DNA of 64,000 nucleotides, taken from NCBI RefSeq assembly GCF_000025305.1, contig NC_013740.1:868001-932000 (forward strand), read 5' to 3'. Positions 1-64,000 of the stretch are shown here, piece after piece. The DNA is from Acidaminococcus fermentans DSM 20731. GTDB taxonomy: Bacteria; Bacillota; Negativicutes; Acidaminococcales; Acidaminococcaceae. The position numbers were made by a program, and so were the translations under genes. The notes beneath the pieces are model-generated. The model was not told the origin of the DNA and searched no databases. It saw only the letters and a list, made by a program, of their open reading frames with translations. Numbering within the stretch: the stretch's first letter is position 1; each line of letters starts with the position of its first letter.

Positions 1-1265
1 ACATCCTGGCCATTTCTCTGTATGGGTATGGGGGTGCCACGGCTCTTTCTCTGCTGGTGGGGATTATCTGTTACTGGAACCTGGATGGGATTTTCGGGGC
101 CAGTATGACGGCAGGGGAGTTACAGGAAGCCCGGCAGATGTTCCTGTTGCTGCTGTTCAACATTGCGGTGAGCCTTTCCACCATGGTGTTCCGGTCAGTG
201 ATCAATGCCCATGAAAGGTTTCTGTTCCTGAAGGGCCTGGAAACGGTACAATTGATTCTGCAACCGGCATTGGTCATTCTGATTCTCCAGAAGTATCCTA
301 CGGCCATGGCAGTAGCAGTGGCCCAGACAGTGCTGAATGTGGGGCTGATTCTGGCACGGATTTACTACTGTTTTGTCAGGCTGCACATTACCATCCGATT
401 CCATTACTGGAACCAGGATTTGTTCCGTGATTTTAAGAAGTTGGCGCTAAGTGTTTTTGTGGTAACGTTGATTGATCAGGTGTTCTGGAAGACCAATCAG
501 ATCATCCTGGGGATTGTGCAGGGGACGGCGGCAGTGGCTGTGTATTCCATCGCTTCCCTGATCTATATGAATTATATGGCTTTATCCACAGCGATCTCCG
601 GTGTCTATCTGCCCCATATCACAGAAATGGTGGCTCAGAGAAAACCAATGAGGGAGCTGTCTGCTTTATTTATTCAGATCGGCCGCTGGCAGTATTATCT
701 GCTGGCACTGGTGGCTACCGGTTTCATTATTTTCGGCCGGCAGTTTATCCAGCTGTGGGCCGGTAAGGGGTTTGAGGATTCTTATTGGATCACCATCCTG
801 ATCATTCTGCCTTTTACCATCGACCTGATCCAGAACATCGGCCTGGCCATTCTCCAGGCCATGAACCGCTATGATTTCCGGGCGAAGATTTATTTCCTTA
901 CCGGGGTGCTGAATCTGGTGCTGGCTATTCCCTTGGGCATGAAGTACGGCGGCATTGGATGTGCCGTGGCCACTGGATTTTCCATGCTCATGGGGAATGG
1001 TGTGGTGATGAATTATTTCTACAAAAAATATATCGGTCTGGATATTCCTCAATTCTGGAAACAGATTGGACGGATCAGTCTGAGTGTGGGGCTGTGTCTG
1101 GTTGTGGGATATGGAGTGGATCATGTGTTTCCCGGTACCGGAAAACTTGCCTTTCTTCTTAAAATCCTGGGATATACGGTGCTTTATGGAGCCGTGGTGT
1201 ATTTTATGGCCATGAGCCCGGATGAAAAGGAGAAGGTGCGAGGGATTGGGAGGAAGGTTAAGTGA
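1..1265 (+). CDS. Polysaccharide flippase (Wzx/MATE-like), 5' end outside window
   Basis: Multi-pass membrane protein that would flip lipid-linked glycan units across the inner membrane. The visible part is about 420 residues. It contains successive hydrophobic segments separated by short basic loops, and a polysaccharide-biosynthesis C-terminal region (AMNRYDFRAKIYFLTGVLNLVLAIP is the type of loop seen in RfbX/Wzx proteins, cited here only as a landmark near residue 290). The frame is open to the left edge, so the GTG at 57 is not taken as the start and the gene is partial. It ends in a basic tail (EKVRGIGRKVK). No partner gene is visible on the left. The galU remnant 2.5 kb downstream suggests this was once a polysaccharide locus. 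Substrate cannot be predicted. Confidence 0.8.
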   Translation, partial: ILAISLYGYGGATALSLLVGIICYWNLDGIFGASMTAGELQEARQMFLLLLFNIAVSLSTMVFRSVINAHERFLFLKGLETVQLILQPALVILILQKYPTAMAVAVAQTVLNVGLILARIYYCFVRLHITIRFHYWNQDLFRDFKKLALSVFVVTLIDQVFWKTNQIILGIVQGTAAVAVYSIASLIYMNYMALSTAISGVYLPHITEMVAQRKPMRELSALFIQIGRWQYYLLALVATGFIIFGRQFIQLWAGKGFEDSYWITILIILPFTIDLIQNIGLAILQAMNRYDFRAKIYFLTGVLNLVLAIPLGMKYGGIGCAVATGFSMLMGNGVVMNYFYKKYIGLDIPQFWKQIGRISLSVGLCLVVGYGVDHVFPGTGKLAFLLKILGYTVLYGAVVYFMAMSPDEKEKVRGIGRKVK

Positions 1266-1318
1266 GAAGTGAATGTCAACGAAAAAGTAAGTCACGTGAT
1301 TGCCCAAAATTGAGCCAC

Positions 1319-1700
1319 CCAGGGATTCCAAGGGGAAAAGAACGTGGTTAAGGGATTAGGTGGCTAAGTGGTTATGGAACCAGGCTCCTTCTTAGAGTCG
1401 GGTTAAAATCGCCAATTCCAGTCGGATTAAAACAGCCAGTGGCCGGGAAGGGCGTGCCTGCGGCGCACCCCTACAGCGTTGGGGTCGTATGTTGTTTGTT
1501 CGATCGGAGTGGACGGGGATGTCGTTGAACCGACGAATGTGGGCCGGCTAAACGGCCGGTGCCATGCAATGACGTTGACCAGGCGGAGAATATCGTTGTT
1601 ATCCTCAGTTCGACGGAGACGGAGTAGGGGCTACCCGCAGGGGAGCCCATCCCGGCCTCCTGTTTTTTACGTTCAAAGGCAGATGCTCAGCATCTGGTAT
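1319..1700. repeat. Intergenic repeat block, copy 1
   Basis: The first ~165 bases (AGGGATTCC... to ...CCCCTACAGCGTT) match 4081-4245 almost base for base. After a divergent stretch, 1588-1700 matches 4297-4405 and 5903-6016, including GTTCGACGGAGAC and TTCAAAGGCAGATG. It carries a GTAGGGGC...CCCGGCC core like other dispersed repeats in the window. The 580-base gap 1266-1845 contains no convincing gene. An open frame at 1479-1784 lies wholly in this repeat and is not believed. Confidence 0.85.
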
Positions 1701-1703
1701 CCA

Positions 1704-1756
1704 ACCACGCAATGCGAATTAAAACAAAAATATTGTTTTAATTCGCATTGCGTGGT
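1704..1756. other. Long perfect inverted repeat upstream of the ATPase gene
   Basis: Arms 1704-1727 and 1733-1756 are perfectly complementary over 24 bp around a 5-base AT loop (AAATA). The right arm is not followed by a T-run, so it is not an ordinary terminator. It lies 90 bp before the ATPase start, next to a plausible promoter (TTATTG at 1758, TAAAAT at 1782). It could be an operator or a structured RNA. Confidence 0.75.
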
Positions 1757-1845
1757 ATTATTGTCTAATAAAGTACAAGTGTAAAATGGCTTTATGGTTT
1801 TAAGATGGTTGAAGGAGTTGTTGAATTCAGAAGGGAGGAAGATAT

Positions 1846-3048
1846 ATGCGTCTGCTTAAAGTCATTTTTAGAAACGAAGCTATTTTTAAGGAGGGCGTGG
1901 TTGTTGATTTTACCAATGGGAATTCTGTTCGAAAATCTCCTAATGAACCAGATACTCTTCTAAAGGCATTTAAACTGAAAACTGGTATCTATTCCCAGGT
2001 CCTTATGGGCTTTACGGGACTGAATGCCACAGGGAAAACAACGGTGTTGGAAATGCTTTCTGTTGTAGCCCAAGTTTTGTTTAGACATGAAAGCCTCAAT
2101 ATGCCTGCAATCCAAAGTAAATTGGTGAAAGTTGTTTCCAGTCATGTACCTTTTGAATGGGAAGTATTCTTTCTGCATAGGGGTCGTATGTATCGGCTGA
2201 AATCCGAGATTATTGAACAAATAACGGCAGAAGAACCTAACAGGGAATTAAAATTTGTGTATAAGGAAGAGATTCTGCAGGAAAAGAGCTTTTCTTCGGT
2301 TACTCGTAAAACTTTGTTTGATTTTGCAAAGAGTCAATCTTCCCTCCGCTCTCAGATATTGATGGATTCACCTTACCTTCAAGATGATGACAGTATTGCC
2401 TCAAAAATAAAGGATATAAAGGAGAACATTCATCCTCTGGGTCTTGAGACGAATATTAACGTTGCTGCATTCAGAGGAGCACCTCCTGAATTCTTTCTAA
2501 ATGTTTTTGATCCCAATATCAAGAAATTGAACATTACAAAAGGGGAAGATGGTAAAGTAAAATCGGAACTGCTTTTTAAAAACCAGGAAAGAAAAGTTTA
2601 TGGCGGAGATCCTTCTGGCTTGCTGTTTTTTCTTTCAGCAGGAACTATCAAAGGCTTGTCTCTTGGCCCTGTGATCTTGGGTGCGCTAAAAAGCGGCGGA
2701 TATGTTTTTATTGATGAGATAGAAAACCATTTCAATAAAAAGATTGTGGAATGGTTTATGGAATTGTTTTCAGATACTCGGACCAATCCTTATGGAGCCT
2801 GTCTGGTTTTTTCTACTCATTACCCTGAGCTTTTGGATACTATGGATCGAATGGATAATATTTATATTACCAGGAGAGATAAAGAGAATTTCTGCAGCTG
2901 TGTTCGCTATAGTGATATGATCAAGAGAAATGAGCTGTCAAAGAGCAGAGTGATTCTTGAAAATGCCATTGGTGGCACAGCGCCCCGTTTCCAGGATTTG
3001 CAGGCTGCCAAAAACGTAATTGCTGATTTTGTAAGAAAGGGGGAATAG
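1846..3048 (+). CDS. AAA/ABC-type ATPase of a two-gene defence pair (RloA/AriA-like)
   Basis: 400-residue ABC-class ATPase of the AAA15/AAA21 type used as the sensor/motor in RloAB, PARIS and OLD-like anti-phage modules. Seen: Walker A GLNATGKTT around residue 58, an LSAGTIKGLSLGP signature-like stretch near 264, Walker B YVFIDEIENH near 285, and a switch histidine in FSTHYPELLD near 325. Start chosen at ATG 1846, after GGGAGGAAG. The next gene begins 2 bases after its stop, so the two are co-transcribed. Base composition is far more AT-rich than the flanking genes, pointing to acquisition by transfer. Family membership is inferred from motifs. The exact defence-system name needs a profile search. 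Confidence 0.75.
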   Translation: MRLLKVIFRNEAIFKEGVVVDFTNGNSVRKSPNEPDTLLKAFKLKTGIYSQVLMGFTGLNATGKTTVLEMLSVVAQVLFRHESLNMPAIQSKLVKVVSSHVPFEWEVFFLHRGRMYRLKSEIIEQITAEEPNRELKFVYKEEILQEKSFSSVTRKTLFDFAKSQSSLRSQILMDSPYLQDDDSIASKIKDIKENIHPLGLETNINVAAFRGAPPEFFLNVFDPNIKKLNITKGEDGKVKSELLFKNQERKVYGGDPSGLLFFLSAGTIKGLSLGPVILGALKSGGYVFIDEIENHFNKKIVEWFMELFSDTRTNPYGACLVFSTHYPELLDTMDRMDNIYITRRDKENFCSCVRYSDMIKRNELSKSRVILENAIGGTAPRFQDLQAAKNVIADFVRKGE

Positions 3049-3050
3049 CA

Positions 3051-3605
3051 TTGTCAGCTTTGGATCAGTACTCATATTTATTTTTCGTATGCGAAGGAAA
3101 AAATGAAGAAGCGATTGTAAAATGGCTGGCTGAAGCGGACGCAATCGATTTCCCCAAAAAGCAGTATTCCCTTGATTTCTGCAGAGCACGAACGAAAAGT
3201 ACCCGACCTAAAATACTACGAGCAGCGACCCAATTTGATTATGGTGGGCCGGTTGCCATAATTTATGTTTGTGATTCTCATGGAGAGAAATGGTCAGTGG
3301 GGAAAGATTGCATGGGGAATGAAATTCCGGTAATAAAGATAGTAACAAGTCCGGAAATCGAGATTCTTCTGGTTCATAAGGCTCATTGTATTGAGAAATG
3401 GAAAAGTGCCCGGGCAAAAAATCCAAAACTCCATGTATCAGCTTTTTGCAGGCAGATGTTCAAGATGGATGTAAAAAATGGCGAAAACTTTGTACAACAG
3501 TTTTCGTCAGTTAAAGATTTCAAAAAAATCTGTCTAGAATATAAAAGTGCCTCCGACAGCCGAAAATTCAAGAACGAGTTGACATGGTATGATTTGTTGA
3601 AGTAA
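3051..3605 (+). CDS. TOPRIM-like effector partner (RloB/DUF4435-like)
   Basis: 184-residue protein following the ATPase. The N-terminus YLFFVCEGKNEEAIVKWL has the hydrophobic-strand-then-EG pattern of TOPRIM-fold nucleases (Glu15). VAIIYVCDSHGEKW near residue 67 would supply the acidic second motif. The segment TSPEIEILLVHK near residue 99 resembles the conserved NPEIE/SNPCFE region of RloB-type proteins. By analogy with RloAB and PARIS this would be the nuclease or toxic effector released by the ATPase. The start is TTG 3051, with a GGGGG purine run just upstream inside the end of the ATPase gene. It shares the low G+C of its partner. Function is inferred. Confidence 0.6.
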   Translation: MSALDQYSYLFFVCEGKNEEAIVKWLAEADAIDFPKKQYSLDFCRARTKSTRPKILRAATQFDYGGPVAIIYVCDSHGEKWSVGKDCMGNEIPVIKIVTSPEIEILLVHKAHCIEKWKSARAKNPKLHVSAFCRQMFKMDVKNGENFVQQFSSVKDFKKICLEYKSASDSRKFKNELTWYDLLK

Positions 3606-3611
3606 AAAATA

Positions 3612-3740
3612 ATGCGGAACATTTCTATTGAGAAAATAAAAGAATTTGCGCATCGGCAAGGAATTGGAATTGTAGTTGGCAGGCTGCAGCATGACGGAAT
3701 GATTTCTTTCCGGACTTATAATCAGTATAAGAGCAAATAG
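3612..3740 (+). pseudogene. Remnant: C-terminal tail of a HigA-ImmA antitoxin
   Basis: These 42 codons end in a stop and are nearly the same as the last ~48 residues of the intact HigA-ImmA protein at 4794-5846. Shared runs include SIEKIK, FA-QGIG and GRLQHDGMI, and both end NQYKSK. There is a two-residue deletion (GIGIVVG versus GIGAGIVIG) and the tail is shorter. Everything upstream, including the DNA-binding and protease domains, is missing. It is the 3' stump of a second copy of the gene, left behind by recombination or by insertion of the ATPase/TOPRIM pair. Confidence 0.85.
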
Positions 3741-3778
3741 GGAGCTTGATCGATTAAGCGGGCCATTGGGGGAGAAGG

Positions 3779-4069
3779 ATGGCGCCTAGCCGGTTTGCGG
3801 CTCTGGGGCGGTATGTGATTACCCCGGAAGTGTTCGATATCCTGGAAGAAACCCGGCCTGGCAAAGGAGGGGAAATCCAGCTAACGGATGCCCTGCGGGT
3901 CATGGCCCATATGGGGCATGTGTATGCGTACAATTTCCAGGGGAAAAGGTATGATACCGGGGATAAATTGGGGTATTTGAAGTCTGTGGTGGAATTTGCT
4001 TTGAGAAGGGATGACCTGGGGCCGGGGTTCCGGGAGTATCTGCGGGAACTTGTTAATGTTCAGCTGTGA
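3779..4069 (+). pseudogene. galU: Remnant: 3' end of galU (UTP-glucose-1-phosphate uridylyltransferase)
   Basis: 96 codons match the last third of GalU: APSRFAALGRYVITPEVFDI followed by GKGGEIQLTDAL and the KRYDTGDKLGYLKS substrate-binding region. A normal GalU is about 290 residues. Here the nucleotide-binding N-terminal two thirds are absent, and an in-frame stop (3755-3757) lies just upstream. G+C is high, like the flippase gene and unlike the neighbouring accessory genes. It therefore looks like a leftover of the original polysaccharide locus. Confidence 0.85.
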
Positions 4070-4080
4070 CCACCCACGAA

Positions 4081-4405
4081 ACAGGGATTCCGAGGGAAAA
4101 GAACGTGGTTAAGGGATTAGGTGGCTAAGTGGTTATGGAACCAGGCTCCTTCTTAGAGTCGGGTTAAAATCGCCAATTCCAGTCGGATCAAAACAGCCAG
4201 TGGCCGGGAAGGGCGTGCCTGCGGCGCACCCCTACAGCGTTGAGGGCGGATGGCGTTTCTTCAATCGAGTGGACGAGGTTGCCGGTGAACCGGAGAACCT
4301 CATTGTTATCCTCAGTTCGACGGAGACGGCGTAGGGGCTTCCCGGGGGAGCCCGTCCCGGCCTCCGTTTTTTGTATTCAAAGGCAGATGTGGGAGCATCT
4401 GGTAT
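4081..4405. repeat. Intergenic repeat block, copy 2
   Basis: Close copy of 1319-1700, in the same orientation. It starts ACAGGGATTCC, diverges after CTACAGCGTTG, and matches again from ATTGTTATCCTCAGTTCGAC to the GCATCTGGTAT end. It sits between the galU stump and the higBA promoter. The gap 4070-4477 holds no other gene. Confidence 0.85.
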
Positions 4406-4418
4406 TATTCTTCTACTC

Positions 4419-4447
4419 TTGCATATTCTGAAAAAATATGGTAAAGT
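4419..4447 (+). promoter_or_regulatory. Predicted promoter of the HigBA-like operon
   Basis: TTGCAT (4419-4424), 17-base spacer, TAAAGT (4442-4447). It lies directly downstream of repeat block copy 2 and about 30 bases before the toxin start. Confidence 0.5.
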
Positions 4448-4477
4448 AAAATTAACCTTAGAGGTAAATGAGGTGAC

Positions 4478-4777
4478 GTGTTGGATGTCCGGTATAAGAA
4501 CAAGAAATTGCAGAAGATATGCACAGATGCAGAGACAGCGCGGGCTTCTTATGGCAACGAGATGGCGCGTAAGCTTCATTTAAGAATAGATCAATTGGAG
4601 GCTGCAGATTCCATTCAAGAATTAATATTGAATCATATTGGTCGGTGCCATGGGCTGAGCGGAAATCGTCAAGGACAGTATGCCATGGATTTAGCACAGC
4701 CATATCGGTTGATTTTCAAGGAAGTGGAATCAGGAATCCAGATTGTTATGGTTATGGAAATTGTGGATTACCATTGA
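4478..4777 (+). CDS. higB: RelE/HigB-family toxin
   Basis: 99-residue small basic protein of the HigB plasmid-maintenance-killer family: LDVRYKNKKLQKICTD at the N-terminus, GRCHGLSGNRQGQYAMDL in the middle (HxL..R.G.w..d pattern) and PYRLIFKE...VMEIVDYH at the end. Such proteins are ribosome-associated mRNA endonucleases restrained by the antitoxin encoded just downstream. The start is taken as GTG 4478, with TTG 4481 as an alternative; GAGGTGA lies upstream. The antitoxin gene begins 16 bases after the stop. Gene order toxin-then-antitoxin is normal for HigBA. Confidence 0.8.
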   Translation: MLDVRYKNKKLQKICTDAETARASYGNEMARKLHLRIDQLEAADSIQELILNHIGRCHGLSGNRQGQYAMDLAQPYRLIFKEVESGIQIVMVMEIVDYH

Positions 4778-4793
4778 AGAGGAGGTGATCATT

Positions 4794-5846
4794 GTGTTGG
4801 AGGAAAGCAGACATTACATTGCAACGCCGCCAGGAGCTACAATAAAGGAACAGATTGTAGATCGGGGGATGACTCAAAAAGAGTTTGCTATCCGTATGGG
4901 AATGTCGGAAAAACATATCAGCAAGCTAATCAATGGCGATGTGCATTTAACGCCGGATGTGGCTGAACGGTTAGAATTGGTCCTGGGAATCCCTGCTTCT
5001 TTTTGGAATAAACTGGAAGCTATTTATCAGGAGAAACTGGTAAAGGTCAGAAGAGACACAGAGCTGGAGCAGGAAGAAAGTGTTGCAAAGAGATATCCTT
5101 ATAAGGATATCTGCAGATGGCTGGGGCATGAACCTTCCCGTAAAAAAGGGCAGGAAGTCATTGACCTTTGCCGCTTCTTTGAAGTAAGTCGTTTACAGGT
5201 TTTAGAGAACCAGGCTCTAACACCTATTGCCTGCCGAAAAATGGGAGATACGGAGAAAAGCCATTATATTCTTTTATCTTTGGCTCAGCTGGCCAAACGA
5301 CAAGCTCGGGACATGGACGTGGCTGCGTTTAGCAAAGAAAAAATGAAAAAGGTTATAACAGAAATTCGCAGACTCACAGCCAAGATAAGTCTGGATTTTA
5401 AAGAACAACTTATTCATGTGTTTAAAGGCTGTGGTGTGGCATTGGTTTTTTTGCCAGAAGTAAGAGGCTCCTTCCTTCATGGAATTACCTTTGAGGGAGA
5501 AAACCATAAAGTCGTCCTGGGGATTGGTTTGCGGGGCAAAGATGCAGATCGTTTCTGGTTCAGTCTCTTTCATGAAATTGCCCATATTTTGTTGGGCCAT
5601 ATTTATCAGGAAAAAGGCATTTCTGAAGAGGATGAAGCCAGTGCCAATGCCATGGCCGCTGATTTACTGATTCCGAGGGAGTCAATTAGAAAGTTTTATA
5701 ACGAGAGATTATTTTCCATTGAAAAAATAAAGAAATTTGCTGATGAACAGGGAATTGGAGCAGGAATCGTAATTGGCAGGTTGCAGCATGACGGAATGAT
5801 ACCTTTTCACATGTATAATCAGTATAAGAGTAAATACGGAGTTTAA
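4794..5846 (+). CDS. higA: HigA-type HTH antitoxin fused to an ImmA/IrrE metallopeptidase
   Basis: 350-residue protein. Residues ~15-70 form a helix-turn-helix of the HigA/XRE type (GMTQKEFAIRMGMSEKHISK, then LTPDVAERLELVLGIPASFW). The C-terminal half is an ImmA/IrrE-like zinc peptidase with HEIAHILLGH near residue 260 and a downstream acidic EDEASANAMAADLLIP. Expected role: neutralise HigB and repress the operon. The protease domain might allow regulated cleavage, as with ImmA of ICEBs1 (inference). Start GTG 4794 follows GAGGAGGTGATC; the frame is open further upstream but without a ribosome site. G+C is lower than in the surrounding core genes. A near-identical C-terminal stump lies at 3612-3740. 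Confidence 0.8.
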   Translation: MLEESRHYIATPPGATIKEQIVDRGMTQKEFAIRMGMSEKHISKLINGDVHLTPDVAERLELVLGIPASFWNKLEAIYQEKLVKVRRDTELEQEESVAKRYPYKDICRWLGHEPSRKKGQEVIDLCRFFEVSRLQVLENQALTPIACRKMGDTEKSHYILLSLAQLAKRQARDMDVAAFSKEKMKKVITEIRRLTAKISLDFKEQLIHVFKGCGVALVFLPEVRGSFLHGITFEGENHKVVLGIGLRGKDADRFWFSLFHEIAHILLGHIYQEKGISEEDEASANAMAADLLIPRESIRKFYNERLFSIEKIKKFADEQGIGAGIVIGRLQHDGMIPFHMYNQYKSKYGV

Positions 5847-5888
5847 TTGGATAGGAGAGTGCGGCCCACATGGGCCACACTCTGCAGG

Positions 5889-6016
5889 GCGTTGACCAGG
5901 CGGAGAATATCGTTGTTAGCATTAGTTCGACGGAGACGGTGTAGGGGCTTCCCGGAGGGGAGTCCGTCCCGGCCTCCGATTTTTTTGTTCAAAGGCAGAT
6001 GCCCGGCATCTGGCAT
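5889..6016. repeat. Intergenic repeat block, copy 3 (second half only)
   Basis: Matches the later part of copy 1: GCGTTGACCAGGCGGAGAAT, then TTCGACGGAGACGG, GTAGGGGCTTCCCGG and the closing TTCAAAGGCAGATG...GCATCTGG. The gap 5847-6489 (640 bases) has no convincing gene. It holds this repeat, a perfect palindrome and two direct repeats. Confidence 0.8.
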
Positions 6017-6135
6017 CCTTTGGCGTGAGACGGGAGATGCTGAGCGGGAGGCGGTGTTTGCCTATACGGGTGGCCTGACTCTGTATTGTTATTTATGGGC
6101 GATGCCTTTTTTATAGAAATATCAAGATAACTGTC

Positions 6136-6165
6136 TTACCTCAAAAATCGCGATTTTTGAGGTAA
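6136..6165. other. 30-bp perfect palindrome
   Basis: Each half is 15 bases (left half TTACCTCAAAAATCG) with no spacer. A further half-like copy, TGACCTCAAATTTTGCG, begins at 6177. It is 320 bases before cas3 and 290 after higA. No T-run follows, so a protein-binding operator is more likely than a terminator. Confidence 0.7.
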
Positions 6166-6191
6166 ACCTATTTTCTGACCTCAAATTTTGC

Positions 6192-6417
6192 GGATTTTGC
6201 GGTGTGGGATTAACGGATGGGCGAGCTGCCCGGCGTGCAGCTCCTACGGCATTGGAACCGGATGCTGGATACAACGATTTTCGAGGATTTTGCGGTTTGA
6301 GATTAACGGATGGGCGGGCTTGTCAGTTTGTCCAGAAACGGGCGCATCGGGCGACACGGCTTTGCCGGTCTTGATTCTCCTTTACGGCATTGGAGCCGGA
6401 TGATGGATACAACGATT
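6192..6417. repeat. Two imperfect direct repeats upstream of cas3
   Basis: 6192-6279 and 6285-6417 both start GGATTTTGCGGT, contain GATTAACGGATGGGCG and end TACGGCATTGGA.CCGGATG followed by GGATACAACGATT. The second copy has about 45 extra bases in the middle. No coding potential is credited. Confidence 0.75.
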
Positions 6418-6489
6418 GAGGAACTATTTTTAAACTGGGAGTTTTTTTACATAGCTGGTGTGGTATAGTTGAGGGAGAAAAAGGAGGGG

Positions 6490-8682
6490 ATGGATTTGAC
6501 GAATTCTTTGGCGAAAACAATCTATCTGGCTCACCTGGATCCGGAGGGAAAACGAGCTCCTCAGCTTCTGCTGGATCATCTCCGGCAGGTGTCCCGGCTG
6601 GCGGAGGAGTTTGCTCCCACTCCGGAAATGAAAGAAGCGGCCCGGCAGTGTGGGCTTCTTCATGATGTGGGAAAGTATTCTGCAGATTTCCAGAATTATC
6701 TTTTGGGGAAGAAACATGGCCGGGTGGATCATTCTACAGCCGGGGCCCAGCTTTTGGCGGGGAACGGAAATCTCATTTCCTCTATGGAAGCTTTCTGCAT
6801 CGCCGGACACCATGCAGGGCTGTCGGATTTGGGTTCACCGACGGATTTGCCGGGAGAGAATACGTTTTCGGCGCGGGTGAAGAAAAAAGTTCCGGATTGC
6901 TCTGCCTGGAAGCAGGAACTGGAGGCTCCCAAACCCGTCCAGAGAATCGAACAGGCAATCTCTGATTTCCAGAGCCAGGGGCAGATGGATTTCATTGGCT
7001 GCGGGCTCTGGCTGCGGATGCTGTATTCCTGTCTGGTGGATGGAGATTTTCTGGATACGGAAGCCTATATGCAGGGAGGTGCGGTGCAGAGGGGCGGTTT
7101 TGCTTCTTTGGAGCAGCTCCATGAACGGTTCTTTTCTGCCCTGGAGGAAAAGGGATTCTTCCATCCGCAAAATGCATTGAACCGGAAACGGTGCGAAATC
7201 CTCCAGCGGTGCATCCAGAAGGGGAAGGATAAGGAAGACAGGATCTATACTTTGACGGTACCCACTGGGGGCGGCAAGACCATTTCTGCCTTTGCCTGGG
7301 CCCTGGAAAAGGCCAGAACCTGCGGGAAGCGGCACATTATATATGTGATTCCCTATACGTCCATCATCGAACAGACGGCGGACATCCTCCGGTCCTACCT
7401 GGGGGAGGAAAACGTCATTGAACACCACAGTCAGGTGGAATATGAAGACAAGGACGAAAAGATGGACCCCCGGCGGCTGGCCACGGAAAACTGGGACGCG
7501 CCGGTGATTGTGACCACCAACGTCCAGTTCTTTGAATCCCTTTTTGCCAACCGGTCTTCCCGTTGTCGGAAGCTCCACAATGTGGCCAACAGCATCCTGC
7601 TGTTCGATGAAGCCCAGATGTTCCCGGTGGAGTATATGATTCCGGTGCTTCGGAGTCTGGAAGCCCTGGTCCGCCATTTTTCCTGTTCGGCCCTTTTGTG
7701 CAGTGCCACCCAGCCAAGGCTGGACCAGTTCCTGCAGGGAAAGCCCCAGGAGCTGATGGAAGACATTCCCGGCCTCTATGATTTTTTCAAACGGACTCAA
7801 CTGGTCAATGAAGGGCTGCTATCCTATGACCAGGTGGCGGAAGCCTTGGATGCCCAGCCTCAGAGCCTGTGCATCTGCCTGACCAAAGGGGAGGCACGGG
7901 AAATCGCCAGCCGGATCCGGGGAGAGTATCTCTATCTTTCTACCAACCTGTGTCCGGCCCATCGGCAGCAGGTGATCCATGCCATGAAGGAGAAACTGAA
8001 AAGGGGAGAACCCTGCCGGGTGGTTTCCACCAGCATTATTTCCGTGGGGGTAGATATTGATTTCCCGGTGGTCTATGTGGAGGAAAACGGAGTGGACGCC
8101 CTGATCCAGGGGGCCGGCCGGTGCAACCGGGAAGGGAAGCGCAAAGCAGAGGACAGCCTGGTCCATATTTTCGCCACGGAAAACAGCCGGAAATCCCATT
8201 TTCTTGAACAGGAACGGCAGAGCACCCATATGGTGGAGCAGAAATTCCCGGATCTGGCAGCGCCGGAAGCCATTGCCAAGTACTTTGACTGGCTTTATCA
8301 TGCAAAAGATGCTATATTGGATAAAAAGAAAATTGTTGAATTATCTGGCAACGGGAAATATGCCACCATCGGTCAACAGTTCAAACTGATCGAAGACCAT
8401 ACGAAAAATGTCCTGATTCCCTGGAATAAGGAAGCCCAGGAGATTATCCAACAGCTCCAGTACGGTATCCGTACCCGGCAGCTGCTGCGGAAGGCCGGCC
8501 GTTATATGGTCAGCGTATGGTCCCAGAACGGTCCTCAGCCGGGATTGTATGAACAGATGCTGGCGGATGGGGTCACGGAGGCTTTGGACGAACAGATGGC
8601 GGTGCTGAGGGATCTGTCCGTATATAAGGAAGCAACCGGTCTTACCTATCAGGCGGAAGAAGGACGGGGATTGTTTTCCTGA
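6490..8682 (+). CDS. cas3: Cas3, type I-C helicase-nuclease
   Basis: Processive helicase-nuclease that degrades target DNA after Cascade binding. The N-terminal HD nuclease domain shows LLHDVGKYS near residue 60, then DHSTAGAQLL and AGHHAGLSD. The superfamily-2 helicase follows, with Walker A VPTGGGKTISAF near residue 258, a DEAQ (not DEAH) motif II in LLFDEAQMFP near 377, SATQPRL and QGAGRCNREGKR. Length about 730 residues, normal for I-C. Start ATG 6490 follows AAGGAGGG; TTG 6496 has better spacing from that site. A TATAGT -10 element at 6464 rules out the further-upstream TTG. It is first in the cas operon. Confidence 0.95.
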   Translation: MDLTNSLAKTIYLAHLDPEGKRAPQLLLDHLRQVSRLAEEFAPTPEMKEAARQCGLLHDVGKYSADFQNYLLGKKHGRVDHSTAGAQLLAGNGNLISSMEAFCIAGHHAGLSDLGSPTDLPGENTFSARVKKKVPDCSAWKQELEAPKPVQRIEQAISDFQSQGQMDFIGCGLWLRMLYSCLVDGDFLDTEAYMQGGAVQRGGFASLEQLHERFFSALEEKGFFHPQNALNRKRCEILQRCIQKGKDKEDRIYTLTVPTGGGKTISAFAWALEKARTCGKRHIIYVIPYTSIIEQTADILRSYLGEENVIEHHSQVEYEDKDEKMDPRRLATENWDAPVIVTTNVQFFESLFANRSSRCRKLHNVANSILLFDEAQMFPVEYMIPVLRSLEALVRHFSCSALLCSATQPRLDQFLQGKPQELMEDIPGLYDFFKRTQLVNEGLLSYDQVAEALDAQPQSLCICLTKGEAREIASRIRGEYLYLSTNLCPAHRQQVIHAMKEKLKRGEPCRVVSTSIISVGVDIDFPVVYVEENGVDALIQGAGRCNREGKRKAEDSLVHIFATENSRKSHFLEQERQSTHMVEQKFPDLAAPEAIAKYFDWLYHAKDAILDKKKIVELSGNGKYATIGQQFKLIEDHTKNVLIPWNKEAQEIIQQLQYGIRTRQLLRKAGRYMVSVWSQNGPQPGLYEQMLADGVTEALDEQMAVLRDLSVYKEATGLTYQAEEGRGLFS

Positions 8683-8713
8683 CCAGATATCAATGAGAAA
8701 CAGAGGTGGTTCC

Positions 8714-9367
8714 ATGAGTTATGGAGTAAGAATCGACTGCTGGGGGAAGTACGCCTGTTTTACCCGGCCGGAACTGAAAGGGGAGCGGATGAGTTACGAT
8801 GTGATGACTCCCTCGGCTGCCCGGGGACTGGTGGAAGCCATATTCTGGCATCCGGGGCTGCGGTATGTGATCGATGAAATCGATGTGCTGAGCCCCATCC
8901 AGTTTACCAATGTACGGCGAAATGAACTGAAAAGCAAGATTTCCGGGAGTACGGTCCTGGCCGGTGCCCGGGGCGGCAAGCTGCTGGCACAGGCAACCCA
9001 TGAAGACATTATGCAGCGGGCTTCCACGGTGCTGAAAAATGTCCATTACTGCATTACCCTTCATTTTGAAATGACGGAGAAAGCCAATGCTTCGGATAAT
9101 CCCGGTAAATTCCGGGAAATGCTCACCCGCCGGGCCCGGAAAGGCCAGTGCTACCACCAGCCGTATTTTGGCACCCGGGAATTTCCGGCTTCTTTCCGGC
9201 TGGTGGAGGATGACGAGGAAATCCAGCCCTATCCCATTACCCAGGATCTGGGACTGATGCTCTACGACATGGATTACCGGAATCTGCAGAACATCACCCC
9301 ACGGTTTTTCCGGGCGAAACTGGTCAATGGAGTCCTTGATCTCCGGAACTGCGAGGTGCACCAATGA
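8714..9367 (+). CDS. cas5c: Cas5c, crRNA-processing Cascade subunit
   Basis: In type I-C, Cas5 replaces Cas6: it cuts the repeat hairpin and stays on the 5' handle of the crRNA. 217 residues beginning MSYGVRIDCWGKYACFTRPE, the usual I-C Cas5 N-terminus, followed by a LVEAIFWHPGLRY motif. Start ATG 8714 after AGAGGTGG; the frame is open 21 bases further up but without a ribosome site. Its last four bases (ATGA) overlap the cas8c start. Confidence 0.95.
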   Translation: MSYGVRIDCWGKYACFTRPELKGERMSYDVMTPSAARGLVEAIFWHPGLRYVIDEIDVLSPIQFTNVRRNELKSKISGSTVLAGARGGKLLAQATHEDIMQRASTVLKNVHYCITLHFEMTEKANASDNPGKFREMLTRRARKGQCYHQPYFGTREFPASFRLVEDDEEIQPYPITQDLGLMLYDMDYRNLQNITPRFFRAKLVNGVLDLRNCEVHQ

Positions 9368-11139
9368 TCCTGCAGGCACTGGTGAGATATTATGAAACCC
9401 TGTTGAAACAGGGAAAGGTGGAGGAACCGGGCTGGAGTGTAGCCAAGGTATCGGCGGAAATCCAGTTGGATGAAGAAGGGAAGCTGCTGGGAATCCTGTC
9501 CCTGCGGAATGAAGTCCAGCGGGGCAAGAAAACTGCCCTGACAGATTCCCTGCTCCAGGTTCCGGAAGTGTTCAAACGGTCCAGCGGCGTGCGGCCCAAT
9601 TTCCTGTATGACAATTCCTCCTATTTTTTCGGTGTGGACGGCAAGGGAAAGCCCAAGCGGTCCCTGCAGTGTTTTGAGGCTTCCCGGGCTTTCCATCATC
9701 AGCTGCTGGATGGGTGTGATTCGCCGGTGGCCAGAGGAATCCTGAAATTCTTTGACAGCTGGCAGCCGGAAAAGGCGGAAGAGAATCCGGTGTTCCAACA
9801 AAACCGGGATGCGATTGTGGGGGCTTCAGGGCTGGTGTTTTCCGTCAATGGCCAGGAAGCTCAGAAAGATCCGGAAATCCGCCGGCGCTGGATGGAGTAT
9901 AAGAAGGAAGGCGGGGGAGAGAACAGCGAAAAAGGACAGTGCCTGGTGACGGACAAGGTGGCGGAAATCGCCCTGATCCATCCCAACATCAAAAATGTGA
10001 GAGGGGCTCAGTCCTCCGGAGCGGCACTGGTTTCTTTCAATGCACCGTCTCTGGAATCTTTTGGTCATGTTGACGATCAGGGACTGAATGCCCCGGTCAG
10101 CGAATATGCGGCCTTTGCCTATACCACTGCCTTGAACCAGCTGATCCGGGAGGGGAACAGTCTTCTTTGCGGGGATACTACGGTGGTATTCTGGGCCCAA
10201 TCGGCCGAACCGCTGTATCAGCAGGTGTACATGAATTTTCTGAATCCGTCGGGAACCGGGGAAAACAGGGAACAAACCGTAAAAGCGGTGCTGGACAAAA
10301 TGCTCCAGGGTGTGGCCGCCGATGTGGACGGCATTACCCTTTCGCCGGATGAACCGTTTTATGTACTGGGGCTGGCTCCCAATGCGGCCCGGCTTTCCGT
10401 CCGGTTCTTCTGGCAGAATACCTTCGGGGTCACCCTGCAGCATCTCCAGAAGCATCAGAAACGGTTGGAAATTGTCCAGCCTTCCTGGGAACAGGCTTCA
10501 TTTCTGCCCTTGTGGCGGCTTCTGAAAGAATCGGTGAATCCCAATGCCACCAAAAGCCAGGCTTCCCCGTTACTGGCCGGGAGCCTGCTGCGGAGCATCC
10601 TCCAGGATACGCCCTATCCGGAAGCCATGTACCGGCAGTTCCTGCTGCGGATCAAGGCGGATTCCGGAGACGGAAAGATCAGTTATCCCAGAGCGGCCTT
10701 TGTGAAAGCCTATCTGTTGAAGAATCATCAGGAAAAGTGGGGTGGAGAAATTACCATGAACGTCAATGAAAACTGCAAGGCAGTTCCTTATGTGCTGGGC
10801 CGGATGTTTGCCGTGCTGGAAGGACTGCAGCAAGATTCCAGCGAAGTCAGCGCAACCATCAAGGACCGGTATTTCAATGCGGCCTGTGCCACACCGGGAG
10901 CGGTGTTTCCGGTGCTGTTGAAACTGGCCAATGCCCATTTGAACAAATTGAACCGGACCAACAAGGGTCTGGCGGTGATCGCCCAGAAGAAGCTGGGCAG
11001 CCTGATGGAAAAAATCACCGTGCCCGATGAAGGAAATCCCATTCCCAGCCGTCTGACCCTGGACGAACAGGGGATGTTCATCCTGGGGTATTATCAGGAA
11101 ACCCAGGCACGCTATACCAAGAAGGAGGAACAGGCATAA
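9364..11139 (+). CDS. cas8c: Cas8c (Csd1), Cascade large subunit
   Basis: 591-residue large subunit that recognises the PAM and positions the target DNA in type I-C Cascade. The sequence has the Csd1 pattern: MILQALVRYYETLLKQ at the N-terminus, NFLYDNSSYFFGVDGKGK near residue 80, FNAPSLESFGHVDDQGLNAPVSEYAAFAY near residue 225 (cited by position), and KDRYFNAACATPGAVFP toward the C-terminus. ATGA overlap with cas5c and one-base overlap with cas7 show tight translational coupling. Confidence 0.95.
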   Translation: MILQALVRYYETLLKQGKVEEPGWSVAKVSAEIQLDEEGKLLGILSLRNEVQRGKKTALTDSLLQVPEVFKRSSGVRPNFLYDNSSYFFGVDGKGKPKRSLQCFEASRAFHHQLLDGCDSPVARGILKFFDSWQPEKAEENPVFQQNRDAIVGASGLVFSVNGQEAQKDPEIRRRWMEYKKEGGGENSEKGQCLVTDKVAEIALIHPNIKNVRGAQSSGAALVSFNAPSLESFGHVDDQGLNAPVSEYAAFAYTTALNQLIREGNSLLCGDTTVVFWAQSAEPLYQQVYMNFLNPSGTGENREQTVKAVLDKMLQGVAADVDGITLSPDEPFYVLGLAPNAARLSVRFFWQNTFGVTLQHLQKHQKRLEIVQPSWEQASFLPLWRLLKESVNPNATKSQASPLLAGSLLRSILQDTPYPEAMYRQFLLRIKADSGDGKISYPRAAFVKAYLLKNHQEKWGGEITMNVNENCKAVPYVLGRMFAVLEGLQQDSSEVSATIKDRYFNAACATPGAVFPVLLKLANAHLNKLNRTNKGLAVIAQKKLGSLMEKITVPDEGNPIPSRLTLDEQGMFILGYYQETQARYTKKEEQA

Positions 11140-12035
11140 TGGAAGAAAACAAGGCAATTCGCAACCGGTATGATTTCGTGGTGCTTTTCGATGTGGAAAA
11201 CGGCAACCCCAATGGGGATCCGGATGCCGGGAACATGCCCCGGGTGGACCCGGAAACCGGGCTGGGTCTGGTGACGGATGTATGCCTGAAACGGAAAATC
11301 CGCAATTATGTGGAAGCAGCCAAAGAAGACCAGCCCGGATACCAGATCTATGTGCGGGAAACAGTTCCTCTGGAAGTGAACGACAAGAAGGCCCTGGAAT
11401 ATCTGGGCGTGGAAGATGTAAAGAAAATCGACAAAAAGAAGGATCCGGAAGCGGACCGGAAGATCCGGGACTTTATGTGCAGCAATTTCTATGATATCCG
11501 TACCTTTGGGGCTGTGATGACCACCTTCGTGAAAGGAGCTCTCAGCTGCGGCCAGGTGCGGGGGCCTGTACAGCTGGGATTTGCCCACAGCATCGATCCC
11601 ATCATGCCCCAGGAAATCACCATCACCCGGGTGGCCATCACCACGACCAAGCGGCAGGAAGAAGGCCGGAGCACGGAAATGGGACGGAAATACATCGTTC
11701 CCTACGGCCTGTACCGGGTGGAAGGGTATGTATCCGCCAACCTGGCCCGGAAATCCACGGGCTTTTCCGAGGAAGATCTGCAGCTGCTGTGGCAGGCCAT
11801 CATCAACATGTTCGAAAACGATCATTCCGCTGCCCGGGGCAATATGGCCGTACGGGAACTGATTGTGTTCAAACATGACTCGGAACTGGGCAATGCGCCT
11901 TCCTACAAGCTGTTTGAACGGGTGAAAGTGGAGAAGAAGGATCCCCGGAAAGCCCCCCGTTCCTACCATGATTATCAGGTGACCGTGGATACGGAAAATC
12001 TGCCGGAAGGGGTTGCCTGCCAGAGAATGGTATGA
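11139..12035 (+). CDS. cas7c: Cas7c (Csd2), Cascade backbone
   Basis: 298-residue RAMP-fold protein that polymerises along the crRNA spacer. It begins with the family signature RYDFVVLFDVENGNPNGDPD, followed by VTDVCLKRKIRNYV and FYDIRTFGAVM. Its ATG overlaps the cas8c stop, and its own stop overlaps the cas4 start. Confidence 0.95.
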   Translation: MEENKAIRNRYDFVVLFDVENGNPNGDPDAGNMPRVDPETGLGLVTDVCLKRKIRNYVEAAKEDQPGYQIYVRETVPLEVNDKKALEYLGVEDVKKIDKKKDPEADRKIRDFMCSNFYDIRTFGAVMTTFVKGALSCGQVRGPVQLGFAHSIDPIMPQEITITRVAITTTKRQEEGRSTEMGRKYIVPYGLYRVEGYVSANLARKSTGFSEEDLQLLWQAIINMFENDHSAARGNMAVRELIVFKHDSELGNAPSYKLFERVKVEKKDPRKAPRSYHDYQVTVDTENLPEGVACQRMV

Positions 12036-12706
12036 CCTGGAGGGAAGAGGAGTACCTGATGATCTCAGGGATCCAGCATTTCGTCTTCTGCCGGCGTCAG
12101 TGGGCGTTGATCCACATTGAACAGCAGTGGGCGGAAAACCGGCTGACTGCAGAAGGCCAGCTGATCCATAAAAATGCTCACAATGACCGGTTTGTGGAAA
12201 AACGGGCAGGCGTGATGACGGTACGGGGGCTGCGGATCAGTTCCCGTACCTTGGGAGCTTCGGGCATCTGCGATGTGGTGGAATTCACCCAGACGGAACC
12301 GGGAGAAGAAGGCGCCCGTCTGGCCGGCCACCGGGGATTGTGGAAAGTTCTGCCGGTGGAATATAAGCGGGGAAAGGACAAATCAGATGACTGCGACATC
12401 CTCCAGCTGGCTGCCCAGGTGATCTGTCTGGAAGAAATGCTGGGTTGCTCCATCGAAAAGGGCTGTCTGTACTACCATGCCATCCGGCACCGTCGGGACA
12501 TTCCCATTACGGAAGAGCTGCGGCAGCAGGTGCGGGATATGTTTGCGGAGATGCACCAATACTATGAGCGGCGGTACATTCCCCGGGTGAAACCCAGCCG
12601 GGCCTGCACCAGCTGTTCTCTGAAAGACCTGTGTCTGCCCAAACTGCAGAAGGCAGGAACGGTAGCCGATTACTACGCCGGACGGTTCCAGGAGGAGGGT
12701 CTATGA
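12032..12706 (+). CDS. cas4: Cas4 nuclease
   Basis: RecB-like Fe-S exonuclease that trims prespacers and selects the PAM during adaptation with Cas1-Cas2. 224 residues with ISGIQHFVFCRRQWALIHIE at the N-terminus (first cluster cysteine), nuclease motif VEYKRGKDK, and C-terminal cysteines in RACTSCSLKDLCLPK. ATG 12032 gives the usual I-C N-terminus (acidic stretch then YLMISGIQ). ATG 12059 is possible but would cut this off. Confidence 0.95.
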   Translation: MTWREEEYLMISGIQHFVFCRRQWALIHIEQQWAENRLTAEGQLIHKNAHNDRFVEKRAGVMTVRGLRISSRTLGASGICDVVEFTQTEPGEEGARLAGHRGLWKVLPVEYKRGKDKSDDCDILQLAAQVICLEEMLGCSIEKGCLYYHAIRHRRDIPITEELRQQVRDMFAEMHQYYERRYIPRVKPSRACTSCSLKDLCLPKLQKAGTVADYYAGRFQEEGL

Positions 12707-13734
12707 AACGACTGCTGAATACCCTGTTCATCCTGTCGGAGGATCTCTACCTGTCCCTGGATAACCAGAACCTGACAGCCTGGCGGGAGGGGAATGTGGT
12801 CCAGCGGATCCCTCTGCTGAACCTGGAGAGCATCTTCTACTTCGGCTATAAAGGAGCCTCACCAGCCCTGCTGGGGGCCTGTGCGGAACAGAACATCGGC
12901 TTTACATTCCTAACGCCCCAGGGGAAATTCCTTGCCCGGGTCAGCGGAACCGGGCAGGGGAATGTGCTGCTGCGGAAGGCCCAGTACCGAAAGAGTGATC
13001 AGGAGCAGGCAAGTCTTCAACTGGCCCAGTGGTTCCTGACGGGGAAAATCTGGAATGCCAGGGTTACCCTGATGCGGTTTCTCCGGGACCATCCATTGTC
13101 GGTAAACGGGGAACAGTTCAGGGAAGCCATCCAGATCCTGAAAGGGGCACTTCGTGATCTGCAGCAGGCCAAAGACGGGGACCAGCTGAGAGGTGTGGAA
13201 GGGAATGCCGCCCATGTGTACTTTTCCCTGTTTGACCAGCTGATCCTGGGGGACAAAAAGACCTTTTTCTTCCGGGAACGGAACAAACGGCCGCCTCTGG
13301 ATCCCATGAATGCGCTGCTCTCCTTTGCCTACACCCTGCTGGCTGCCGACTGTGCCCATGCTCTGGAAGCAGTGGGACTGGATGCCAGTGTGGGATTTCT
13401 CCATCGGGACCGGCCCGGGAGAAAATCCCTGGCTTTGGACCTGATGGAGGAATTCCGGTCCCTGGCTGCCGACCGGTTCGTCCTTTCCCTGGTGAACACC
13501 CGGAGCCTTACCGGAAAGCACTTTAAAAAGACGGAAACCGGTGCTGTCCTGATGAACGAAGAGGGAAGAAAGATTTTCCTGACCCGATGGCAGGAACGGA
13601 AGCAGGAAAAATTGGAACATCCCTTTTTGAAGGAAAAGATACCCTGGGGACTTTTCCCCTATGTCCAGGCTCTGCTCCTGGCCAAATGGCTGAGAGAAGA
13701 TCTGGATGGGTATCCGGCATTTTTGGGGAAGTGA
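12703..13734 (+). CDS. cas1: Cas1, type I-C integrase
   Basis: Spacer integrase, 343 residues. Expected metal-binding residues are visible: Glu in RGVEGNAAHVYF, His in VGFLHRDRPGR and Asp in LALDLMEEFR. The start ATG 12703 (MKRLLNTLFILSEDLYLSLD) follows GGAGGAGGG and overlaps the cas4 stop by 4 bases. Forms the adaptation complex with Cas2 and Cas4. Confidence 0.96.
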   Translation: MKRLLNTLFILSEDLYLSLDNQNLTAWREGNVVQRIPLLNLESIFYFGYKGASPALLGACAEQNIGFTFLTPQGKFLARVSGTGQGNVLLRKAQYRKSDQEQASLQLAQWFLTGKIWNARVTLMRFLRDHPLSVNGEQFREAIQILKGALRDLQQAKDGDQLRGVEGNAAHVYFSLFDQLILGDKKTFFFRERNKRPPLDPMNALLSFAYTLLAADCAHALEAVGLDASVGFLHRDRPGRKSLALDLMEEFRSLAADRFVLSLVNTRSLTGKHFKKTETGAVLMNEEGRKIFLTRWQERKQEKLEHPFLKEKIPWGLFPYVQALLLAKWLREDLDGYPAFLGK

Positions 13735-13738
13735 AACA

Positions 13739-14029
13739 ATGCTGATCCTGGTAACGTATGATGTAAATACCGAAACTCCGGCTGGAAGAGCCCGGCTGCG
13801 GAAAGTGGCCAAATGCTGTGTGGCCCACGGACAGAGAGTGCAGAATTCCGTATTCGAATGCCTGCTGGACCAGGCCCAGTTCGTCCTTCTGAAAGGAGAA
13901 CTGGAGGCCCTCATCGACAAAGACCACGACAGCTTGCGGTTCTACAACCTGGGAAACACATATCAGAACAAAATCCAGCACCTGGGAGCCAAAAGGACCT
14001 ATGACCCAGAAGCTCCCATGGTGCTGTAA
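13739..14029 (+). CDS. cas2: Cas2, adaptation subunit
   Basis: 96 residues beginning MLILVTYDVNTETPAGRARL, typical of I-C Cas2 (ferredoxin fold, Asp in the YDV motif). It continues GQRVQNSVFEC and ends with the beta-strand AKRTYDPEAPMVL. It starts 4 bases after cas1 stops and is last in the operon. The CRISPR leader follows. Confidence 0.96.
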   Translation: MLILVTYDVNTETPAGRARLRKVAKCCVAHGQRVQNSVFECLLDQAQFVLLKGELEALIDKDHDSLRFYNLGNTYQNKIQHLGAKRTYDPEAPMVL

Positions 14030-14150
14030 GCGCGAAGGGGAAGCAAACAGAAGGAACAAGCACCGGAAAATGGGGCTTGGGAGATCCGTGAACTGACTTT
14101 CGCGAAAAAAGACGGAAGCGCTTGATGCACTCAAGCTGTCCCGTCTGACA
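14030..14150 (+). promoter_or_regulatory. CRISPR leader
   Basis: The 121 bases between cas2 and the first repeat. The orientation (cas2 side is the leader) is supported by perfect repeats at this end and decayed repeats at the other. The final 40 bases contain a small inverted repeat, GCTTGA-5-TCAAGC (14120-14136), bracketed by GACGG and CCGTC, right at the leader-repeat junction. This may be an anchoring signal for integration. No clear -10 was found. Confidence 0.7.
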
Positions 14151-17100
14151 GTCGCCCCCGCAAGGGGGCGTGGATTGAAATCTGGAACCGGACGTACATG
14201 TCATTGAGCGATGCCCGTCGCCCCCGCAAGGGGGCGTGGATTGAAATCTCTGGAACCGGAAAACTGGCAGGAGCAGCAGGCGTCGCCCCCGCAAGGGGGC
14301 GTGGATTGAAATCTACATTTCCCACATATATATAGGGTACGTATATAGTCGCCCCCGCAAGGGGGCGTGGATTGAAATCTGTTAAAGCTAATTCAAATCG
14401 ACGACCCAGTGGTCGCCCCCGCAAGGGGGCGTGGATTGAAATTGGATAAAGTAGGTTTATCAAACGTTGAAATTATGTCGCCCCCGCAAGGGGGCGTGGA
14501 TTGAAATTGGCTCGCTTTGGCGGCATCCCTTGCGGCGATTGGTCGCCCCCGCAAGGGGGCGTGGATTGAAATCCCTGGCTACAACGAGGAAGGCGACCCG
14601 CGGGGCAGTCGCCCCCGCAAGGGGGCGTGGATTGAAATCATGAGCTGCCCAGCAATGCGGAACTGGATTATAGTCGCCCCCGCAAGGGGGCGTGGATTGA
14701 AATCCCAGGCACATAGAGCAGGTTGAAGCTGTTCTCCGTCGCCCCCGCAAGGGGGCGTGGATTGAAATCACCATCTGCCCCGGCGTGCTGTCCACTCTCA
14801 GAGTCGCCCCCGCAAGGGGGCGTGGATTGAAATCTGCTACGGGCGACTTATCCGCTATGTACATCGGTCGCCCCCGCAAGGGGGCGTGGATTGAAATCAT
14901 GGGATCCCATATCGAGGAGTTGGTCAAGCAGTCGCCCCCGCAAGGGGGCGTGGATTGAAATCTGTTAAAGCTGATTCAGATTGACGACCCAGTGGTCGCC
15001 CCCGCAAGGGGGCGTGGATTGAAATGCTGCAATGGGATTTTTGCAAAACGGCGATTCAACCGTCGCCCCCGCAAGGGGGCGTGGATTGAAATTGGTTCGG
15101 GCGCGGTACGAGTTAAGGAAGGAGCAAGTCGCCCCCGCAAGGGGGCGTGGATTGAAATTTCGCCGGTTTTCCACGAATCACAGGGGAATCCGGTCGCCCC
15201 CGCAAGGGGGCGTGGATTGAAATGTAATGATTGTTACCATGCTAGAAGGGCTGATTAAGTCGCCCCCGCAAGGGGGCGTGGATTGAAATCCGCCCTGAAA
15301 AAGCTGAAAAACGAGAGCAGCAGTCGCCCCCGCAAGGGGGCGTGGATTGAAATATCTTCATCCACCAGGCCCTTCCCGATGAAGCCTAGTCGCCCCCGCA
15401 AGGGGGCGTGGATTGAAATAGCCCGTAGATCATCAGCAGTTCCCGGTAGTTGGTCGCCCCCGCAAGGGGGCGTGGATTGAAATTTCCGGGCGTGCAGAGA
15501 GTGTGGCGGTGTTTTCCGGTCGCCCCCGCAAGGGGGCGTGGATTGAAATAGACCTGGTATAAAGAGGAGGTGGGCGTAGATGTGTCGCCCCCGCAAGGGG
15601 GCGTGGATTGAAATAAACAAGTGTTAATCCTTGCAACGCGCCTGGACAGTCGCCCCCGCAAGGGGGCGTGGATTGAAATCGGACCGGCAGCGGCGCCAAG
15701 AAATCCCTGGATGGGTCGCCCCCGCAAGGGGGCGTGGATTGAAATGGTGATGCGATGAAGGTTCAGTATCGCGATTCTGTCGCCCCCGCAAGGGGGCGTG
15801 GATTGAAATGCCGGACTGACCATTGTAAACGCCATCCAGAACAGTCGCCCCCGCAAGGGGGCGTGGATTGAAATCTTGTCCACGCTGGCAAATAAAGCAG
15901 CTAGGGCGGGGTCGCCCCCGCAAGGGGGCGTGGATTGAAATGGGACCATCGTCAAGGAACAGGACGGGAAAATCCTGTCGCCCCCGCAAGGGGGCGTGGA
16001 TTGAAATACATTCCTGCTCATGGTCCAGGCTCTTGTGACAGTCGCCCCCGCAAGGGGGCGTGGATTGAAATCTCCACCGTGTGGGCCTGGATGCCGCTTC
16101 CCTTCAGTCGCCCCCGCAAGGGGGCGTGGATTGAAATTGTGATATTGGCCGCCGTCACCTTATCCCCGGCAGTCGCCCCCGCAAGGGGGCGTGGATTGAA
16201 ATATCGACAGAGAGTTTATGAGCAAATTCCCCGTAGGGTCGCCCCCGCAAGGGGGCGTGGATTGAAATCGAAGTCGACGGTAAAGCCGTCCGGAGTGTTG
16301 GGAGTCGCCCCCGCAAGGGGGCGTGGATTGAAATCACCGCTTCCTGGGTATGCAGGTCACGGATGGCGTCGTCGCCCCCGCAAGGGGGCGTGGATTGAAA
16401 TAGGACGTCCACCTTAAAGTACTTGGCAGCATCCTGTCGCCCCCGCAAGGGGGCGTGGATTGAAATGTCGAGGGTCATTTAGAGCCCTCCCTTCTTTATG
16501 CGGTCGCCCCCGCAAGGGGGCGTGGATTGAAATTTATTCTTCCAGCTCGGGGCATCGCTGTATTTGGGTCGCCCCCGCAAGGGGGCGTGGATTGAAATCT
16601 ACCACCACCTGGGACAAGGCAGGCGCCACCATCGTCGCCCCCGCAAGGGGGCGTGGATTGAAATGGCAGCAGTCCCGCCTCCGGTCAACGTCTTGTCGTC
16701 GCCCCCGCAAGGGGGCGTGGATTGAAATTCATTATTCGACATTATGCGCCACCCCTCTGATGGTCGCCCCCGCAAGGGGGCGTGGATTGAAATCTGGAAC
16801 CAGGTGTACAGGGCATAGTAGAATTCACGTCGCCCCCGCAAGGGGGCGTGGATTGAAATTCCATAAAAGCTACCACCAATTCCAATGAAGTGGTGTCGCC
16901 CCCGCAAGGGGGCGTGGATTGAAATTAAAACCTGGGCCGGGGTGGCCAATGACCACGCCAGTCGCCCCCGCAAGGGGGCGTGGATTGAAATCACGGCGGA
17001 ACCGGCAGCCGTGCCAGGCAGCGCTGTCGCCCCCGCAAGGGGGCGTGGATTGAAATCGTTACCGATTTGGTAACGGAACTGGAAAAAATTGGTCGCCCCC

Positions 17101-18170
17101 GCAAGGGGGCGTGGATTGAAATCAGGCAGCGGCCACCGGCCAAAATGGTGCCGTATCGTCGCCCCCGCAAGGGGGCGTGGATTGAAATGTTGTGGCGGCT
17201 ATCGCCTCACTGGTGAATGGCTCGTCGCCCCCGCAAGGGGGCGTGGATTGAAATCTCCCATAGGCTGAGCTGGTGGAGCATGGATTGGGTCGCCCCCGCA
17301 AGGGGGCGTGGATTGAAATCCGCTGACCACGCAGCTTGGCTTATGGATCATAAGGTCGCCCCCGCAAGGGGGCGTGGATTGAAATTGGCGGCGAATAAAG
17401 AAGAGATTGTGGACATCAGTCGCCCCCGCAAGGGGGCGTGGATTGAAATCTTGGGGCGATGGCGGGGGCATCCTTTGCGGCTGGTCGCCCCCGCAAGGGG
17501 GCGTGGATTGAAATTCCAGGGCAGGCTGTAGCCATAAGGTCACAATGCGTCGCCCCCGCAAGGGGGCGTGGATTGAAATAGCAGGGCCCCGTGGATACCT
17601 TTCATTTTCGCACCAGTCGCCCCCGCAAGGGGGCGTGGATTGAAATATTGTTTTGATGGTTTTATTGGCCCATTTTGGTCGTCGCCCCCGCAAGGGGGCG
17701 TGGATTGAAATATGGTATAATATAGGCGTGAGGTGATAGCATGAAGTCGCCCCCGCAAGGGGGCGTGGATTGAAATTTGAAGAGAAACATCAACACCATC
17801 TTCCTGATGCGTCGCCCCCGTATGGGGGCGTGGATTGAAATTGAGAATTGTATACATTGAAAACATGGACGGCGAGGTCGCCCCCGTATGGGGGCGTGGA
17901 TTGAAATTGGCCGCTTGAATAGTCATGTTAGCCGGTATGAGTCGCCCCCGTATGGGGGCGTGGATTGAAATCACGACGGCAGCATCGCCAAAAGCCGTCT
18001 TGCCTTGTCGCCCCCGTATGGGGGCGTGGATTGAAATGCAGTGAGCTACGACGAAAACCCGAGCTACATCGGTCGCCCCCGTATGGGGGCGTGAATTGAA
18101 ATTCTGATACAGATCTGATTACTGCGTCCCAGCAAGGTCGCCCCCCGCAAGGGGGAGCGTAAATTGAAAT
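14151..18170 (+). CRISPR. Type I-C CRISPR array, 62 repeats and 61 spacers
   Basis: Repeats are 31 bp, begin GTCGCCCCC and end TGGATTGAAAT. A 7-bp stem (CGCCCCC/GGGGGCG) closes on a GCAA loop. Spacers are about 33-37 bp. By manual count repeats 1-56 (14151 to 17776) are identical. Repeats 57-61 (starting 17811, 17877, 17941, 18007, 18072) carry loop GTAT instead of GCAA, and number 61 also has GTGAATT. Repeat 62 (18137-18170) has an extra C and a changed 3' stem. Decay at the far end fits a leader on the cas2 side. Confidence 0.97.
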
Positions 18171-18346
18171 TCGTATGGTAATCCGGCGGGGAGCCTTCGC
18201 AGGTGGATGGGTATAGACGCTTTTTGCCCTTCGGGTGGCCGGGATGGGTTTGCCTTCGGCGCCCCCTACGGCGTTGGTGTCGGAGGGACGGGGGATTAGG
18301 CGGGGCGCCGGGCCTGCGCCCCCTACAGTCTGTGCCGTTTCACAAT
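18171..18346. repeat. GC-rich repeat insertion behind the array
   Basis: About 175 bases where one ~35-base spacer would be expected. It contains GGCGCCCCCTACGGCGTTGG and GGCGCCGGGCCTGCGCCCCC followed by TACAG, the same GGCCnGGCGCCCC/CCCTAC motifs found at 27181-27260, 52315-52460 and 62672-62866. Immediately after it comes a stub of a CRISPR repeat. Confidence 0.6.
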
Positions 18347-18362
18347 GGGACGTGGATTGAAA
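18347..18362 (+). repeat. Orphan 3' half of a CRISPR repeat
   Basis: GGGACGTGGATTGAAAT-like tail (the last 12 bases match the array repeat exactly) lying 176 bp beyond the last recognisable repeat. It is read as the stub of a former 63rd repeat. Confidence 0.7.
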
Positions 18363-18386
18363 TTGTATACAAAAATCTGTTATAAT
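18357..18386 (+). promoter_or_regulatory. Predicted promoter using the CRISPR repeat stub as -35
   Basis: TTGAAA (18357-18362, the end of the orphan repeat), 18-base spacer, TATAAT (18381-18386). An 8-bp hairpin TACTGGAA-9-TTCCAGTA (18405-18429) follows in the leader of the transporter gene. Confidence 0.55.
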
Positions 18387-18448
18387 AGCCTCATGCTTAC
18401 AAGTTACTGGAACAAAGTGTATTCCAGTAGAAGAAACGAGGGGAAGTT

Positions 18449-19618
18449 ATGGGAAGTATTGTATCGTTGACGGTGCTTTTTTGCATTTATGCGGTCAGTG
18501 AGCTGATCGCCATGCGCACCCGGGCCATCCTTTCTACGGTGCTGGGGATTTCGGTGATCCTTCTGGCGGGGTTCTGGTCGGGGATCCTGCCTCAGTCCAT
18601 CATCAAGGATGCCCAGGTTTCGGGCATTGGCATGGGGGTGGTGGGGATGCTGATCGTCTCCATGGGGACCACCATTGATTTTGCGGAACTGAAGCAGGAA
18701 TGGAAAGTGGTGGTGACTTCCATCCTGTGTGTGGTGTTTGCGGTGGCAGCCATTATCCTGGTGGGCGGTTTTGTCATGGATCCCAAGATCGCCATTGCCG
18801 GATCCCCTATTTTTGCCGGGGGCAACGCGGCTACCCTGATCATGTTGGCGGCAGCCAAGGAGAAGGGTCTGGCCTATGTGGGGACCTTCTGCCTGGTACT
18901 GCTGGTGACCCAGAAGTTCTTCGGGATCCCCATCGCTTCGGTGGCGCTCCGGCATCTGGCCCGGCAGCTGCGGGAAGACGGAGAATTCGTCCGCCGGAAC
19001 TGTGAAGCCAGTGAAGAGGCGGTACAGGCGGCCCGGAAAAAGCCTCTGGCCATGCCTTCGGTGTTGGACAAGCCGTCGGTGTACCTGGCCAAGCAGGGGC
19101 TGGTGGCCACCCTGTCTTTCTATGCAGCCAAACTTACCGGGGGCCATATCCATTACCTGGTGATGTGCCTGATCCTGGGAACGGTGTTCTATGCTCTGGG
19201 GTTCCTGGATAAGGGAATCCTGGGCAAGACCCAGTCCAGCGGGCTGATCATCTTTTTTGTGACCATCGTGATCTTTTCCAACCTGGGAGCCACCACGCCC
19301 CAGCAGGTGCTTTCGGTACTGCCGCCGCTTATCTGGTCGGCGGTGCTGGGGGTGGCCGGGCTCTGTGTGGCAGCGGCTCTCTGCAGCCGGCTGTTCCGTA
19401 TGCCTTTTACCCTGGCGGTGTCTCTGGGGATTACCTGCACCTTCGGGTTCCCCACCACCATGCTGATTTCCCAGGAAGTGGCCACAGCCATGGGGGAAAC
19501 GGAAGAACAGCGGAAGGCCCTGCTGAACTATCTGCTGCCCAAGATGCTGGTGGCCGGGTTCGTGACGGTGACCATCACCTCTGTGGTGCTGGCCGGGTTC
19601 GTGGTGAATATTTTGTAA
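18449..19618 (+). CDS. Multi-pass membrane transporter, possibly GltS-like
   Basis: 389 residues with about ten hydrophobic segments and a cytoplasmic charged loop near residues 172-215 (RQLREDGEF...ARKKPLAMPSVLDKP). Repeated glycine-rich motifs (SGIGMGVVGMLIVSMGTT; GSPIFAGGNAATLIMLAA) suggest an inverted-repeat sodium symporter of the glutamate/carboxylate kind, but I do not recognise the family with certainty. Start ATG 18449 after GAGGGGAAG. A glutamate-carboxypeptidase-like gene follows after 14 bases, so transport of glutamate or a glutamyl/folyl peptide is a reasonable guess only. Confidence 0.45.
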   Translation: MGSIVSLTVLFCIYAVSELIAMRTRAILSTVLGISVILLAGFWSGILPQSIIKDAQVSGIGMGVVGMLIVSMGTTIDFAELKQEWKVVVTSILCVVFAVAAIILVGGFVMDPKIAIAGSPIFAGGNAATLIMLAAAKEKGLAYVGTFCLVLLVTQKFFGIPIASVALRHLARQLREDGEFVRRNCEASEEAVQAARKKPLAMPSVLDKPSVYLAKQGLVATLSFYAAKLTGGHIHYLVMCLILGTVFYALGFLDKGILGKTQSSGLIIFFVTIVIFSNLGATTPQQVLSVLPPLIWSAVLGVAGLCVAAALCSRLFRMPFTLAVSLGITCTFGFPTTMLISQEVATAMGETEEQRKALLNYLLPKMLVAGFVTVTITSVVLAGFVVNIL

Positions 19619-19632
19619 AGGGAGCGGTATAC

Positions 19633-20793
19633 ATGGAAGCAACGGATGCACAGCTGAAGGAATATATTGAAGGAAAACGGCAGGAAATGCTGGATCTGTG
19701 GGCGGAAATCGTCAATACGGAAAGCGGTCCCAAACAGCTGGACGGGGTGAACCGGGTAGGGGACATCCTCCAGCGGGAGCTGGAAAAAGCCGGAGCCCGG
19801 GTGCGCCGGGTGAAGGTGGACCATGCCGGGGACCTGATCGTGGGGGACTGGAATCCGGGGTCTAAAGAGAAACCGGTGGTGTTCATGGGCCATATGGACA
19901 CGGTGTTCCCGGCGGGAGAAGCGGCTAAAAATCCCTTCCGGGTGGATGAAGAGGGGAATGCCTACGGGCCGGGGGTGCTGGACATGAAGGCGGGGCTGGT
20001 GATCGGCCTGTATGCCCTGAAGGCGCTCCAGGCCATTGGCTGGAACCGGCGGCCCATCCGGTTCCTGGGGGTGCCGGACGAAGAAACCCTCCACATGTTT
20101 TCCAATGCCAAGCCCCTCATTGCCCGGGAAGCAGCCGGGGCAGCCGTGGTGCTGAATTTTGAACCGGGACCTGTAAGCGACAAGCTGGTGATTGGCCGGT
20201 ACGGCGGCGGTCCGGTGTCCATTACGGTCCACGGGGTGGCGGCCCATTCGGGCAGTGATCCGGAAAAAGGACGGTCGGCGGTGCTGGAAGCAGCCCACAA
20301 GATTTTGAAACTGGAAGCGGCCAATGACATCCCCCGGGGAAAACTGATCAACTGCGGCGCTGTGGAAGGGGGCATCGGAGAGAATACCATCCCGGATTTC
20401 TGCAAAATCCGTATCGGCATCCGGTACCGGAACCAGGCCATCGGAGATGAAATTTTCGCCCTGCTGCGCCAGGTGACGGAGAAATGCACGGTGGAAGGGA
20501 CATGGGCCGAACTGGATACCAGCCGGGTGATGCAGTGCATGGAAACCACGGAGGGAGTCCGGGCTCTGTACGGTCATGTGGCGGATACGGGAGAAGCCCT
20601 GGGCCTGGGGCGGATCGAAGGCATCCAGGTAGGGGGCCTGTCGGATGCCGGGATTTCGGCGGCGGCCGGGATCCCCACCCTGTGCGGCATGGGAGTCCGG
20701 GGAGAAGGGGCCCATACGGACCGGGAATTTGCCCAGGTGGAATCCCTGTATGAACGGTGCCTGCTGGCGGCCGCGGCGGTGCGGACCCTGTGA
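19633..20793 (+). CDS. M20 zinc peptidase, glutamate carboxypeptidase-like
   Basis: 386 residues of the carboxypeptidase G2 (M20A) type, removing a C-terminal amino acid, typically glutamate, in the cytoplasm. Metal ligands are visible: His in VFMGHMDTVFP, Asp in GVLDMKAGL, the PDEE pair near residue 150, and the late His in GEGAHTDREF. The dimerisation domain lies between about residues 190 and 300 (HGVAAHSGSDPEKGRSA). Start ATG 19633 after AAAGGGAG. Probably co-transcribed with the transporter before it and the 39-aa ORF after it. Confidence 0.85.
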   Translation: MEATDAQLKEYIEGKRQEMLDLWAEIVNTESGPKQLDGVNRVGDILQRELEKAGARVRRVKVDHAGDLIVGDWNPGSKEKPVVFMGHMDTVFPAGEAAKNPFRVDEEGNAYGPGVLDMKAGLVIGLYALKALQAIGWNRRPIRFLGVPDEETLHMFSNAKPLIAREAAGAAVVLNFEPGPVSDKLVIGRYGGGPVSITVHGVAAHSGSDPEKGRSAVLEAAHKILKLEAANDIPRGKLINCGAVEGGIGENTIPDFCKIRIGIRYRNQAIGDEIFALLRQVTEKCTVEGTWAELDTSRVMQCMETTEGVRALYGHVADTGEALGLGRIEGIQVGGLSDAGISAAAGIPTLCGMGVRGEGAHTDREFAQVESLYERCLLAAAAVRTL

Positions 20794-20803
20794 GGGGGCG
20801 GCC

Positions 20804-20923
20804 ATGGACAGGAGAGTCATTGCCAATGTGATCCTGGGCTTCGGATGCATCGCCCTGCTCCAGGAGGAGTTTTTCCTGGGGGCCGGGCTGATCGCCCTGA
20901 GCTGTTTGGTGCGGAAGGAGTAA
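20804..20923 (+). CDS. 39-residue membrane peptide
   Basis: MDRRVIANVILGFGCIALLQ and then a second hydrophobic run ending CLVRKE. It has GAGGGGG 5 bases before the ATG and starts 10 bases after the peptidase stop. One or two membrane-spanning helices with positive ends. No function is recognised. It is supported as a gene only by its ribosome site, position and composition. Confidence 0.5.
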   Translation: MDRRVIANVILGFGCIALLQEEFFLGAGLIALSCLVRKE

Positions 20924-21016
20924 CGGGCGGATCTGAGGTCTCAACAGGGATGTTGACCGGTCGTGGTATAATAAATATGTATCATAAATAATTACATTTC
21001 AAAGGAGACGAATGGA

Positions 21017-21598
21017 ATGAAGGTATTACTGCTGAATGGCAGCCGTCGGGAAAAAGGCTGCACCTATACGGCCCTGTCCCTGGTGGCCAAAGAACTGGAA
21101 AAGGCCGGCATCGATACGGAAATCGTCTATATCGGGCTGAACACGGTGAACGGCAAACTGGATGAGCTGGTCAAGGAATGTGCCGCCAAAATGAAAGAAG
21201 CGGACGGCCTGGTGGTCGGTTCCCCTGTGTACTATGCGTCTCCCACCGGGGAAATCCAGGTGTTCCTGGACCGGTTTGCCGGTGTGGCCGGCGGGGATAT
21301 GCGGCTGAAACCGGCTGCGGCCATTGCCTCTGCCCGGAGAGCCGGAACCAGCACCACCCTGGATGTGCTGAACAAGTATCTGATGTACAATGAAATGCCG
21401 GTGGTATCTTCCAACTACTGGAACATGGTCCATGGCAGCAAGCCGGAAGATGTGCTCCAGGACAAGGAAGGGGTCCAGATCATGGAAACCCTGGGGAAGA
21501 ATATGGCATGGATGCTGAAATGCCTGGAAGCCGGTAAAAAAGCCGGGGTGGAAGCTCCGGAAAAACCGGTGAAAGTCATGACCAATTTTATCCGGTAA
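21017..21598 (+). CDS. Flavodoxin-like NAD(P)H-dependent FMN reductase
   Basis: 193 residues with the FMN phosphate loop LLLNGSRREKGCTYTAL at the N-terminus and VVGSPVYYASPTGEIQVFLDR near residue 75, the standard pattern of the NADPH-dependent FMN reductase / iron-sulphur flavoprotein family. The family's Fe-S cysteines (CxxCxxC after residue 45) are not seen, so it is a plain flavin reductase. An extended -10 (TGGTATAAT, 20964-20972) lies 45 bases before ATG 21017, which follows AAAGGAGACG. Confidence 0.8.
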   Translation: MKVLLLNGSRREKGCTYTALSLVAKELEKAGIDTEIVYIGLNTVNGKLDELVKECAAKMKEADGLVVGSPVYYASPTGEIQVFLDRFAGVAGGDMRLKPAAAIASARRAGTSTTLDVLNKYLMYNEMPVVSSNYWNMVHGSKPEDVLQDKEGVQIMETLGKNMAWMLKCLEAGKKAGVEAPEKPVKVMTNFIR

Positions 21599-21669
21599 GG
21601 AAAAAATAAAAAAAGTTTTAAAAAGTGCTTGACGATTCCTGATTCCTGCCGTATAATATGTCTTGTGTT

Positions 21670-21746
21670 CGGGGCGTAGCGCAGTTTGGTAGCGCGCTTC
21701 CTTGGGGTGGAAGAGGTCGTGAGTTCGAATCTCGCCGCTCCGACCA
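21670..21746 (+). tRNA. tRNA-Pro (GGG)
   Basis: 77 nt with CCA encoded. Acceptor stem CGGGGCG/CGCTCCG (one G-U), D-arm GCGCAGTTTGGTAGCGC, anticodon stem CTTCC/GGAAG with loop TTGGGGT (anticodon GGG), T-loop TTCGAAT. Confidence 0.96.
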
Positions 21747-21759
21747 TTTAATTGAACGG

Positions 21760-21794
21760 AACGCCACAAAGGTCAGCTTTGTGGCGTTTTTTCA
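21760..21794 (+). terminator. Intrinsic terminator after tRNA-Pro
   Basis: 12-bp perfect stem AACGCCACAAAG/CTTTGTGGCGTT, 5-base loop, then a run of Ts. Confidence 0.9.
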
Positions 21795-21902
21795 TATGCA
21801 AAATACAGGGGATGGGACGTGACCGCACCGGTTGACCATGGTATAATGTACACTGGAAGAATATGGACCATCTGTTATTTGGGGAATGGAGGAATACCTT
21901 GC

Positions 21903-23513
21903 ATGTCTGAACTGCAGGAGAAAATCGCGAAAAGAAGAACCTTTGCCATTATTTCTCATCCGGATGCCGGGAAAACCACACTGACTGAGAAATTGCTGCT
22001 GTACGGAGGGGCCATCCATCTGGCAGGCTCCGTAAAATCCCGGAAAGCCAACAAACATGCAGTATCCGACTGGATGGAAATCGAAAAACAGAGAGGGATT
22101 TCCGTTACTTCTTCGGTGCTCCAGTTCGATTATGACGGGTACCGGGTGAATATCCTGGATACTCCCGGGCACCAGGACTTCTCGGAAGACACCTACCGGA
22201 CCCTGATCGCAGCCGACAGCGCCGTAATGCTGATCGACGCCGCCAAAGGGGTGGAACCCCAGACCAAGAAGCTGTTCTGGGTCTGCCACCGGCGGAAGCT
22301 GCCCATCTTCACCTTTGTGAACAAACTGGACCGGTATGGCCGGGCTCCCATGGACCTGATGGACGAAATCGAAAAGGTGTTGCACATCAACGCCTATCCC
22401 ATCAACTGGCCCATTGGCACCGACGGCCACTACATCGGGGTGTACGACCGGCTGAAGAAGCAGGTGGAACTGTTCGACAATGACAGCAGCCACGGGTCCA
22501 AGATCCTGAAAAGCACCACCGGAAGCCTGGACGATCCGGCCATCAAGGAAGCCATCGGGGAAGCCAATCTGCAGAATCTGATGGACGATATCGAACTGCT
22601 GGATATGGCCGGGGATGAATTCGACCTGGCCAAAGTGGATGCCGGGGAACTGACTCCCATGTTCTTCGGGTCTGCCATGACCAACTTCGGGGTCCGGAGC
22701 TTCCTGGAAAAATTTCTGGAATTGTCTCCGGAACCCCAGCCCCGGAAACTGAAGGACGGGGGCGTGGTGAATCCCTCCGATGAAGACTTCACGGCATTCA
22801 TCTTCAAGATCCAGGCCAACATGAACCCGGCTCACCGGGACCGGATCTCCTTTATGCGGATCTGTTCCGGGGTGTTCGAAAAGGGCATGACCGTATGGCA
22901 TGTCCAGGGACAGAAACCGGTGAAACTGGCCCAGCCCCAGCAGTTCATGGCCCAGGAACGGACCACGGTGGAAAAAGCCTATCCGGGGGACATCATCGGG
23001 GTGTTCGATCCGGGGATCTTCACCATCGGGGATACCCTGTGCAACGAGAAGCATCCGGTGCAGTTTGAGGATTTCCCCATTTTCCCGCCGGAAATCTTTG
23101 CGAAGGTCCAGCCCAAGGATTCCATGAAACGGAAGCAGTTTGAAAAGGGCATTGTCCAACTGGCCCAGGAAGGGGCCATCCAGGTGTTCAAACAGAAGGA
23201 CATCGGGATGGAAAGCTTCGTGGTAGGGGTCGTCGGGGTGCTGCAGCTGGAAGTGCTGGAATACCGTCTGCTGAACGAATACAATGCCAAGCTGCTGCTG
23301 GAGCAGCTGCCGTATTCCGTGGCCCGGTGGGTCTATGCGGATGATCCGGAACTGATCCGGAACATCAAGGGCCTGGACAACGGGATGCTGGTGTATGACA
23401 AGCTGGGACGGCCGGTGGTGCTGGTATCCAATGAATGGAACCTGAACTGGATCCTGGAACGGAACCCGGGGATCAACTTCACTCAGGTGCCCAGCGAAGC
23501 ACGGGCAATCTAA
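21903..23513 (+). CDS. prfC: Peptide chain release factor 3
   Basis: GTPase that recycles RF1/RF2 from the ribosome. 536 residues, normal length. G1 SHPDAGKTT, switch QRGISVTSS, G3 DTPGHQDF, G4 NKLD. The start ATG 21903 gives the normal N-terminus SELQEKIAKRRTFAIISHPD. A promoter with extended -10 (TGGTATAAT at 21839-21847, GTGACC 17 bases before) lies between the tRNA terminator and the gene. Confidence 0.95.
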   Translation: MSELQEKIAKRRTFAIISHPDAGKTTLTEKLLLYGGAIHLAGSVKSRKANKHAVSDWMEIEKQRGISVTSSVLQFDYDGYRVNILDTPGHQDFSEDTYRTLIAADSAVMLIDAAKGVEPQTKKLFWVCHRRKLPIFTFVNKLDRYGRAPMDLMDEIEKVLHINAYPINWPIGTDGHYIGVYDRLKKQVELFDNDSSHGSKILKSTTGSLDDPAIKEAIGEANLQNLMDDIELLDMAGDEFDLAKVDAGELTPMFFGSAMTNFGVRSFLEKFLELSPEPQPRKLKDGGVVNPSDEDFTAFIFKIQANMNPAHRDRISFMRICSGVFEKGMTVWHVQGQKPVKLAQPQQFMAQERTTVEKAYPGDIIGVFDPGIFTIGDTLCNEKHPVQFEDFPIFPPEIFAKVQPKDSMKRKQFEKGIVQLAQEGAIQVFKQKDIGMESFVVGVVGVLQLEVLEYRLLNEYNAKLLLEQLPYSVARWVYADDPELIRNIKGLDNGMLVYDKLGRPVVLVSNEWNLNWILERNPGINFTQVPSEARAI

Positions 23514-23641
23514 GGAAAAAGGAGGGAATCTGCTTGAAGCAGGTTCCTGTGAAGGGAAACGCAGCTGGTGCTGCTGACCTGCCACCAGCCTTGCGGCTGG
23601 TCCCCCGCCCTTGTAAAGGGCGGATATAGCGAGGTGGACGT

Positions 23642-24385
23642 ATGGATAACAAGAAACCTGCCATGGACATCCTGGGAGTGCCGGTGACTCCTTTTTCTAT
23701 GGCGGAAGCCGTGGCCTGGCTGATGGCCCGGGTGGAGCAGGAACTGCCCACCCAGGTGGTCACCGCCAATGCGGAAATCATCATGATGGCCCAGCAGATG
23801 CCGGCCTACCGGGCGCTTCTCCAGAAGACGGACCTGATCCTGGCGGACGGGGCCGGTACGGTCTGGGCCGGGCGGACCCTGGGGAACCAGGTGCCGGAAC
23901 GGGTGGCCGGATTTGACCTGTTCCTGGAGCTGCTGAAGGACGGGGCACACCGGGGAACGAAATTCTTCCTGTTCGGTGCGGCACCGGGGATTGCGGAAGC
24001 GGCAGCAGCCAAGGCCCGGGAAATCGCTCCGGGAGTGCAGATCGTGGGCACCCGGAACGGATATTTCACCAAAGCCGATGAACCGGAAATCCTCCGGCAG
24101 ATCAATGAAAGCGACGCCCAGGTGCTGTTTGCGGCCCTGGGAGCTCCCAAACAGGAATTCTGGCTGGAAGAACACCGGGATGCCCTGAAACCGGCCCTGC
24201 GGGTGGGCCTGGGAGGCAGCTTCGATGTGCTGGCCGGGAAAATGGAACGGGCCCCAAAATGGATGCAGGAAGCCTCCCTGGAATGGCTGTTCCGGCTGTA
24301 CAAACAGCCCAGCCGTCTGGGACGGATGATGGCGCTGCCGAAATTTGTGGTGAAGGTGCTGGAAGCCAAACACAGGGAAAAATAA
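23642..24385 (+). CDS. WecG/TagA/CpsF-family glycosyltransferase
   Basis: 247-residue GT26 enzyme. Family members transfer N-acetylmannosaminuronate or N-acetylmannosamine onto an undecaprenyl-linked sugar in surface-glycan synthesis. Motifs: VVTANAEIIMMAQ near residue 38, LILADGAGTVWAGR near 60, FLFGAAPGIAEAAA near 112 and ALGAPKQEFWLEEH near 165. Start ATG 23642 after GAGGTGG. The 128-base gap before it holds small hairpins and a TTG-initiated 32-codon frame (23533-23628) that I do not call. Sugar specificity unknown. Confidence 0.85.
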   Translation: MDNKKPAMDILGVPVTPFSMAEAVAWLMARVEQELPTQVVTANAEIIMMAQQMPAYRALLQKTDLILADGAGTVWAGRTLGNQVPERVAGFDLFLELLKDGAHRGTKFFLFGAAPGIAEAAAAKAREIAPGVQIVGTRNGYFTKADEPEILRQINESDAQVLFAALGAPKQEFWLEEHRDALKPALRVGLGGSFDVLAGKMERAPKWMQEASLEWLFRLYKQPSRLGRMMALPKFVVKVLEAKHREK

Positions 24386-24387
24386 AA

Positions 24388-24411
24388 GGGACGGTGCTCC
24401 ACCGTTTTTTG
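24388..24411 (+). terminator. Short intrinsic terminator
   Basis: ACGGTG/CACCGT stem with a 3-base loop followed by TTTTT. Confidence 0.6.
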
Positions 24412-24421
24412 CAGTACATCT

Positions 24422-24451
24422 TTGGACAAAGAAACTGAGATAAGGTATAAT
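24422..24451 (+). promoter_or_regulatory. Predicted promoter of psd-pssA
   Basis: TTGGAC, 18-base spacer, TATAAT. Confidence 0.65.
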
Positions 24452-24475
24452 GAAACGATGGGTGGAGGTGAAGTT

Positions 24476-25123
24476 GTGACGAAATATAAATATTATATTG
24501 TCAAAGAAGGATATCCCTTTATCGGGACCATGCTGGCCGTGGCGGTATTGGCCGGATATCTGGCCGGACCGGTGTTTGCGGTACCTCCGGTGGTCCTGAT
24601 GATCTATTTTGTCTACTTCTTCCGGAACCGGGTGCTGGATGTGAAGCAGGATCCCAATATCCTGTATTCTCCGGCGGACGGTACGGTGATGGGAGTGGAA
24701 GAGATTTTTGATAAAGAATTCCTGAACGAACCGGCCAAGAAAGTCACCATTTTCCTTTCCGTATTCAATGTGCACACCAACCGGGCTCCCATGACGGGGC
24801 TGATCAAGTACATGCGGTATACCTGCGGGGGATATGAACCGGCGTTCAGGGATTCGGCCCCCATTGTGAACGAACGGATGGCCATCGGCCTGGACAACGG
24901 CAGCAACCGGATCCTGGTGATCCAGATTGCCGGGATCCTGGCCCGGCGGATCGTTTCCTGGACCAGCCTGGGCAGCCGTCTGAAGCAGGGGGAATGTTAC
25001 GGCATGATCAAGTTCGGTTCCTGTACGGAACTGGTGGTTCCCCGTTCTGTGGAAATCCTGGTCCGCAAGGGCGACAAGGTACAGGGCGGTATCAGTATCA
25101 TCGGGAGGCAGAAAGCAGAATGA
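24476..25123 (+). CDS. psd: Phosphatidylserine decarboxylase proenzyme (short type)
   Basis: Converts phosphatidylserine to phosphatidylethanolamine. 215 residues, the short form. Two N-terminal membrane segments, then SPADGTVMGVEE near residue 65, SVFNVHTNRAPMTG near 95 and the self-cleavage site in MIKFGSCTELVVP near 180, where the serine becomes the pyruvoyl group. GTG 24476 was chosen because GGAGGTG sits 6 bases before it; the upstream ATG 24458 has no ribosome site. Its stop overlaps the pssA start (ATGA). Confidence 0.9.
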   Translation: MTKYKYYIVKEGYPFIGTMLAVAVLAGYLAGPVFAVPPVVLMIYFVYFFRNRVLDVKQDPNILYSPADGTVMGVEEIFDKEFLNEPAKKVTIFLSVFNVHTNRAPMTGLIKYMRYTCGGYEPAFRDSAPIVNERMAIGLDNGSNRILVIQIAGILARRIVSWTSLGSRLKQGECYGMIKFGSCTELVVPRSVEILVRKGDKVQGGISIIGRQKAE

Positions 25124-25809
25124 ACTACAAACGCATGGTACCCAACAGCATCAGCGGCCTGAGCCAGATGCTGGGGCTGATCTCCATCTATCTGTCCATG
25201 GAAAAGGATTTTTCCCTGGCAGCCATTTTCATCATCCTGGCCATCCTGGCTGATTCCTGTGACGGGCGGGCTGCCCGGGCTCTGGGGGTCAGCGGACCTT
25301 TCGGGGTGGAGATGGATTCTCTCTGTGATGTGTGTTCTTTCGGCATGGCACCGTCGGTGCTGATCTACACCTATTCCCTCCATCAGCTGGGGGTGGCCGG
25401 GATGATCATTTCCGGTCTGTTTGCCTTTGGGGCGGCCATGCGGCTGGCCCGGTTCAACGTGAACGTATCTGCCATCCACGGGTATTTCCAGGGGATGCCA
25501 GCCCCGGCGGGAGCCTGCGTCATCGTGACCTTTGTGCTGGGTGGCATGCAGATCAGCCCGGTGCTGACGGCCCTGTTGACGGTGGCGGTAGCCTGCCTGA
25601 TGTACAGCGATGTGAAGTATCCGGATTTCAAGGGCCATGGGAATCCTCTGTTCCGGGTGCCGGTGATCCTTGCCTTCATCCTGGGAGCCCTGGTGCTGTA
25701 CAGTGATGTGAAAGCCTGGCCTTTTGTGATTATGTTTACCTATACCCTGTGCGGGGTGCTCAATGCTGTGTATGTGAAAGTGACGGGGAAACAGGCCGTC
25801 TTTAAGTAA
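25120..25809 (+). CDS. pssA: CDP-diacylglycerol-serine O-phosphatidyltransferase
   Basis: Makes phosphatidylserine from CDP-diacylglycerol and serine, the substrate of the preceding enzyme. 229 residues, multi-pass. The CDP-alcohol phosphotransferase motif is complete: DGRAAR, then G, then GVEMDSLCD (residues ~47-69). ATG 25120 overlaps the psd stop, so the pair is translationally coupled. Confidence 0.93.
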   Translation: MNYKRMVPNSISGLSQMLGLISIYLSMEKDFSLAAIFIILAILADSCDGRAARALGVSGPFGVEMDSLCDVCSFGMAPSVLIYTYSLHQLGVAGMIISGLFAFGAAMRLARFNVNVSAIHGYFQGMPAPAGACVIVTFVLGGMQISPVLTALLTVAVACLMYSDVKYPDFKGHGNPLFRVPVILAFILGALVLYSDVKAWPFVIMFTYTLCGVLNAVYVKVTGKQAVFK

Positions 25810-25830
25810 GAGGAGGAAGCTGGAAGTTTT

Positions 25831-27117
25831 ATGAGCACGTATTTTGACATCATTATGGTTCCCCTCCAAGTGCTGATTGTCTTTTTCACCATCTACTATT
25901 TCGTCATTTCTCTGTTTGGCATTCTGCCCCGGAAAAAAGAAAAGAAGATCCTGACCCCCAAAACCACTTTTGCTGTGATCGTAGCGGCCCACAATGAGGA
26001 AAAAGTCATCGGCGAGCTGGTGGAGAACCTCCATATGCTCCGGTATCCGGATGAACTGTACGATATCTTCGTCATTGCGGACAACTGCAAGGACCATACG
26101 GCGGAGGTGGCCCGGAAAGCCGGGGCTCTCGTGTACGAGCGGTTCAATCAGGAAGAGGTGGGCAAGGGGTTTGCCCTGGAATGGATGTTCCGCCAGCTGT
26201 TTGCTCTGGATCGGCAGTATGATGCAGTGGCCATTTTTGATGCGGACAACCTGGTGCATCCGGATTTCCTGAAGGAAATGAACAACCGGTTCTGCAAGGG
26301 CGAGCGGCTGATCCAGGGGTATCTGGATGTGAAGAACCCCAACGACAGCTGGGTCAGCGGGACCTTTGCCATCAACTTCTGGATTGTGAACCATGTATGG
26401 CATCTGGCCAAGTACACCATCGGGCTGTCCAGTGTGTTCGGAGGCACGGGCATGGTGATTGCCACGGAAGTGCTGAAGAAGTATGGCTGGAAGGCCACCT
26501 GTCTCACGGAAGACATGGAATTCACCATGAAGTGCCTGCTGGAAGGCATTCCCACCACCTGGTGCCAGGATGCCATCATCTACGACGAAAAGCCCCAGAC
26601 CTTCAAGGCTTCCTGGAACCAGCGGAAGCGGTGGGCCCAGGGCCAGTTCGACGTGGCGGGCCGGTATATGTGGAAGCTGCTGAAGGAAGGGATCCGGAAA
26701 CGGGACATTGTGATCCTGGATGGGGTCATCGATGTGTTCCAGCCTTATTTCATGCTGATTTCCACCTTCTTCGTGCTCTGCAGCACCATCTACAACTTCG
26801 TTCCTTTCTATACCAATGTGCTGTATGCCCTGCTGCCCTACCATGTGTGGCAGGTAATCGGGGTGGCCCAGTATGCCATTCCCGCCATCATCCTGTTCAA
26901 GATCAATGCGGCGCCCAAGTCCTGGTTCTACACCCTGTTCTATCCGCTGCTGCTGTACAGCTGGGTGCCCATTACCATCCTGGGCTTCTTCCACCGGCAT
27001 GAGCATGTGTGGAGCCACACCATCCACACCCGGAGCATCAGTTTCAACGATGTGCTGGTGCCGGAAAGCGCGGAAACCGGACCGAAGCAGATTATTTTGC
27101 CGAAAGAGAAGAGATAA
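25831..27117 (+). CDS. Membrane GT2 glycosyltransferase
   Basis: 428 residues: an N-terminal membrane helix, a GT-A domain and C-terminal membrane segments, the layout of processive synthases such as IcaA, NodC or hyaluronan synthase. Seen: VIVAAHNEEKVIGEL near residue 50, FDADNLVHPDF (the DxD), CLTEDMEFT and QRKRWAQGQ (acceptor motif), all intact. Start ATG 25831 with AGAGGAGG upstream. Close to psd-pssA, consistent with an envelope role. Product unknown. Confidence 0.85.
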   Translation: MSTYFDIIMVPLQVLIVFFTIYYFVISLFGILPRKKEKKILTPKTTFAVIVAAHNEEKVIGELVENLHMLRYPDELYDIFVIADNCKDHTAEVARKAGALVYERFNQEEVGKGFALEWMFRQLFALDRQYDAVAIFDADNLVHPDFLKEMNNRFCKGERLIQGYLDVKNPNDSWVSGTFAINFWIVNHVWHLAKYTIGLSSVFGGTGMVIATEVLKKYGWKATCLTEDMEFTMKCLLEGIPTTWCQDAIIYDEKPQTFKASWNQRKRWAQGQFDVAGRYMWKLLKEGIRKRDIVILDGVIDVFQPYFMLISTFFVLCSTIYNFVPFYTNVLYALLPYHVWQVIGVAQYAIPAIILFKINAAPKSWFYTLFYPLLLYSWVPITILGFFHRHEHVWSHTIHTRSISFNDVLVPESAETGPKQIILPKEKR

Positions 27118-27175
27118 GAGTTGTCAGTGACCCATGGAAATCAATTTTGCAAATTAATTTTGAAACAGCATAACC

Positions 27176-27262
27176 CGTAGGGGGCGCAGGCCCGGCGCCC
27201 CGCAAAACACATGGTCAACTGCTGATTTGGCGGGCGGCCGGGCCTGTCGCCCCTACGGAAAC
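27176..27262. repeat. Two GC-rich dispersed repeat units
   Basis: GTAGGGGGCGCAGGCCCGGC followed by GCCCCGC, then GGCGGGCGGCCGGGCCTGTC followed by GCCCCTACGG, which is nearly the core of the 43-bp tandem unit at 62672. Downstream is GTTGACAGCTGACCGTTGACGG-like stuttering sequence (27278-27302). Confidence 0.7.
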
Positions 27263-27302
27263 GATTTATATAACGGTTGCCGTTGACAGCTGACCGTTGA
27301 CG

Positions 27303-27334
27303 GAGCTGTTGCATGGGCAACAGCTCTTTTTTTT
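27303..27334 (+). terminator. Intrinsic terminator
   Basis: GAGCTGTTGC/GCAACAGCTC perfect stem, ATGG loop, eight Ts. Ends the lipid/glycosyltransferase region. Confidence 0.9.
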
Positions 27335-27343
27335 GTACCATAG

Positions 27344-27372
27344 TTGACAAAATCAGTGGGAATGGATATAAT
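27344..27372 (+). promoter_or_regulatory. Consensus promoter of mgtA
   Basis: TTGACA, 17-base spacer, TATAAT: both hexamers perfect. Transcription would start about 27379. Confidence 0.9.
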
Positions 27373-27385
27373 GACAATGTAAACA

Positions 27386-27546
27386 AAATAGTTCCGGTAG
27401 GCCAGGCTCCTACAGGGATATGGACTGCTGCCGCAACAGGATGGAGACATCCCGCGTAGGTCTGAACAGGCTGCGTCAAACAAGAAGGCGCCGCATAATG
27501 CAGTTTCACCGCCCTGTAGAGTTAAAGCTCGTACGGTGGCAGTGGG
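27386..27546 (+). ncRNA. M-box (ykoK) magnesium riboswitch
   Basis: The leader contains the M-box landmarks in order: GTAGGCCAGGCTCCTAC, then GGGATATGGACTGCTGCC, and near the 3' side GAGTTAAAGCTCGTACGG. This closely follows the class consensus (TAGGTGAGGCTCCTA, ATACGCTGCTGCC, TTAAAGCTCTACG). It sits between a consensus promoter and an intrinsic terminator, upstream of a magnesium transporter. High Mg2+ should favour termination (known for the class). Confidence 0.9.
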
Positions 27547-27579
27547 ATTGGTTTCCATTGAAGAATATTTGTATTTTCT

Positions 27580-27613
27580 GCCGTTCGGGTATGCCCCGGA
27601 CGGCTGTTTTGTT
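27580..27613 (+). terminator. M-box expression-platform terminator
   Basis: GCCGTTCGGG/CCCGGACGGC stem (one G-U), 5-base loop, then TGTTTTGTT. About 190 bases before mgtA. Confidence 0.8.
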
Positions 27614-27800
27614 ATGTGAATCTCAGTCCTCGAAAGGTGGTGGCAAAACATGGACGGCACAAGTGGAGGCAGTCATCCTCACAGTTTGGGCAGCGGAATA
27701 TCCACAGACTGGCGATGCCGGTCCGGTTTTGCTGCGCGGTTTTGAGCTGACAGCCTCTTAAAGAGGGGGAACGGCCCCCGGAATTCTTTAGGAGGATATC

Positions 27801-30560
27801 ATGAAAAAAGAGAATATGAACAAAAAAATCCAGGCAGCAGCCCAGGTCGCCCAGGCAAAGCTCCAGCAGGCTGCCGCCCTGGATGTGAATGGGGTGCTGG
27901 CCCGGTACGGAGCCAGCCTCACCGGGCTGACGGAAGCCCAGGTGGAAGATTCCCGGGAAAAATTCGGCGCCAACCGGGTGACCCGGGAGAAGAAAAAGAG
28001 CCTGGCCGCCCGGCTGATCCAGGCTTTTGTGAATCCCTTTACGGTGATCCTGTTTGTCCTGGCCGGGGTATCCACGGTAACGGACATCATCCTGCCCCTG
28101 AAGCAGGGGGATATGGACAGCTTCAATCCGGTGACGGTGATCATCATCCTGACCCTGCTGCTGATTTCCGGGGTCCTGCGGTTTGTCCAGGAAACCCGCA
28201 GCGGGGATGCGGCGGCCAAGCTGCTGGAACTGATCACCACCACCTGCACGGTAATCCGTGAGGGGGGCAAAAAACAGGAAATCCCTCTCCAGGACGTGAC
28301 GGTGGGGGATCTGGTGTTCCTGTCCACCGGGGATATGGTGCCGGCGGATCTGCGGATTTTGGAAGCCAAGGACTTGTTTGTGAGCCAGTCGGCCCTTACC
28401 GGGGAAAGCGCTCCCCAGGAAAAGGTGTCCCAGGCGGTACAGGACAGCGAAAAGAAAGCCGTGACGGAACTGGCCAACCTGGCCTTTATGGGCACCAATG
28501 TAATTTCCGGGTCCGCCACCGGTCTGGTGCTGGGAGTGGGGGACCATACCCTGTTCGGGAGTATGGCCAGTTCCATGGCCCAGGAAGCTCCGGAAACCAA
28601 CTTCACCAAGGGCGTCAATTCGGTGTCCTGGGTGCTGATCCGGTTCATGATGGCCATGGTGCCCCTGGTATTCTTCATCAACGGCATCACCAAGGGGGAC
28701 TGGGTGGCAGCCTTCCTGTTTGCCATTTCCGTGGCGGTGGGTCTGACTCCGGAAATGCTGCCCATGATCGTCACCACCTGCCTGGCCAAAGGGGCCGTTT
28801 CCATGTCGGAGAAAAAGACGGTGGTGAAAAGCCTGAACTCCATCCAGAGCTTCGGGGCCATGGATGTACTGTGCACGGACAAGACCGGTACCCTGACCCA
28901 GGACAAGGTGGTGTTGGAATACCATCTGGATGCCAACGGGCGCCCCAGCCAGCGGGTGCTCCGGTATGCCTATCTGAACAGTTATTTCCAGACCGGGTAC
29001 AAGAATTTCATGGACCGGGCCATTATCCAGAAAACGGAAGAAGAGGAAAATGCGGATCCCCGGCTGGTGGATCTGTCGGAAAACTACCGGAAGGTGGATG
29101 AGGTCCCCTTTGATTTTGCCCGGAGGAGACTGTCGGTGGTGGTCATCGATCCCAAAGGCCGTACCCAGATGATCACCAAGGGGGCTGTGGAAGAAATGCT
29201 GGGGATCTGCTCCCAGGTGGAACAGGAAAATGGTCCGGTGGCCCTGACGGAAGACCTGCGGAAACGGATCTGCCAGGTGGCGGACCAGCTGAACGACGAG
29301 GGGATGCGGGTGATTGCCCTGGCCCGGAAAATCAATCCTTCTCCGGTGGGGGCGTTCGGTACCAAAGATGAACGGGACATGGTGCTTATGGGCTATCTGG
29401 CCTTCCTGGATCCGCCCAAGGAAACGGCGGCCAAAGCCATTGAGGCCCTGAAGGACCACGGAGTCACCACCAAGGTGCTGACCGGGGACAACGAAAAGAC
29501 CACCCGGTGCATCTGCCGTCAGGTGGGGCTGCCGGTGGAGCACATCCTGCTGGGCAGCGATCTGGAAGCCATGGACCGGAAGCAGCTGGAAGCGGAAGTG
29601 GAACGGACCACGGTGTTTGCCAAGCTGTCTCCGGACCAGAAGGCCCGGGTGGTGGAAGCCCTTCAGGCAAAAGGCCATACGGTGGGTTTCATGGGGGATG
29701 GGATCAATGATGCCCCGGCTCTCAAAATGGCGGATATCGGGATCTCTGTGGACAGTGCCGTGGACGTTGCCAAGGAAAGTGCGGATATCATCCTGCTGGA
29801 AAAGAGTCTGATGGTGCTGGAAGAAGGGATCGTGGAGGGCCGGAAAACTTATGCCAACATGATCAAATACATCAAGATGACCGCGTCTTCCAACTTCGGG
29901 AACATGTTTTCGGTGCTGGCGGCCAGTGCCCTGCTGCCTTTCCTGCCCATGAGCAGCCTCCAGCTGCTGGTCCTGAACCTGCTGTATGAAATTTCCTGCA
30001 TTGCCATTCCCTGGGACAATGTGGATGAGGATTACCTGAAGGTGCCCCGGAACTGGGAGGCCTCCAGCATCGGCAGCTTCATGCTGTGGCTGGGGCCCAC
30101 CAGTTCGGTGTTCGACTGGGTTACCTACCTGGTGCTGTATTTCGTGATCTGTCCCCAGGTGCTGTCCGGGGGACTTACCTACAATCATATTGCTGCCGAC
30201 GCAGTGGTGGGCCAGGGGCCTTTTGCGGGGATGAACCTGCGGGATGCCTATGAGGCTCTGTTCCAGGCGGGATGGTTCGTGGAATCCATGTGGACCCAGA
30301 CCCTGGTGATCCATATGCTCCGGACCCCCAAACTGCCCTTTATCCAGAGCCATGCCTCGGCCATGCTGACGGCGCTTACCTGCACGGGAATCGCCCTGTG
30401 CACCCTGCTGCCCTTTACCGGCAGCCTGGGAAGGGATCTGGGGTTCCTGCCTCTGCCGGGATGGTATTTCGGGTTCCTGGCCCTGGTGATCGCAGGGTAT
30501 ATGCTGCTGACCACCAGCATCAAAAAAGCCTACATCCGGCATTACGGGAGCCTGCTTTGA
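27801..30560 (+). CDS. mgtA: Magnesium-translocating P-type ATPase
   Basis: P3B-type ATPase importing Mg2+ across the inner membrane, 919 residues, full length. Phosphorylation site [10 protein letters not shown] near residue 358, nucleotide-binding region [17 protein letters not shown], hinge [17 protein letters not shown], dephosphorylation-type LTGESAP in the actuator domain, and membrane segments at both ends. Start ATG 27801 with AGGAGGATATC. Controlled by the M-box leader just upstream. Long open frames on the opposite strand here are shadows. Confidence 0.95.
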
Positions 30561-30562
30561 GG

Positions 30563-30588
30563 GCTGCCTCAGGGCAGCGTTTCTTTTC
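30563..30588 (+). terminator. Weak hairpin after mgtA
   Basis: GCTGCC/GGCAGC stem followed by GTTTCTTTT. The T-run is imperfect, so partial read-through into the small ORF downstream is plausible. Confidence 0.5.
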
Positions 30589-30662
30589 AGGAAACCCGCC
30601 AGAGGCAGGTTCCTTCCAAAACGACGAACGACGAACGATCATACCCGAAAGGAGTGATTGCC

Positions 30663-30788
30663 ATGATGATGGAACTGATGAACGTGGAACCGCTGTTCTG
30701 GATCGGCATGGGTGCGGTGGCGGCTGTGATCTGCCTGATGCAGGCCGTCTGCTGGACCCGGACACCGAAAATGCGGAGAAATGAATGA
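30663..30788 (+). CDS. 41-residue single-pass membrane peptide next to mgtA
   Basis: Begins MMMELMNVEPLFWIGMGAVA, continues as one hydrophobic helix to about residue 30, and ends in a basic tail RTPKMRRNE. A strong GAAAGGAG lies 7-8 bases before the ATG. It follows mgtA by 102 bases with only a weak hairpin between. Enteric bacteria encode small membrane peptides that act on MgtA/MgtB (MgtS, MgtR). Similarity here is positional and by size only, not sequence. Confidence 0.55.
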   Translation: MMMELMNVEPLFWIGMGAVAAVICLMQAVCWTRTPKMRRNE

Positions 30789-30887
30789 AAATGGGTTAAC
30801 CCCTGTTTCCCCTTTTTGCTGATTGTGCTACAATGAACCGGTATGCAGGTCACATGACTTGACAATCAATGACGAGGAGCGGGAAAA

Positions 30888-32132
30888 ATGGAATATACGG
30901 AAACGGAGCAGATGGTAGCAGATCAGGAGGAAACCGGAGCCCTGGAAATCCGGCGGCTGACTTTTACGGAAGCCGTGATGCTGGTGGTGGGAGCCACCAT
31001 TGGTTCCGGGGTGCTGGGACTGGCCTATGCCAGCCGGAAGGCCGGGTGGCCGGTGCTGCTGACCTGGCTTCTGGCTGCCGGTTTCCTTTCGGTGGCCTCC
31101 ATGCTCTATGTGGCGGAAACGGCCCTGCGCACCCGGCGGCCCCTGCAGCTTTCCGGGCTGGCGGAAAAATATGTGGGGAAGACCGGATCCTGGCTGATCT
31201 TCTTTTCCGTGGGAGCCACCAGTTTCTGCAGCCTGATCGCCTATATCACCGGCTGCGGGAAGATCCTCAGCACTTTTCTGGGTATTCCCCTGGAAGAGGC
31301 CAGCCTGCTGTTTTCCGTGGGGGCCACTGCCGTGGTCTGGCTGGGCCTGAAGGTTACCGGGGCGGCGGAGAAGTACCTGGGGCTGGGGATGATCCTGATG
31401 CTGCTCCTGCTGGTGGGGGCTTCCTTCCTCAGGGCACGGGTTCCCATGGAAGAGATCCTCTATGCTCACTGGTCCTGGGGCATCCCGGTATTCAACATTG
31501 CGGTGTTCTGCTATGCGGTCCAGTATATTGTGCCGGAACTGGCCCGGGGATTCCGGGACCGGCCGGACAAACTGGTGCCGGCCATCCTGGGCGGCACGGG
31601 AATCTCTTTCCTGATCCTGGCCCTGGTGCCCCTGGCGGTATTCCTGATGCTGCCCGGGGAGGAAATCACGGAAGTGGCCTCCCTTTCCTGGGGACGGGCC
31701 CTGAAAAATCCCCTGTTCTATCTGTTGGTGAATTTCTTTGCCTTCTGTGCCATGCTCACTTCTTTCTGGGCCATTGCAGAAAGCTTCCTTACCAACTGCA
31801 TCGAGCGGATGGGCTTCCGGTCGGAACGGGATATCCGGAGCCGGGCTCTGTGCCTGGTCTTTATTGTGGTCCCGCCCATCTTTCTGGCCAGCAGCGGTCT
31901 GGTGGGGTTTGTGAATGCCATTTTCAGCGCCGGGACCTTCGGGGGCATCATCATGTCCGTGCTGCCGGTGTTCATGGTCCGGAGTGCCCGGAAGAGGGGG
32001 GACCAGGAACCCTGCTGGCAGTGCGGATGGCTGGCCGCCCGTCCGGTACAGGGCCTGGTGCTGACCGTGTTCCTGGGCTCCGGCATCTACGCCCTGCTGA
32101 GCATGGCCGGGATGCTGCCGAAGGGGTGGTAA
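30888..32132 (+). CDS. HAAAP-family amino-acid permease
   Basis: 414 residues, about eleven membrane helices. The first, LTFTEAVMLVVGATIGSGVL with GLAYASRKAGW, carries the family's GAxIGxGxL substrate motif. This resembles the SdaC/TyrP/Mtr group (proton-linked uptake of aromatic amino acids, serine or threonine). Start ATG 30888 after GAGGAGCGG. A TACAAT -10 lies at 30829-30834. Its neighbours do not reveal the substrate. Confidence 0.75.
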   Translation: MEYTETEQMVADQEETGALEIRRLTFTEAVMLVVGATIGSGVLGLAYASRKAGWPVLLTWLLAAGFLSVASMLYVAETALRTRRPLQLSGLAEKYVGKTGSWLIFFSVGATSFCSLIAYITGCGKILSTFLGIPLEEASLLFSVGATAVVWLGLKVTGAAEKYLGLGMILMLLLLVGASFLRARVPMEEILYAHWSWGIPVFNIAVFCYAVQYIVPELARGFRDRPDKLVPAILGGTGISFLILALVPLAVFLMLPGEEITEVASLSWGRALKNPLFYLLVNFFAFCAMLTSFWAIAESFLTNCIERMGFRSERDIRSRALCLVFIVVPPIFLASSGLVGFVNAIFSAGTFGGIIMSVLPVFMVRSARKRGDQEPCWQCGWLAARPVQGLVLTVFLGSGIYALLSMAGMLPKGW

Positions 32133-32437
32133 AAGGGGGCGTGAAAAATTCACACCCCAGGTCGCGGGCCTCGGGTCACGGGCCGCGAGCCTGGACGTTT
32201 AACCCGTTTGTTCTTTCTCTACAGAATGATAAGGTAATATACACTGGGATCTGCAAAACGGGATTTTCGGCCTGCACCAACAAGCCCGCGATTCACGACC
32301 CGCGACCAAAAAAGGGGGTGTGAAAAAATGCTTTTTCACACCCCGTCACTAGTCTCTAGTCACTAGCCGATGGAAGCCAGCTGACGCAAGCGAAATAAAG
32401 GCGCTGTGGATGATTTTTTCACAGCGCCTTTTTCCAT
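32133..32437. other. Intergenic region with two terminator hairpins and stutter repeats
   Basis: No gene. Contains GGTCGCGGGCCTCGGGTCACG with further GGGCC/CGCGA echoes (32160-32195), hairpin GGGGTGTGAAAAA/TTTTTCACACCCC (32315-32344), the stutter CACTAGTCTCTAGTCACTAG (32346-32365), and hairpin GGCGCTGTG/CACAGCGCC with T-runs on both sides (32400-32433). The last serves the convergent permease and BASS genes. Confidence 0.75.
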
Positions 32438-33412
32438 TCAATTCCTATTCTTTTCTTCCACCAGTTCGCCCGCTTCTTCTTCCTGCTGATCTTCTTCATC
32501 TTTCCCTACGCAGTAGGAAGCGAAAAGGGAACCGGATACGTTGTGCCATACGGAGAAGATGGCTCCGGCGATGCCCCCGGCCGCGGTGAAGTACATCAGG
32601 GCCAGGGTGGAGGCCAGACCGGAATTCTGCATGCCCACTTCAATGGTCATGGCCCGGCACTGGGCTTTGTCCAGCCCGAAATGGCGGGCGCAGAATCCTC
32701 CCAGCAGCATCCCGCACAGGTTGTGGAGGATCACCACACAGAGGATCACCAGTCCGTTGTCCACAATGGCCCGTCCGGACATGGATACCACGCAGCCCAC
32801 GGTGAGGATCACCACCAGGGCGGAGAGCATGGGCATCACCCGGATGATCCGGCTGACCTGACGGGGAAAGAAAGCGTTCATCCCGATTCCCAGGATCAGG
32901 GGCAGCAGCACCATCTTGACAATGGAAAGCATCATGGACACAAAGTCGATGTCCACCCAGGTGCCGGCAATGAGCCACACCAGGAAGGGGGTCACAAAGG
33001 GCGCCAGCAGGGTGTTCACCATGGTCATGGAAACGGACAGGGCCACATCCGCATGGGCAATGTAGGAGATTACATTGGAAGCGGTGCCGCCCGGACAGCA
33101 GCCCACCAGCACAACCCCAATGGCGATGGCGGGAGGGAGCCGGAACAGATGGATCAGCCCGAAGGCCACGGCGGGCATGATGGTGAACTGGAGCAGGGTC
33201 CCGATGGCCACGTTCTTCGGCTGCCGGAACACATTCCGGAAATCATCCGGGGTCAGGCTCATGCCCATGCCGAACATGATGATGCCCAGGAAGGTGGGGA
33301 TCTGGGGGGCCAGAGGCTTCATGAGCCCCGGCTCCAGGATCCCCAGGAATCCGATGAGCACCACCCCGATGGACATGTAACGGGTGCAGAAGCGTACGAT
33401 TGCATCCAGCAT
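32438..33412 (-). CDS. Bile acid:sodium symporter (BASS) family transporter
   Basis: 324 residues, about ten membrane helices: IMFGMGMSLTPDDF near residue 48, GVVLVGCCPGGTASNVISYIA near 98 (the crossover motif of BASS/ASBT transporters) and SVSMTMVNTLLAPFVTP. BASS members move organic anions such as pantoate, pyruvate or bile acids. The gene follows panC by 4 bases in the same direction, so a pantoate or pantothenate-pathway substrate is worth considering (inference; PanS of Salmonella is a BASS pantoate transporter). ATG 33412 has GGAGGG upstream, inside the end of panC. Confidence 0.85.
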   Translation of the reverse strand: MLDAIVRFCTRYMSIGVVLIGFLGILEPGLMKPLAPQIPTFLGIIMFGMGMSLTPDDFRNVFRQPKNVAIGTLLQFTIMPAVAFGLIHLFRLPPAIAIGVVLVGCCPGGTASNVISYIAHADVALSVSMTMVNTLLAPFVTPFLVWLIAGTWVDIDFVSMMLSIVKMVLLPLILGIGMNAFFPRQVSRIIRVMPMLSALVVILTVGCVVSMSGRAIVDNGLVILCVVILHNLCGMLLGGFCARHFGLDKAQCRAMTIEVGMQNSGLASTLALMYFTAAGGIAGAIFSVWHNVSGSLFASYCVGKDEEDQQEEEAGELVEEKNRN

Positions 33413-33416
33413 GGAA

Positions 33417-34268
33417 TCAGCCCTCCAGCACCACATTGTCGATGAGACGGGTGGTGCCGAATTTTACGGCCACGGCCAGCAGCACACGGCCGTCAATGGG
33501 TCCGGTGACTTCCGTCAGGCCGGGCATGCCGTACAGTTCCACGTAATCGATGTTGCTCATGGGTTCGGTCCTGATTTCCGCCGTTACCTGGTCCACCAGT
33601 TTCCGGGGATCCCTTTCGCCGGCGGCAAAGGCTTCTTTTGCATGCTTCAGGCTCCGGGAAAGGATCAGGGCAGCCTTCCGTTCTTCCGGAGACAGGTAGA
33701 CGTTCCGGGAACTTTTGGCCAGTCCGTCGGATTCCCGAACGATAGGCATAATACGGAGTTCCACGTTCATAAACAAGTCTTCCACCATCCGGCGGAGGAC
33801 TTCCGTCTGCTGGGCATCTTTCAGCCCGAAATAGGCCCGGTCGGCCTGGGAGAGATTGAACAGCTTGGTGCATACCGTTGCCACACCCCGGAAATGGATG
33901 GGGCGTGTGCGGCCGCAAAGAACTTTGGTGATATTGCCCGTCACTTCCACCCAGGTCATATCCTTGTGGGGATACATTTCAGCCGGCGAAGGGGCAAAGA
34001 TGGCCGTGGCACCGGCGGCTTCCGCGACTTTTTCGTCTGCGGCCAGCTTCCGGGGATAGGCATCATAGTCTTCGCTGGGGCCGAACTGGGTGGGGTTCAC
34101 AAAGTCGCTGACGATGACCACGTCATTTTCTTTGGCAGCGGCTTTGATCAGAGAGGCATGCCCTTCGTGGAGGGCGCCCATGGTGGGCACCAGGCCGATG
34201 GTTTTGCCTTCTTTTTTGGCAGTGCGGACAAAGTCCTTCAGATCTTTTACGGTACGGAACAGTTGCAT
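33417..34268 (-). CDS. panC: Pantothenate synthetase
   Basis: Joins pantoate and beta-alanine using ATP. 283 residues. Motifs: LVPTMGALHEGHASLI (HIGH-like), PTQFGPSEDYDAYPR, FRGVATVCTKLFN, YFGLKDAQQ and VRESDGLAKSSRN. ATG 34268 follows AAGGTG. The frame is open upstream to 34397 but that part does not look like PanC. panB and panD are not present here. A strong promoter lies 215 bases upstream. Confidence 0.95.
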   Translation of the reverse strand: MQLFRTVKDLKDFVRTAKKEGKTIGLVPTMGALHEGHASLIKAAAKENDVVIVSDFVNPTQFGPSEDYDAYPRKLAADEKVAEAAGATAIFAPSPAEMYPHKDMTWVEVTGNITKVLCGRTRPIHFRGVATVCTKLFNLSQADRAYFGLKDAQQTEVLRRMVEDLFMNVELRIMPIVRESDGLAKSSRNVYLSPEERKAALILSRSLKHAKEAFAAGERDPRKLVDQVTAEIRTEPMSNIDYVELYGMPGLTEVTGPIDGRVLLAVAVKFGTTRLIDNVVLEG

Positions 34269-34489
34269 AATGACAACACCTTTCGGTGAAAGTCCTGGAA
34301 TATCCAGTACCCATAAGAGAGAGGGGCACCTTGCCGTCCCAGTCTTTCGATATGTTTTGGTTCCGATTCCGAAGGGATCCTGACCAGGGAAACCCATGGC
34401 CTGTGCGCACGGTCCAGCATCGGGAAACCGTTTTATTGGATGGAACCCTAAATTTATCTCCTGCCAGAAGTTCCATCATTCGGGTCATT

Positions 34490-34517
34490 ATTATACTCAA
34501 AAAGAAATCCTTGTCAA
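34490..34517 (-). promoter_or_regulatory. Strong promoter for panC with a long leader
   Basis: On the minus strand TTGACA (34517-34512), 16-base spacer, TATAAT (34495-34490). The predicted start near 34483 leaves an untranslated leader of about 215 nt before panC. Confidence 0.75.
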
Positions 34518-34707
34518 GACAATAAGAAAAAGGTTAACGAAAGGGAAAATAAAAATATCGAACTATATTTTCATCATAATTAGAATATGTACGCAAATAT
34601 CCGAACATTACCTCACAATGTATACATAATAATCTTGCAAATACAGTAAACTTCGTAACAATTTTCTCGTTTTCGAGATAATTGTTTGTGAACTATTTGT
34701 GAACCGA

Positions 34708-34761
34708 TTTACAGAAACTGTATCCAGAGTATAATCGTAATTGTTCGAAATAATGCGAACA
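34708..34761 (+). promoter_or_regulatory. Promoter and palindromic operator of the glnQ operon
   Basis: TTTACA (34708-34713), 16-base spacer, TATAAT (34730-34735). An inverted repeat TGTTCG-8-CGAACA (34742-34761) lies across the predicted start, where a repressor would bind. The whole gap 34519-34810 is very AT-rich and also has CTCG-TTTT-CGAG (34666-34677 area) and ATGTATACAT. Confidence 0.6.
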
Positions 34762-34815
34762 GTATTAAGGAAATAAGCTATAATGATTGCAAATCAAACG
34801 AAGGCAGGGATGGCT

Positions 34816-35544
34816 ATGATGATCAAACTCGAGCACGTCAACAAGTACTTTGGCACCAACCATGTATTGAAGGACGTCAACCTGGAAGTGAAAGAAGGGG
34901 AGAAACTGGTAATCATCGGGCCATCTGGTTCAGGGAAATCCACTACCGTACGGTGCATGAATTTCCTGGAGGAACCATCGGATGGGCATGTGTACATCAA
35001 CGGCACAGAGCTCACCCACAAAAACAGGACCCAGATCATCCGGGACAACATGTCCATGGTGTTCCAGCAGTTCAACCTGTACCCCCATATGACGGTACTG
35101 CAGAACCTGACCCTGGCACCCATGAAACTCCGGCACAAGAGCAAAGAGGATGCGGAAAAGACCGCTTACCATTATCTGGAAGTGGTCGGGCTGCGGCACA
35201 AAGCCAATGTGTATCCCACCACTCTTTCCGGCGGCCAGCAGCAGCGGATCGCCATTGCCCGGGCCCTCTGCGATGAAAGCAAGATCATCCTGTTCGATGA
35301 ACCCACATCGGCACTGGATCCGGAAACCATCCAGGAAGTGCTGGATGTCATGATCAAGCTGGCGAAAGAAGGGAACATCACCATGGTGGTGGTGACCCAC
35401 GAAATGGGCTTTGCCCGGCAGGTGGCCGACCGGATCATCTTCATGGAAGACGGCCGGATCATCGATGAGGGGACACCGGATCACTTCTTCGTGAATCCCA
35501 CCAATGAACGGGTGAAGAAGTTCTTAAGCAAGATTATCCGCTGA
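34816..35544 (+). CDS. glnQ: Polar amino-acid ABC transporter ATP-binding protein
   Basis: 242 residues. Walker [10 protein letters not shown] near residue 35, Q-loop [13 protein letters not shown], signature [15 protein letters not shown], Walker [15 protein letters not shown]-loop [10 protein letters not shown]: a complete GlnQ/HisP-type ATPase. Several in-frame ATGs exist (34783, 34810, 34816, 34819). 34816 is best spaced from AGGCAGGG. First gene of an operon with a binding protein and two permeases. Substrate probably glutamine, glutamate or aspartate. Confidence 0.93.
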
Positions 35545-35600
35545 AAACCACCCGGCGATAATCATAGAGCAGCAAGGAAGCAATTGAAGGAGGTTTTATC

Positions 35601-36479
35601 ATGAAAAGTTTGGGCAAACTGAGAAAAATCTTTGCAGTAGGGGTTACCGTACTCATGGCCGTATCGCTGTTTGCAGGCTGTGGGGATGAAAAGAAGAGTG
35701 CCGACAGTGGTAAATCCTCCAATGTGGCGGAAGATATCGCCGCCATCAAAAAGCGTGGGGTCCTGCGGGTAGGGGTCAAGAACTCCACCAAGGGATTCGG
35801 GTATCAGGATCCGGCCACCGGGAAATTCACCGGGCTGGAAGTCGACCTGGGTGAAGCACTGGCCAAGAAACTGGGTGTGGATGTGGAATATACGCCGGTA
35901 ACGGCAGCCACCCGTACGGCTCTTCTGGATTCCGGGGATATCGATATGGTTGCCGCAACCTTTACCATTACGCCGGAACGGAAAAAGTCCTGGGATTTCA
36001 CCACTCCTTACTATACGGACCATGTTGGGGTACTGGTGGAAAAAGCCAGCAACATCAACAGCCTGGCTGACCTGAAAGGCAAAGTGGTGGGGGTATCCTC
36101 CGGTTCCACTTCCGCCAAGGCACTGGTTGAAGCCATGATCAAGGCCAAGGTCATCGACGGGGAAGGGTTCGATCCCAAGAACTTCGATGCAGCCACCTGG
36201 ACCAAAGGCGTAAGCTTCAAACAGTATGCGGATTATCCGGCCATCTCCACGGCCCTGACTTCCGGCGAAGTTTCCGCGTTCTGCGTGGATAAATCCATCC
36301 TGGCCATCTACCATACCGATGACCGTACCTTCATCAAGGAAGAATTTGCTCCCCAGGATTACGGCCTGGCCACCAAGAAGGGTTCCGGCATGAGCAAATA
36401 TTGTGAAGAAGCTGTCCAGGGCTGGCTGAAAGACGGCACCATCAAGAAACTGATGGCCAAGTACAAACTGGACAAATAA
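35601..36479 (+). CDS. Polar amino-acid-binding lipoprotein
   Basis: 292 residues. Lipoprotein signal: basic start MKSLGKLRK, hydrophobic stretch, lipobox LFAGC with Cys ~24, then a charged linker. The periplasmic type-II binding fold has KRGVLRVGVKNSTKGFGYQD, YTPVTAATRTALLDSGDIDMV and DFTTPYYTDHVGVLVEK, typical of the GlnH/GltI/BztA group. ATG 35601 follows AAGGAGG. Supplies substrate to the two permeases downstream. Confidence 0.92.
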   Translation: MKSLGKLRKIFAVGVTVLMAVSLFAGCGDEKKSADSGKSSNVAEDIAAIKKRGVLRVGVKNSTKGFGYQDPATGKFTGLEVDLGEALAKKLGVDVEYTPVTAATRTALLDSGDIDMVAATFTITPERKKSWDFTTPYYTDHVGVLVEKASNINSLADLKGKVVGVSSGSTSAKALVEAMIKAKVIDGEGFDPKNFDAATWTKGVSFKQYADYPAISTALTSGEVSAFCVDKSILAIYHTDDRTFIKEEFAPQDYGLATKKGSGMSKYCEEAVQGWLKDGTIKKLMAKYKLDK

Positions 36480-36510
36480 GCAGCAGGAAAGTGAATGCAA
36501 GGCGGGAAGC

Positions 36511-36549
36511 GGCAATCCTCCAAATTCGCGGACAGCGGGAAGGATTGCC
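36511..36549 (+). other. Intra-operon hairpin
   Basis: GGCAATCCT/AGGATTGCC perfect 9-bp stem with a large loop, followed by pyrimidine-rich CTTCTCTTTC. No true T-run. It may protect the binding-protein mRNA or reduce read-through to the permeases. Confidence 0.5.
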
Positions 36550-36576
36550 CTTCTCTTTCAACAGGAGGCAATGATT

Positions 36577-37272
36577 ATGGGCGGTTTATTTTCAGAAAAG
36601 GCCTGGGCCGTTGTGCTGGCTCACAAAGCAAATTTCATACAGGGGTTTTCCGTTACCGTGGAAAGCGCCATAGGAGGCATCCTGATTGCCACGGTGCTGG
36701 GAATCCTGCTGGGGCTGATGGGGGTCAGCAGCAAACGGCTGCCCCATGCCATCAACCGGATTTATGTGGAAGCCATCCAGAACACACCGCTCATCCTGCA
36801 GCTGTGTCTTCTCTATTATGCCCTGTCCTTCTCCGGTCACAAGATCGGGATCCTGGCAGCCGGGATCGTTTCCCTGGGGCTGTACCATGGAGCCTATATG
36901 GCGGAAGTGATCCGGGCGGGCATCGAAGCCGTCCCCAGAGGACAGTTTGAGGCGGCGGATGCCCAGGGATTCAATTACACCCAGAAAATGGCATACATCA
37001 TCCTGCCACAGACGGTAAAGATCATCCTGCCGCCTACGGTGAACCAGATCGGGAACCTGATCAAGAACACCGCGGTGCTGTACATCATCGGCGGGGCGGA
37101 CCTGATTTCTTCCACCTACAATTTCGTAACGGGGGCCACCACCGGCGGTTCCTATGCACCGGCTTACATCGTCTGCGGTGTCCTGTTCTTCGCCATCTGT
37201 TTCCCCCTGTCCACCCTGGCCGGCAGATGGGAAGCCAAACTGAAGGCCCAGGACGAAATGATGAATGCCTGA
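36577..37272 (+). CDS. Polar amino-acid ABC permease 1
   Basis: 231 residues with a HisM/GlnP-type fold. The EAA loop EAADAQGFNYTQKMAYIILPQ is near residue 120, preceded by YVEAIQNTPLILQLCLLYY. ATG 36577 is 8 bases after AGGAGG; ATG 36571 is only 2 bases from it. Its last 8 bases precede the ribosome site of the second permease. Confidence 0.9.
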   Translation: MGGLFSEKAWAVVLAHKANFIQGFSVTVESAIGGILIATVLGILLGLMGVSSKRLPHAINRIYVEAIQNTPLILQLCLLYYALSFSGHKIGILAAGIVSLGLYHGAYMAEVIRAGIEAVPRGQFEAADAQGFNYTQKMAYIILPQTVKIILPPTVNQIGNLIKNTAVLYIIGGADLISSTYNFVTGATTGGSYAPAYIVCGVLFFAICFPLSTLAGRWEAKLKAQDEMMNA

Positions 37273-37285
37273 GGAGGAATGGAGT

Positions 37286-38077
37286 ATGAGTACATTGGCT
37301 GGCAGCATTGCCATGTTGAAAAATCCGGATATTGTATCTTTCCTGATGAAAGGAGTCTGCTTCACGCTGCTCCTGGCGGTGGTTTCCATTACCGCCAGCC
37401 TGGGGATCGCCTCCGTCCTGGCCCTGGCGCGGAACTACTGCACCCGGCCTGCGGAACGGGTTTTCCGCTGGGCCGCCACGGCCTATATCGAACTGTTCCG
37501 GAACACGCCCCTGCTGTTCTGGATCTTCATCGGCACAGTCTTTTTCCCCGCTCCCGGTGTGCGCCGGATGCTGGGCCTCAGCTCTGTGGAAACCAAGCTG
37601 CTGTTCAAGTGCACCATTGCCCTGACCATCTTTGAGTCGGCCATCATTGCGGAAATCATCCGGGGCGGCCTGAACGCCATTTCCAAGGGGCAGTTCGAAG
37701 CCGGCTATGCCCAGGGGTTCAATATGGTCCAGGTGATGTGGTACATCATCCTGCCCCAGGCCTTCCGGAAAATCATCCCCACCCTGATGAGCCAGGTGAT
37801 CACCATCATCAAGGATACTTCCTTCCTGGCCAACGTGGCCACCATCGAACTGATGGCCCGGGTGAACAAGGTCCTCAGCGGAGCGGCCCTGTACAACGGA
37901 ACCGGCAAGATCAATGTATCCGATGTATTTGTCCTGTTCGGGTTTGCGGCCCTGGTGTATTTCATCATCAACTACAGCTTGTCCTGTGTGGTCCGCCATG
38001 TCCAGGCCAACCTGGAAAAGGTAGGGGAGTCAGAACCAGCGCCTGAAGTGCCGGCCAATGTGGAAATGGCAAAATAA
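37286..38077 (+). CDS. Polar amino-acid ABC permease 2
   Basis: 263 residues, HisM/GltK type: ELFRNTPLLFWIFIGT and EAA loop FEAGYAQGFNMVQVMWYIIL near residue 140. ATG 37286 follows GAGGAGG. Pairs with permease 1 as a heterodimer (inferred). Last gene of the operon; no strong terminator before the tRNA-Asn promoter 14 bases later. Confidence 0.9.
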   Translation: MSTLAGSIAMLKNPDIVSFLMKGVCFTLLLAVVSITASLGIASVLALARNYCTRPAERVFRWAATAYIELFRNTPLLFWIFIGTVFFPAPGVRRMLGLSSVETKLLFKCTIALTIFESAIIAEIIRGGLNAISKGQFEAGYAQGFNMVQVMWYIILPQAFRKIIPTLMSQVITIIKDTSFLANVATIELMARVNKVLSGAALYNGTGKINVSDVFVLFGFAALVYFIINYSLSCVVRHVQANLEKVGESEPAPEVPANVEMAK

Positions 38078-38091
38078 AATCAAAAAAACTG

Positions 38092-38120
38092 TTGACAGGA
38101 ATCGGTATTTCGTGTAGAAT
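38092..38120 (+). promoter_or_regulatory. Promoter of tRNA-Asn
   Basis: TTGACA, 17-base spacer, TAGAAT; the tRNA begins 16 bases after. Confidence 0.85.
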
Positions 38121-38135
38121 AATCTTCGTTGAGAT

Positions 38136-38210
38136 TCCCCGATAGCTCAATGGTAGAGCACTCGACTGTTAATCGAGTTGTTGTAAGTTCGAGTCTTACT
38201 CGGGGAGCCA
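38136..38210 (+). tRNA. tRNA-Asn (GTT)
   Basis: 75 nt with encoded CCA. Acceptor TCCCCGA/TCGGGGA, D-arm GCTCAATGGTAGAGC, anticodon stem CTCGA/TCGAG with loop CTGTTAA (anticodon GTT), T-loop TTCGAGT. Confidence 0.96.
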
Positions 38211-38222
38211 ATTGCAAATCAT

Positions 38223-38247
38223 GCCGGACGGATGTCCGGCTTTTTTT
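38223..38247 (+). terminator. Terminator of tRNA-Asn
   Basis: GCCGGAC/GTCCGGC stem, GGAT loop, seven Ts. Confidence 0.9.
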
Positions 38248-38312
38248 AAATTTACAGGGGTTCGCCGCTTCCCCGGCAGCACTGCAGTCAGAGAGAATAT
38301 GAGGTGTTTCAT

Positions 38313-39125
38313 TTGGTTGGAATTTTAACGGTCGATCAGAATAAATGTGTGAAATGCGGGATCTGCTCCAAGGTCTGTCCCAGCTGTATCATTGAAATGG
38401 AAGAGAACGGTCCTGTGTGCATCAATGATATGTCCTGCATGTCCTGCGGCCACTGTGTTTCCGTCTGCCCTACCGGTGCTCTTGACAATTCCCGCTGTCC
38501 CCAGGCTGAAATGGACCCCATTCCCATGCCGGTGCTGGATTCCAAAACGGCATACAATTTCCTGCGGATGCGCCGGAGCATCCGGAACTTTACCCCGGAA
38601 CTGGTCAGTGAAGACAAAATGCGCCAGCTGCTGGACATTGCCCGGTATGCACCTACCGCGGCCAATTCCCAGGGGCTGTACTACATTGTGGTGTCCGATC
38701 AGGAACTGATCCGGAAAATCTGTGACTGTGTGGCCGACTGGATGCAGGAAGAAATCGACAACGATTCTCCCCGCCGCCGGTATTTCCGGAAAGTGCTGGA
38801 AGTATACCGGGGCCGTGGGGTGGATATCATCGGCCGGAATGCCAAGCAGCTGGTGTTCGCACTGGCCCGCCGGCTGAACGTGACCGGGGTCAGCAACTGC
38901 GAACAGGCCTGGGCTTATGTGGAACTGTATGCGCCCACCCTGGGCCTGGGAACCACCATTATGGGCTTTATTGAAACCTGTGCCCGGGCAGACTATGCCC
39001 CGCTGCGGGAACTGCTCCAGGTTCCCCAGAAACAGGTGATTGTTGGAACTCTGCTGGTAGGGTATCCCAAATACAAGTACAACCGGCTGGTGAACCGCCA
39101 GCATCTGAAGGTGGAGTTCCGGTAA
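38313..39125 (+). CDS. Nitroreductase with N-terminal ferredoxin domain
   Basis: 270 residues. Residues ~1-60 carry two [4Fe-4S] motifs, CVKCGICSKVCPSC and CMSCGHCVSVCPTGAL. The rest is an FMN nitroreductase (RRSIRNFTPE, YAPTAANSQGLYYIV, GLGTTIMGFIETC, VGTLLVGYPKYKYNRL). Members reduce nitro or quinone-like compounds using electrons passed from the clusters. Substrate unknown. TTG 38313 is 6 bases after GAGGTG and is preferred; GTG 38304 also opens the frame. Confidence 0.88.
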   Translation: MVGILTVDQNKCVKCGICSKVCPSCIIEMEENGPVCINDMSCMSCGHCVSVCPTGALDNSRCPQAEMDPIPMPVLDSKTAYNFLRMRRSIRNFTPELVSEDKMRQLLDIARYAPTAANSQGLYYIVVSDQELIRKICDCVADWMQEEIDNDSPRRRYFRKVLEVYRGRGVDIIGRNAKQLVFALARRLNVTGVSNCEQAWAYVELYAPTLGLGTTIMGFIETCARADYAPLRELLQVPQKQVIVGTLLVGYPKYKYNRLVNRQHLKVEFR

Positions 39126-39141
39126 AAAAGGAGCTGATACC

Positions 39142-39582
39142 ATGATCCAGGGCAAGACCATTATCTGTGAAGAAGTGTTTGTGCAGCTGGTGCGGCTGGC
39201 TGCGGACCGGGTGCCCCAGGTGAACCTGTGGGAAGAAGCCGGCGGGGGCCTGATGTCCTTTGCCAAGGGGCTTACCGGGAAGAATGTGCCGCCGGTGTCG
39301 GTGGAAAAGACCGATGCGGAAGTGACGGAGAACGGAACCGTCAAAAAGGGCCACGTGGGATTCACCCTGAAGGTGTCCGTGGCCTGTGATGCGTCCATTC
39401 CGGATGTGATCGAACAGCTGCGGGAAGCCGTGGTGAAGGAAGTGGTACGGATCACCGATTTCCAGGTGGACCGGGTGGACATCATCGTGGCCCGGCTGGA
39501 AGAACCGGAAGCCAAAGCGTCGGAAAAAACGGCCGAAGAACCGGAGAAAACAGAAGAAAGCCCTGCGGAAGCAGGGGAGTGA
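39142..39582 (+). CDS. Asp23/Gls24 family envelope-stress protein
   Basis: 146 residues. IICEEVFVQLVRLAADRVP at the N-terminus and VACDASIPDVIEQLREAVVKEV near residue 80 are characteristic of the DUF322/Asp23 domain. The tail is acidic, low-complexity Glu/Lys/Ala (KASEKTAEEPEKTEESPAEA). Family members are membrane-associated stress proteins in Gram-positive lineages. ATG 39142 follows AAGGAGC. Confidence 0.8.
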   Translation: MIQGKTIICEEVFVQLVRLAADRVPQVNLWEEAGGGLMSFAKGLTGKNVPPVSVEKTDAEVTENGTVKKGHVGFTLKVSVACDASIPDVIEQLREAVVKEVVRITDFQVDRVDIIVARLEEPEAKASEKTAEEPEKTEESPAEAGE

Positions 39583-39586
39583 GAAA

Positions 39587-39617
39587 GGGGCTGTTGCGCA
39601 TGCAACAGCTCCTTTTT
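39587..39617 (+). terminator. Intrinsic terminator
   Basis: GGGGCTGTTGC/GCAACAGCTCC stem (one G-U), GCAT loop, TTTTTT. Confidence 0.9.
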
Positions 39618-39700
39618 TGTCAGCGGTCAACGCCGAGGGACGATGGACAACAGTGGGACGTAGACAGACGCCGTTCCGCCCGAAGGGCTGTGCTTCCCCC

Positions 39701-39747
39701 TTGCCCCTTTTCCCCATTTGTGCTATGATAATAGCAAACAAATGTTT
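39701..39747 (+). promoter_or_regulatory. Promoter with SOS-like box for the Y-family polymerase
   Basis: TTGCCC (39701-39706), 17-base spacer, TATGAT (39724-39729). AAACAAATGTTT (39736-39747) follows at the predicted start. It keeps the AAC-N4-GTT core of the Firmicutes LexA box (GAAC-N4-GTTC) with A/T at the outer positions. Confidence 0.5.
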
Positions 39748-39775
39748 ATTAAAACAAACGAAAGCGGGGAGAGTC

Positions 39776-41257
39776 ATGGAACAGCGAGTCTATGGGGCCA
39801 TCGATCTGAAATCTTTCTATGCCTCGGTGGAATGTGTGGAACGGGGACTGGATCCTTTGGATGCCTGCCTGGTGGTGGCGGACCGGAGCCGGACGGACCG
39901 GACCATCTGCCTGGCGGTGTCCCCGGCCCTGAAGGCCTGGGGCATCCCGGGCCGGCCCCGTCTGTTCGAAGTGATCCGGCAGGTGGAGGAGATGAACGCC
40001 CTCCGCCGGGCTTCTCTCCGGGGCCGGTCTTTTACCGGCCGTTCGTACCTGGCTTCCCGGCTGGACCGGGACAAAAGCCTGGAAGTGGCATACATTACGG
40101 CCATGCCCCATATGCAGCGGTATATGGAAAAAAGTGCCCAGGTGCTCCAGATCTATCTCCAGTTCATGGCTCCGGAAGACATCCATGTGTATTCCGTAGA
40201 TGAGGTGCTGCTGGATCTGACGCCCTATTTGAAATCCGGGGGCTGGACGCCCCACGGCCTGGTCCGGGAGATGATCCGGCAGGTGCTCAGGGAAACCGGA
40301 ATCACCGCCACCGCCGGTATCGGCACCAATCTGTACCTGTGCAAGGTGGCCATGGACATTGTGGCCAAGCATATGGAACCGGATCCGGACGGGGTACGGA
40401 TCGCCGCCCTGACGGAACGGACCTACCGGCAGCTGCTGTGGGACCACTGTCCTATGACGGATTTCTGGCGGATCGGGCCGGGAATCACCCGGAAGCTCCA
40501 GCAGTACGGTATGTACACCATGGGAGCTGTGGCCCGGATGTCCCTGGAGGATCCGGATCTGTTGTACCATCTGTTCGGAGTGAATGCGGAACTGCTCATC
40601 GACCACGCCTGGGGCTGGGAGCCCTGTACCCTCCAGGATATCCGGACCTATGAGCCCCGGAGCAGCAGCCTGGGATCCGGCCAGGTGCTCCAGCAGCCCT
40701 GTACGGCGGAAAAGGCCCGGCTCCTGGTGTGGGAAATGGCAGACCTGCTGGCCCTGGACCTGACAAAGAAACACCGGGTGACGGATCAGCTGGTGATGAC
40801 CCTGGGGTATGACCGGTGCAACCTGGAAGATCCGGAACGGCGCCGGTCCTACCGGGGGAAGGTGACTGCCGACCATTACGGAAGGCCGGTGCCCGTCCAT
40901 GCCCACGGGTCCCGGAACCTGCCGGGAGGATATACCGCTTCCGGCCAGGTGATCCGGCAGGAGACCCTGGCCCTTTTTGACCGGATTGCGGATCCGCATC
41001 TGCTGATCCGGAAAATCAGCCTGAATGCGGAGCATGTGCGGAACCCGGAAAGCCTGCCTGTCCTGAGGGGAGAAACGGATCTTTTTGTCCGGGAGCCCGG
41101 TCCGGTGTATGTCCGGGGACGGGAGGACCAGCTCCAGGAAACCATCCTGTCCATCCAGAGCCGGTACGGCAAAAATGTCCTGCTCCGGGGCAGCAACCTG
41201 CTCCAGGGAGCCATGACCCGGGAACGGAACGGACAGGTAGGGGGGCATCGGGCATGA
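39776..41257 (+). CDS. Y-family DNA polymerase (UvrX/DinB-like)
   Basis: Translesion polymerase, 493 residues, longer than DinB and like the UvrX/ImpB group. Catalytic motifs: AIDLKSFYASVECVERG (first Asp), YSVDEVLLDLTPY near residue 140 (SxDE), and TATAGIGTNLYLCKVAMDIVAKH near 180. A helix-hairpin-helix-type region surrounds DFWRIGPGITRKLQQYG. Start ATG 39776 after GGGGAGAG; longer upstream frames lie in the promoter. Overlaps the next gene by 4 bases. Confidence 0.9.
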   Translation: MEQRVYGAIDLKSFYASVECVERGLDPLDACLVVADRSRTDRTICLAVSPALKAWGIPGRPRLFEVIRQVEEMNALRRASLRGRSFTGRSYLASRLDRDKSLEVAYITAMPHMQRYMEKSAQVLQIYLQFMAPEDIHVYSVDEVLLDLTPYLKSGGWTPHGLVREMIRQVLRETGITATAGIGTNLYLCKVAMDIVAKHMEPDPDGVRIAALTERTYRQLLWDHCPMTDFWRIGPGITRKLQQYGMYTMGAVARMSLEDPDLLYHLFGVNAELLIDHAWGWEPCTLQDIRTYEPRSSSLGSGQVLQQPCTAEKARLLVWEMADLLALDLTKKHRVTDQLVMTLGYDRCNLEDPERRRSYRGKVTADHYGRPVPVHAHGSRNLPGGYTASGQVIRQETLALFDRIADPHLLIRKISLNAEHVRNPESLPVLRGETDLFVREPGPVYVRGREDQLQETILSIQSRYGKNVLLRGSNLLQGAMTRERNGQVGGHRA

Positions 41258-41457
41258 AGGACTATGCAGATATGATGGAAATGGATCATCCGGAAATCCC
41301 CGGCCACCCCCGGATGCGCCGGAAGCAGCGGGCCGCCCAGTTTGCGCCTTTTGCCGCCCTGAACGGCTATGGGGAACTGGTGGAAGAAGCCATCCGGCAG
41401 CAGGAGGAAGCGGTGGAAGCCCAGGTGGAGCGCATCCGGGATCCGGAAAAAGCATAA
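41254..41457 (+). CDS. YolD-like small protein
   Basis: 67 residues with HPRMRRKQRAAQFAPFAALN-GY, the core of small YolD-like proteins encoded beside UvrX-type polymerases in Firmicutes, then an acidic helix. Starts in ATGA overlap with the polymerase stop, so the two are coupled. Its role is unknown; partner or regulator of the polymerase is suspected. Confidence 0.75.
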   Translation: MKDYADMMEMDHPEIPGHPRMRRKQRAAQFAPFAALNGYGELVEEAIRQQEEAVEAQVERIRDPEKA

Positions 41458-41572
41458 TGTATTTTTATGCACAAAATCCAAATAAAAAATCTGTTCCCTC
41501 AGGAGGTTCTGTGCTATAATGGTTCTACTATACAAACTGTGCACCAGATACAGCAGTAAATGAGGGGTGGTC

Positions 41573-42499
41573 ATGATGTTTAAAGTGTTTATCGATGGCG
41601 GCGAAGGGACGACTGGTCTGCGGCTGGCCCAGCGGCTGAAGCAGCGGAAGGATATCGAACTCCTTTCCATCAGTGCGGATCTCCGGAAGAACCTGGATGC
41701 CCGTCTGGAAAAAATCGACATGGCCGATGTGGCCTTCCTGTGCCTGCCGGATGCTGCTTCCCGGGAAGTGGCGGCGGCCGCCAGGGATTGTGACACCAAG
41801 ATCATCGACACCTCCACGGCCTTCCGGTGTGATCCCAACTGGGCTTACGGATTCCCGGAACTGGGACCGTCCTATTTCCATGCCATCCAGGAAAGCTGCC
41901 GGATTTCCAACCCGGGCTGCCATGCCACCGGCTCCATTGCTGTGCTGGCTCCCCTGGTGAAAGCCGGGCTCATTGCACCGGACGGGCTCTATACCCTGAC
42001 CTCTCTCACCGGGTATTCCGGCGGGGGCAAGAAAATGATCGCTTCCTATGAAAATCTCCATGACAAGGAACTGGATGCGCCCCGGATCTACGGGCTGAAC
42101 CAGCAGCACAAGCATCTGCCGGAAATCCTGAAATATGCGGGATTGGAACAGTCTCCCATTTTCCTGCCCATCGTAGCGCCCTACTATGCCGGGATGCTGG
42201 TAACGGCCGGATTTGCCATGCCCCAGGACCTGAGCCTGGCAGCGGTACGGAAACTGTATGCGGATTTCTATCGGGATCAGGCTTTCATCACCGTGGTCCA
42301 GAACGAGGAACTGCCCAAGATGCTGGGGTCCAATACCCTGGCCGGGAAGGATTCCCTGCGGATCTATGTATGCGGCAACGAGGACCGGTTCACCGTATCC
42401 GCCCAGTTCGACAACCTGGGCAAAGGGGCCAGCGGTGCGGCCATTGAGAACATGAACATCGCCATGGGCCTGGATCCGGCAACGGGATTGGAATTGTAA
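41573..42499 (+). CDS. argC: N-acetyl-gamma-glutamyl-phosphate reductase, type 2
   Basis: Third step of ornithine/arginine synthesis. 308 residues, the short type-2 form: FIDGGEGTTGLRLAQRL (NADP loop), FLCLPDAASREV, active-site Cys in RISNPGCHATGSIA, and LTGYSGGGKKMI. ATG 41573 after GAGGGGTGG; ATG 41576 is equally possible. An extended -10 (TGCTATAAT, 41512-41520) lies 53 bases upstream. No other arg genes are adjacent. Confidence 0.93.
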   Translation: MMFKVFIDGGEGTTGLRLAQRLKQRKDIELLSISADLRKNLDARLEKIDMADVAFLCLPDAASREVAAAARDCDTKIIDTSTAFRCDPNWAYGFPELGPSYFHAIQESCRISNPGCHATGSIAVLAPLVKAGLIAPDGLYTLTSLTGYSGGGKKMIASYENLHDKELDAPRIYGLNQQHKHLPEILKYAGLEQSPIFLPIVAPYYAGMLVTAGFAMPQDLSLAAVRKLYADFYRDQAFITVVQNEELPKMLGSNTLAGKDSLRIYVCGNEDRFTVSAQFDNLGKGASGAAIENMNIAMGLDPATGLEL

Positions 42500-42588
42500 G
42501 GTGCTGCGGAGCAGCACCAGCTGGCAGTCACTAGTCACCAGTCACTAGCCGAAAGAGAGAACCCGTCCTTTGGGCCGGGTTCTTTTCA
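42500..42588 (+). terminator. Double hairpin terminator region after argC
   Basis: GGTGCTGC-GGA-GCAGCACC (42500-42518), then the stutter AGTCACTAGTCACCAGTCAC (from 42525), then GAACCCG/CGGGTTC with TTTTC (42559-42586). Confidence 0.8.
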
Positions 42589-42612
42589 TGAGAAGGAAAG
42601 AGAGGGACACCC

Positions 42613-44001
42613 ATGGAATACTGGGATATTTACGACAGCAGTAAACAGGTCACCGGCCGGAAAATGGTCCGGAACGACTGGCACATGAAACCGGGAGACT
42701 ACCATCTGACGGTGCTGGCCCTGATCCGGGACGCCGCAGGACGGATCCTGATCACCCAGCGGAAAGGGGACAAGGAATGGGCTCCCCTGAAATGGGAGAT
42801 CCCCGGAGGGGGCGTCCGGGCCGGGGAAACTTCCCAGGAGGCGGTTCTCCGGGAAGTGGCGGAAGAAACCGGGCTCCATTTCACCCCGGAACAGGGCCGC
42901 TGCATCCATACCTACCGGAGCGACAGCCCGGCCGAACAGAACAATTACTTTGTGGATATTTATGAATTCCGGGGAATTTTTATGCCGGAACAGGTAAAGA
43001 TCCAGGAGGACGAAGTGGAAAGCTTCCGGCTGGCCACTCCCGGGGAAATCCGGCAGCTGGGAAAACAGGACGATTTCCTCCATTTTCAGAGAATCGAGGG
43101 ACTTTTGACCATGGACATCAAAAAAATCACCATTGCAGGCGCCGGGACCATGGGCTATTCCATGGCGGATATCTTTGCCCAGAACGGGTATGAAGTGACG
43201 CTGTGGAACCATCGGCAGCCCACTCTGGACAAGGCAAAAACGAAGATTTCCCCGGCAGCGGCGGAGAAGATCACCTTCACCACCAGCCTGGACGCCTTCC
43301 GGGGCCGGGACCTGATCGTGGAATCCATTGCGGAAAATCTGGACATCAAACTGGATTTCTACCGGCAGATGAGCCTCCTGGCGGATCCGGAAACCATCAT
43401 CGCCACCAATACCTCCGGCCTGTCCATCAACAAGCTGGCGGAAGCCGTCACCGGTCCGGAACGGTTCCTGGGGATGCACTGGTTCAATCCTCCCACTTTG
43501 ATCCCCCTGATCGAAATCATCAAAAATGCCAAAACCCGGCCGGATGTGGCCCGGACCATTTATGACCTGTCCCTGGCCATCGGGAAGAAACCGGCCCTGG
43601 TGGAAAAGGATGTGCCCGGCTTTGCGGCCAACCGGATCCAACTGGCGGTGCTCCGGGAAGCCCTGGCCCTGGTCCGGGACGGGGTGGTCAGCGTGGAAGG
43701 GGCTGACGCGGTGATGAAATACGGCCTGGGCTTCCGGTGGGCCTGCCTGGGGCCCCTGGAAACGGTGGATTTCGGCGGCCTGGATGTGTTCTATCACATC
43801 AGCGAATACCTGATGCCGGATCTGGAAGATTCCCATGCCGTGCCGGAACTGCTGGCGAAAAAGTTCCAGGCCGGGGAATACGGGGTGAAGAACGGAAAGG
43901 GCTTCTATGATTATGCCGGGGACAAGGCCAGGGAAGCCACCGCCGCCCGGGACAAGAAGCTCCAGGCGGTGTATGACGCCCTGTACGGAGAAAAGAAATG
44001 A
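42613..44001 (+). CDS. NUDIX hydrolase fused to 3-hydroxyacyl-CoA dehydrogenase
   Basis: 462 residues in one frame. Residues 1-~165 are a complete NUDIX domain with the box GGGVRAGETSQEAVLREVAE followed by ETGL. Residues ~167-462 are a 3-hydroxybutyryl-CoA-dehydrogenase-like enzyme: ITIAGAGTMGYSMADIFAQ (NAD loop), catalytic GMHWFNPP histidine, PLIEII glutamate, KDVPGFAANRIQ and ENGKGFYDY-like end (KNGKGFYDYAG). No stop separates them. An internal ATG at 43111 has GAGGGA about 10 bases upstream, so separate translation of the second domain is possible. Overlaps the Crp/Fnr gene by ATGA. The dehydrogenase would suit acyl-CoA fermentation chemistry (inference). Confidence 0.8.
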   Translation: MEYWDIYDSSKQVTGRKMVRNDWHMKPGDYHLTVLALIRDAAGRILITQRKGDKEWAPLKWEIPGGGVRAGETSQEAVLREVAEETGLHFTPEQGRCIHTYRSDSPAEQNNYFVDIYEFRGIFMPEQVKIQEDEVESFRLATPGEIRQLGKQDDFLHFQRIEGLLTMDIKKITIAGAGTMGYSMADIFAQNGYEVTLWNHRQPTLDKAKTKISPAAAEKITFTTSLDAFRGRDLIVESIAENLDIKLDFYRQMSLLADPETIIATNTSGLSINKLAEAVTGPERFLGMHWFNPPTLIPLIEIIKNAKTRPDVARTIYDLSLAIGKKPALVEKDVPGFAANRIQLAVLREALALVRDGVVSVEGADAVMKYGLGFRWACLGPLETVDFGGLDVFYHISEYLMPDLEDSHAVPELLAKKFQAGEYGVKNGKGFYDYAGDKAREATAARDKKLQAVYDALYGEKK

Positions 44002-44690
44002 CTGGGAAAGTGCCGGAAGAGTGCAGGAGCTGCCGGGGAGAATGTCTGAAGAACGTGGAATTCCTGGTGGGCCTGCCTCCGGAAAAGGTGACCACCCTGC
44101 TGCGCCGGGCGGTGCGGCTGACCCTGCCCAAGGGAGGCTGCCTGTTCCGGGAGGGGGAAGCCTGTGACGCCATCTACATCATCCACCGGGGCCGGGTGAA
44201 ACTGAGCACCTACGACCAGGACGGACTGGAGCGGATTGCCGGCATCTTTGTGGAACACGATACCATGTGGGAAGGGGTACTGGTCCCCGACAGCCGGTAT
44301 TCCGCTTCGGCCATTGCCATGACGGAGGTGGAGTACTGCAAGCTGGCCCGGAAAGATTTCGAAGAGGCCATCCAGGAACCGGAAGTGGCCATGCGGATCA
44401 TTGCCCTTTTGAGCAAGAAGCTCCACGATGCCAACCGGCGGAACCTGCTGAAAAGCATTGCGGACCCCAAGGAACGGGTGGCGGGGCTGCTGCTGTACCG
44501 GTACCGGCGGCAGACCAGCGACATCATTACCCTGCGGCTGGACGAAATGGCCGGGCTGATCGCCCTGCGGCCGGAAACCATCAGCCGGAAGCTGAAGGAA
44601 CTGGAACGGGAAGGGTATGTGAAAAAGACCGGCCAGAGCAGCATCCGGATCCTGGATCCGGACCGGCTCATGGAATTGGTGAATTATTGA
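43998..44690 (+). CDS. Crp/Fnr-family transcription regulator
   Basis: 230 residues: cyclic-nucleotide-binding-like beta-barrel (GGCLFREGEACDAIYIIHRG near residue 50), long helix, then a winged HTH (DEMAGLIALRPETISRKLKE near residue 190). The N-terminus has a cysteine cluster C9-x2-C12-x3-C16 reminiscent of an Fe-S sensor, though the spacing differs from E. coli FNR. The recognition helix RPETISRKL is of the Crp/Fnr type that reads TTGA..TCAA. The two such boxes just downstream make pflA and pflB its likely targets. Confidence 0.88.
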   Translation: MTGKVPEECRSCRGECLKNVEFLVGLPPEKVTTLLRRAVRLTLPKGGCLFREGEACDAIYIIHRGRVKLSTYDQDGLERIAGIFVEHDTMWEGVLVPDSRYSASAIAMTEVEYCKLARKDFEEAIQEPEVAMRIIALLSKKLHDANRRNLLKSIADPKERVAGLLLYRYRRQTSDIITLRLDEMAGLIALRPETISRKLKELEREGYVKKTGQSSIRILDPDRLMELVNY

Positions 44691-44722
44691 AAGAGCTGTC
44701 AACGGCCAACGGCCGAAGGAAA

Positions 44723-44750
44723 GGACCCGCCTGTGGGACGGGTCCTTTTT
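44723..44750 (+). terminator. Terminator of the Crp/Fnr gene
   Basis: GGACCCG/CGGGTCC stem followed by TTTTT. Confidence 0.85.
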
Positions 44751-44756
44751 CAGATT

Positions 44757-44798
44757 TTGACTGGAATCAAGGAACCTTTTTCCAAAAAGACATACAAT
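44757..44798 (+). promoter_or_regulatory. pflA promoter with Fnr-type box at -41.5
   Basis: Box TTGACTGGAATCAA (44757-44770) and -10 TACAAT (44793-44798), no good -35. With the start taken 7 bases after the -10, the box centre is at -41.5, the class II activator position. Confidence 0.75.
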
Positions 44799-44800
44799 GA

Positions 44801-44849
44801 GACCCATCAAGAGGTACACAATGGTGACCCCTTTGATGGGGTCTTTTTT
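44801..44849 (+). promoter_or_regulatory. Attenuator-like hairpins in the pflA leader
   Basis: GACCCC-6-GGGGTC plus six Ts (44826-44849) is an intrinsic terminator lying between the promoter and pflA. Upstream bases 44804-44814 (CATCAAGAGG region) can instead pair with CCTTTGATG inside that hairpin, giving two exclusive folds. Confidence 0.55.
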
Positions 44850-44863
44850 ATCAGGAGGTCATT

Positions 44864-45595
44864 ATGATCCAGGGACGTATCCATTCCATCGAAACCTTCG
44901 GGTCCGTAGACGGGCCCGGCACCCGCTTCATCATCTTTGTCCAGGGCTGCCACATGCGCTGCCTGTACTGCCACAATGTGGACACCTGGAAATGCGGCCA
45001 GGGAGGCCAGCTGAAAACCGCCGATGAACTGCTGGACCAGGCGGAACGGTACCGGCCCTACTGGGGACCGGAAGGGGGCATCACCGTCAGCGGCGGGGAA
45101 CCCCTGCTCCAGATGGAGTTCCTGCTGGACCTGTTCCGGAAGGCCAAAGCCCGGGGCATCGGCACCTGCATTGATACGGCCGGCCAGCCCTTTACCCGGA
45201 AAGAGCCTTTCTTCAGCCAGTTCCAGCAGCTGATGGAAGTGACGGACATCCTGCTGGTGGATGTGAAGCACATCGACCCGGAAGCCCATAAAAAGCTCAC
45301 CGGCCAGCCCAATGACAATATCCTGGACCTGTTCCGGTATCTGTCCGATAGCAAAAAGCCCATCTGGGTGCGCCAGGTGCTGGTGCCCGGCTGGACCGAT
45401 GATCCGGCATCCCTGAAGCGGACCCGGCAGTTCCTGGATACCCTTGCCAATATCCAGCGGGTGGAAGTATTGCCCTACCACAATATGGGGCTGTACAAAT
45501 GGGAAGAACTGGGCATCCCCAACCAGCTGAAGGACGTGAAGCCCCCCACCCGGGAAGAAGTGGACAAGGCACGGGCGATTTTGAGAGCCATATAA
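44864..45595 (+). CDS. pflA: Pyruvate formate-lyase activating enzyme
   Basis: Radical SAM enzyme that installs the glycyl radical on PflB. 243 residues with the cluster motif CHMRCLYCHNVD (CxxxCxxC, residues 30-37), FGSVDGPGTRFIIFVQGC before it and GGITVSGGEPLLQ near residue 78. ATG 44864 follows AGGAGGTC. pflB follows 111 bases later with its own promoter. Confidence 0.95.
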   Translation: MIQGRIHSIETFGSVDGPGTRFIIFVQGCHMRCLYCHNVDTWKCGQGGQLKTADELLDQAERYRPYWGPEGGITVSGGEPLLQMEFLLDLFRKAKARGIGTCIDTAGQPFTRKEPFFSQFQQLMEVTDILLVDVKHIDPEAHKKLTGQPNDNILDLFRYLSDSKKPIWVRQVLVPGWTDDPASLKRTRQFLDTLANIQRVEVLPYHNMGLYKWEELGIPNQLKDVKPPTREEVDKARAILRAI

Positions 45596-45616
45596 AATCG
45601 GTTAGTTTAAACAAAC

Positions 45617-45658
45617 TTGATTCCAGTCAAGGTTTTCAAACAGGAAAAGGGCTATGAT
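45617..45658 (+). promoter_or_regulatory. pflB promoter with Fnr-type box at -41.5
   Basis: Box TTGATTCCAGTCAA (45617-45630), the exact reverse complement of the pflA box, and -10 TATGAT (45653-45658). The box centre is again 41.5 bases before the predicted start. Confidence 0.78.
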
Positions 45659-45706
45659 TAAGCCATCGAAAACGAAACCATCAGGAACTCAAAAGGAGGA
45701 TCTGTA

Positions 45707-47986
45707 ATGAACAGCATCAATCAGAATGTTGCATGGAGAGGTTTTAAAGGCGTGAAATGGACGGACGATGTGGATGTCCGGGATTTCATCCAGAACAACT
45801 ATACCCCGTATGACGGGGACGAAAGCTTCCTGGCAGGGCCTACGGAAGCCACCAACAAACTGTGGGGAAAGGTCCAGGAACTCCAGAAGGAAGAACGGGC
45901 CAAAGGCGGCGTGCTGGACTGCGAAACGGAAGTGGTTTCCAGCCTGACGGCGTACGGCCCCGGCTACATCGATGAATCCATGAAGGATCTGGAACAGGTG
46001 GTGGGCCTCCAGACCGACAAGCCTCTGAAACGGGCCTTCATGCCCTACGGCGGCATCAAAATGGCGGAAGAAGCGGCGGAAACCTACGGGTACAAAGTGA
46101 ACCCCAAGTTCCACAAGATTTTCACCGAATACCACAAGACCCACAACCAGGCCGTGTTCGATGCCTACACCGCTGAAATGCGCCGGGCCCGTCACAGCCA
46201 CATCGTAACCGGTCTGCCCGACACCTACGGCCGGGGCCGGATCGTGGGGGACTACCGGAGAGTGGCTCTCTACGGCATCGACTTCCTGATCAACAAGAAA
46301 AACGAAGATCTGGACAACTGCGGCTGCGGCGTCATGACCGACGACATCATCCGGCAGCGGGAAGAACTGGCGGAACAGATCCGGGCCCTGAAACAGATGA
46401 AGGAAATGGCCAAAGTCTACGGCTATGACATTTCCGCCCCGGCCAAGAATGCCAAGGAAGCGGTACAATGGCTGTACTTCGGCTACCTGGCTGCCGTGAA
46501 GACCCAGAACGGGGCTGCCATGAGCGTGGGCCGGATCTCCACCTTCCTGGATATCTACATCAGCCGTGACCTGGCCGAAGGGACCCTGACCGAAGAGGCG
46601 GCCCAGGAACTGATCGACCACCTGACCCTGAAATTCCGTATGGTGAAATTCGCCCGTATCCCGTCCTACAACCAGCTGTTCTCCGGTGACCCGGTATGGG
46701 CCACCCTGGAAATGGCCGGCATCGGCATGGACGGCCGGCACATGGTCACCCGGAACGACTTCCGGTTCCTCCATACCCTGGAAAACATGGGGCCTTCTCC
46801 GGAACCGAACCTGACTGTGCTGTATTCTTCCGCACTGCCGGATAACTTCAAGAAATACGCTGCCCACATTTCCATCACCACTTCTTCCATCCAGTACGAA
46901 AACGACGATGTGATGAAGCCCGTATGGGGCGATGACTACAGCATCTGCTGCTGCGTATCCGCCACCCAGACCGGGAAGGAAATGCAGTTCTTCGGGGCTC
47001 GGGCCAACCTGGGCAAATGCCTGCTGTACGCCATCAACGGGGGCAAGGACGAAAAGTTCCTGACCAAGGACGGCAAACACATGCAGGTGGGGCCGGAATA
47101 TGCGCCCATCACTTCTGAAGTGCTGGATTACGGCGAAGTGATGCACAAATTCGACCTGATGATGGACTGGCTGGCCGGGCTGTACGTGAACATCCTGAAC
47201 CTGATCCAGTACATGCATGACAAATACTACTATGAAGCGGCTGAAATGGCCCTGATTGACACCGATGTGCGCCGGACCTTTGCCACCGGTATCGCCGGGT
47301 TCTCCCATGTGGTGGATTCCCTGTGCGCCATCAAATATGCCAAAGTCTCCACGGTCCGGGATGAATCCGGCCTGGTGGTGGACTACAAGATCGAAGGGGA
47401 CTTCCCCAAATACGGCAACGATGATCCCCGGGCGGATGAAATCGCCGTGTGGCTGCTGAAGACCTTCATGACCAAGCTGCGGAAACACCACACCTACCGG
47501 AATTCCGAAGCCACCACCTCCATCCTGACCATCACCTCCAATGTGGTGTACGGCGGCGCCACCGGTGCCCTGCCTGATGGACGGAAGGCCTATACCCCGT
47601 TCGCTCCCGGTGCCAACCCGGCCTACGGTGCGGAACAGAACGGCCTGCTGGCATCCCTGAACTCCGTAGCCAAACTGCCCTACGAATACGCGCTGGACGG
47701 GATTTCCAACACCCAGACCATCGCTCCGGAAACCCTGGGCCACAACGAAGAAGAACAGAAAGCCACCCTGGTGCGGGTGATGGACGGTTACTTCGACCAG
47801 GGAGCCCACCACCTGAACGTGAACGTGTTCGGTGTGGACAAGCTGATCGACTGCATGGAACATCCGGAAAAACCGGAATACGCCAACTTCACCATCCGGG
47901 TATCCGGCTACGCGGTGAAATTCATCGACCTGACAAGAGAACAGCAGCTGGACGTCATCGCCCGCCGCGCCCATCAGAAGATGTAA
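45707..47986 (+). CDS. pflB: Formate acetyltransferase (pyruvate formate-lyase)
   Basis: Cleaves pyruvate with CoA to acetyl-CoA and formate under anoxia. 759 residues, full length. Active-site cysteine pair in [17 protein letters not shown] near residue 413 and glycyl-radical site [19 protein letters not shown] near residue 734. ATG 45707 after AAGGAGGATC. Activated by the product of pflA just upstream. Confidence 0.97.
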
Positions 47987-48014
47987 CTGTTCTTGATCAG
48001 GTTACAAAAAACCC

Positions 48015-48043
48015 TTGACTTTCCTAGTGAAGTAGTGTAGAAT
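48015..48043 (+). promoter_or_regulatory. Promoter of the SAM-I controlled operon
   Basis: TTGACT, 17-base spacer, TAGAAT; start predicted near 48050, just before the aptamer. Confidence 0.8.
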
Positions 48044-48064
48044 CAGAACCATCAAAATCACATA

Positions 48065-48165
48065 CCTTCATCGAGAGCAGCAGAGGGATTTGGCCCTATG
48101 AAGCTGCGGCAACCCCCGGATGGGAAGGTGCCAATTCCAACAGGGATTCCCTGGCAGATGAAAAA
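48065..48165 (+). ncRNA. SAM-I riboswitch (S-box)
   Basis: P1 helix TTCATC/GATGAA (48067-48072 with 48157-48162) encloses the S-box consensus in order: GAGAG, AGAGGGATTTGGCCCTATGA, GCGGCAACCCCC, GGAAGGTGCCAATTCCAACA. Binding of S-adenosylmethionine should promote termination at the following hairpin. Confidence 0.93.
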
Positions 48166-48183
48166 GCGAGCTCAGTCATCAGA

Positions 48184-48213
48184 AACGCCATCTGTCCAGC
48201 AGGTGGCGTTTTT
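48184..48213 (+). terminator. S-box terminator
   Basis: AACGCCATCTG/CAGGTGGCGTT stem (one G-U), 5-base loop and Ts. Confidence 0.88.
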
Positions 48214-48255
48214 CTTGTGTGGCTTTCGGGAAGGCAAAAAAAGGAGAGATGTTGT

Positions 48256-49077
48256 ATGAAACTGAAGAAATGGATTGCAGCAGCGGTAGCCGTACTGGCT
48301 CTGGCCAGCCTGGTCAGCGGCTGCGGCAGCGACAAAAAGGCGGCCGCTCCGGCGGAAAAGAAAACCATCACCGTGGGAATCACTCCCGGGTATTCCGAAC
48401 AGATCATGGAAGTGGTGAAAAAGGAAGCCGCCAAACAGGGGCTGACGGTGGAAATCAAGACCTTCAGTGACTATGTAACCCCGGACCAGGCCCTGGCCCA
48501 GAAGGACATCGACCTGAACTCCTTCCAGCATGAACCCTTTCTGCTGGCCTTCAACAAAAAGAACGGGACCAAACTGGTAAGCATCGGCAAGACCTATCTG
48601 GCTCCCCTGAAACTGTATTCCACCAAGATCAAGGACATCAAGGACATCCCGGACGGCGCCAAGATCGCCATCCCCAATGATCCTTCCAACGGTGGCCGGG
48701 CCATCCTGATGCTGAGCAAACTGGGCCTGCTGAAAGTGAACCCGGATGTAAAAGCCACGGAACTGACCGTAAACGACATCACCGAAAACCCGAAACACCT
48801 GCAGATCCTGGAACTGGAAGCAGCGCAGCTGCCCCGCAGCCTGGATGACACCACGGCCTCCGTCATCAACGCCGGCTATGCCAACAGCGCCAAACTGGCT
48901 CCGGAACTGGCCATTGCCAAGGAAGACAACACCAGCCCCTATGTGAACATCATCGCCGCCCGGGAAGAAGACAAGGACAACCCCACCTACAAGAAATTCG
49001 TCCAGATCTTCCAGAGCCAGCCGGTAAAGGATTACATCCTGGAAAACTGCAAGGGCAACCTGGAACCTGCCTGGTAA
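48256..49077 (+). CDS. metQ: Methionine-binding lipoprotein (NlpA/MetQ)
   Basis: 273 residues. Lipoprotein signal MKLKKWIAAAVAVLALASLV ending in a lipobox SGC (Cys near 25). NlpA fold: KTITVGITPGYSEQIMEVVK, SDYVTPDQALAQKDIDLNSF-QHEPFL, GAKIAIPNDPSNGGRAILML, and the INAGYA motif. Preceded by a SAM-I riboswitch, which fits methionine uptake. The usual metN and metI are not adjacent. ATG 48256 follows GGAGAG. Confidence 0.92.
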   Translation: MKLKKWIAAAVAVLALASLVSGCGSDKKAAAPAEKKTITVGITPGYSEQIMEVVKKEAAKQGLTVEIKTFSDYVTPDQALAQKDIDLNSFQHEPFLLAFNKKNGTKLVSIGKTYLAPLKLYSTKIKDIKDIPDGAKIAIPNDPSNGGRAILMLSKLGLLKVNPDVKATELTVNDITENPKHLQILELEAAQLPRSLDDTTASVINAGYANSAKLAPELAIAKEDNTSPYVNIIAAREEDKDNPTYKKFVQIFQSQPVKDYILENCKGNLEPAW

Positions 49078-49098
49078 TTGAGAAAGAAGGGAACGGCA

Positions 49099-50430
49099 GT
49101 GAATCTTACAAAAGAAGAACAGAAATACGCCGCCCATCTCCAGCGGTTCATCCAGTGCGCCACCGTGTCCAACGCCAATGTGGACCGGGTGGACTGGAGC
49201 CAGTTCGAGAAGCTCCATGAAGCGTTCCGGGAATTCTATCCCCATATTTTCAGCCTGATGGAGCTGGATGAAGTGGGCCAGGCCGGCCTTCAGTTCCATC
49301 TGAAAGGCAGCGGCAGCGACAAAAAGCCCCTGCTGCTCATGGCCCACCAAGATGTGGTGGAAGTGGGGGACGGTCGCCAGTGGACCTTCGACCCCTTCGG
49401 AGGGGAACTGATCGACGGCTGCATCTGCGGCCGGGGCACCACCGACTGCAAGCATCTGCTGCTGGCGGAAATGGAAGCGGTGGAAGCCCTGCTGGCAGAA
49501 GGCTGGCGGCCCTCCTATGACCTGTATCTGTCCCTGGGCTACAGCGAGGAAGTGTACCTGGAAAACGATGTGGACGGAGCGGAAAAGCTCACCCGAAACC
49601 TGGAACAGAAGGGCATCCGGCTGGGTACCGTGGTGGATGAAGGAGGCGGCCTGTTCCCGGTAGGGGACAAGCTGGAAGCCAAGATCGGAGTGGCAGAAAA
49701 ATCTCCCGTGAACTTCGAGATCTACGCCAATTCTCCCGGAGGCCATTCCAGCCGTCCGGGAAAGGGCACGGCTCTGGGGACCCTGGCCAAAGCCATTGTG
49801 GCCATCGAAAGCCATCCTTTCCCTTACCGGCTCACGCCGCTCACCCTGGCCCATCTCCAGAAAAGTGCCAGGCTCCAGGAAGGCAGCCGCCGGGCCATCT
49901 ATGCAGATCCGGAAGGCCACTGGAAGGAACTGTGCCAGCTGGCACAGGAAGATCCGGCTCTGGACGCCCTGCTCCACACCACCATTGCCTTTACCATGGC
50001 AGAAGCCAGCAAGCAGCCCAATGTGCTGCCCAGCCATGCAGCCGCCCAGATGAGCGTCCGGGTGCTCCAGGGGGATACGGTGGAATCCTGTGAAGGGTAT
50101 TTCCGCCAGTTCCTGCCGGAAGGGGTGGAAATCCGCCATGTGTCCGGGAAGGATCCGCTGCCCGCCTCCGATCCTCAGGGGTACGGGATCCAGGTGGCGG
50201 AAAAAGTCCTGAAGGAGCAGTACGGGGACAAGGTGGACGTGGTGCCGTTTCTGATGCTGGGAGGCACCGACAGCCATTACTACAAGCGGATCGCCGACAA
50301 TGTGATGCTGTTTTCCGGGTATCGCCGGGATGAACGGTGGGGAGCCGCCCACCAGGTGAACGAAAAGATCCCCGCCGATGCCCTGAAGGGCAGCGTGGAC
50401 TTTTTCAAGAAATTTCTGCGGTCCTACTGA
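49099..50430 (+). CDS. M20 family peptidase
   Basis: 443 residues resembling CPS1/dipeptidase-like M20 enzymes: LLMAHQDVVEV (HxD), GRGTTDCKHL (bridging Asp), LGYSEEVY (EE pair), GGHSSRPGKGTALG in the dimer domain and LGGTDSHYY near the end. GTG 49099 after AGAAGGG is preferred to TTG 49078. It begins 21 bases after metQ, so it should share the SAM-I control. Release of methionine or other amino acids from peptides is a reasonable role (inference). Confidence 0.85.
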   Translation: MNLTKEEQKYAAHLQRFIQCATVSNANVDRVDWSQFEKLHEAFREFYPHIFSLMELDEVGQAGLQFHLKGSGSDKKPLLLMAHQDVVEVGDGRQWTFDPFGGELIDGCICGRGTTDCKHLLLAEMEAVEALLAEGWRPSYDLYLSLGYSEEVYLENDVDGAEKLTRNLEQKGIRLGTVVDEGGGLFPVGDKLEAKIGVAEKSPVNFEIYANSPGGHSSRPGKGTALGTLAKAIVAIESHPFPYRLTPLTLAHLQKSARLQEGSRRAIYADPEGHWKELCQLAQEDPALDALLHTTIAFTMAEASKQPNVLPSHAAAQMSVRVLQGDTVESCEGYFRQFLPEGVEIRHVSGKDPLPASDPQGYGIQVAEKVLKEQYGDKVDVVPFLMLGGTDSHYYKRIADNVMLFSGYRRDERWGAAHQVNEKIPADALKGSVDFFKKFLRSY

Positions 50431-50431
50431 T

Positions 50432-51316
50432 ATGGAACTGAGCTACCAGGTGGACCGGGACCATGCCGGATGCTGTGTACGCCAGGCAGCCCGGGGGCCC
50501 ATGCACCTTTCGGAAAAACTCTGGCGCAAAATCAAATGGAACGGTACCATCACCGTAAACGGATCCCCGGTTTCCAGTCCTTCTCACAGGCTGGAAGCCG
50601 GGGACCGGCTTGTATTCCGCTGGGAAGAAAAAGCGGCGGTGATTCCCGTCCATCTGCCCCTTTCCCTTTTGTATGAAGATGAGGATCTGCTGGTAGTGGA
50701 CAAGCCGGCAGGGATGCTGATCCATCCCACCTGGTCGGGCGCCCGGGATACCCTGGTCCAGGCCGTGGGAGGGTATTTCCGCCGGACCGGACAGCACTGC
50801 GGCATCCATCCGCTGTACCGGCTGGACCGGGATACCACCGGAGTCCTGATGGTGGCCAAATCCGCTTTCGCCAAACACGCCCTGACCCGGGATCACAGCC
50901 AGATCTACCGGGAATACCTGGCGGTTTGTGAAGGAAGGTGGGGGATTCCTCAGGGACGAATCGAACATCCCATCGGCCGGGTGGCGGAAGGGGTGGACCG
51001 GTGGACCGTGCGGCCCGATGGCCGGCCGGCGGTGACGGAATACCGGATCCTGGAAGAGAACCAGGAATGGACGGTGCTGAAAATCCATCTGCTCACCGGC
51101 CGGACCCACCAGATCCGGGTCCATTTTGCCCACGAAGGACACCCGCTGGTGGGGGATCCCCTGTACGGGACAAAAGACGGCCGGATCGCCCGTCAGGCTC
51201 TCCACGCCTGGACCGTCCGTTTCCGGCATCCCCGGACCGGAGAAGAGATACTCCTCACCGCACCGATGCCGGGGGATATGGAGGGGCTGCTGGGGGAGAA
51301 AAGCAGTGCAGAGTGA
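50432..51316 (+). CDS. RluA-family 23S/tRNA pseudouridine synthase
   Basis: 294 residues. S4-like N-terminal part (ITVNGSPVSSPSHRLEAGDR), catalytic motif LYRLDRDTTGVLMVAKS with Asp near residue 132, LLTGRTHQIRVHFAHEGHPL near residue 220, and VGDPLYG. Begins one base after the peptidase stop with no clear ribosome site, so probably translationally coupled. Which uridine it modifies cannot be told. Confidence 0.9.
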   Translation: MELSYQVDRDHAGCCVRQAARGPMHLSEKLWRKIKWNGTITVNGSPVSSPSHRLEAGDRLVFRWEEKAAVIPVHLPLSLLYEDEDLLVVDKPAGMLIHPTWSGARDTLVQAVGGYFRRTGQHCGIHPLYRLDRDTTGVLMVAKSAFAKHALTRDHSQIYREYLAVCEGRWGIPQGRIEHPIGRVAEGVDRWTVRPDGRPAVTEYRILEENQEWTVLKIHLLTGRTHQIRVHFAHEGHPLVGDPLYGTKDGRIARQALHAWTVRFRHPRTGEEILLTAPMPGDMEGLLGEKSSAE

Positions 51317-51471
51317 AGAGCAGGAAGGCAAATGCCCGGCATTTGCCACCCAAAATGATGAACGATGAACGACAAACGATGAACCCGCAGGATTGCCTGA
51401 AAGGACGCTCTGACCTCTCTCCTAAAATATGATATAATCAAATAAGAACACCGCAAGGGAGATGGATACGG

Positions 51472-52122
51472 ATGAGACAACAGAAAGGGCAGGACATCAT
51501 TGAATATGCACTGATGCTGGCAATCATCGTCGGTATCGGCGGATGGATATACAACGCCGGTGCCAATGGCGGCCTGGCCGGGTCCATCAATTCTGTATTC
51601 AACAACGCCAGCGCTCTCCTGGACGAAGCTTCCAAGGAAAAACTCCCGGCCGCGTCCACAGCGAAAGATATCATCGAACGGCTCCGGCAGGGACGGTACG
51701 ACGGGCTGGCGGATGTGCTCCAGGGGAAACCATCCAGCACCCTGGTGATTTCTTCGGACAGTGCAGCGGGACAGGACCTGGCCCGGAAACTGAATATCCA
51801 GACCAAAGAGGGAGACGGCTGGTTTGCCAGAGTCCAAACCGATGGGACAACCGTGTTTTCCTATTACTCGGCAGCAGCCAACAATGGCGTCACATTCAGC
51901 CAGCTGGCAGCGGATTACAACAGCAATCCCACAAAGTATTATGAGGCGTCCAAAGGGAATAACGCCACGGTAAGGATTACGGAAGGATTGTTCAACAGCC
52001 AGGGGAAAAGTGCCGTAGGCTCAGGGAAAACGGTCTTTGAAAATGTCAAGGGCTTCGTGGGACCCTCTCCCAGTGGATCCGGGTTCATTATCGATCCCAC
52101 CCGGACCAACAATTTGAAATAG
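51472..52122 (+). CDS. Orphan Flp-type prepilin-like protein
   Basis: 216 residues. MRQQKGQDIIEYALMLAIIV matches the class III (Flp) prepilin pattern: Gly at the cleavage site, Glu at +5, Tyr at +6, then a hydrophobic helix. The remaining ~180 residues form a soluble domain far longer than a typical Flp subunit (which is 50-80 residues), so a minor or pseudopilin is more likely. No prepilin peptidase or secretion ATPase is nearby. -10 TATAAT at 51433-51438. ATG 51472 after AAGGGAG. Confidence 0.7.
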   Translation: MRQQKGQDIIEYALMLAIIVGIGGWIYNAGANGGLAGSINSVFNNASALLDEASKEKLPAASTAKDIIERLRQGRYDGLADVLQGKPSSTLVISSDSAAGQDLARKLNIQTKEGDGWFARVQTDGTTVFSYYSAAANNGVTFSQLAADYNSNPTKYYEASKGNNATVRITEGLFNSQGKSAVGSGKTVFENVKGFVGPSPSGSGFIIDPTRTNNLK

Positions 52123-52152
52123 AAAATGTCCTTTCCTTGAATAAACCATGAC

Positions 52153-52187
52153 AAAACCTGCGCCTGTGTTGACAGGGCAGGTTTTTT
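52153..52187 (+). terminator. Intrinsic terminator after the prepilin gene
   Basis: AACCTGC/GCAGGTT outer stem with inner CCTGT/ACAGG, then six Ts. Confidence 0.85.
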
Positions 52188-52293
52188 GCTATAAATAAAA
52201 AAGGTTGGAGCGTGGAAAACCTGGATCCCGCCATGGTGCGGCTGGACTGAGAAAAACAGTGCAGAGGGAAGAGTGCAGAGCGGGACGGCGGAA

Positions 52294-52470
52294 ATCCAAT
52301 GATCCATTGCAATACCGTAGGGGCTCCACGCCGGGGAGCCCGCGAAACGCACGAAATTCCAACGACCCATTGCGGTACCGTAGGGGCCCACAACCGGAGG
52401 CCCGCTTGATTGCTGATTATTTGTGTGCTGTGCGGGGCAACCGGCCTGCGCCCTCTACGGCATCGCAGGC
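52294..52470. repeat. GC-rich dispersed repeats before the pyridoxal kinase gene
   Basis: Two imperfect copies of a ~55-base unit (52294 and 52358): AAnTCCAAnGAnCCATTGC, then TACCGTAGGGGC, then GGGAGCCCGC or GGAGGCCCGC. A third core, GGGCAACCGGCCTGCGCCC followed by TCTACGG, ends near 52462. The 446-base gap 52123-52568 holds no gene. Confidence 0.7.
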
Positions 52471-52568
52471 TGCCCCCTCTGGCATCTCTGCCCCAAATAG
52501 GGTACAATACTCCTATGACTAACCCATTTGCCCGTGCTTATTTTCAGCATTTGAAAGGTGGTATTTCC

Positions 52569-53432
52569 ATGAAAATCAAACGTGTTCTGGCTATCCATGA
52601 TCTTTGTTCCTTTGGGCGCTGTTCCCTTACGGCGGCGGTGCCTGTGCTGTCTGCCATGGGGCATCAGGTCTGCCCGTTCCCTACGGCGCTGTACAGCAAT
52701 AACCTGACCTATGGAAAATTCGTGAACCGGGATCTGACGGGCCTGATGGCTTCCTACCGGGAACAGTGGAAGGCCCTGGGGCTGTCATTCGATGCAGTGT
52801 ACAGCGGTTTCCTGGCAGGCCCGGACCAGGTGGCCCAGGTGATCGCCGCCATTGACCAGTTTGCCGGGGAAGACCGCATTGCGGTGGTGGATCCGGCTAT
52901 GGGGGATGACGGGAAACTGTACCCGGTGTTCGATGATTCCATGGTGGAAGCCATGAAAAAGCTGGTGGCCCATGCCACCCTGATCACCCCCAATTATACG
53001 GAAGCCTGCCTGCTGACGGATACCCCCTGGAAGGAAGGGGCACCCACGGAAGACGAACTGGAAGCCCTTTGCGACAAGCTGCTGGCTCTGGGACCCAAAC
53101 AGGTGGTGATCACCAGCGTACCCTGTGATGAAGAGCATTTGAAGATTGTCAGCTCTGAACCCAACCAGCTGTTCCCGGAAGCCTATGAAGTGAAGCGGCT
53201 GCCCTTTGCCACCTGCGGTACCGGGGATGTGTTCACCAGCACCCTGCTGGGGTATGTGCTCAACGGCCGGGATCTGAACCGGTGCGTCCAGGAAGCGGCG
53301 GATTATGTGAGCTATGTGATCGACACCACCATCAAAGCCGGTACGGATCCCAAAGAAGGGGTGGTCCTGGAAGGGTGTCTGTGGAAGCTGCTGTTCCCCC
53401 AGTCCAAGAACTGCACCACGTGTATGGCGTAA
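52569..53432 (+). CDS. Pyridoxal/pyridoxamine kinase
   Basis: 287 residues of the PdxK/PdxY ribokinase-like group, phosphorylating B6 vitamers. VLAIHDLCSFGRCSLTAAVP at the N-terminus, VVDPAMGDDGKLY near residue 95, ITPNYTEACLLTD, and the catalytic anion hole FATCGTGDVFTSTLLGY near residue 220. ATG 52569 after GAAAGGTGG; a TACAAT -10 lies at 52503. Confidence 0.9.
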   Translation: MKIKRVLAIHDLCSFGRCSLTAAVPVLSAMGHQVCPFPTALYSNNLTYGKFVNRDLTGLMASYREQWKALGLSFDAVYSGFLAGPDQVAQVIAAIDQFAGEDRIAVVDPAMGDDGKLYPVFDDSMVEAMKKLVAHATLITPNYTEACLLTDTPWKEGAPTEDELEALCDKLLALGPKQVVITSVPCDEEHLKIVSSEPNQLFPEAYEVKRLPFATCGTGDVFTSTLLGYVLNGRDLNRCVQEAADYVSYVIDTTIKAGTDPKEGVVLEGCLWKLLFPQSKNCTTCMA

Positions 53433-53442
53433 GCCGGCGGGA

Positions 53443-53484
53443 GGGGATGTTGCATATCCTGTGCAACATCCCCCCTTGTTTTTT
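53443..53484 (+). terminator. Terminator after the kinase
   Basis: GGGGATGTTGCA/TGCAACATCCCC stem with a 7-base loop, then a T-rich run. Confidence 0.85.
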
Positions 53485-53505
53485 CTCCATCCAGTGATTT
53501 ATAAT
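53476..53505 (+). promoter_or_regulatory. Promoter of the Shango-like operon
   Basis: TTGTTT, 18-base spacer, TATAAT, overlapping the T-run of the preceding terminator. Confidence 0.6.
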
Positions 53506-53573
53506 GAAGATTGGTGAAAAAATGTTTGCTTTTGGACGGAGTCCTGGTCAGTTGAAAAAAAGGGGGAATGGAC

Positions 53574-55145
53574 ATGGATCTGGTGAAGAAGACACCGGCT
53601 GAAAAAGAGGAGGCCTTCCGGCTGCTCCAGAAACTGTATGCCTCCGAACCCATCAAACCCCGCAAACCGCCTGCTCCATTGCCGGAAACCCTTCAACAGC
53701 TCCGGGCCATGGAAAAAGACGGGGAAAGTCGGTATGAAACCACCCCGGAACTGTTTGTCCGTCAGGGAATGGCCGCTGCTGCTTACGAAGACGATACGGT
53801 GTACGACCTGCCGGTGCTCCATTACTATCCCACCTACCGGGTGCTGACGGACCAGGAACTGCGGGGCTATTTCGGCTGGCGGACCCGGCTGCGGCATCAG
53901 CAGCTGGAGCGGACTTCCCTGACCTATGCCTTCCTGTACATCTATGAGCTGCTGAACCAGATCGGGGTGGAAAATCCCCAGGATGGCTACGATAAACTGA
54001 AATCTTTTGGAGATAATTACGGGATGCTGGACGACCGGATCCTGCCCTATCTCCACCAGTGGCTCCGGGATTATGTGCTGTACTGGCAGCTGGATCCGAA
54101 ACTGCTGCCGGAAACCAAGCGCTCCCGGCAGGATGAGGCCTATCTGGTGCTGGAAAATTATAAGAACGTCTCTGACCAGGAACTGTTCGAGGCCCTGGAC
54201 CTGTTTTCCACCTACCATATTTCCCGCTCCCGGCTGTACAAACAGCAGCCGGAAGACACGATCCGTCTGCTGGGCCGGATCTACCGGATGATCCAGGCTT
54301 ACTGGGAATCCCACCGGAAGAAGGGATTTCTGCTGGAGCATGTGGGAGGGCCATCCTATGACTGGCTGGAGCTGTTTGCCAACGCGGTGTTCCTGCGCCG
54401 GGAAGACAACCGGGATTTTACCCTGCAGGTGAATCCGGTGTGCGTCTACCGGGACCGGAACGGGGTGTGGACGTTCCGTCATCTGGATTATACGGCCAAA
54501 CAGCTTCGGAAACTGGGCAAACTGATGAAGACCCTGGACGGGCTGCTCCGGGACGAACTGGATTTTCCCCAGCCCCTCCAGCAGCCCTTGTCTTACAAAT
54601 GGCTCACCCGTCTGGTGCACCAGGCGGTGGAGGAGGAACGGAAGGAACAGGCGGAAGCGGAAAAACGAAAAGTGGTGTTCCACCTGGATCAGCTGGACAG
54701 GATCCGCCAGGATGCGGCGGTGACCCGGGACAAACTGATGACGGAGGAAGAACGGCGGGAGGAAGTGCTGCCCGCCATTCCGGAACAGCCGGATCCTTCT
54801 GCAACGTGGGAAAGGGGGAACAGACTGGCCGGATCTCCGGACGGTTCGGACTGGGAAGACACTTCCGCCCGTGCTTCTTCTCCGGCTGGAGAAAATCCTC
54901 CGGCACCGGAATCTTCCGGTCTGCCCTGGAACCTGACGGAAGACGAATACCATTACCTGAAGGACCTGCTCTACGGAAGAGACACTTCCTGGACGGGAAC
55001 CAAAGGCCTGATGCCCTCCATCCTCACGGACAGCATCAATGAAAAATGCTATGAGGAATTCGGGGATACGGTCCTGGAAGCCGGGGACCCGCCCTCTGTG
55101 ATAGAAGATTACCTGGAAGACCTGAAAGGAACGATAGAACCATGA
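53574..55145 (+). CDS. sngA: TerB-domain protein, Shango SngA-like
   Basis: 523 residues. A TerB_N region spans about residues 60-190 (RGYFGWRTRLRHQQLE, then TYAFLYIYELLNQIGVENPQ, the clearest family signature). A long helical middle follows (EEERKEQAEAEKRKVVFHLD), then a Pro/Ser/Glu-rich linker (~395-440) and a C-terminal TerB_C segment (GLMPSILTDSINEKCYEEFG). TerB proteins bind metals and associate with the envelope in tellurite/phage-resistance gene sets. Here it is the first gene of a three-gene set with an ATPase and a helicase, the Shango composition. ATG 53574 is 8 bases after AAGGGGG. Confidence 0.72.
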   Translation: MDLVKKTPAEKEEAFRLLQKLYASEPIKPRKPPAPLPETLQQLRAMEKDGESRYETTPELFVRQGMAAAAYEDDTVYDLPVLHYYPTYRVLTDQELRGYFGWRTRLRHQQLERTSLTYAFLYIYELLNQIGVENPQDGYDKLKSFGDNYGMLDDRILPYLHQWLRDYVLYWQLDPKLLPETKRSRQDEAYLVLENYKNVSDQELFEALDLFSTYHISRSRLYKQQPEDTIRLLGRIYRMIQAYWESHRKKGFLLEHVGGPSYDWLELFANAVFLRREDNRDFTLQVNPVCVYRDRNGVWTFRHLDYTAKQLRKLGKLMKTLDGLLRDELDFPQPLQQPLSYKWLTRLVHQAVEEERKEQAEAEKRKVVFHLDQLDRIRQDAAVTRDKLMTEEERREEVLPAIPEQPDPSATWERGNRLAGSPDGSDWEDTSARASSPAGENPPAPESSGLPWNLTEDEYHYLKDLLYGRDTSWTGTKGLMPSILTDSINEKCYEEFGDTVLEAGDPPSVIEDYLEDLKGTIEP

Positions 55146-56461
55146 CCCTGAAGATACCCAAACGGATTGCCCGGACCCTGATCAGCTCGCTGAAGGGGGG
55201 CGTGGTACCCCGGATCGGGCTGCCCTATATTACCGTGGGCCGGAAGAACGAAATCGATGCCCTGCTCCATGATGTGGAAGTGATCGCCGATGGAGGCGCT
55301 TCCTTCCGGTTCATTGTGGGCCGGTACGGCAGCGGGAAAAGTTTCCTGCTCCAGACCATCCGGAACTATGTGATGGAAAAGGATTTTGTGGTGGTGGATG
55401 CGGACCTGTCCCCGGAACGGCGACTCCAGGGAACCAAGGGCCAGGGGCTGGCCACCTACCGGGAACTGGTCCGGAACATGGCCACCAGGACCCGGCCGGA
55501 AGGAGGCGCCCTGCCGCTGATCCTGGACCGGTGGATCAACCAGGTCCAGCAGCAGGTGGTGGCGGAAAGCGGCCTGTCTCTGACGGACGGCCGGCTGGAT
55601 GGACGGGTGGAACAGAAAATCGGCCAGGTGATCGATGCCCTGAACGAAATGGTCCACGGCTTCGATTTCGCCCGGCTGCTGACCCTGTATTACCGGTCCT
55701 ACCGCCAGGGGGACGAGGCCACCAAGGCCAAAGTCATCCAGTGGTTCCGGGGGGAATTCCACACCAAAACGGAAGCCCGGCAGGAGCTGGGGGTGAACAT
55801 CATCATTTCCGATGAGGACTGGTACGAATACCTGAAGATCTTCGCCCTGTTCCTGAAACAGGCCGGGTACGCCGGGCTCCTGGTGTGCATTGATGAACTG
55901 GTGAACATCTACAAGATCCCCCATGCCATCACCCGGCAGTACAACTACGAAAAGATCCTCACCATGTACAACGATACCCTCCAGGGCAAGGCCCATTACC
56001 TGGGCATCATCATGGGGGGCACTCCCCAGTGCATGGAAGATCCCCGGCGGGGGGTCTACAGCTATGAAGCTCTCCGTTCCCGGCTGGCAGAAGGCCATTT
56101 TGCCGGAGAACACAAGGATCTGCTGGCTCCGGTGATCCGTCTCCAGCCCCTGACCAGCGACGAAATGCTGGTGCTGGTGGAAAAACTGGCGGAAATCCAT
56201 GGGGCACTCTACGGCTATGCACCCAAAGTGACCCAGGAGGATCTGGTATCCTTCATCCGGATTGAATTCCAGCGGATCGGGGCGGATTCCCACATTACCC
56301 CCCGGGAAGTGATCCGGGATTTCATCGAGGTGCTGGATATCCTGTACCAGCATCCGGAACTGAAGGTGGCGGAACTGCTCCAGTCCGACAGCTTCCAGTA
56401 TGCGAAAAACGCTGTGGAAGGAGAAGAAACCGCTCCGGAGTTCGCGGAATTCACCATTTAA
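55142..56461 (+). CDS. sngB: BrxD-like ATPase, Shango SngB-like
   Basis: 439-residue P-loop ATPase: Walker A VGRYGSGKSFLLQTI near residue 60, Walker B GLLVCIDELVNI near residue 245, sensor-like LGIIMGGTPQCMED. N-terminal IARTLISSLKGGVVPRIGLP and overall layout match the BREX-type ATP-binding (BrxD, DUF2791) family. ATGA overlap with the TerB gene shows coupling. It probably loads or drives the helicase encoded next (inference). Confidence 0.75.
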   Translation: MTLKIPKRIARTLISSLKGGVVPRIGLPYITVGRKNEIDALLHDVEVIADGGASFRFIVGRYGSGKSFLLQTIRNYVMEKDFVVVDADLSPERRLQGTKGQGLATYRELVRNMATRTRPEGGALPLILDRWINQVQQQVVAESGLSLTDGRLDGRVEQKIGQVIDALNEMVHGFDFARLLTLYYRSYRQGDEATKAKVIQWFRGEFHTKTEARQELGVNIIISDEDWYEYLKIFALFLKQAGYAGLLVCIDELVNIYKIPHAITRQYNYEKILTMYNDTLQGKAHYLGIIMGGTPQCMEDPRRGVYSYEALRSRLAEGHFAGEHKDLLAPVIRLQPLTSDEMLVLVEKLAEIHGALYGYAPKVTQEDLVSFIRIEFQRIGADSHITPREVIRDFIEVLDILYQHPELKVAELLQSDSFQYAKNAVEGEETAPEFAEFTI

Positions 56462-56473
56462 CGAAAGGAAATC

Positions 56474-58747
56474 ATGAATATCTTTGACCGGTATGCACCT
56501 TTTGTCCAGGATTTCATCTACAGCCAGGGATGGTCGGAACTCCGGCCCATCCAGGTGGCGGCAGGGGATGTGCTGCTGAATACAGATGAGAATCTGCTGC
56601 TCACCGCTTCCACGGCTTCCGGCAAGACGGAAGCGGCCTTCTTCCCCATCCTGTCCCTGTTTGCCCAGGCCCCCCCAAAAAGTGTGGGATGTATTTACAT
56701 CGGACCCCTGAAGGCCCTGATCAACGACCAGTTCCTGCGGCTCCAGCCTTTGTGCGAAGAAGGGGGCATCCCGGTATGGCACTGGCATGGGGATGTATCC
56801 CAGTCCCACAAGGCCAAACTGCTGAAGCATCCCTCCGGAATCCTGCAGATCACCCCGGAATCCCTGGAAGCCCTGCTGCTCCACAAGCACATGGCTATTC
56901 CCCGGCTGTTCGGAGATCTGCGGTTCGTGGTCATCGATGAGGTCCATTCCCTGCTCCGGGGGGACCGGGGGGGACAGACCCTGTGCCTGATCCAGCGGCT
57001 GTCCCGGCTGGCCGGGGTGAATCCCCGGCGGATCGGCCTGTCGGCCACCCTGGGGGATCCGGAAAAAGTGGGAGAATTCCTCAGCATGGGAACGGGACGG
57101 AAGACCCTGATCCCCCAGGTGAAGGCTCCGGGGACCCGATGGCGGCTGTCCATGGAACATTTTTACGTGAAGGACGCCCAGGCCGGGGAAGACCGGACGG
57201 ATATCGCCGCCCTGCCGGCTCTGGACCAGAAGACGGACCAGGCTCCGGCCCAGGCGGATCCGGGGCTGGGGTACATTTTTGAACATACCCGGGGCAAGAA
57301 ATGCCTGGTGTTCGTGAACTCCCGGGAGGAGTGCGAAGGGGTCACCACCAGTCTCCGGCAGTACTGCGAACTGAACCATGAACCGGACCGGTTCCTGATC
57401 CACCATGGGAATCTGTCCGCTTCCTACCGGGAAACGGCGGAAGAACTGATGAAGGACGAAAGCCGGAGCCTGACCACCGTGACCACTTCCACCCTGGAAC
57501 TGGGCATCGATATCGGCCGGCTGGAACGGGCCTTCCAGATCGATGCTCCCTGGACTGTTTCCTCATTCCTCCAGCGGATGGGGCGGACGGGACGGCGGGA
57601 TCTGCCCCCTGAAATGTGGTTCGTGATCCGGGAAGATGAACCGGAGATCCGGGCCATGCTGCCGGCCACCATTCCCTGGAAACTGCTCCAGGGGATTGCC
57701 CTGATCCAGCTGTATCTGGAGGAAAGATGGGTGGAACCGCCCCGGCTGGACAGGCTGCCCTACAGCCTCCTGTACCACCAGACCATGAGTGTGCTGGCCA
57801 GCAACGGGGAAATGTCCCCGGCGGCCCTGGCGGACCGGGTGCTGCGGCTCAGCTATTTCCACCGGATTACCCAGGAGGACTACAAGGTGCTGCTCCGGTA
57901 TCTCATTGCCGAAGACCATATCCAAAGAACGGAGCAGGGGGGACTGATTGTGGGCCTGGCCGGGGAGCGGGTGATCCGTTCCTTCAAATTCTATGGGGTG
58001 TTCCAGGAAAACGAGGAATTCACCGTCCGCTGCGATTCCCAGGAACTGGGCACCGTGGTGGCGCCTCCCCCTCCGGGCGAGAAAATCGCCCTGGCCGGCC
58101 ATGTGTGGCGGGTGCTGGAGGTGGACCGGAAGCGCCATGTGATCTACTGCGAACTGGTGAAGGGAAAAGTGCCCGCCTATTTCGGGGAATGTCCCGGGGA
58201 TATCCACACCAAGGTGCTGGAACGGATGCGCCGGGTGCTCCGGGAAGACCGGAACTATCCCTATCTGATGAAGAATGCGGTGGCCCGGCTCCAGCAGGCC
58301 CGATTCACTGCAAAGGCATCAGGAGCGGCGGAAAAGCCCCTGATCCGGCTGGGGGGCAAAATGTGGTGCCTGCTGCCCTGGCTGGGGAGTTACGGATTCC
58401 TGGCCCTGGAACGGTTCCTGAACCTGAAATGCGCCCAGAAACTGGGCCTGAAGAAACTGGATCCCTTCCGGCCCTTCTTTATGCAGTTTACCATGGAAGC
58501 GAATGAGGAGTCCTTTTTCCAGGTGGTGGAGGAGGAAATCCAGAAGGAAATCGATCCGCTGGAGTTGGTTTATCCCCACGAAGTGCCGCTTTTTGACAAA
58601 TATGACGAGTACCTGCCGGAAGAACTGGTGAAAAAAGGGTTCGCCCTGGGGGTACTGAACCTGGAGGATGTGCGGAAACGGGTCCGGGAATGGACGGAGA
58701 ATCGGAAAAAGGCTGTGGGGGCACCGGAAACCCGGGAGCCCCGCTGA
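56474..58747 (+). CDS. sngC: DEAD/DEAH helicase (BrxHI/Lhr-like), Shango SngC-like
   Basis: 757 residues of superfamily 2. Motif Q-like WSELRPIQ, Walker A TASTASGKTEAAF near residue 50, IGPLKALINDQF (Ia), VIDEVHSLLRGDRGG (DEVH) near 160, GLSATLGDP (III), TSTLELGIDIG (V) and RMGRTGRRD (VI). The ~300-residue C-terminal part is the kind seen in Lhr/BrxHI helicases. It starts 12 bases after the ATPase gene and ends the operon. Confidence 0.82.
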   Translation: MNIFDRYAPFVQDFIYSQGWSELRPIQVAAGDVLLNTDENLLLTASTASGKTEAAFFPILSLFAQAPPKSVGCIYIGPLKALINDQFLRLQPLCEEGGIPVWHWHGDVSQSHKAKLLKHPSGILQITPESLEALLLHKHMAIPRLFGDLRFVVIDEVHSLLRGDRGGQTLCLIQRLSRLAGVNPRRIGLSATLGDPEKVGEFLSMGTGRKTLIPQVKAPGTRWRLSMEHFYVKDAQAGEDRTDIAALPALDQKTDQAPAQADPGLGYIFEHTRGKKCLVFVNSREECEGVTTSLRQYCELNHEPDRFLIHHGNLSASYRETAEELMKDESRSLTTVTTSTLELGIDIGRLERAFQIDAPWTVSSFLQRMGRTGRRDLPPEMWFVIREDEPEIRAMLPATIPWKLLQGIALIQLYLEERWVEPPRLDRLPYSLLYHQTMSVLASNGEMSPAALADRVLRLSYFHRITQEDYKVLLRYLIAEDHIQRTEQGGLIVGLAGERVIRSFKFYGVFQENEEFTVRCDSQELGTVVAPPPPGEKIALAGHVWRVLEVDRKRHVIYCELVKGKVPAYFGECPGDIHTKVLERMRRVLREDRNYPYLMKNAVARLQQARFTAKASGAAEKPLIRLGGKMWCLLPWLGSYGFLALERFLNLKCAQKLGLKKLDPFRPFFMQFTMEANEESFFQVVEEEIQKEIDPLELVYPHEVPLFDKYDEYLPEELVKKGFALGVLNLEDVRKRVREWTENRKKAVGAPETREPR

Positions 58748-58769
58748 CCCAGTGAAAAGGAAGGATGTT

Positions 58770-60146
58770 ATGACGGAAACAAAACTGCAGCCCAAAAGCC
58801 GGGGTCTGGACATGCTCCATGGCTCCATTGCGGACAAACTGTTTTATTTTGCCATGCCCATCGGGCTCATGGGGCTGTTTGAGCAGCTGTTCAACAGTGC
58901 GGATGTGTTCCTGCTGGGCCATTTTGTAGGGAAGGATGCCATGGCGGCGGTGGGAAACAACATGCCGGTGATTGGGCTCCTGGTGACTCTGCTGATCGGG
59001 ATCTCCCTGGGGGCCAATGTGGTGATTGCCCAGTATCTGGGAGCCGGGAAGCAGGACAAAGTGGAAGAAACGGTCCAGACTGCCATTGTGATGGCCCTGG
59101 GGCTGGGGGTGCTGCTGGCGGCGGTGGGAGAACTGATCGCTTCTCCGGCCCTGAAACTGCTGGCGGTGCCTCCGGAAGTCCATGACCTGGCGGCCACCTA
59201 TCTGCGGATCTTCCTTTTGGGGATGCCCTTTTTGACCCTGTACAATTTCGAAGCGGCCATTTTCCGCAGCTGCGGGGACGGGAAGACACCGCTCTACAGC
59301 CTGGTGGCGGCCAATATCCTGAACATCACCCTGGATCTCTTGTCCGTTACGGTGCTGGGCTGGGGGCTGACCGGGGTGGTCAGTGCCACGGTGCTGTCCT
59401 TTGCCGTCAATTCCGGCATCCTGTTTGTCCTGCTGTGCCGGACCCCTCAGCCCATCCGGCTCCAGCGGCACCATATGCGGCTGAACGGCCATGAAATGGG
59501 AAAAATCCTCCATATCGGCCTGCCGGCAGGGATCCAGGGCATGGTCTTTGCCCTGAGCAATGTGGTGATCCAGTCTTCCATCAACAGCCTGGGGACTGCT
59601 GCCATGGCTGCAGCAGCGGCTTCGGTGATCATCGAATTCAATATCTACTGTTTCGTCAACGGGTTCAGCCAGGCCACCACCACCTTTGTGGGGCAGAATT
59701 ACGGGGCACGGAAACTCAGCCGGTGCCTGGCCTCCACCAAAGCGGCTTTCTGGGTGGAGGGACTGTTCCTGCTGTGCATTACGCTGCCCATTCTGTTCTT
59801 TGGGGAGCATATCATCGGCTTTTTCAACCATGACCCGGAAGTCATCCAGCTGGGGATGCTGCGGCTGTGGTGCGTGGGGGATATGCTGTATCTCAACGGA
59901 GTGGTGGACATTATGTCCGGGGCCCTGCGGGGATACGGGTATTCTCTTCCGCCGGCCATTGTGGCGCTGATCGGTATCTGCGGCGTGCGGCTGGTGTGGA
60001 TCTATACGGTGTTCGTCAACCACCGGGACTATCTGACCCTGATCATGGCCTATCCGGTCAGCTGGCTGGCCACCACGGTGGTGCTGGCGGCGGTATACTA
60101 TCAGTGCCGGAAATACATCCTGAAGTCGGCACTGGCGGGGAAATAA
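58770..60146 (+). CDS. MATE-family efflux transporter
   Basis: 458 residues, twelve membrane helices, cation-driven drug exporter of the DinF/NorM type: FYFAMPIGLMGLFEQLFNSAD in helix 1, LLIGISLGANVVIAQYLGAG, FRSCGDGKTPLYS, and the equivalent second-half NGFSQATTTFVGQNYGARK. ATG 58770 follows AAGGAAGG. It lies 22 bases after the helicase and could be in the same transcript, but is not expected to be part of the defence system. Confidence 0.9.
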   Translation: MTETKLQPKSRGLDMLHGSIADKLFYFAMPIGLMGLFEQLFNSADVFLLGHFVGKDAMAAVGNNMPVIGLLVTLLIGISLGANVVIAQYLGAGKQDKVEETVQTAIVMALGLGVLLAAVGELIASPALKLLAVPPEVHDLAATYLRIFLLGMPFLTLYNFEAAIFRSCGDGKTPLYSLVAANILNITLDLLSVTVLGWGLTGVVSATVLSFAVNSGILFVLLCRTPQPIRLQRHHMRLNGHEMGKILHIGLPAGIQGMVFALSNVVIQSSINSLGTAAMAAAAASVIIEFNIYCFVNGFSQATTTFVGQNYGARKLSRCLASTKAAFWVEGLFLLCITLPILFFGEHIIGFFNHDPEVIQLGMLRLWCVGDMLYLNGVVDIMSGALRGYGYSLPPAIVALIGICGVRLVWIYTVFVNHRDYLTLIMAYPVSWLATTVVLAAVYYQCRKYILKSALAGK

Positions 60147-60147
60147 A

Positions 60148-60195
60148 AAAAGGTGCTGTGAAAAAATGAAGAATCATTTTTTCACAGCACCTTTT
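60148..60195. terminator. Bidirectional terminator
   Basis: 22-bp stem (AAAAGGTGCTGTGAAAAAAT side) with an AGAA loop and A/T-runs at both ends, between the convergent MATE and GGDEF genes. Confidence 0.92.
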
Positions 60196-60197
60196 AT

Positions 60198-61106
60198 TCA
60201 GTCCAGATTGTCGTGGACCGTGGTATTCCTTCCTTTTTTCTTGGCGGCGAACATGAACCGGTCCGCCCGGTCGATGATGGATTCCGGAGTATCGCCTTCC
60301 TGTACGGTGGTAATGCCCAGGGACATGGTGATGTGGAGGGGAGTCCCTTCATGGTCAACGGAAATCTGAGATACCAGCTGGTGGAAACGGGCGGCCAGGG
60401 GAACAATGTCCTCTTTTTTGCCAATGGGGCAGATGCCGATGAATTCCTCGCCGCCCCAGCGGCCTACAGTGTCTGATTCCCGCATGGAACCGGTGATGGT
60501 CCGGGCGAAGGCTTTCAGCATATGGTCCCCGGCCTGGTGCCCGTACTGCTCATTGAAATCGTGGAAATGGTCGATGTCTGAAAAAAACACCGCAAAGAGC
60601 CGGTGCAGCCGGGAAAATTCCGAAAAACGCATTTTCAGCAGGGCTTCCAGGAACATCCGGTTGGGCAGGCCGGTGAGGGGATCGTGGTAGGCCAGGGAAC
60701 AGAGGTTTTCCACAATGGGAGTTTCTTTTTCCAACTGGCTGACCTTTTCAAAAATTTCCGCCACCAGTTTGATCCGCCCGTTCTTATCCGGCAGGGGGAT
60801 GAAATGGACTTTCAGGACCCCTATGGTTCCGTCTTTTTGGGTGAAAAGCAGTTTCCGGGAAAGGGCTTTTTTCTGGTCCATGCAGGTCAGGATGGGGCAG
60901 TAGGTGTCGCACAGGGGGGTACCCTGTTCATCCATGTGGTTCAGGGTGGTTTCCGGGCAGTGACAGCCTGTCATTTCTTTCTTCGTATAACCTGTTATAT
61001 GTTCGGCTTCTTTGTTCCAGTATATGATGGTCCGGTCCGGTCTGACCAGGTAAATGCCAAAAGGGGCCAGTTCCGCCAGTCTGCAAAAATCCGCTGCTTC
61101 GATCAA
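60198..61106 (-). CDS. PAS-GGDEF diguanylate cyclase
   Basis: 302 residues. N-terminal PAS domain (LAELAPFGIYLVRPDRTIIY) with a cysteine-rich part: CHCPETTLNHMDEQG, LCDTYCPILTC. This occurs in PAS sensors thought to bind metal or respond to redox. The C-terminal GGDEF domain has an active GGEEF (GRWGGEEFIG) and DPLTGLPNR. It should make cyclic-di-GMP. No RxxD inhibitory site is obvious (RESD at GSMRESDTVG lies just 5 residues before and may be one). Start TTG 61106, with AAAGGAG about 12 bases upstream. Confidence 0.85.
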   Translation of the reverse strand: MIEAADFCRLAELAPFGIYLVRPDRTIIYWNKEAEHITGYTKKEMTGCHCPETTLNHMDEQGTPLCDTYCPILTCMDQKKALSRKLLFTQKDGTIGVLKVHFIPLPDKNGRIKLVAEIFEKVSQLEKETPIVENLCSLAYHDPLTGLPNRMFLEALLKMRFSEFSRLHRLFAVFFSDIDHFHDFNEQYGHQAGDHMLKAFARTITGSMRESDTVGRWGGEEFIGICPIGKKEDIVPLAARFHQLVSQISVDHEGTPLHITMSLGITTVQEGDTPESIIDRADRFMFAAKKKGRNTTVHDNLD

Positions 61107-61173
61107 TGTACCAATCCACTCCTTTCCCTTTTTGTGGGTGTGCGGCCGCTTCTATAAAGATACAATCACTTAT

Positions 61174-61202
61174 ATAGTATGCCTTTGGGTGGAGAATTGC
61201 AA
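61174..61202 (-). promoter_or_regulatory. Promoter of the PAS-GGDEF gene
   Basis: Minus strand TTGCAA (61202-61197), 17-base spacer, TACTAT (61179-61174). Confidence 0.6.
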
Positions 61203-61253
61203 GGGATGCAAAGGGAAGGTTTACCATGGAAGCTGTTTTTAAGGAGGTTTTTT

Positions 61254-62180
61254 ATGATCATCAACACAGGCATGAGGACGGATATCCCGGCTTTTTACAC
61301 CCCCTGGTTCCTGAACCGGCTCCGGGAGGGGTTTGTTCTGGTCCGGAATCCTTACCGGCCGGAACAGGTCACCCGCTACCGGCTTTCTCCGGAGGTGGTG
61401 GACCTGATCGGATTCTGTACCAAAAATCCGGCGCCCATGCTGGATTATATGGAGTTACTGGAGCCTTATGGCCAATACTGGTTCGTGACCATTACGCCTT
61501 ATGGCAGGGACGTCGAACCGGGAGTGCCTCCGGTGGACCAGGTGCTGGAAAGTTTCCGGAAGCTGTCACGGATGGTGGGGGTCCGGAGGATCGGCTGGCG
61601 GTATGATCCCATATTTTTATCGGACCGGTATACCCTGGAATTCCATGAAAAAGCCTTCGCATATATGGTCCGGGCTCTGGCAGGATATACCCGGATTTGC
61701 GTCATCAGTTTCATCGACCTGTATCCCAAGGTGATGCGGAATTTTCCGGAAGCGGTGCCGGTGGTTCGGGAAGAACGGATTGCCCTGGGCCAGTATATGA
61801 TCCGGACAGCCCGGGAAGCCGGGATGACCGTACGGCCCTGCGGAGAGGGCAGGGAACTGGAGCCTTTCGGGGCGGACTGCCGGGGATGCATGACCCTGGA
61901 AATCCTGGAAAATGCCCTGGGAGAAAAACTCCGGGCGCCCAAACTGCGGGGAGCCCGGAAAGAATGCAGCTGTCACATTACCTGCGACATCGGAGCCTAT
62001 GATACCTGCGGCCATTTCTGCCGGTATTGTTACGCCAATACCAGCAGGGAAGCGGTAATCCGGAACCGGAAACAGCACGACCCGGCATCTCCCTTCCTGA
62101 TCGGCCACAGCCAGCCCGGGGACCAGGTCCATGAAGCCCGCCAGGAAAGCTGGAAGGAGTGGGAGAGGAGTTTGTTTTGA
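61254..62180 (+). CDS. DUF1848 family cysteine-rich protein
   Basis: 308 residues. MIINTGMRTDIPAFYTPWFL at the N-terminus and a C-terminal cysteine cluster (CSCHITCDIGAYDTCGHFCR, then YCYANTS near residue 270) are hallmarks of DUF1848. The closing CxxCYC-like motif could hold an Fe-S cluster, and part of the fold resembles radical SAM barrels (inference). No function is known to me. ATG 61254 follows AAGGAGG at the ideal distance. Confidence 0.8.
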   Translation: MIINTGMRTDIPAFYTPWFLNRLREGFVLVRNPYRPEQVTRYRLSPEVVDLIGFCTKNPAPMLDYMELLEPYGQYWFVTITPYGRDVEPGVPPVDQVLESFRKLSRMVGVRRIGWRYDPIFLSDRYTLEFHEKAFAYMVRALAGYTRICVISFIDLYPKVMRNFPEAVPVVREERIALGQYMIRTAREAGMTVRPCGEGRELEPFGADCRGCMTLEILENALGEKLRAPKLRGARKECSCHITCDIGAYDTCGHFCRYCYANTSREAVIRNRKQHDPASPFLIGHSQPGDQVHEARQESWKEWERSLF

Positions 62181-62227
62181 AAAGGGGTGTTGCATGTGTA
62201 TGTTGTTACACACGCAACACCCCTTTT
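62180..62227 (+). terminator. Terminator between convergent genes
   Basis: AAAAGGGGTGTTGC/GCAACACCCCTTTT perfect 14-bp stem, with a nested GTGTA/TACAC hairpin in the loop. Confidence 0.9.
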
Positions 62228-62232
62228 TGCTT

Positions 62233-62655
62233 TTATCCCACTTGTTTCTTCATCCACTGATGGGGGACGCCTTCTTCCGGTTCCACGGGCCCGTAGGCTT
62301 CATAGCCCAGGGTTTTGTAAAAATGCTGGGCCCGGACCTGGGCGTGGAGACGGATTTCCGTTCCTCCCAGTTCCTTTACGGCTGCCTCGGTGCCTTTTAC
62401 CAGAAGGCTGCCGGCCCCCTGGCCACGGACGGACCTGGATACGGCAATCCGTCCCAGGATCCATACCCCCGGTTCCGATCCAGGGAAAAAACGACAGACG
62501 CCCACGGCATCTCCCTGATCATTCCATAAAAGACCATGGCGGCAATGGAGGTCCTGGGCGTCGAATTCTTCCTGGAATCCCTGTTCTTTGCAGAATACCT
62601 CTTCCCGCAGGGCACGGGCCTCCGGAGGGAGGTGGGTGTAGGTTTTGAAGTTCAT
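62233..62655 (-). CDS. GNAT N-acetyltransferase (ElaA-like)
   Basis: 140 residues. VFCKEQGFQEEFDAQDLHC near residue 20 and ILGRIAVSRSVRGQGAGSLL near 67 (acetyl-CoA R/Q-x-x-G-x-G/A motif), then HAQVRAQHFYKTLGYEAYG. The substrate is unknown. ATG 62655 has GGAGA upstream. The upstream side of the gene is the 43-bp tandem repeat array, so its promoter must lie in or beyond it. Confidence 0.85.
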   Translation of the reverse strand: MNFKTYTHLPPEARALREEVFCKEQGFQEEFDAQDLHCRHGLLWNDQGDAVGVCRFFPGSEPGVWILGRIAVSRSVRGQGAGSLLVKGTEAAVKELGGTEIRLHAQVRAQHFYKTLGYEAYGPVEPEEGVPHQWMKKQVG

Positions 62656-62671
62656 GATGTGTCTCCTTTTA

Positions 62672-62866
62672 TTTGGCGGATATTGCGGGCGGCCGGGCCT
62701 GCCGCCCCTACGGATTTGGCAGATATTGCGGGCGGCCGGGCCTGCCGCCCCTACGGATTTGGCGGATATTGCGGGCGGCCGGGCCTGCCGCCCCTACGGA
62801 TTTGGCAGATATTGCGGGCGGCCGGGCCTGCCGCCCCTACGGATTTGGGCGGATATTGCGGGCGGA
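62672..62866. repeat. 43-bp tandem repeat, 4.5 copies
   Basis: Units start at 62672, 62715, 62758 and 62801, with a partial from 62844. Each begins TTTGGC(G/A)GATATTGCGGG and contains the palindrome-like GGGCGGCCGGGCCTGCCGCC ending CCTACGGA. The G/A difference alternates (G, A, G, A), so the array grew as an 86-bp double unit. There are no spacers, so it is not a CRISPR. Confidence 0.93.
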
Positions 62867-62873
62867 CGCTGTT

Positions 62874-64000
62874 TTATTCCTTGGGGAATTTCCGGTGCCG
62901 CTGGCGGCTTTTCTGCCGGTACATCAAGGCATCGGCCCGGGTGAGCACGGTGTCGATATCGTCAATGGGAGATGCGGCGGTGGTGCAGCCCAGGGCAATG
63001 CTGATCCCGGCCGTCTGGAAATGGGCTTCCAGCTTGTTCACCAGGGCGTTGGCATCCTCCGGATGACGGATTTCCTGGATCATGAGGAATTCGTCCCCGC
63101 CCATCCGGAAGATAAAATCCGTCTGTCCCACATGGCGGAATACATCCGCTGCTGCAACGATCAGCTGATCCCCGGCTTCGTGGCCCTCAGTATCGTTGGC
63201 TTTCTTCAGACCGTTCAGATCTCCGAAGACAAAGGCGTATTGTCTGTTCTCCGGCAGGGCGGCCAGGCAGTCCTTGAAGCCCCGGCGGTTCAAAAGACCG
63301 GTCAGCTGGTCGGATTTGCTCAGCCGGTCCAGCCGCTGCATCAGGTCCCGGTTCCGCAGCAGGATGGCGAAGAACCGGGTCAGGGAGGACAGCAGTTCCT
63401 CCGCCAGGTGGAATTTGTCTTCGGCGGGGTTGATGGCATCAATAAAGCCATAGGGCTGGCCGTCCAGCATCAGCCGGGCCAGGGCCACCCTTTTGAGCCC
63501 CGGGACGTGGGGAGACAGATCGGGATTGGCCTTCCAGTATGCGGTCATGTCCGGAATGGAGAATGTGCTGTTTTTTGAGAACTGGTCGAACACAGGACGG
63601 AGTTCTCTCCGGGGGATGGGCTGGAAATCTCTTCCCAGGGGAATTATACCGTCTGCTTCCCAAACGTAGGTCAGAGTCACCGTATCGCCGGTTTCTTCCG
63701 CCAGCAGGATCCGGTCCGCTCCCAGCTGCCGGCCGATGCGGCTCATCATCTGCCGGATGCCGTGGACCGGGTCCGTTTCATACATGCCCAGGCGGATGGC
63801 ATCGTTCACTGACGTTTCAACGGACAGCATATGGCTGAACTGGGTGTCTTTCACCAGGTAATCATCCAGATTCAGACAGATGGAAAAATGGCAGTTTTTC
63901 CCATGCCAGGGAATCAGGGTATCCCGCAGCAGGAAATCAGCTCCGGCCACCGGATTGTGGAAAACCCGGGATATAAAACGGCCGCAGCGGAGCCGGGGCT
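62874..64000 (-). CDS. GGDEF-domain sensor protein, 5' end outside window
   Basis: At least 375 residues visible; the frame is open to the right edge, so the GTG at 63950 is not taken as the start. A GAF-like region (SRIGRQLGADRILLAEETGD) is followed by a GGDEF domain with intact RMGGDEFLMI and DQLTGLLNRRGFKDCLAALP. Expected to synthesise cyclic-di-GMP in response to an unknown signal. Second cyclase gene within 2 kb. The 3' end abuts the tandem repeats. Confidence 0.85.
   Translation of the reverse strand, partial: PRLRCGRFISRVFHNPVAGADFLLRDTLIPWHGKNCHFSICLNLDDYLVKDTQFSHMLSVETSVNDAIRLGMYETDPVHGIRQMMSRIGRQLGADRILLAEETGDTVTLTYVWEADGIIPLGRDFQPIPRRELRPVFDQFSKNSTFSIPDMTAYWKANPDLSPHVPGLKRVALARLMLDGQPYGFIDAINPAEDKFHLAEELLSSLTRFFAILLRNRDLMQRLDRLSKSDQLTGLLNRRGFKDCLAALPENRQYAFVFGDLNGLKKANDTEGHEAGDQLIVAAADVFRHVGQTDFIFRMGGDEFLMIQEIRHPEDANALVNKLEAHFQTAGISIALGCTTAASPIDDIDTVLTRADALMYRQKSRQRHRKFPKE

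Follow-up and report, generated by a model that had tools for sequence, protein, structure and literature searches.

Introduction

The closest described counterpart of the locus analyzed here is the regulator FNR of Escherichia coli. In the parts of the two papers drawn on here, E. coli FNR is described as binding TTGATNNNNATCAA, preferring sites near -41.5, activating focA-pflB from -40.5 and directly activating ackA as well (PMC3688515, PMC4505428), and, in the part of the second paper used, E209, S212 and R213 are given as its main contacts with the FNR box (PMC4505428). We analyzed a stretch of 64,000 nucleotides from Acidaminococcus fermentans DSM 20731 (contig NC_013740.1, positions 868,001 to 932,000, forward strand), hereafter called the window, in which a Crp/Fnr-family regulator gene is followed by pflA and pflB. 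As far as the parts of the sources used here describe them, the class II promoters of E. coli FNR (focA-pflB, dmsA and narG) resemble this locus in the box, a box centre near -41.5, the E/S/R residues of the regulator, its four cysteines and pflB as a target. Because E. coli FNR works in a similar manner, the principle is known, and the cassette described here is a variant of it.

Several features nevertheless set the locus apart from the E. coli system. The regulator is encoded beside its predicted targets, and the strict composite site, consisting of a box and a -10, occurs only twice in the A. fermentans genome. The N-terminal cysteines of the regulator have the spacing CX2CX3C, its score lies below the FNR-subfamily cut-off, and a terminator coincides in part with the pflA promoter. 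In Butyrivibrio, moreover, the predicted target varies between genomes, being either pflB or PFOR. Other Crp/Fnr regulators (CRP/GlxR-type, FixK and Dnr) share the fold of this protein but differ from it in its four mostly conserved cysteines and in its FNR-type recognition helix and box. The hairpin at the pflA promoter is like the intrinsic terminators and attenuators of 5' leaders in being GC-rich, followed by a T-run and located between promoter and gene; unlike the usual terminators of this kind, its 5' arm begins right past the -10, consists in part of promoter DNA and would to that extent be missing from the RNA of that promoter. Among titles and abstract openings in the open literature, we found no report of such a regulator with pyruvate formate-lyase (PFL) in Acidaminococcus, Negativicutes, Butyrivibrio or Lachnospiraceae, nor of a PFL/PFOR swap or a promoter inside a terminator, which is weak evidence at this depth of search.

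Promoters of pflA and pflB

The features of the cassette are as follows, in coordinates of the window.

43998..44690, plus strand: Crp/Fnr-family regulator gene, 230 aa (PF00027, 64.6 bits; PF13545, 53.5 bits; both above cut-off)
44720..44750, plus strand: separate intrinsic terminator after the regulator gene, GGACCCG/CGGGTCC then T5
44757..44770, no strand assigned: Fnr-type box of pflA, TTGACTGGAATCAA, kept at equal spacing in relatives
44793..44798, plus strand: -10 of pflA, TACAAT, predicted start 44805
44799..44849, plus strand: terminator-like hairpin and T-run with the 5' arm directly after the pflA -10, found in 8/9 Negativicutes loci
44864..45595, plus strand: pflA, pyruvate formate-lyase activating enzyme (radical SAM; TIGR02493, 300.6 bits, cut-off 231.75)
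45617..45630, no strand assigned: Fnr-type box of pflB, TTGATTCCAGTCAA, exact reverse complement of TTGACTGGAATCAA
45653..45658, plus strand: -10 of pflB, TATGAT, predicted start 45665
45707..47986, plus strand: pflB, formate C-acetyltransferase, 759 aa, glycyl-radical enzyme (TIGR01255, 1142.2 bits, cut-off 994.2)

Both boxes are 14 bp long, differ from the FNR box TTGATNNNNATCAA at one position and begin 36 nt before the first base of the -10. With the start of transcription set 7 nt past the -10, this offset places both box centres at -41.5. A consensus scan revealed no sigma-70 -35/-10 pair at the pflA or the pflB promoter, and the arrangement of a box centred at -41.5 with a -10 and without a -35 is, by its sequence, that of a class II promoter. 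An earlier note on this DNA had described the boxes, their reverse complementarity, the -10s, the centring at -41.5 and the missing -35, and each of these points was recovered here. The weight that it had placed on the exact inversion of the two boxes was not borne out: the inversion is real in the window, but it was found in only two of the nine loci compared (the window counted), and since the box is palindromic its orientation is meaningless; the inversion is incidental. No RNA family was found in Rfam at the pfl promoters. Elsewhere in the window, a SAM riboswitch at 48065-48164 precedes a gene for a MetQ-like lipoprotein, and an M-box magnesium riboswitch is located at 27386-27547.

The pattern TTGANTNNANTCAA was expected 0.06 times in the window and was observed twice. 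Throughout the 2,329,769-bp genome (one contig), it matched only the pflA and pflB boxes, and a reversed control pattern gave an equal count; the count alone is therefore no proof, and it is place, spacing and conservation that make the case. Chance matches of a motif near pfl would fit a genome count no higher than that of the control. This reading was refuted by the comparison of relatives presented below, in which box and spacing are conserved and regulator-free pfl loci have no exact box, and we rejected it as having practically no likelihood.

Without a mismatch, TTGAYNNNNRTCAA was found at four places in the genome, and only the pflA and pflB boxes are followed by TANNNT 36 nt on. One-mismatch boxes numbered 231. 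At the level of box plus -10, the genome has two strict composite sites, and allowing one mismatch adds eight more, one of which (913589, minus strand) is the pflB box seen from the opposite strand. Inspection of the surroundings, of which conservation was not a part, revealed no clear target near the remaining seven one-mismatch sites or the two exact boxes that lack a -10. The earlier note had expected the motif to be of predictive use elsewhere in the genome and had called for a genome scan at -41.5; this expectation failed, as the scan gave no strict sites besides the pflA and pflB promoters. Likewise, no box was found at any of the 12 Acidaminococcus PFOR loci examined (of 17 matches above the family cut-off), four of which come from two regulator-free genomes. 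We read the cassette as a local switch in A. fermentans and not as an entry to a genome-wide motif. We also observed short repeats (TTGACAG, TTGACCA and TTGACAA, often TTGACAGCTGACAA) at 4691-4760 of the related locus L109 and at many places in the A. fermentans genome, and these inflate loose box searches.

Conservation of the cassette

The same gene block was found in A. fermentans WCA-389-WT-5B, A. massiliensis and A. provencensis. The regulator is present in seven of nine Acidaminococcus genomes, and PflA scored above its cut-off in those same seven and not in the other two. All 14 promoters of the seven genomes have a box with a -10 at exactly offset 36, with varying sequence in between; a single box, that of pflA in G006, starts with TTGAG and thereby departs from TTGAY.

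An alignment of seven sequences was reduced to two peptide patterns for a contig scan, which returned 56 loci, a set that does not exhaust the existing relatives, from Acidaminococcus, Selenomonas montiformis, a Selenomonadaceae MAG, a Lachnoclostridium, many Butyrivibrio, Erysipelotrichaceae MAGs and others. The window and one further locus (L034) brought the 56 scan loci to 58. The order fnr-pflA-pflB was present in 35 of the 58, and the regulator stood alone in the retrieved sequence in 18. An exact box was located 5' of 35 of the 37 pflB genes, the exceptions being L117, in which the box precedes pflA as the first gene of the operon, and L156. For pflA the corresponding number was 11 of 39; the pflA boxes of L110 and L112 have one mismatch at equal spacing, and in the closely read Butyrivibrio loci (L119, L127, L139, L144 and L145) pflA follows 13-135 nt past the regulator without a box.

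As evident from 43 distinct 60-nt segments that were picked on the box alone, with the -10 disregarded, TANNNT stands at exactly offset 36 in 41 cases; the next best offset reached 7/43, and the mean elsewhere was about 2% per position. Many of these segments come from close Butyrivibrio or Acidaminococcus kin and therefore do not represent 43 independent trials. The class II spacing proposed earlier thus holds, at the level of sequence, well beyond the window. Over 53 distinct sites, among which the PFOR and pta sites had been found with a pattern that includes the -10, the consensus was TTGATTNNAATCAA. The two positions flanking the central two bases were free in the search pattern, and they were T in 87% and A in 96% of these sites. 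At the place of a -35 (17-nt spacer), the match to TTGACA averaged 1.43 of 6 bases with a maximum of 3, in agreement with the lack of a -35 in the window; T was found at -15 in 57% and G at -14 in 60% of the sites.

Five other genomes of the order, with PflA above its cut-off but without a close orthologue of the regulator, served as controls; two of them (G042 and G061) have a distant homologue. No exact box was found at the pfl genes of these five genomes, and none of their one-mismatch matches (L053:2217, L240:55 and L243:3579) fell in the 320 nt preceding a pfl gene. Together with the co-occurrence of regulator and PflA in seven of nine genomes, this result upholds the pairing of the boxes with the adjoining regulator that had been claimed for the window. 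PflB identity to the window's protein was 53-57% in the controls versus 79-99% in the regulator-bearing cassettes. In G042, the locus of the distant Crp/Fnr homologue (L038) has a box at 2208, in reverse-complement orientation, with TACAAT at 36-nt spacing before an unrelated gene.

The boxes accompany the regulator across four named families. In a tree of the regulator, the two Selenomonadaceae sequences were placed inside Acidaminococcus, with support of 100/99 for a group of eight that excludes A. provencensis; identities were 76-77% for the two Selenomonadaceae versus 55% for A. provencensis. This placement and these identities suggest horizontal transfer of the cassette, a conclusion that we hold lightly in view of long or unresolved branches and a long-branch warning. 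The A. provencensis genome (G001) also contains seven sites in which TTGATNNANGTCAA is followed at fixed spacing by CCAC(A/G)TTTCTAAA(A/G)T, which may be a repeated element or another regulon.

The adjoining regulator

The regulator consists of a cNMP-binding-type domain followed by a Crp-type HTH, which places it in the Crp/Fnr superfamily. An AF2 model (mean pLDDT 80.3, pTM 0.58) showed the Crp/Fnr fold, and the best Foldseek matches were GlxR, Thermus CRP and M. tuberculosis CRP, with A. fischeri FNR at rank 16. The FNR subfamily model NF008365 gave 34.4 bits against a curated cut-off of 228, and at a score so far below this value the regulator is not classed as FNR proper. Upstream of the regulator, a single ORF (window 42613-44001) carries a NUDIX domain and a 3-hydroxyacyl-CoA dehydrogenase; these are separate ORFs in A. 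provencensis (L037), so that the window ORF looks like a gene fusion.

As had been noted earlier, the protein has an N-terminal cysteine cluster (Cys 9, 12 and 16, CX2CX3C) and its gene lies just upstream of the pfl promoters, with 66 bases between the ORF and the first box. A further cysteine is located at position 114, and the recognition helix reads ETISR. In an alignment with E. coli FNR, C9, C12 and C114 fall on its C20, C23 and C122, and the third N-terminal cysteine is spaced differently (CX2CX3C versus CX2CX5C). The four cysteines thus stand where an FNR-type oxygen sensor would hold a 4Fe-4S cluster, an assignment that refers to their presence only. They are invariant in the seven Acidaminococcus orthologues and kept in 51 of all 58, at identities as low as about 42% (L157). 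Among the exceptions, Cys 114 alone is left in L156 and L158, three cysteines are left in L159, and none in L160, L162 and L163; the regulator of L161 has a broken frame and was omitted. All 57 readable orthologues have E193, S196 and R197, the equivalents of E209, S212 and R213 in E. coli FNR.

The signal could also be a metabolite or the thiol redox state rather than oxygen acting through an Fe-S cluster, with the regulator, the boxes and class II activation unchanged. The hosts are fermentative anaerobes, the CX2CX3C spacing is unlike that of E. coli FNR, the FNR-subfamily cut-off is missed, and five regulators as read (L156, L158, L160, L162 and L163) have at most one of the four cysteines, with boxes kept in the L156 and L163 loci. 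The L163 regulator has none of the four, yet a pflB box is present, which counts against a strict link between cysteines and box. However, four cysteines are kept in most orthologues and three align with E. coli FNR; the genomes of the cysteine-less L160 and L162 have neither a strict composite site nor a PFOR box, and draft sequences may have broken or misread the N-terminal regions of L158, L160 and L162. We therefore consider a signal other than oxygen unlikely.

A protein bound at the boxes might instead be a repressor, or the boxes might serve a second Crp/Fnr protein. The A. fermentans genome does encode a second protein with a Crp-type HTH above the Pfam cut-off, but its helix, DRSALSNEL, lacks the ETISR residues. 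As to repression, one layout would fit it: in L163, an Fnr-type box (3089-3102) lies directly 5' of the regulator's own ribosome-binding site, without a -10 at offset 36, as would suit self-repression. At the pfl promoters, on the other hand, the fixed centre at -41.5 and the lack of a -35 are the layout of an activator, and the boxes track the regulator from family to family. Both variants appear highly improbable to us.

We conclude that activation by this regulator through these boxes, taken alone, is very probable on the comparisons made here. In the proposed mechanism, a dimer of the regulator would probably be active only with an intact, oxygen-labile Fe-S cluster on Cys 9, 12, 16 and 114; it would bind TTGATTNNAATCAA-type boxes centred at -41.5 and bring RNA polymerase to promoters equipped with a -10 but lacking a -35. 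Synthesis of pyruvate formate-lyase and its activase would then proceed under strict anoxia and halt once oxygen appears. Boxes, spacing, conservation, target genes and cysteines are facts of the sequence. The explanation in full, in which an Fnr-like protein acts locally as a class II activator of the pyruvate formate-lyase genes in a self-contained fnr-pflA-pflB cassette, with Fe-S oxygen sensing and the hairpin described next, is in our judgment likely.

A putative terminator at the pflA promoter

Two findings go beyond the earlier note, one being the overlap between a terminator-like hairpin and the predicted start of pflA, the other the spread of the regulator-box unit and its change of target. 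The hairpin is present in eight of the nine Negativicutes loci examined (window, L109, L116, L034, L113, L114, L111 and L110) and absent from L112; three of the eight are near-identical, leaving about six lineages. Its 5' arm begins at the first base past the -10 in seven loci and at the fourth base in L111. The predicted start thereby falls within the stem, which is built in part from promoter DNA. The outermost three to six pairs occupy -6 to -1 relative to that start and are kept through base changes (G-C or C-G at -4; A-T, C-G or T-A at -3). Being upstream of the predicted start, these pairs could form only in read-through RNA from upstream. Predicted energies ranged from -16.8 to -27.0 kcal/mol with the stem complete, and from -7.5 to -20.7 kcal/mol in RNA beginning at +1. 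A rough background count gave 68 rows among 6388 TANNNT in 754 kb, with repeats and pfl loci included in the 68. A weaker hairpin was found in the Erysipelotrichaceae locus L157.

In L033, L036 and L037, which belong to the same genomes as L116, L113 and L114, respectively, the distance from the stop codon of the regulator to the start of the box is -4, 15 and 7 nt; there is no room before the box, and the hairpin is thus the only nearby terminator possible for the regulator gene. L115 lacks a hairpin at the predicted start and has a strong one, followed by a T-run, 5' of the box instead; L112 likewise lacks one at the predicted start and shows no obvious one 5' of its box. From its position and the layout of L115, we view the hairpin as the terminator of the regulator gene, with the pflA promoter laid into it. 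The A. fermentans genome already has a second terminator upstream of the first box (44720..44750).

With the pflA promoter set within this terminator, in several relatives the sole one possible for the regulator gene, read-through RNA carrying the full stem should stop. RNA initiated at the pflA promoter, without the outer pairs, should terminate less, although judged by predicted structures this is clear-cut in only three of the eight loci. In L109, L113 and L114, the stem left over in RNA from +1 ends 8-15 nt short of the mark of the T-run. In the window, L116, L034 and L110, an alternative hairpin next to the T-run is possible in that RNA, and L111 loses only three pairs.

The last group of structures fits a different reading, in which the hairpin acts as an attenuator and reduces pflA expression compared with that of pflB, instead of being a read-through terminator that pflA RNA escapes. 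The activase is needed in smaller amounts than the enzyme. The outer pairs upstream of the predicted start, preserved through base changes, speak against an attenuator, as do the three genomes in which the box is too near the stop codon of the regulator for any other terminator. Attenuation is a possibility of some substance, though a doubtful one. The escape of pflA RNA is clear in only three of eight loci, and eight of 30 Butyrivibrio genomes have no strict site (see below); on these grounds we lowered our confidence in the explanation given in full above and in the proposal of a rewired regulator made below, and raised that in an attenuator.

Predicted targets beyond Acidaminococcus

We searched 39 of the 56 regulator-bearing genomes found for the composite pattern (box, 22 bases, TANNNT) and obtained 51 matches, versus 17 for the reversed pattern. 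Where the surroundings of a match were retrieved, the sites were located before pflB, pflA, PFOR or pta, except for 12 that were at none of these. Family assignments were checked on two loci each: pta scored above its cut-off, and PFOR gave 786-788 bits from the first 471-472 residues (cut-off 911, for the whole protein). Whole PFOR genes above the cut-off adjoin the site in G387, G389 and G399.

Butyrivibrio accounts for 30 of the 39 genomes searched. Twelve of these have a pflB site (G383, G384, G385, G388, G390 and G392-G398), three of them with a pta site besides (G390, G392 and G395). Eight have a PFOR site (G386, G387, G389, G399, G401, G402, G407 and G413), and none of them has a pfl gene next to the regulator in the retrieved sequence. 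The PFOR-site contig differs in size from the regulator's contig in all eight, so the link is not one of mere neighbourhood. Sites at both pflB and PFOR were found in none of the 30. Two genomes were left unassigned, one with a site resembling the pflB type (G391) and one with a PFOR-type site at a contig end (G406). In the other eight (G403, G404, G405 and G408-G412), five of which are MAGs (G403, G404, G405, G408 and G409), neither pflB nor PFOR nor pta has a strict site.

In the reverse test, PFOR was sought in 22 of these genomes and was found in 18 at the set threshold. None of ten pflB-type genomes had a box, with up to one mismatch, at the PFOR promoter. Among genomes with the regulator alone, the PFOR box was exact in G387, G389 and G399 and had one mismatch in G409; G410, G411 and G412 had no PFOR box, and PFOR is cut at its start in G403. 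The regulators of G410 and G412, as read, have no N-terminal cysteines and a Tyr at the fourth place, and that of G411 has a broken frame.

The regulator-box unit thus recurs in other Bacillota, where its target would be pflB, PFOR or, besides pflB, pta. Butyrivibrio genomes contain NifJ (PFOR) and, in nearly all cases, pyruvate formate-lyase, and strains vary in formate versus hydrogen output; a regulator with boxes at PFL or PFOR, depending on the genome, is a concrete candidate behind these strain differences. Tentatively, and with less than even confidence, we propose a mobile Fnr-like regulator at the pyruvate branch point in gut anaerobes from several families, with an output that in Butyrivibrio has been rewired between PFL (formate) and PFOR (reduced ferredoxin, hydrogen), never both in the genomes searched, combined in Negativicutes with a pflA promoter that would lie inside the terminator of the regulator, one stretch of DNA both halting read-through RNA and passing regulator-driven RNA. 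The cassette represents a compact Fnr-like module in anaerobes, and we regard its spread and re-targeting among gut anaerobes as the more interesting part of the finding.

Two further observations were made in these genomes. At L238 (G400, a Clostridiales MAG-type record), a composite site lies some 215 nt upstream of a gene for a protein with an N-terminus like that of anaerobic ribonucleotide reductase, another glycyl-radical enzyme. In the Butyrivibrio loci L216, L217 and L223, TTGACGCNCGTCAA boxes with the same spacing precede one gene family (N-terminus like QDLTYLNWSHIRSSSG) and are probably the site of another regulator.
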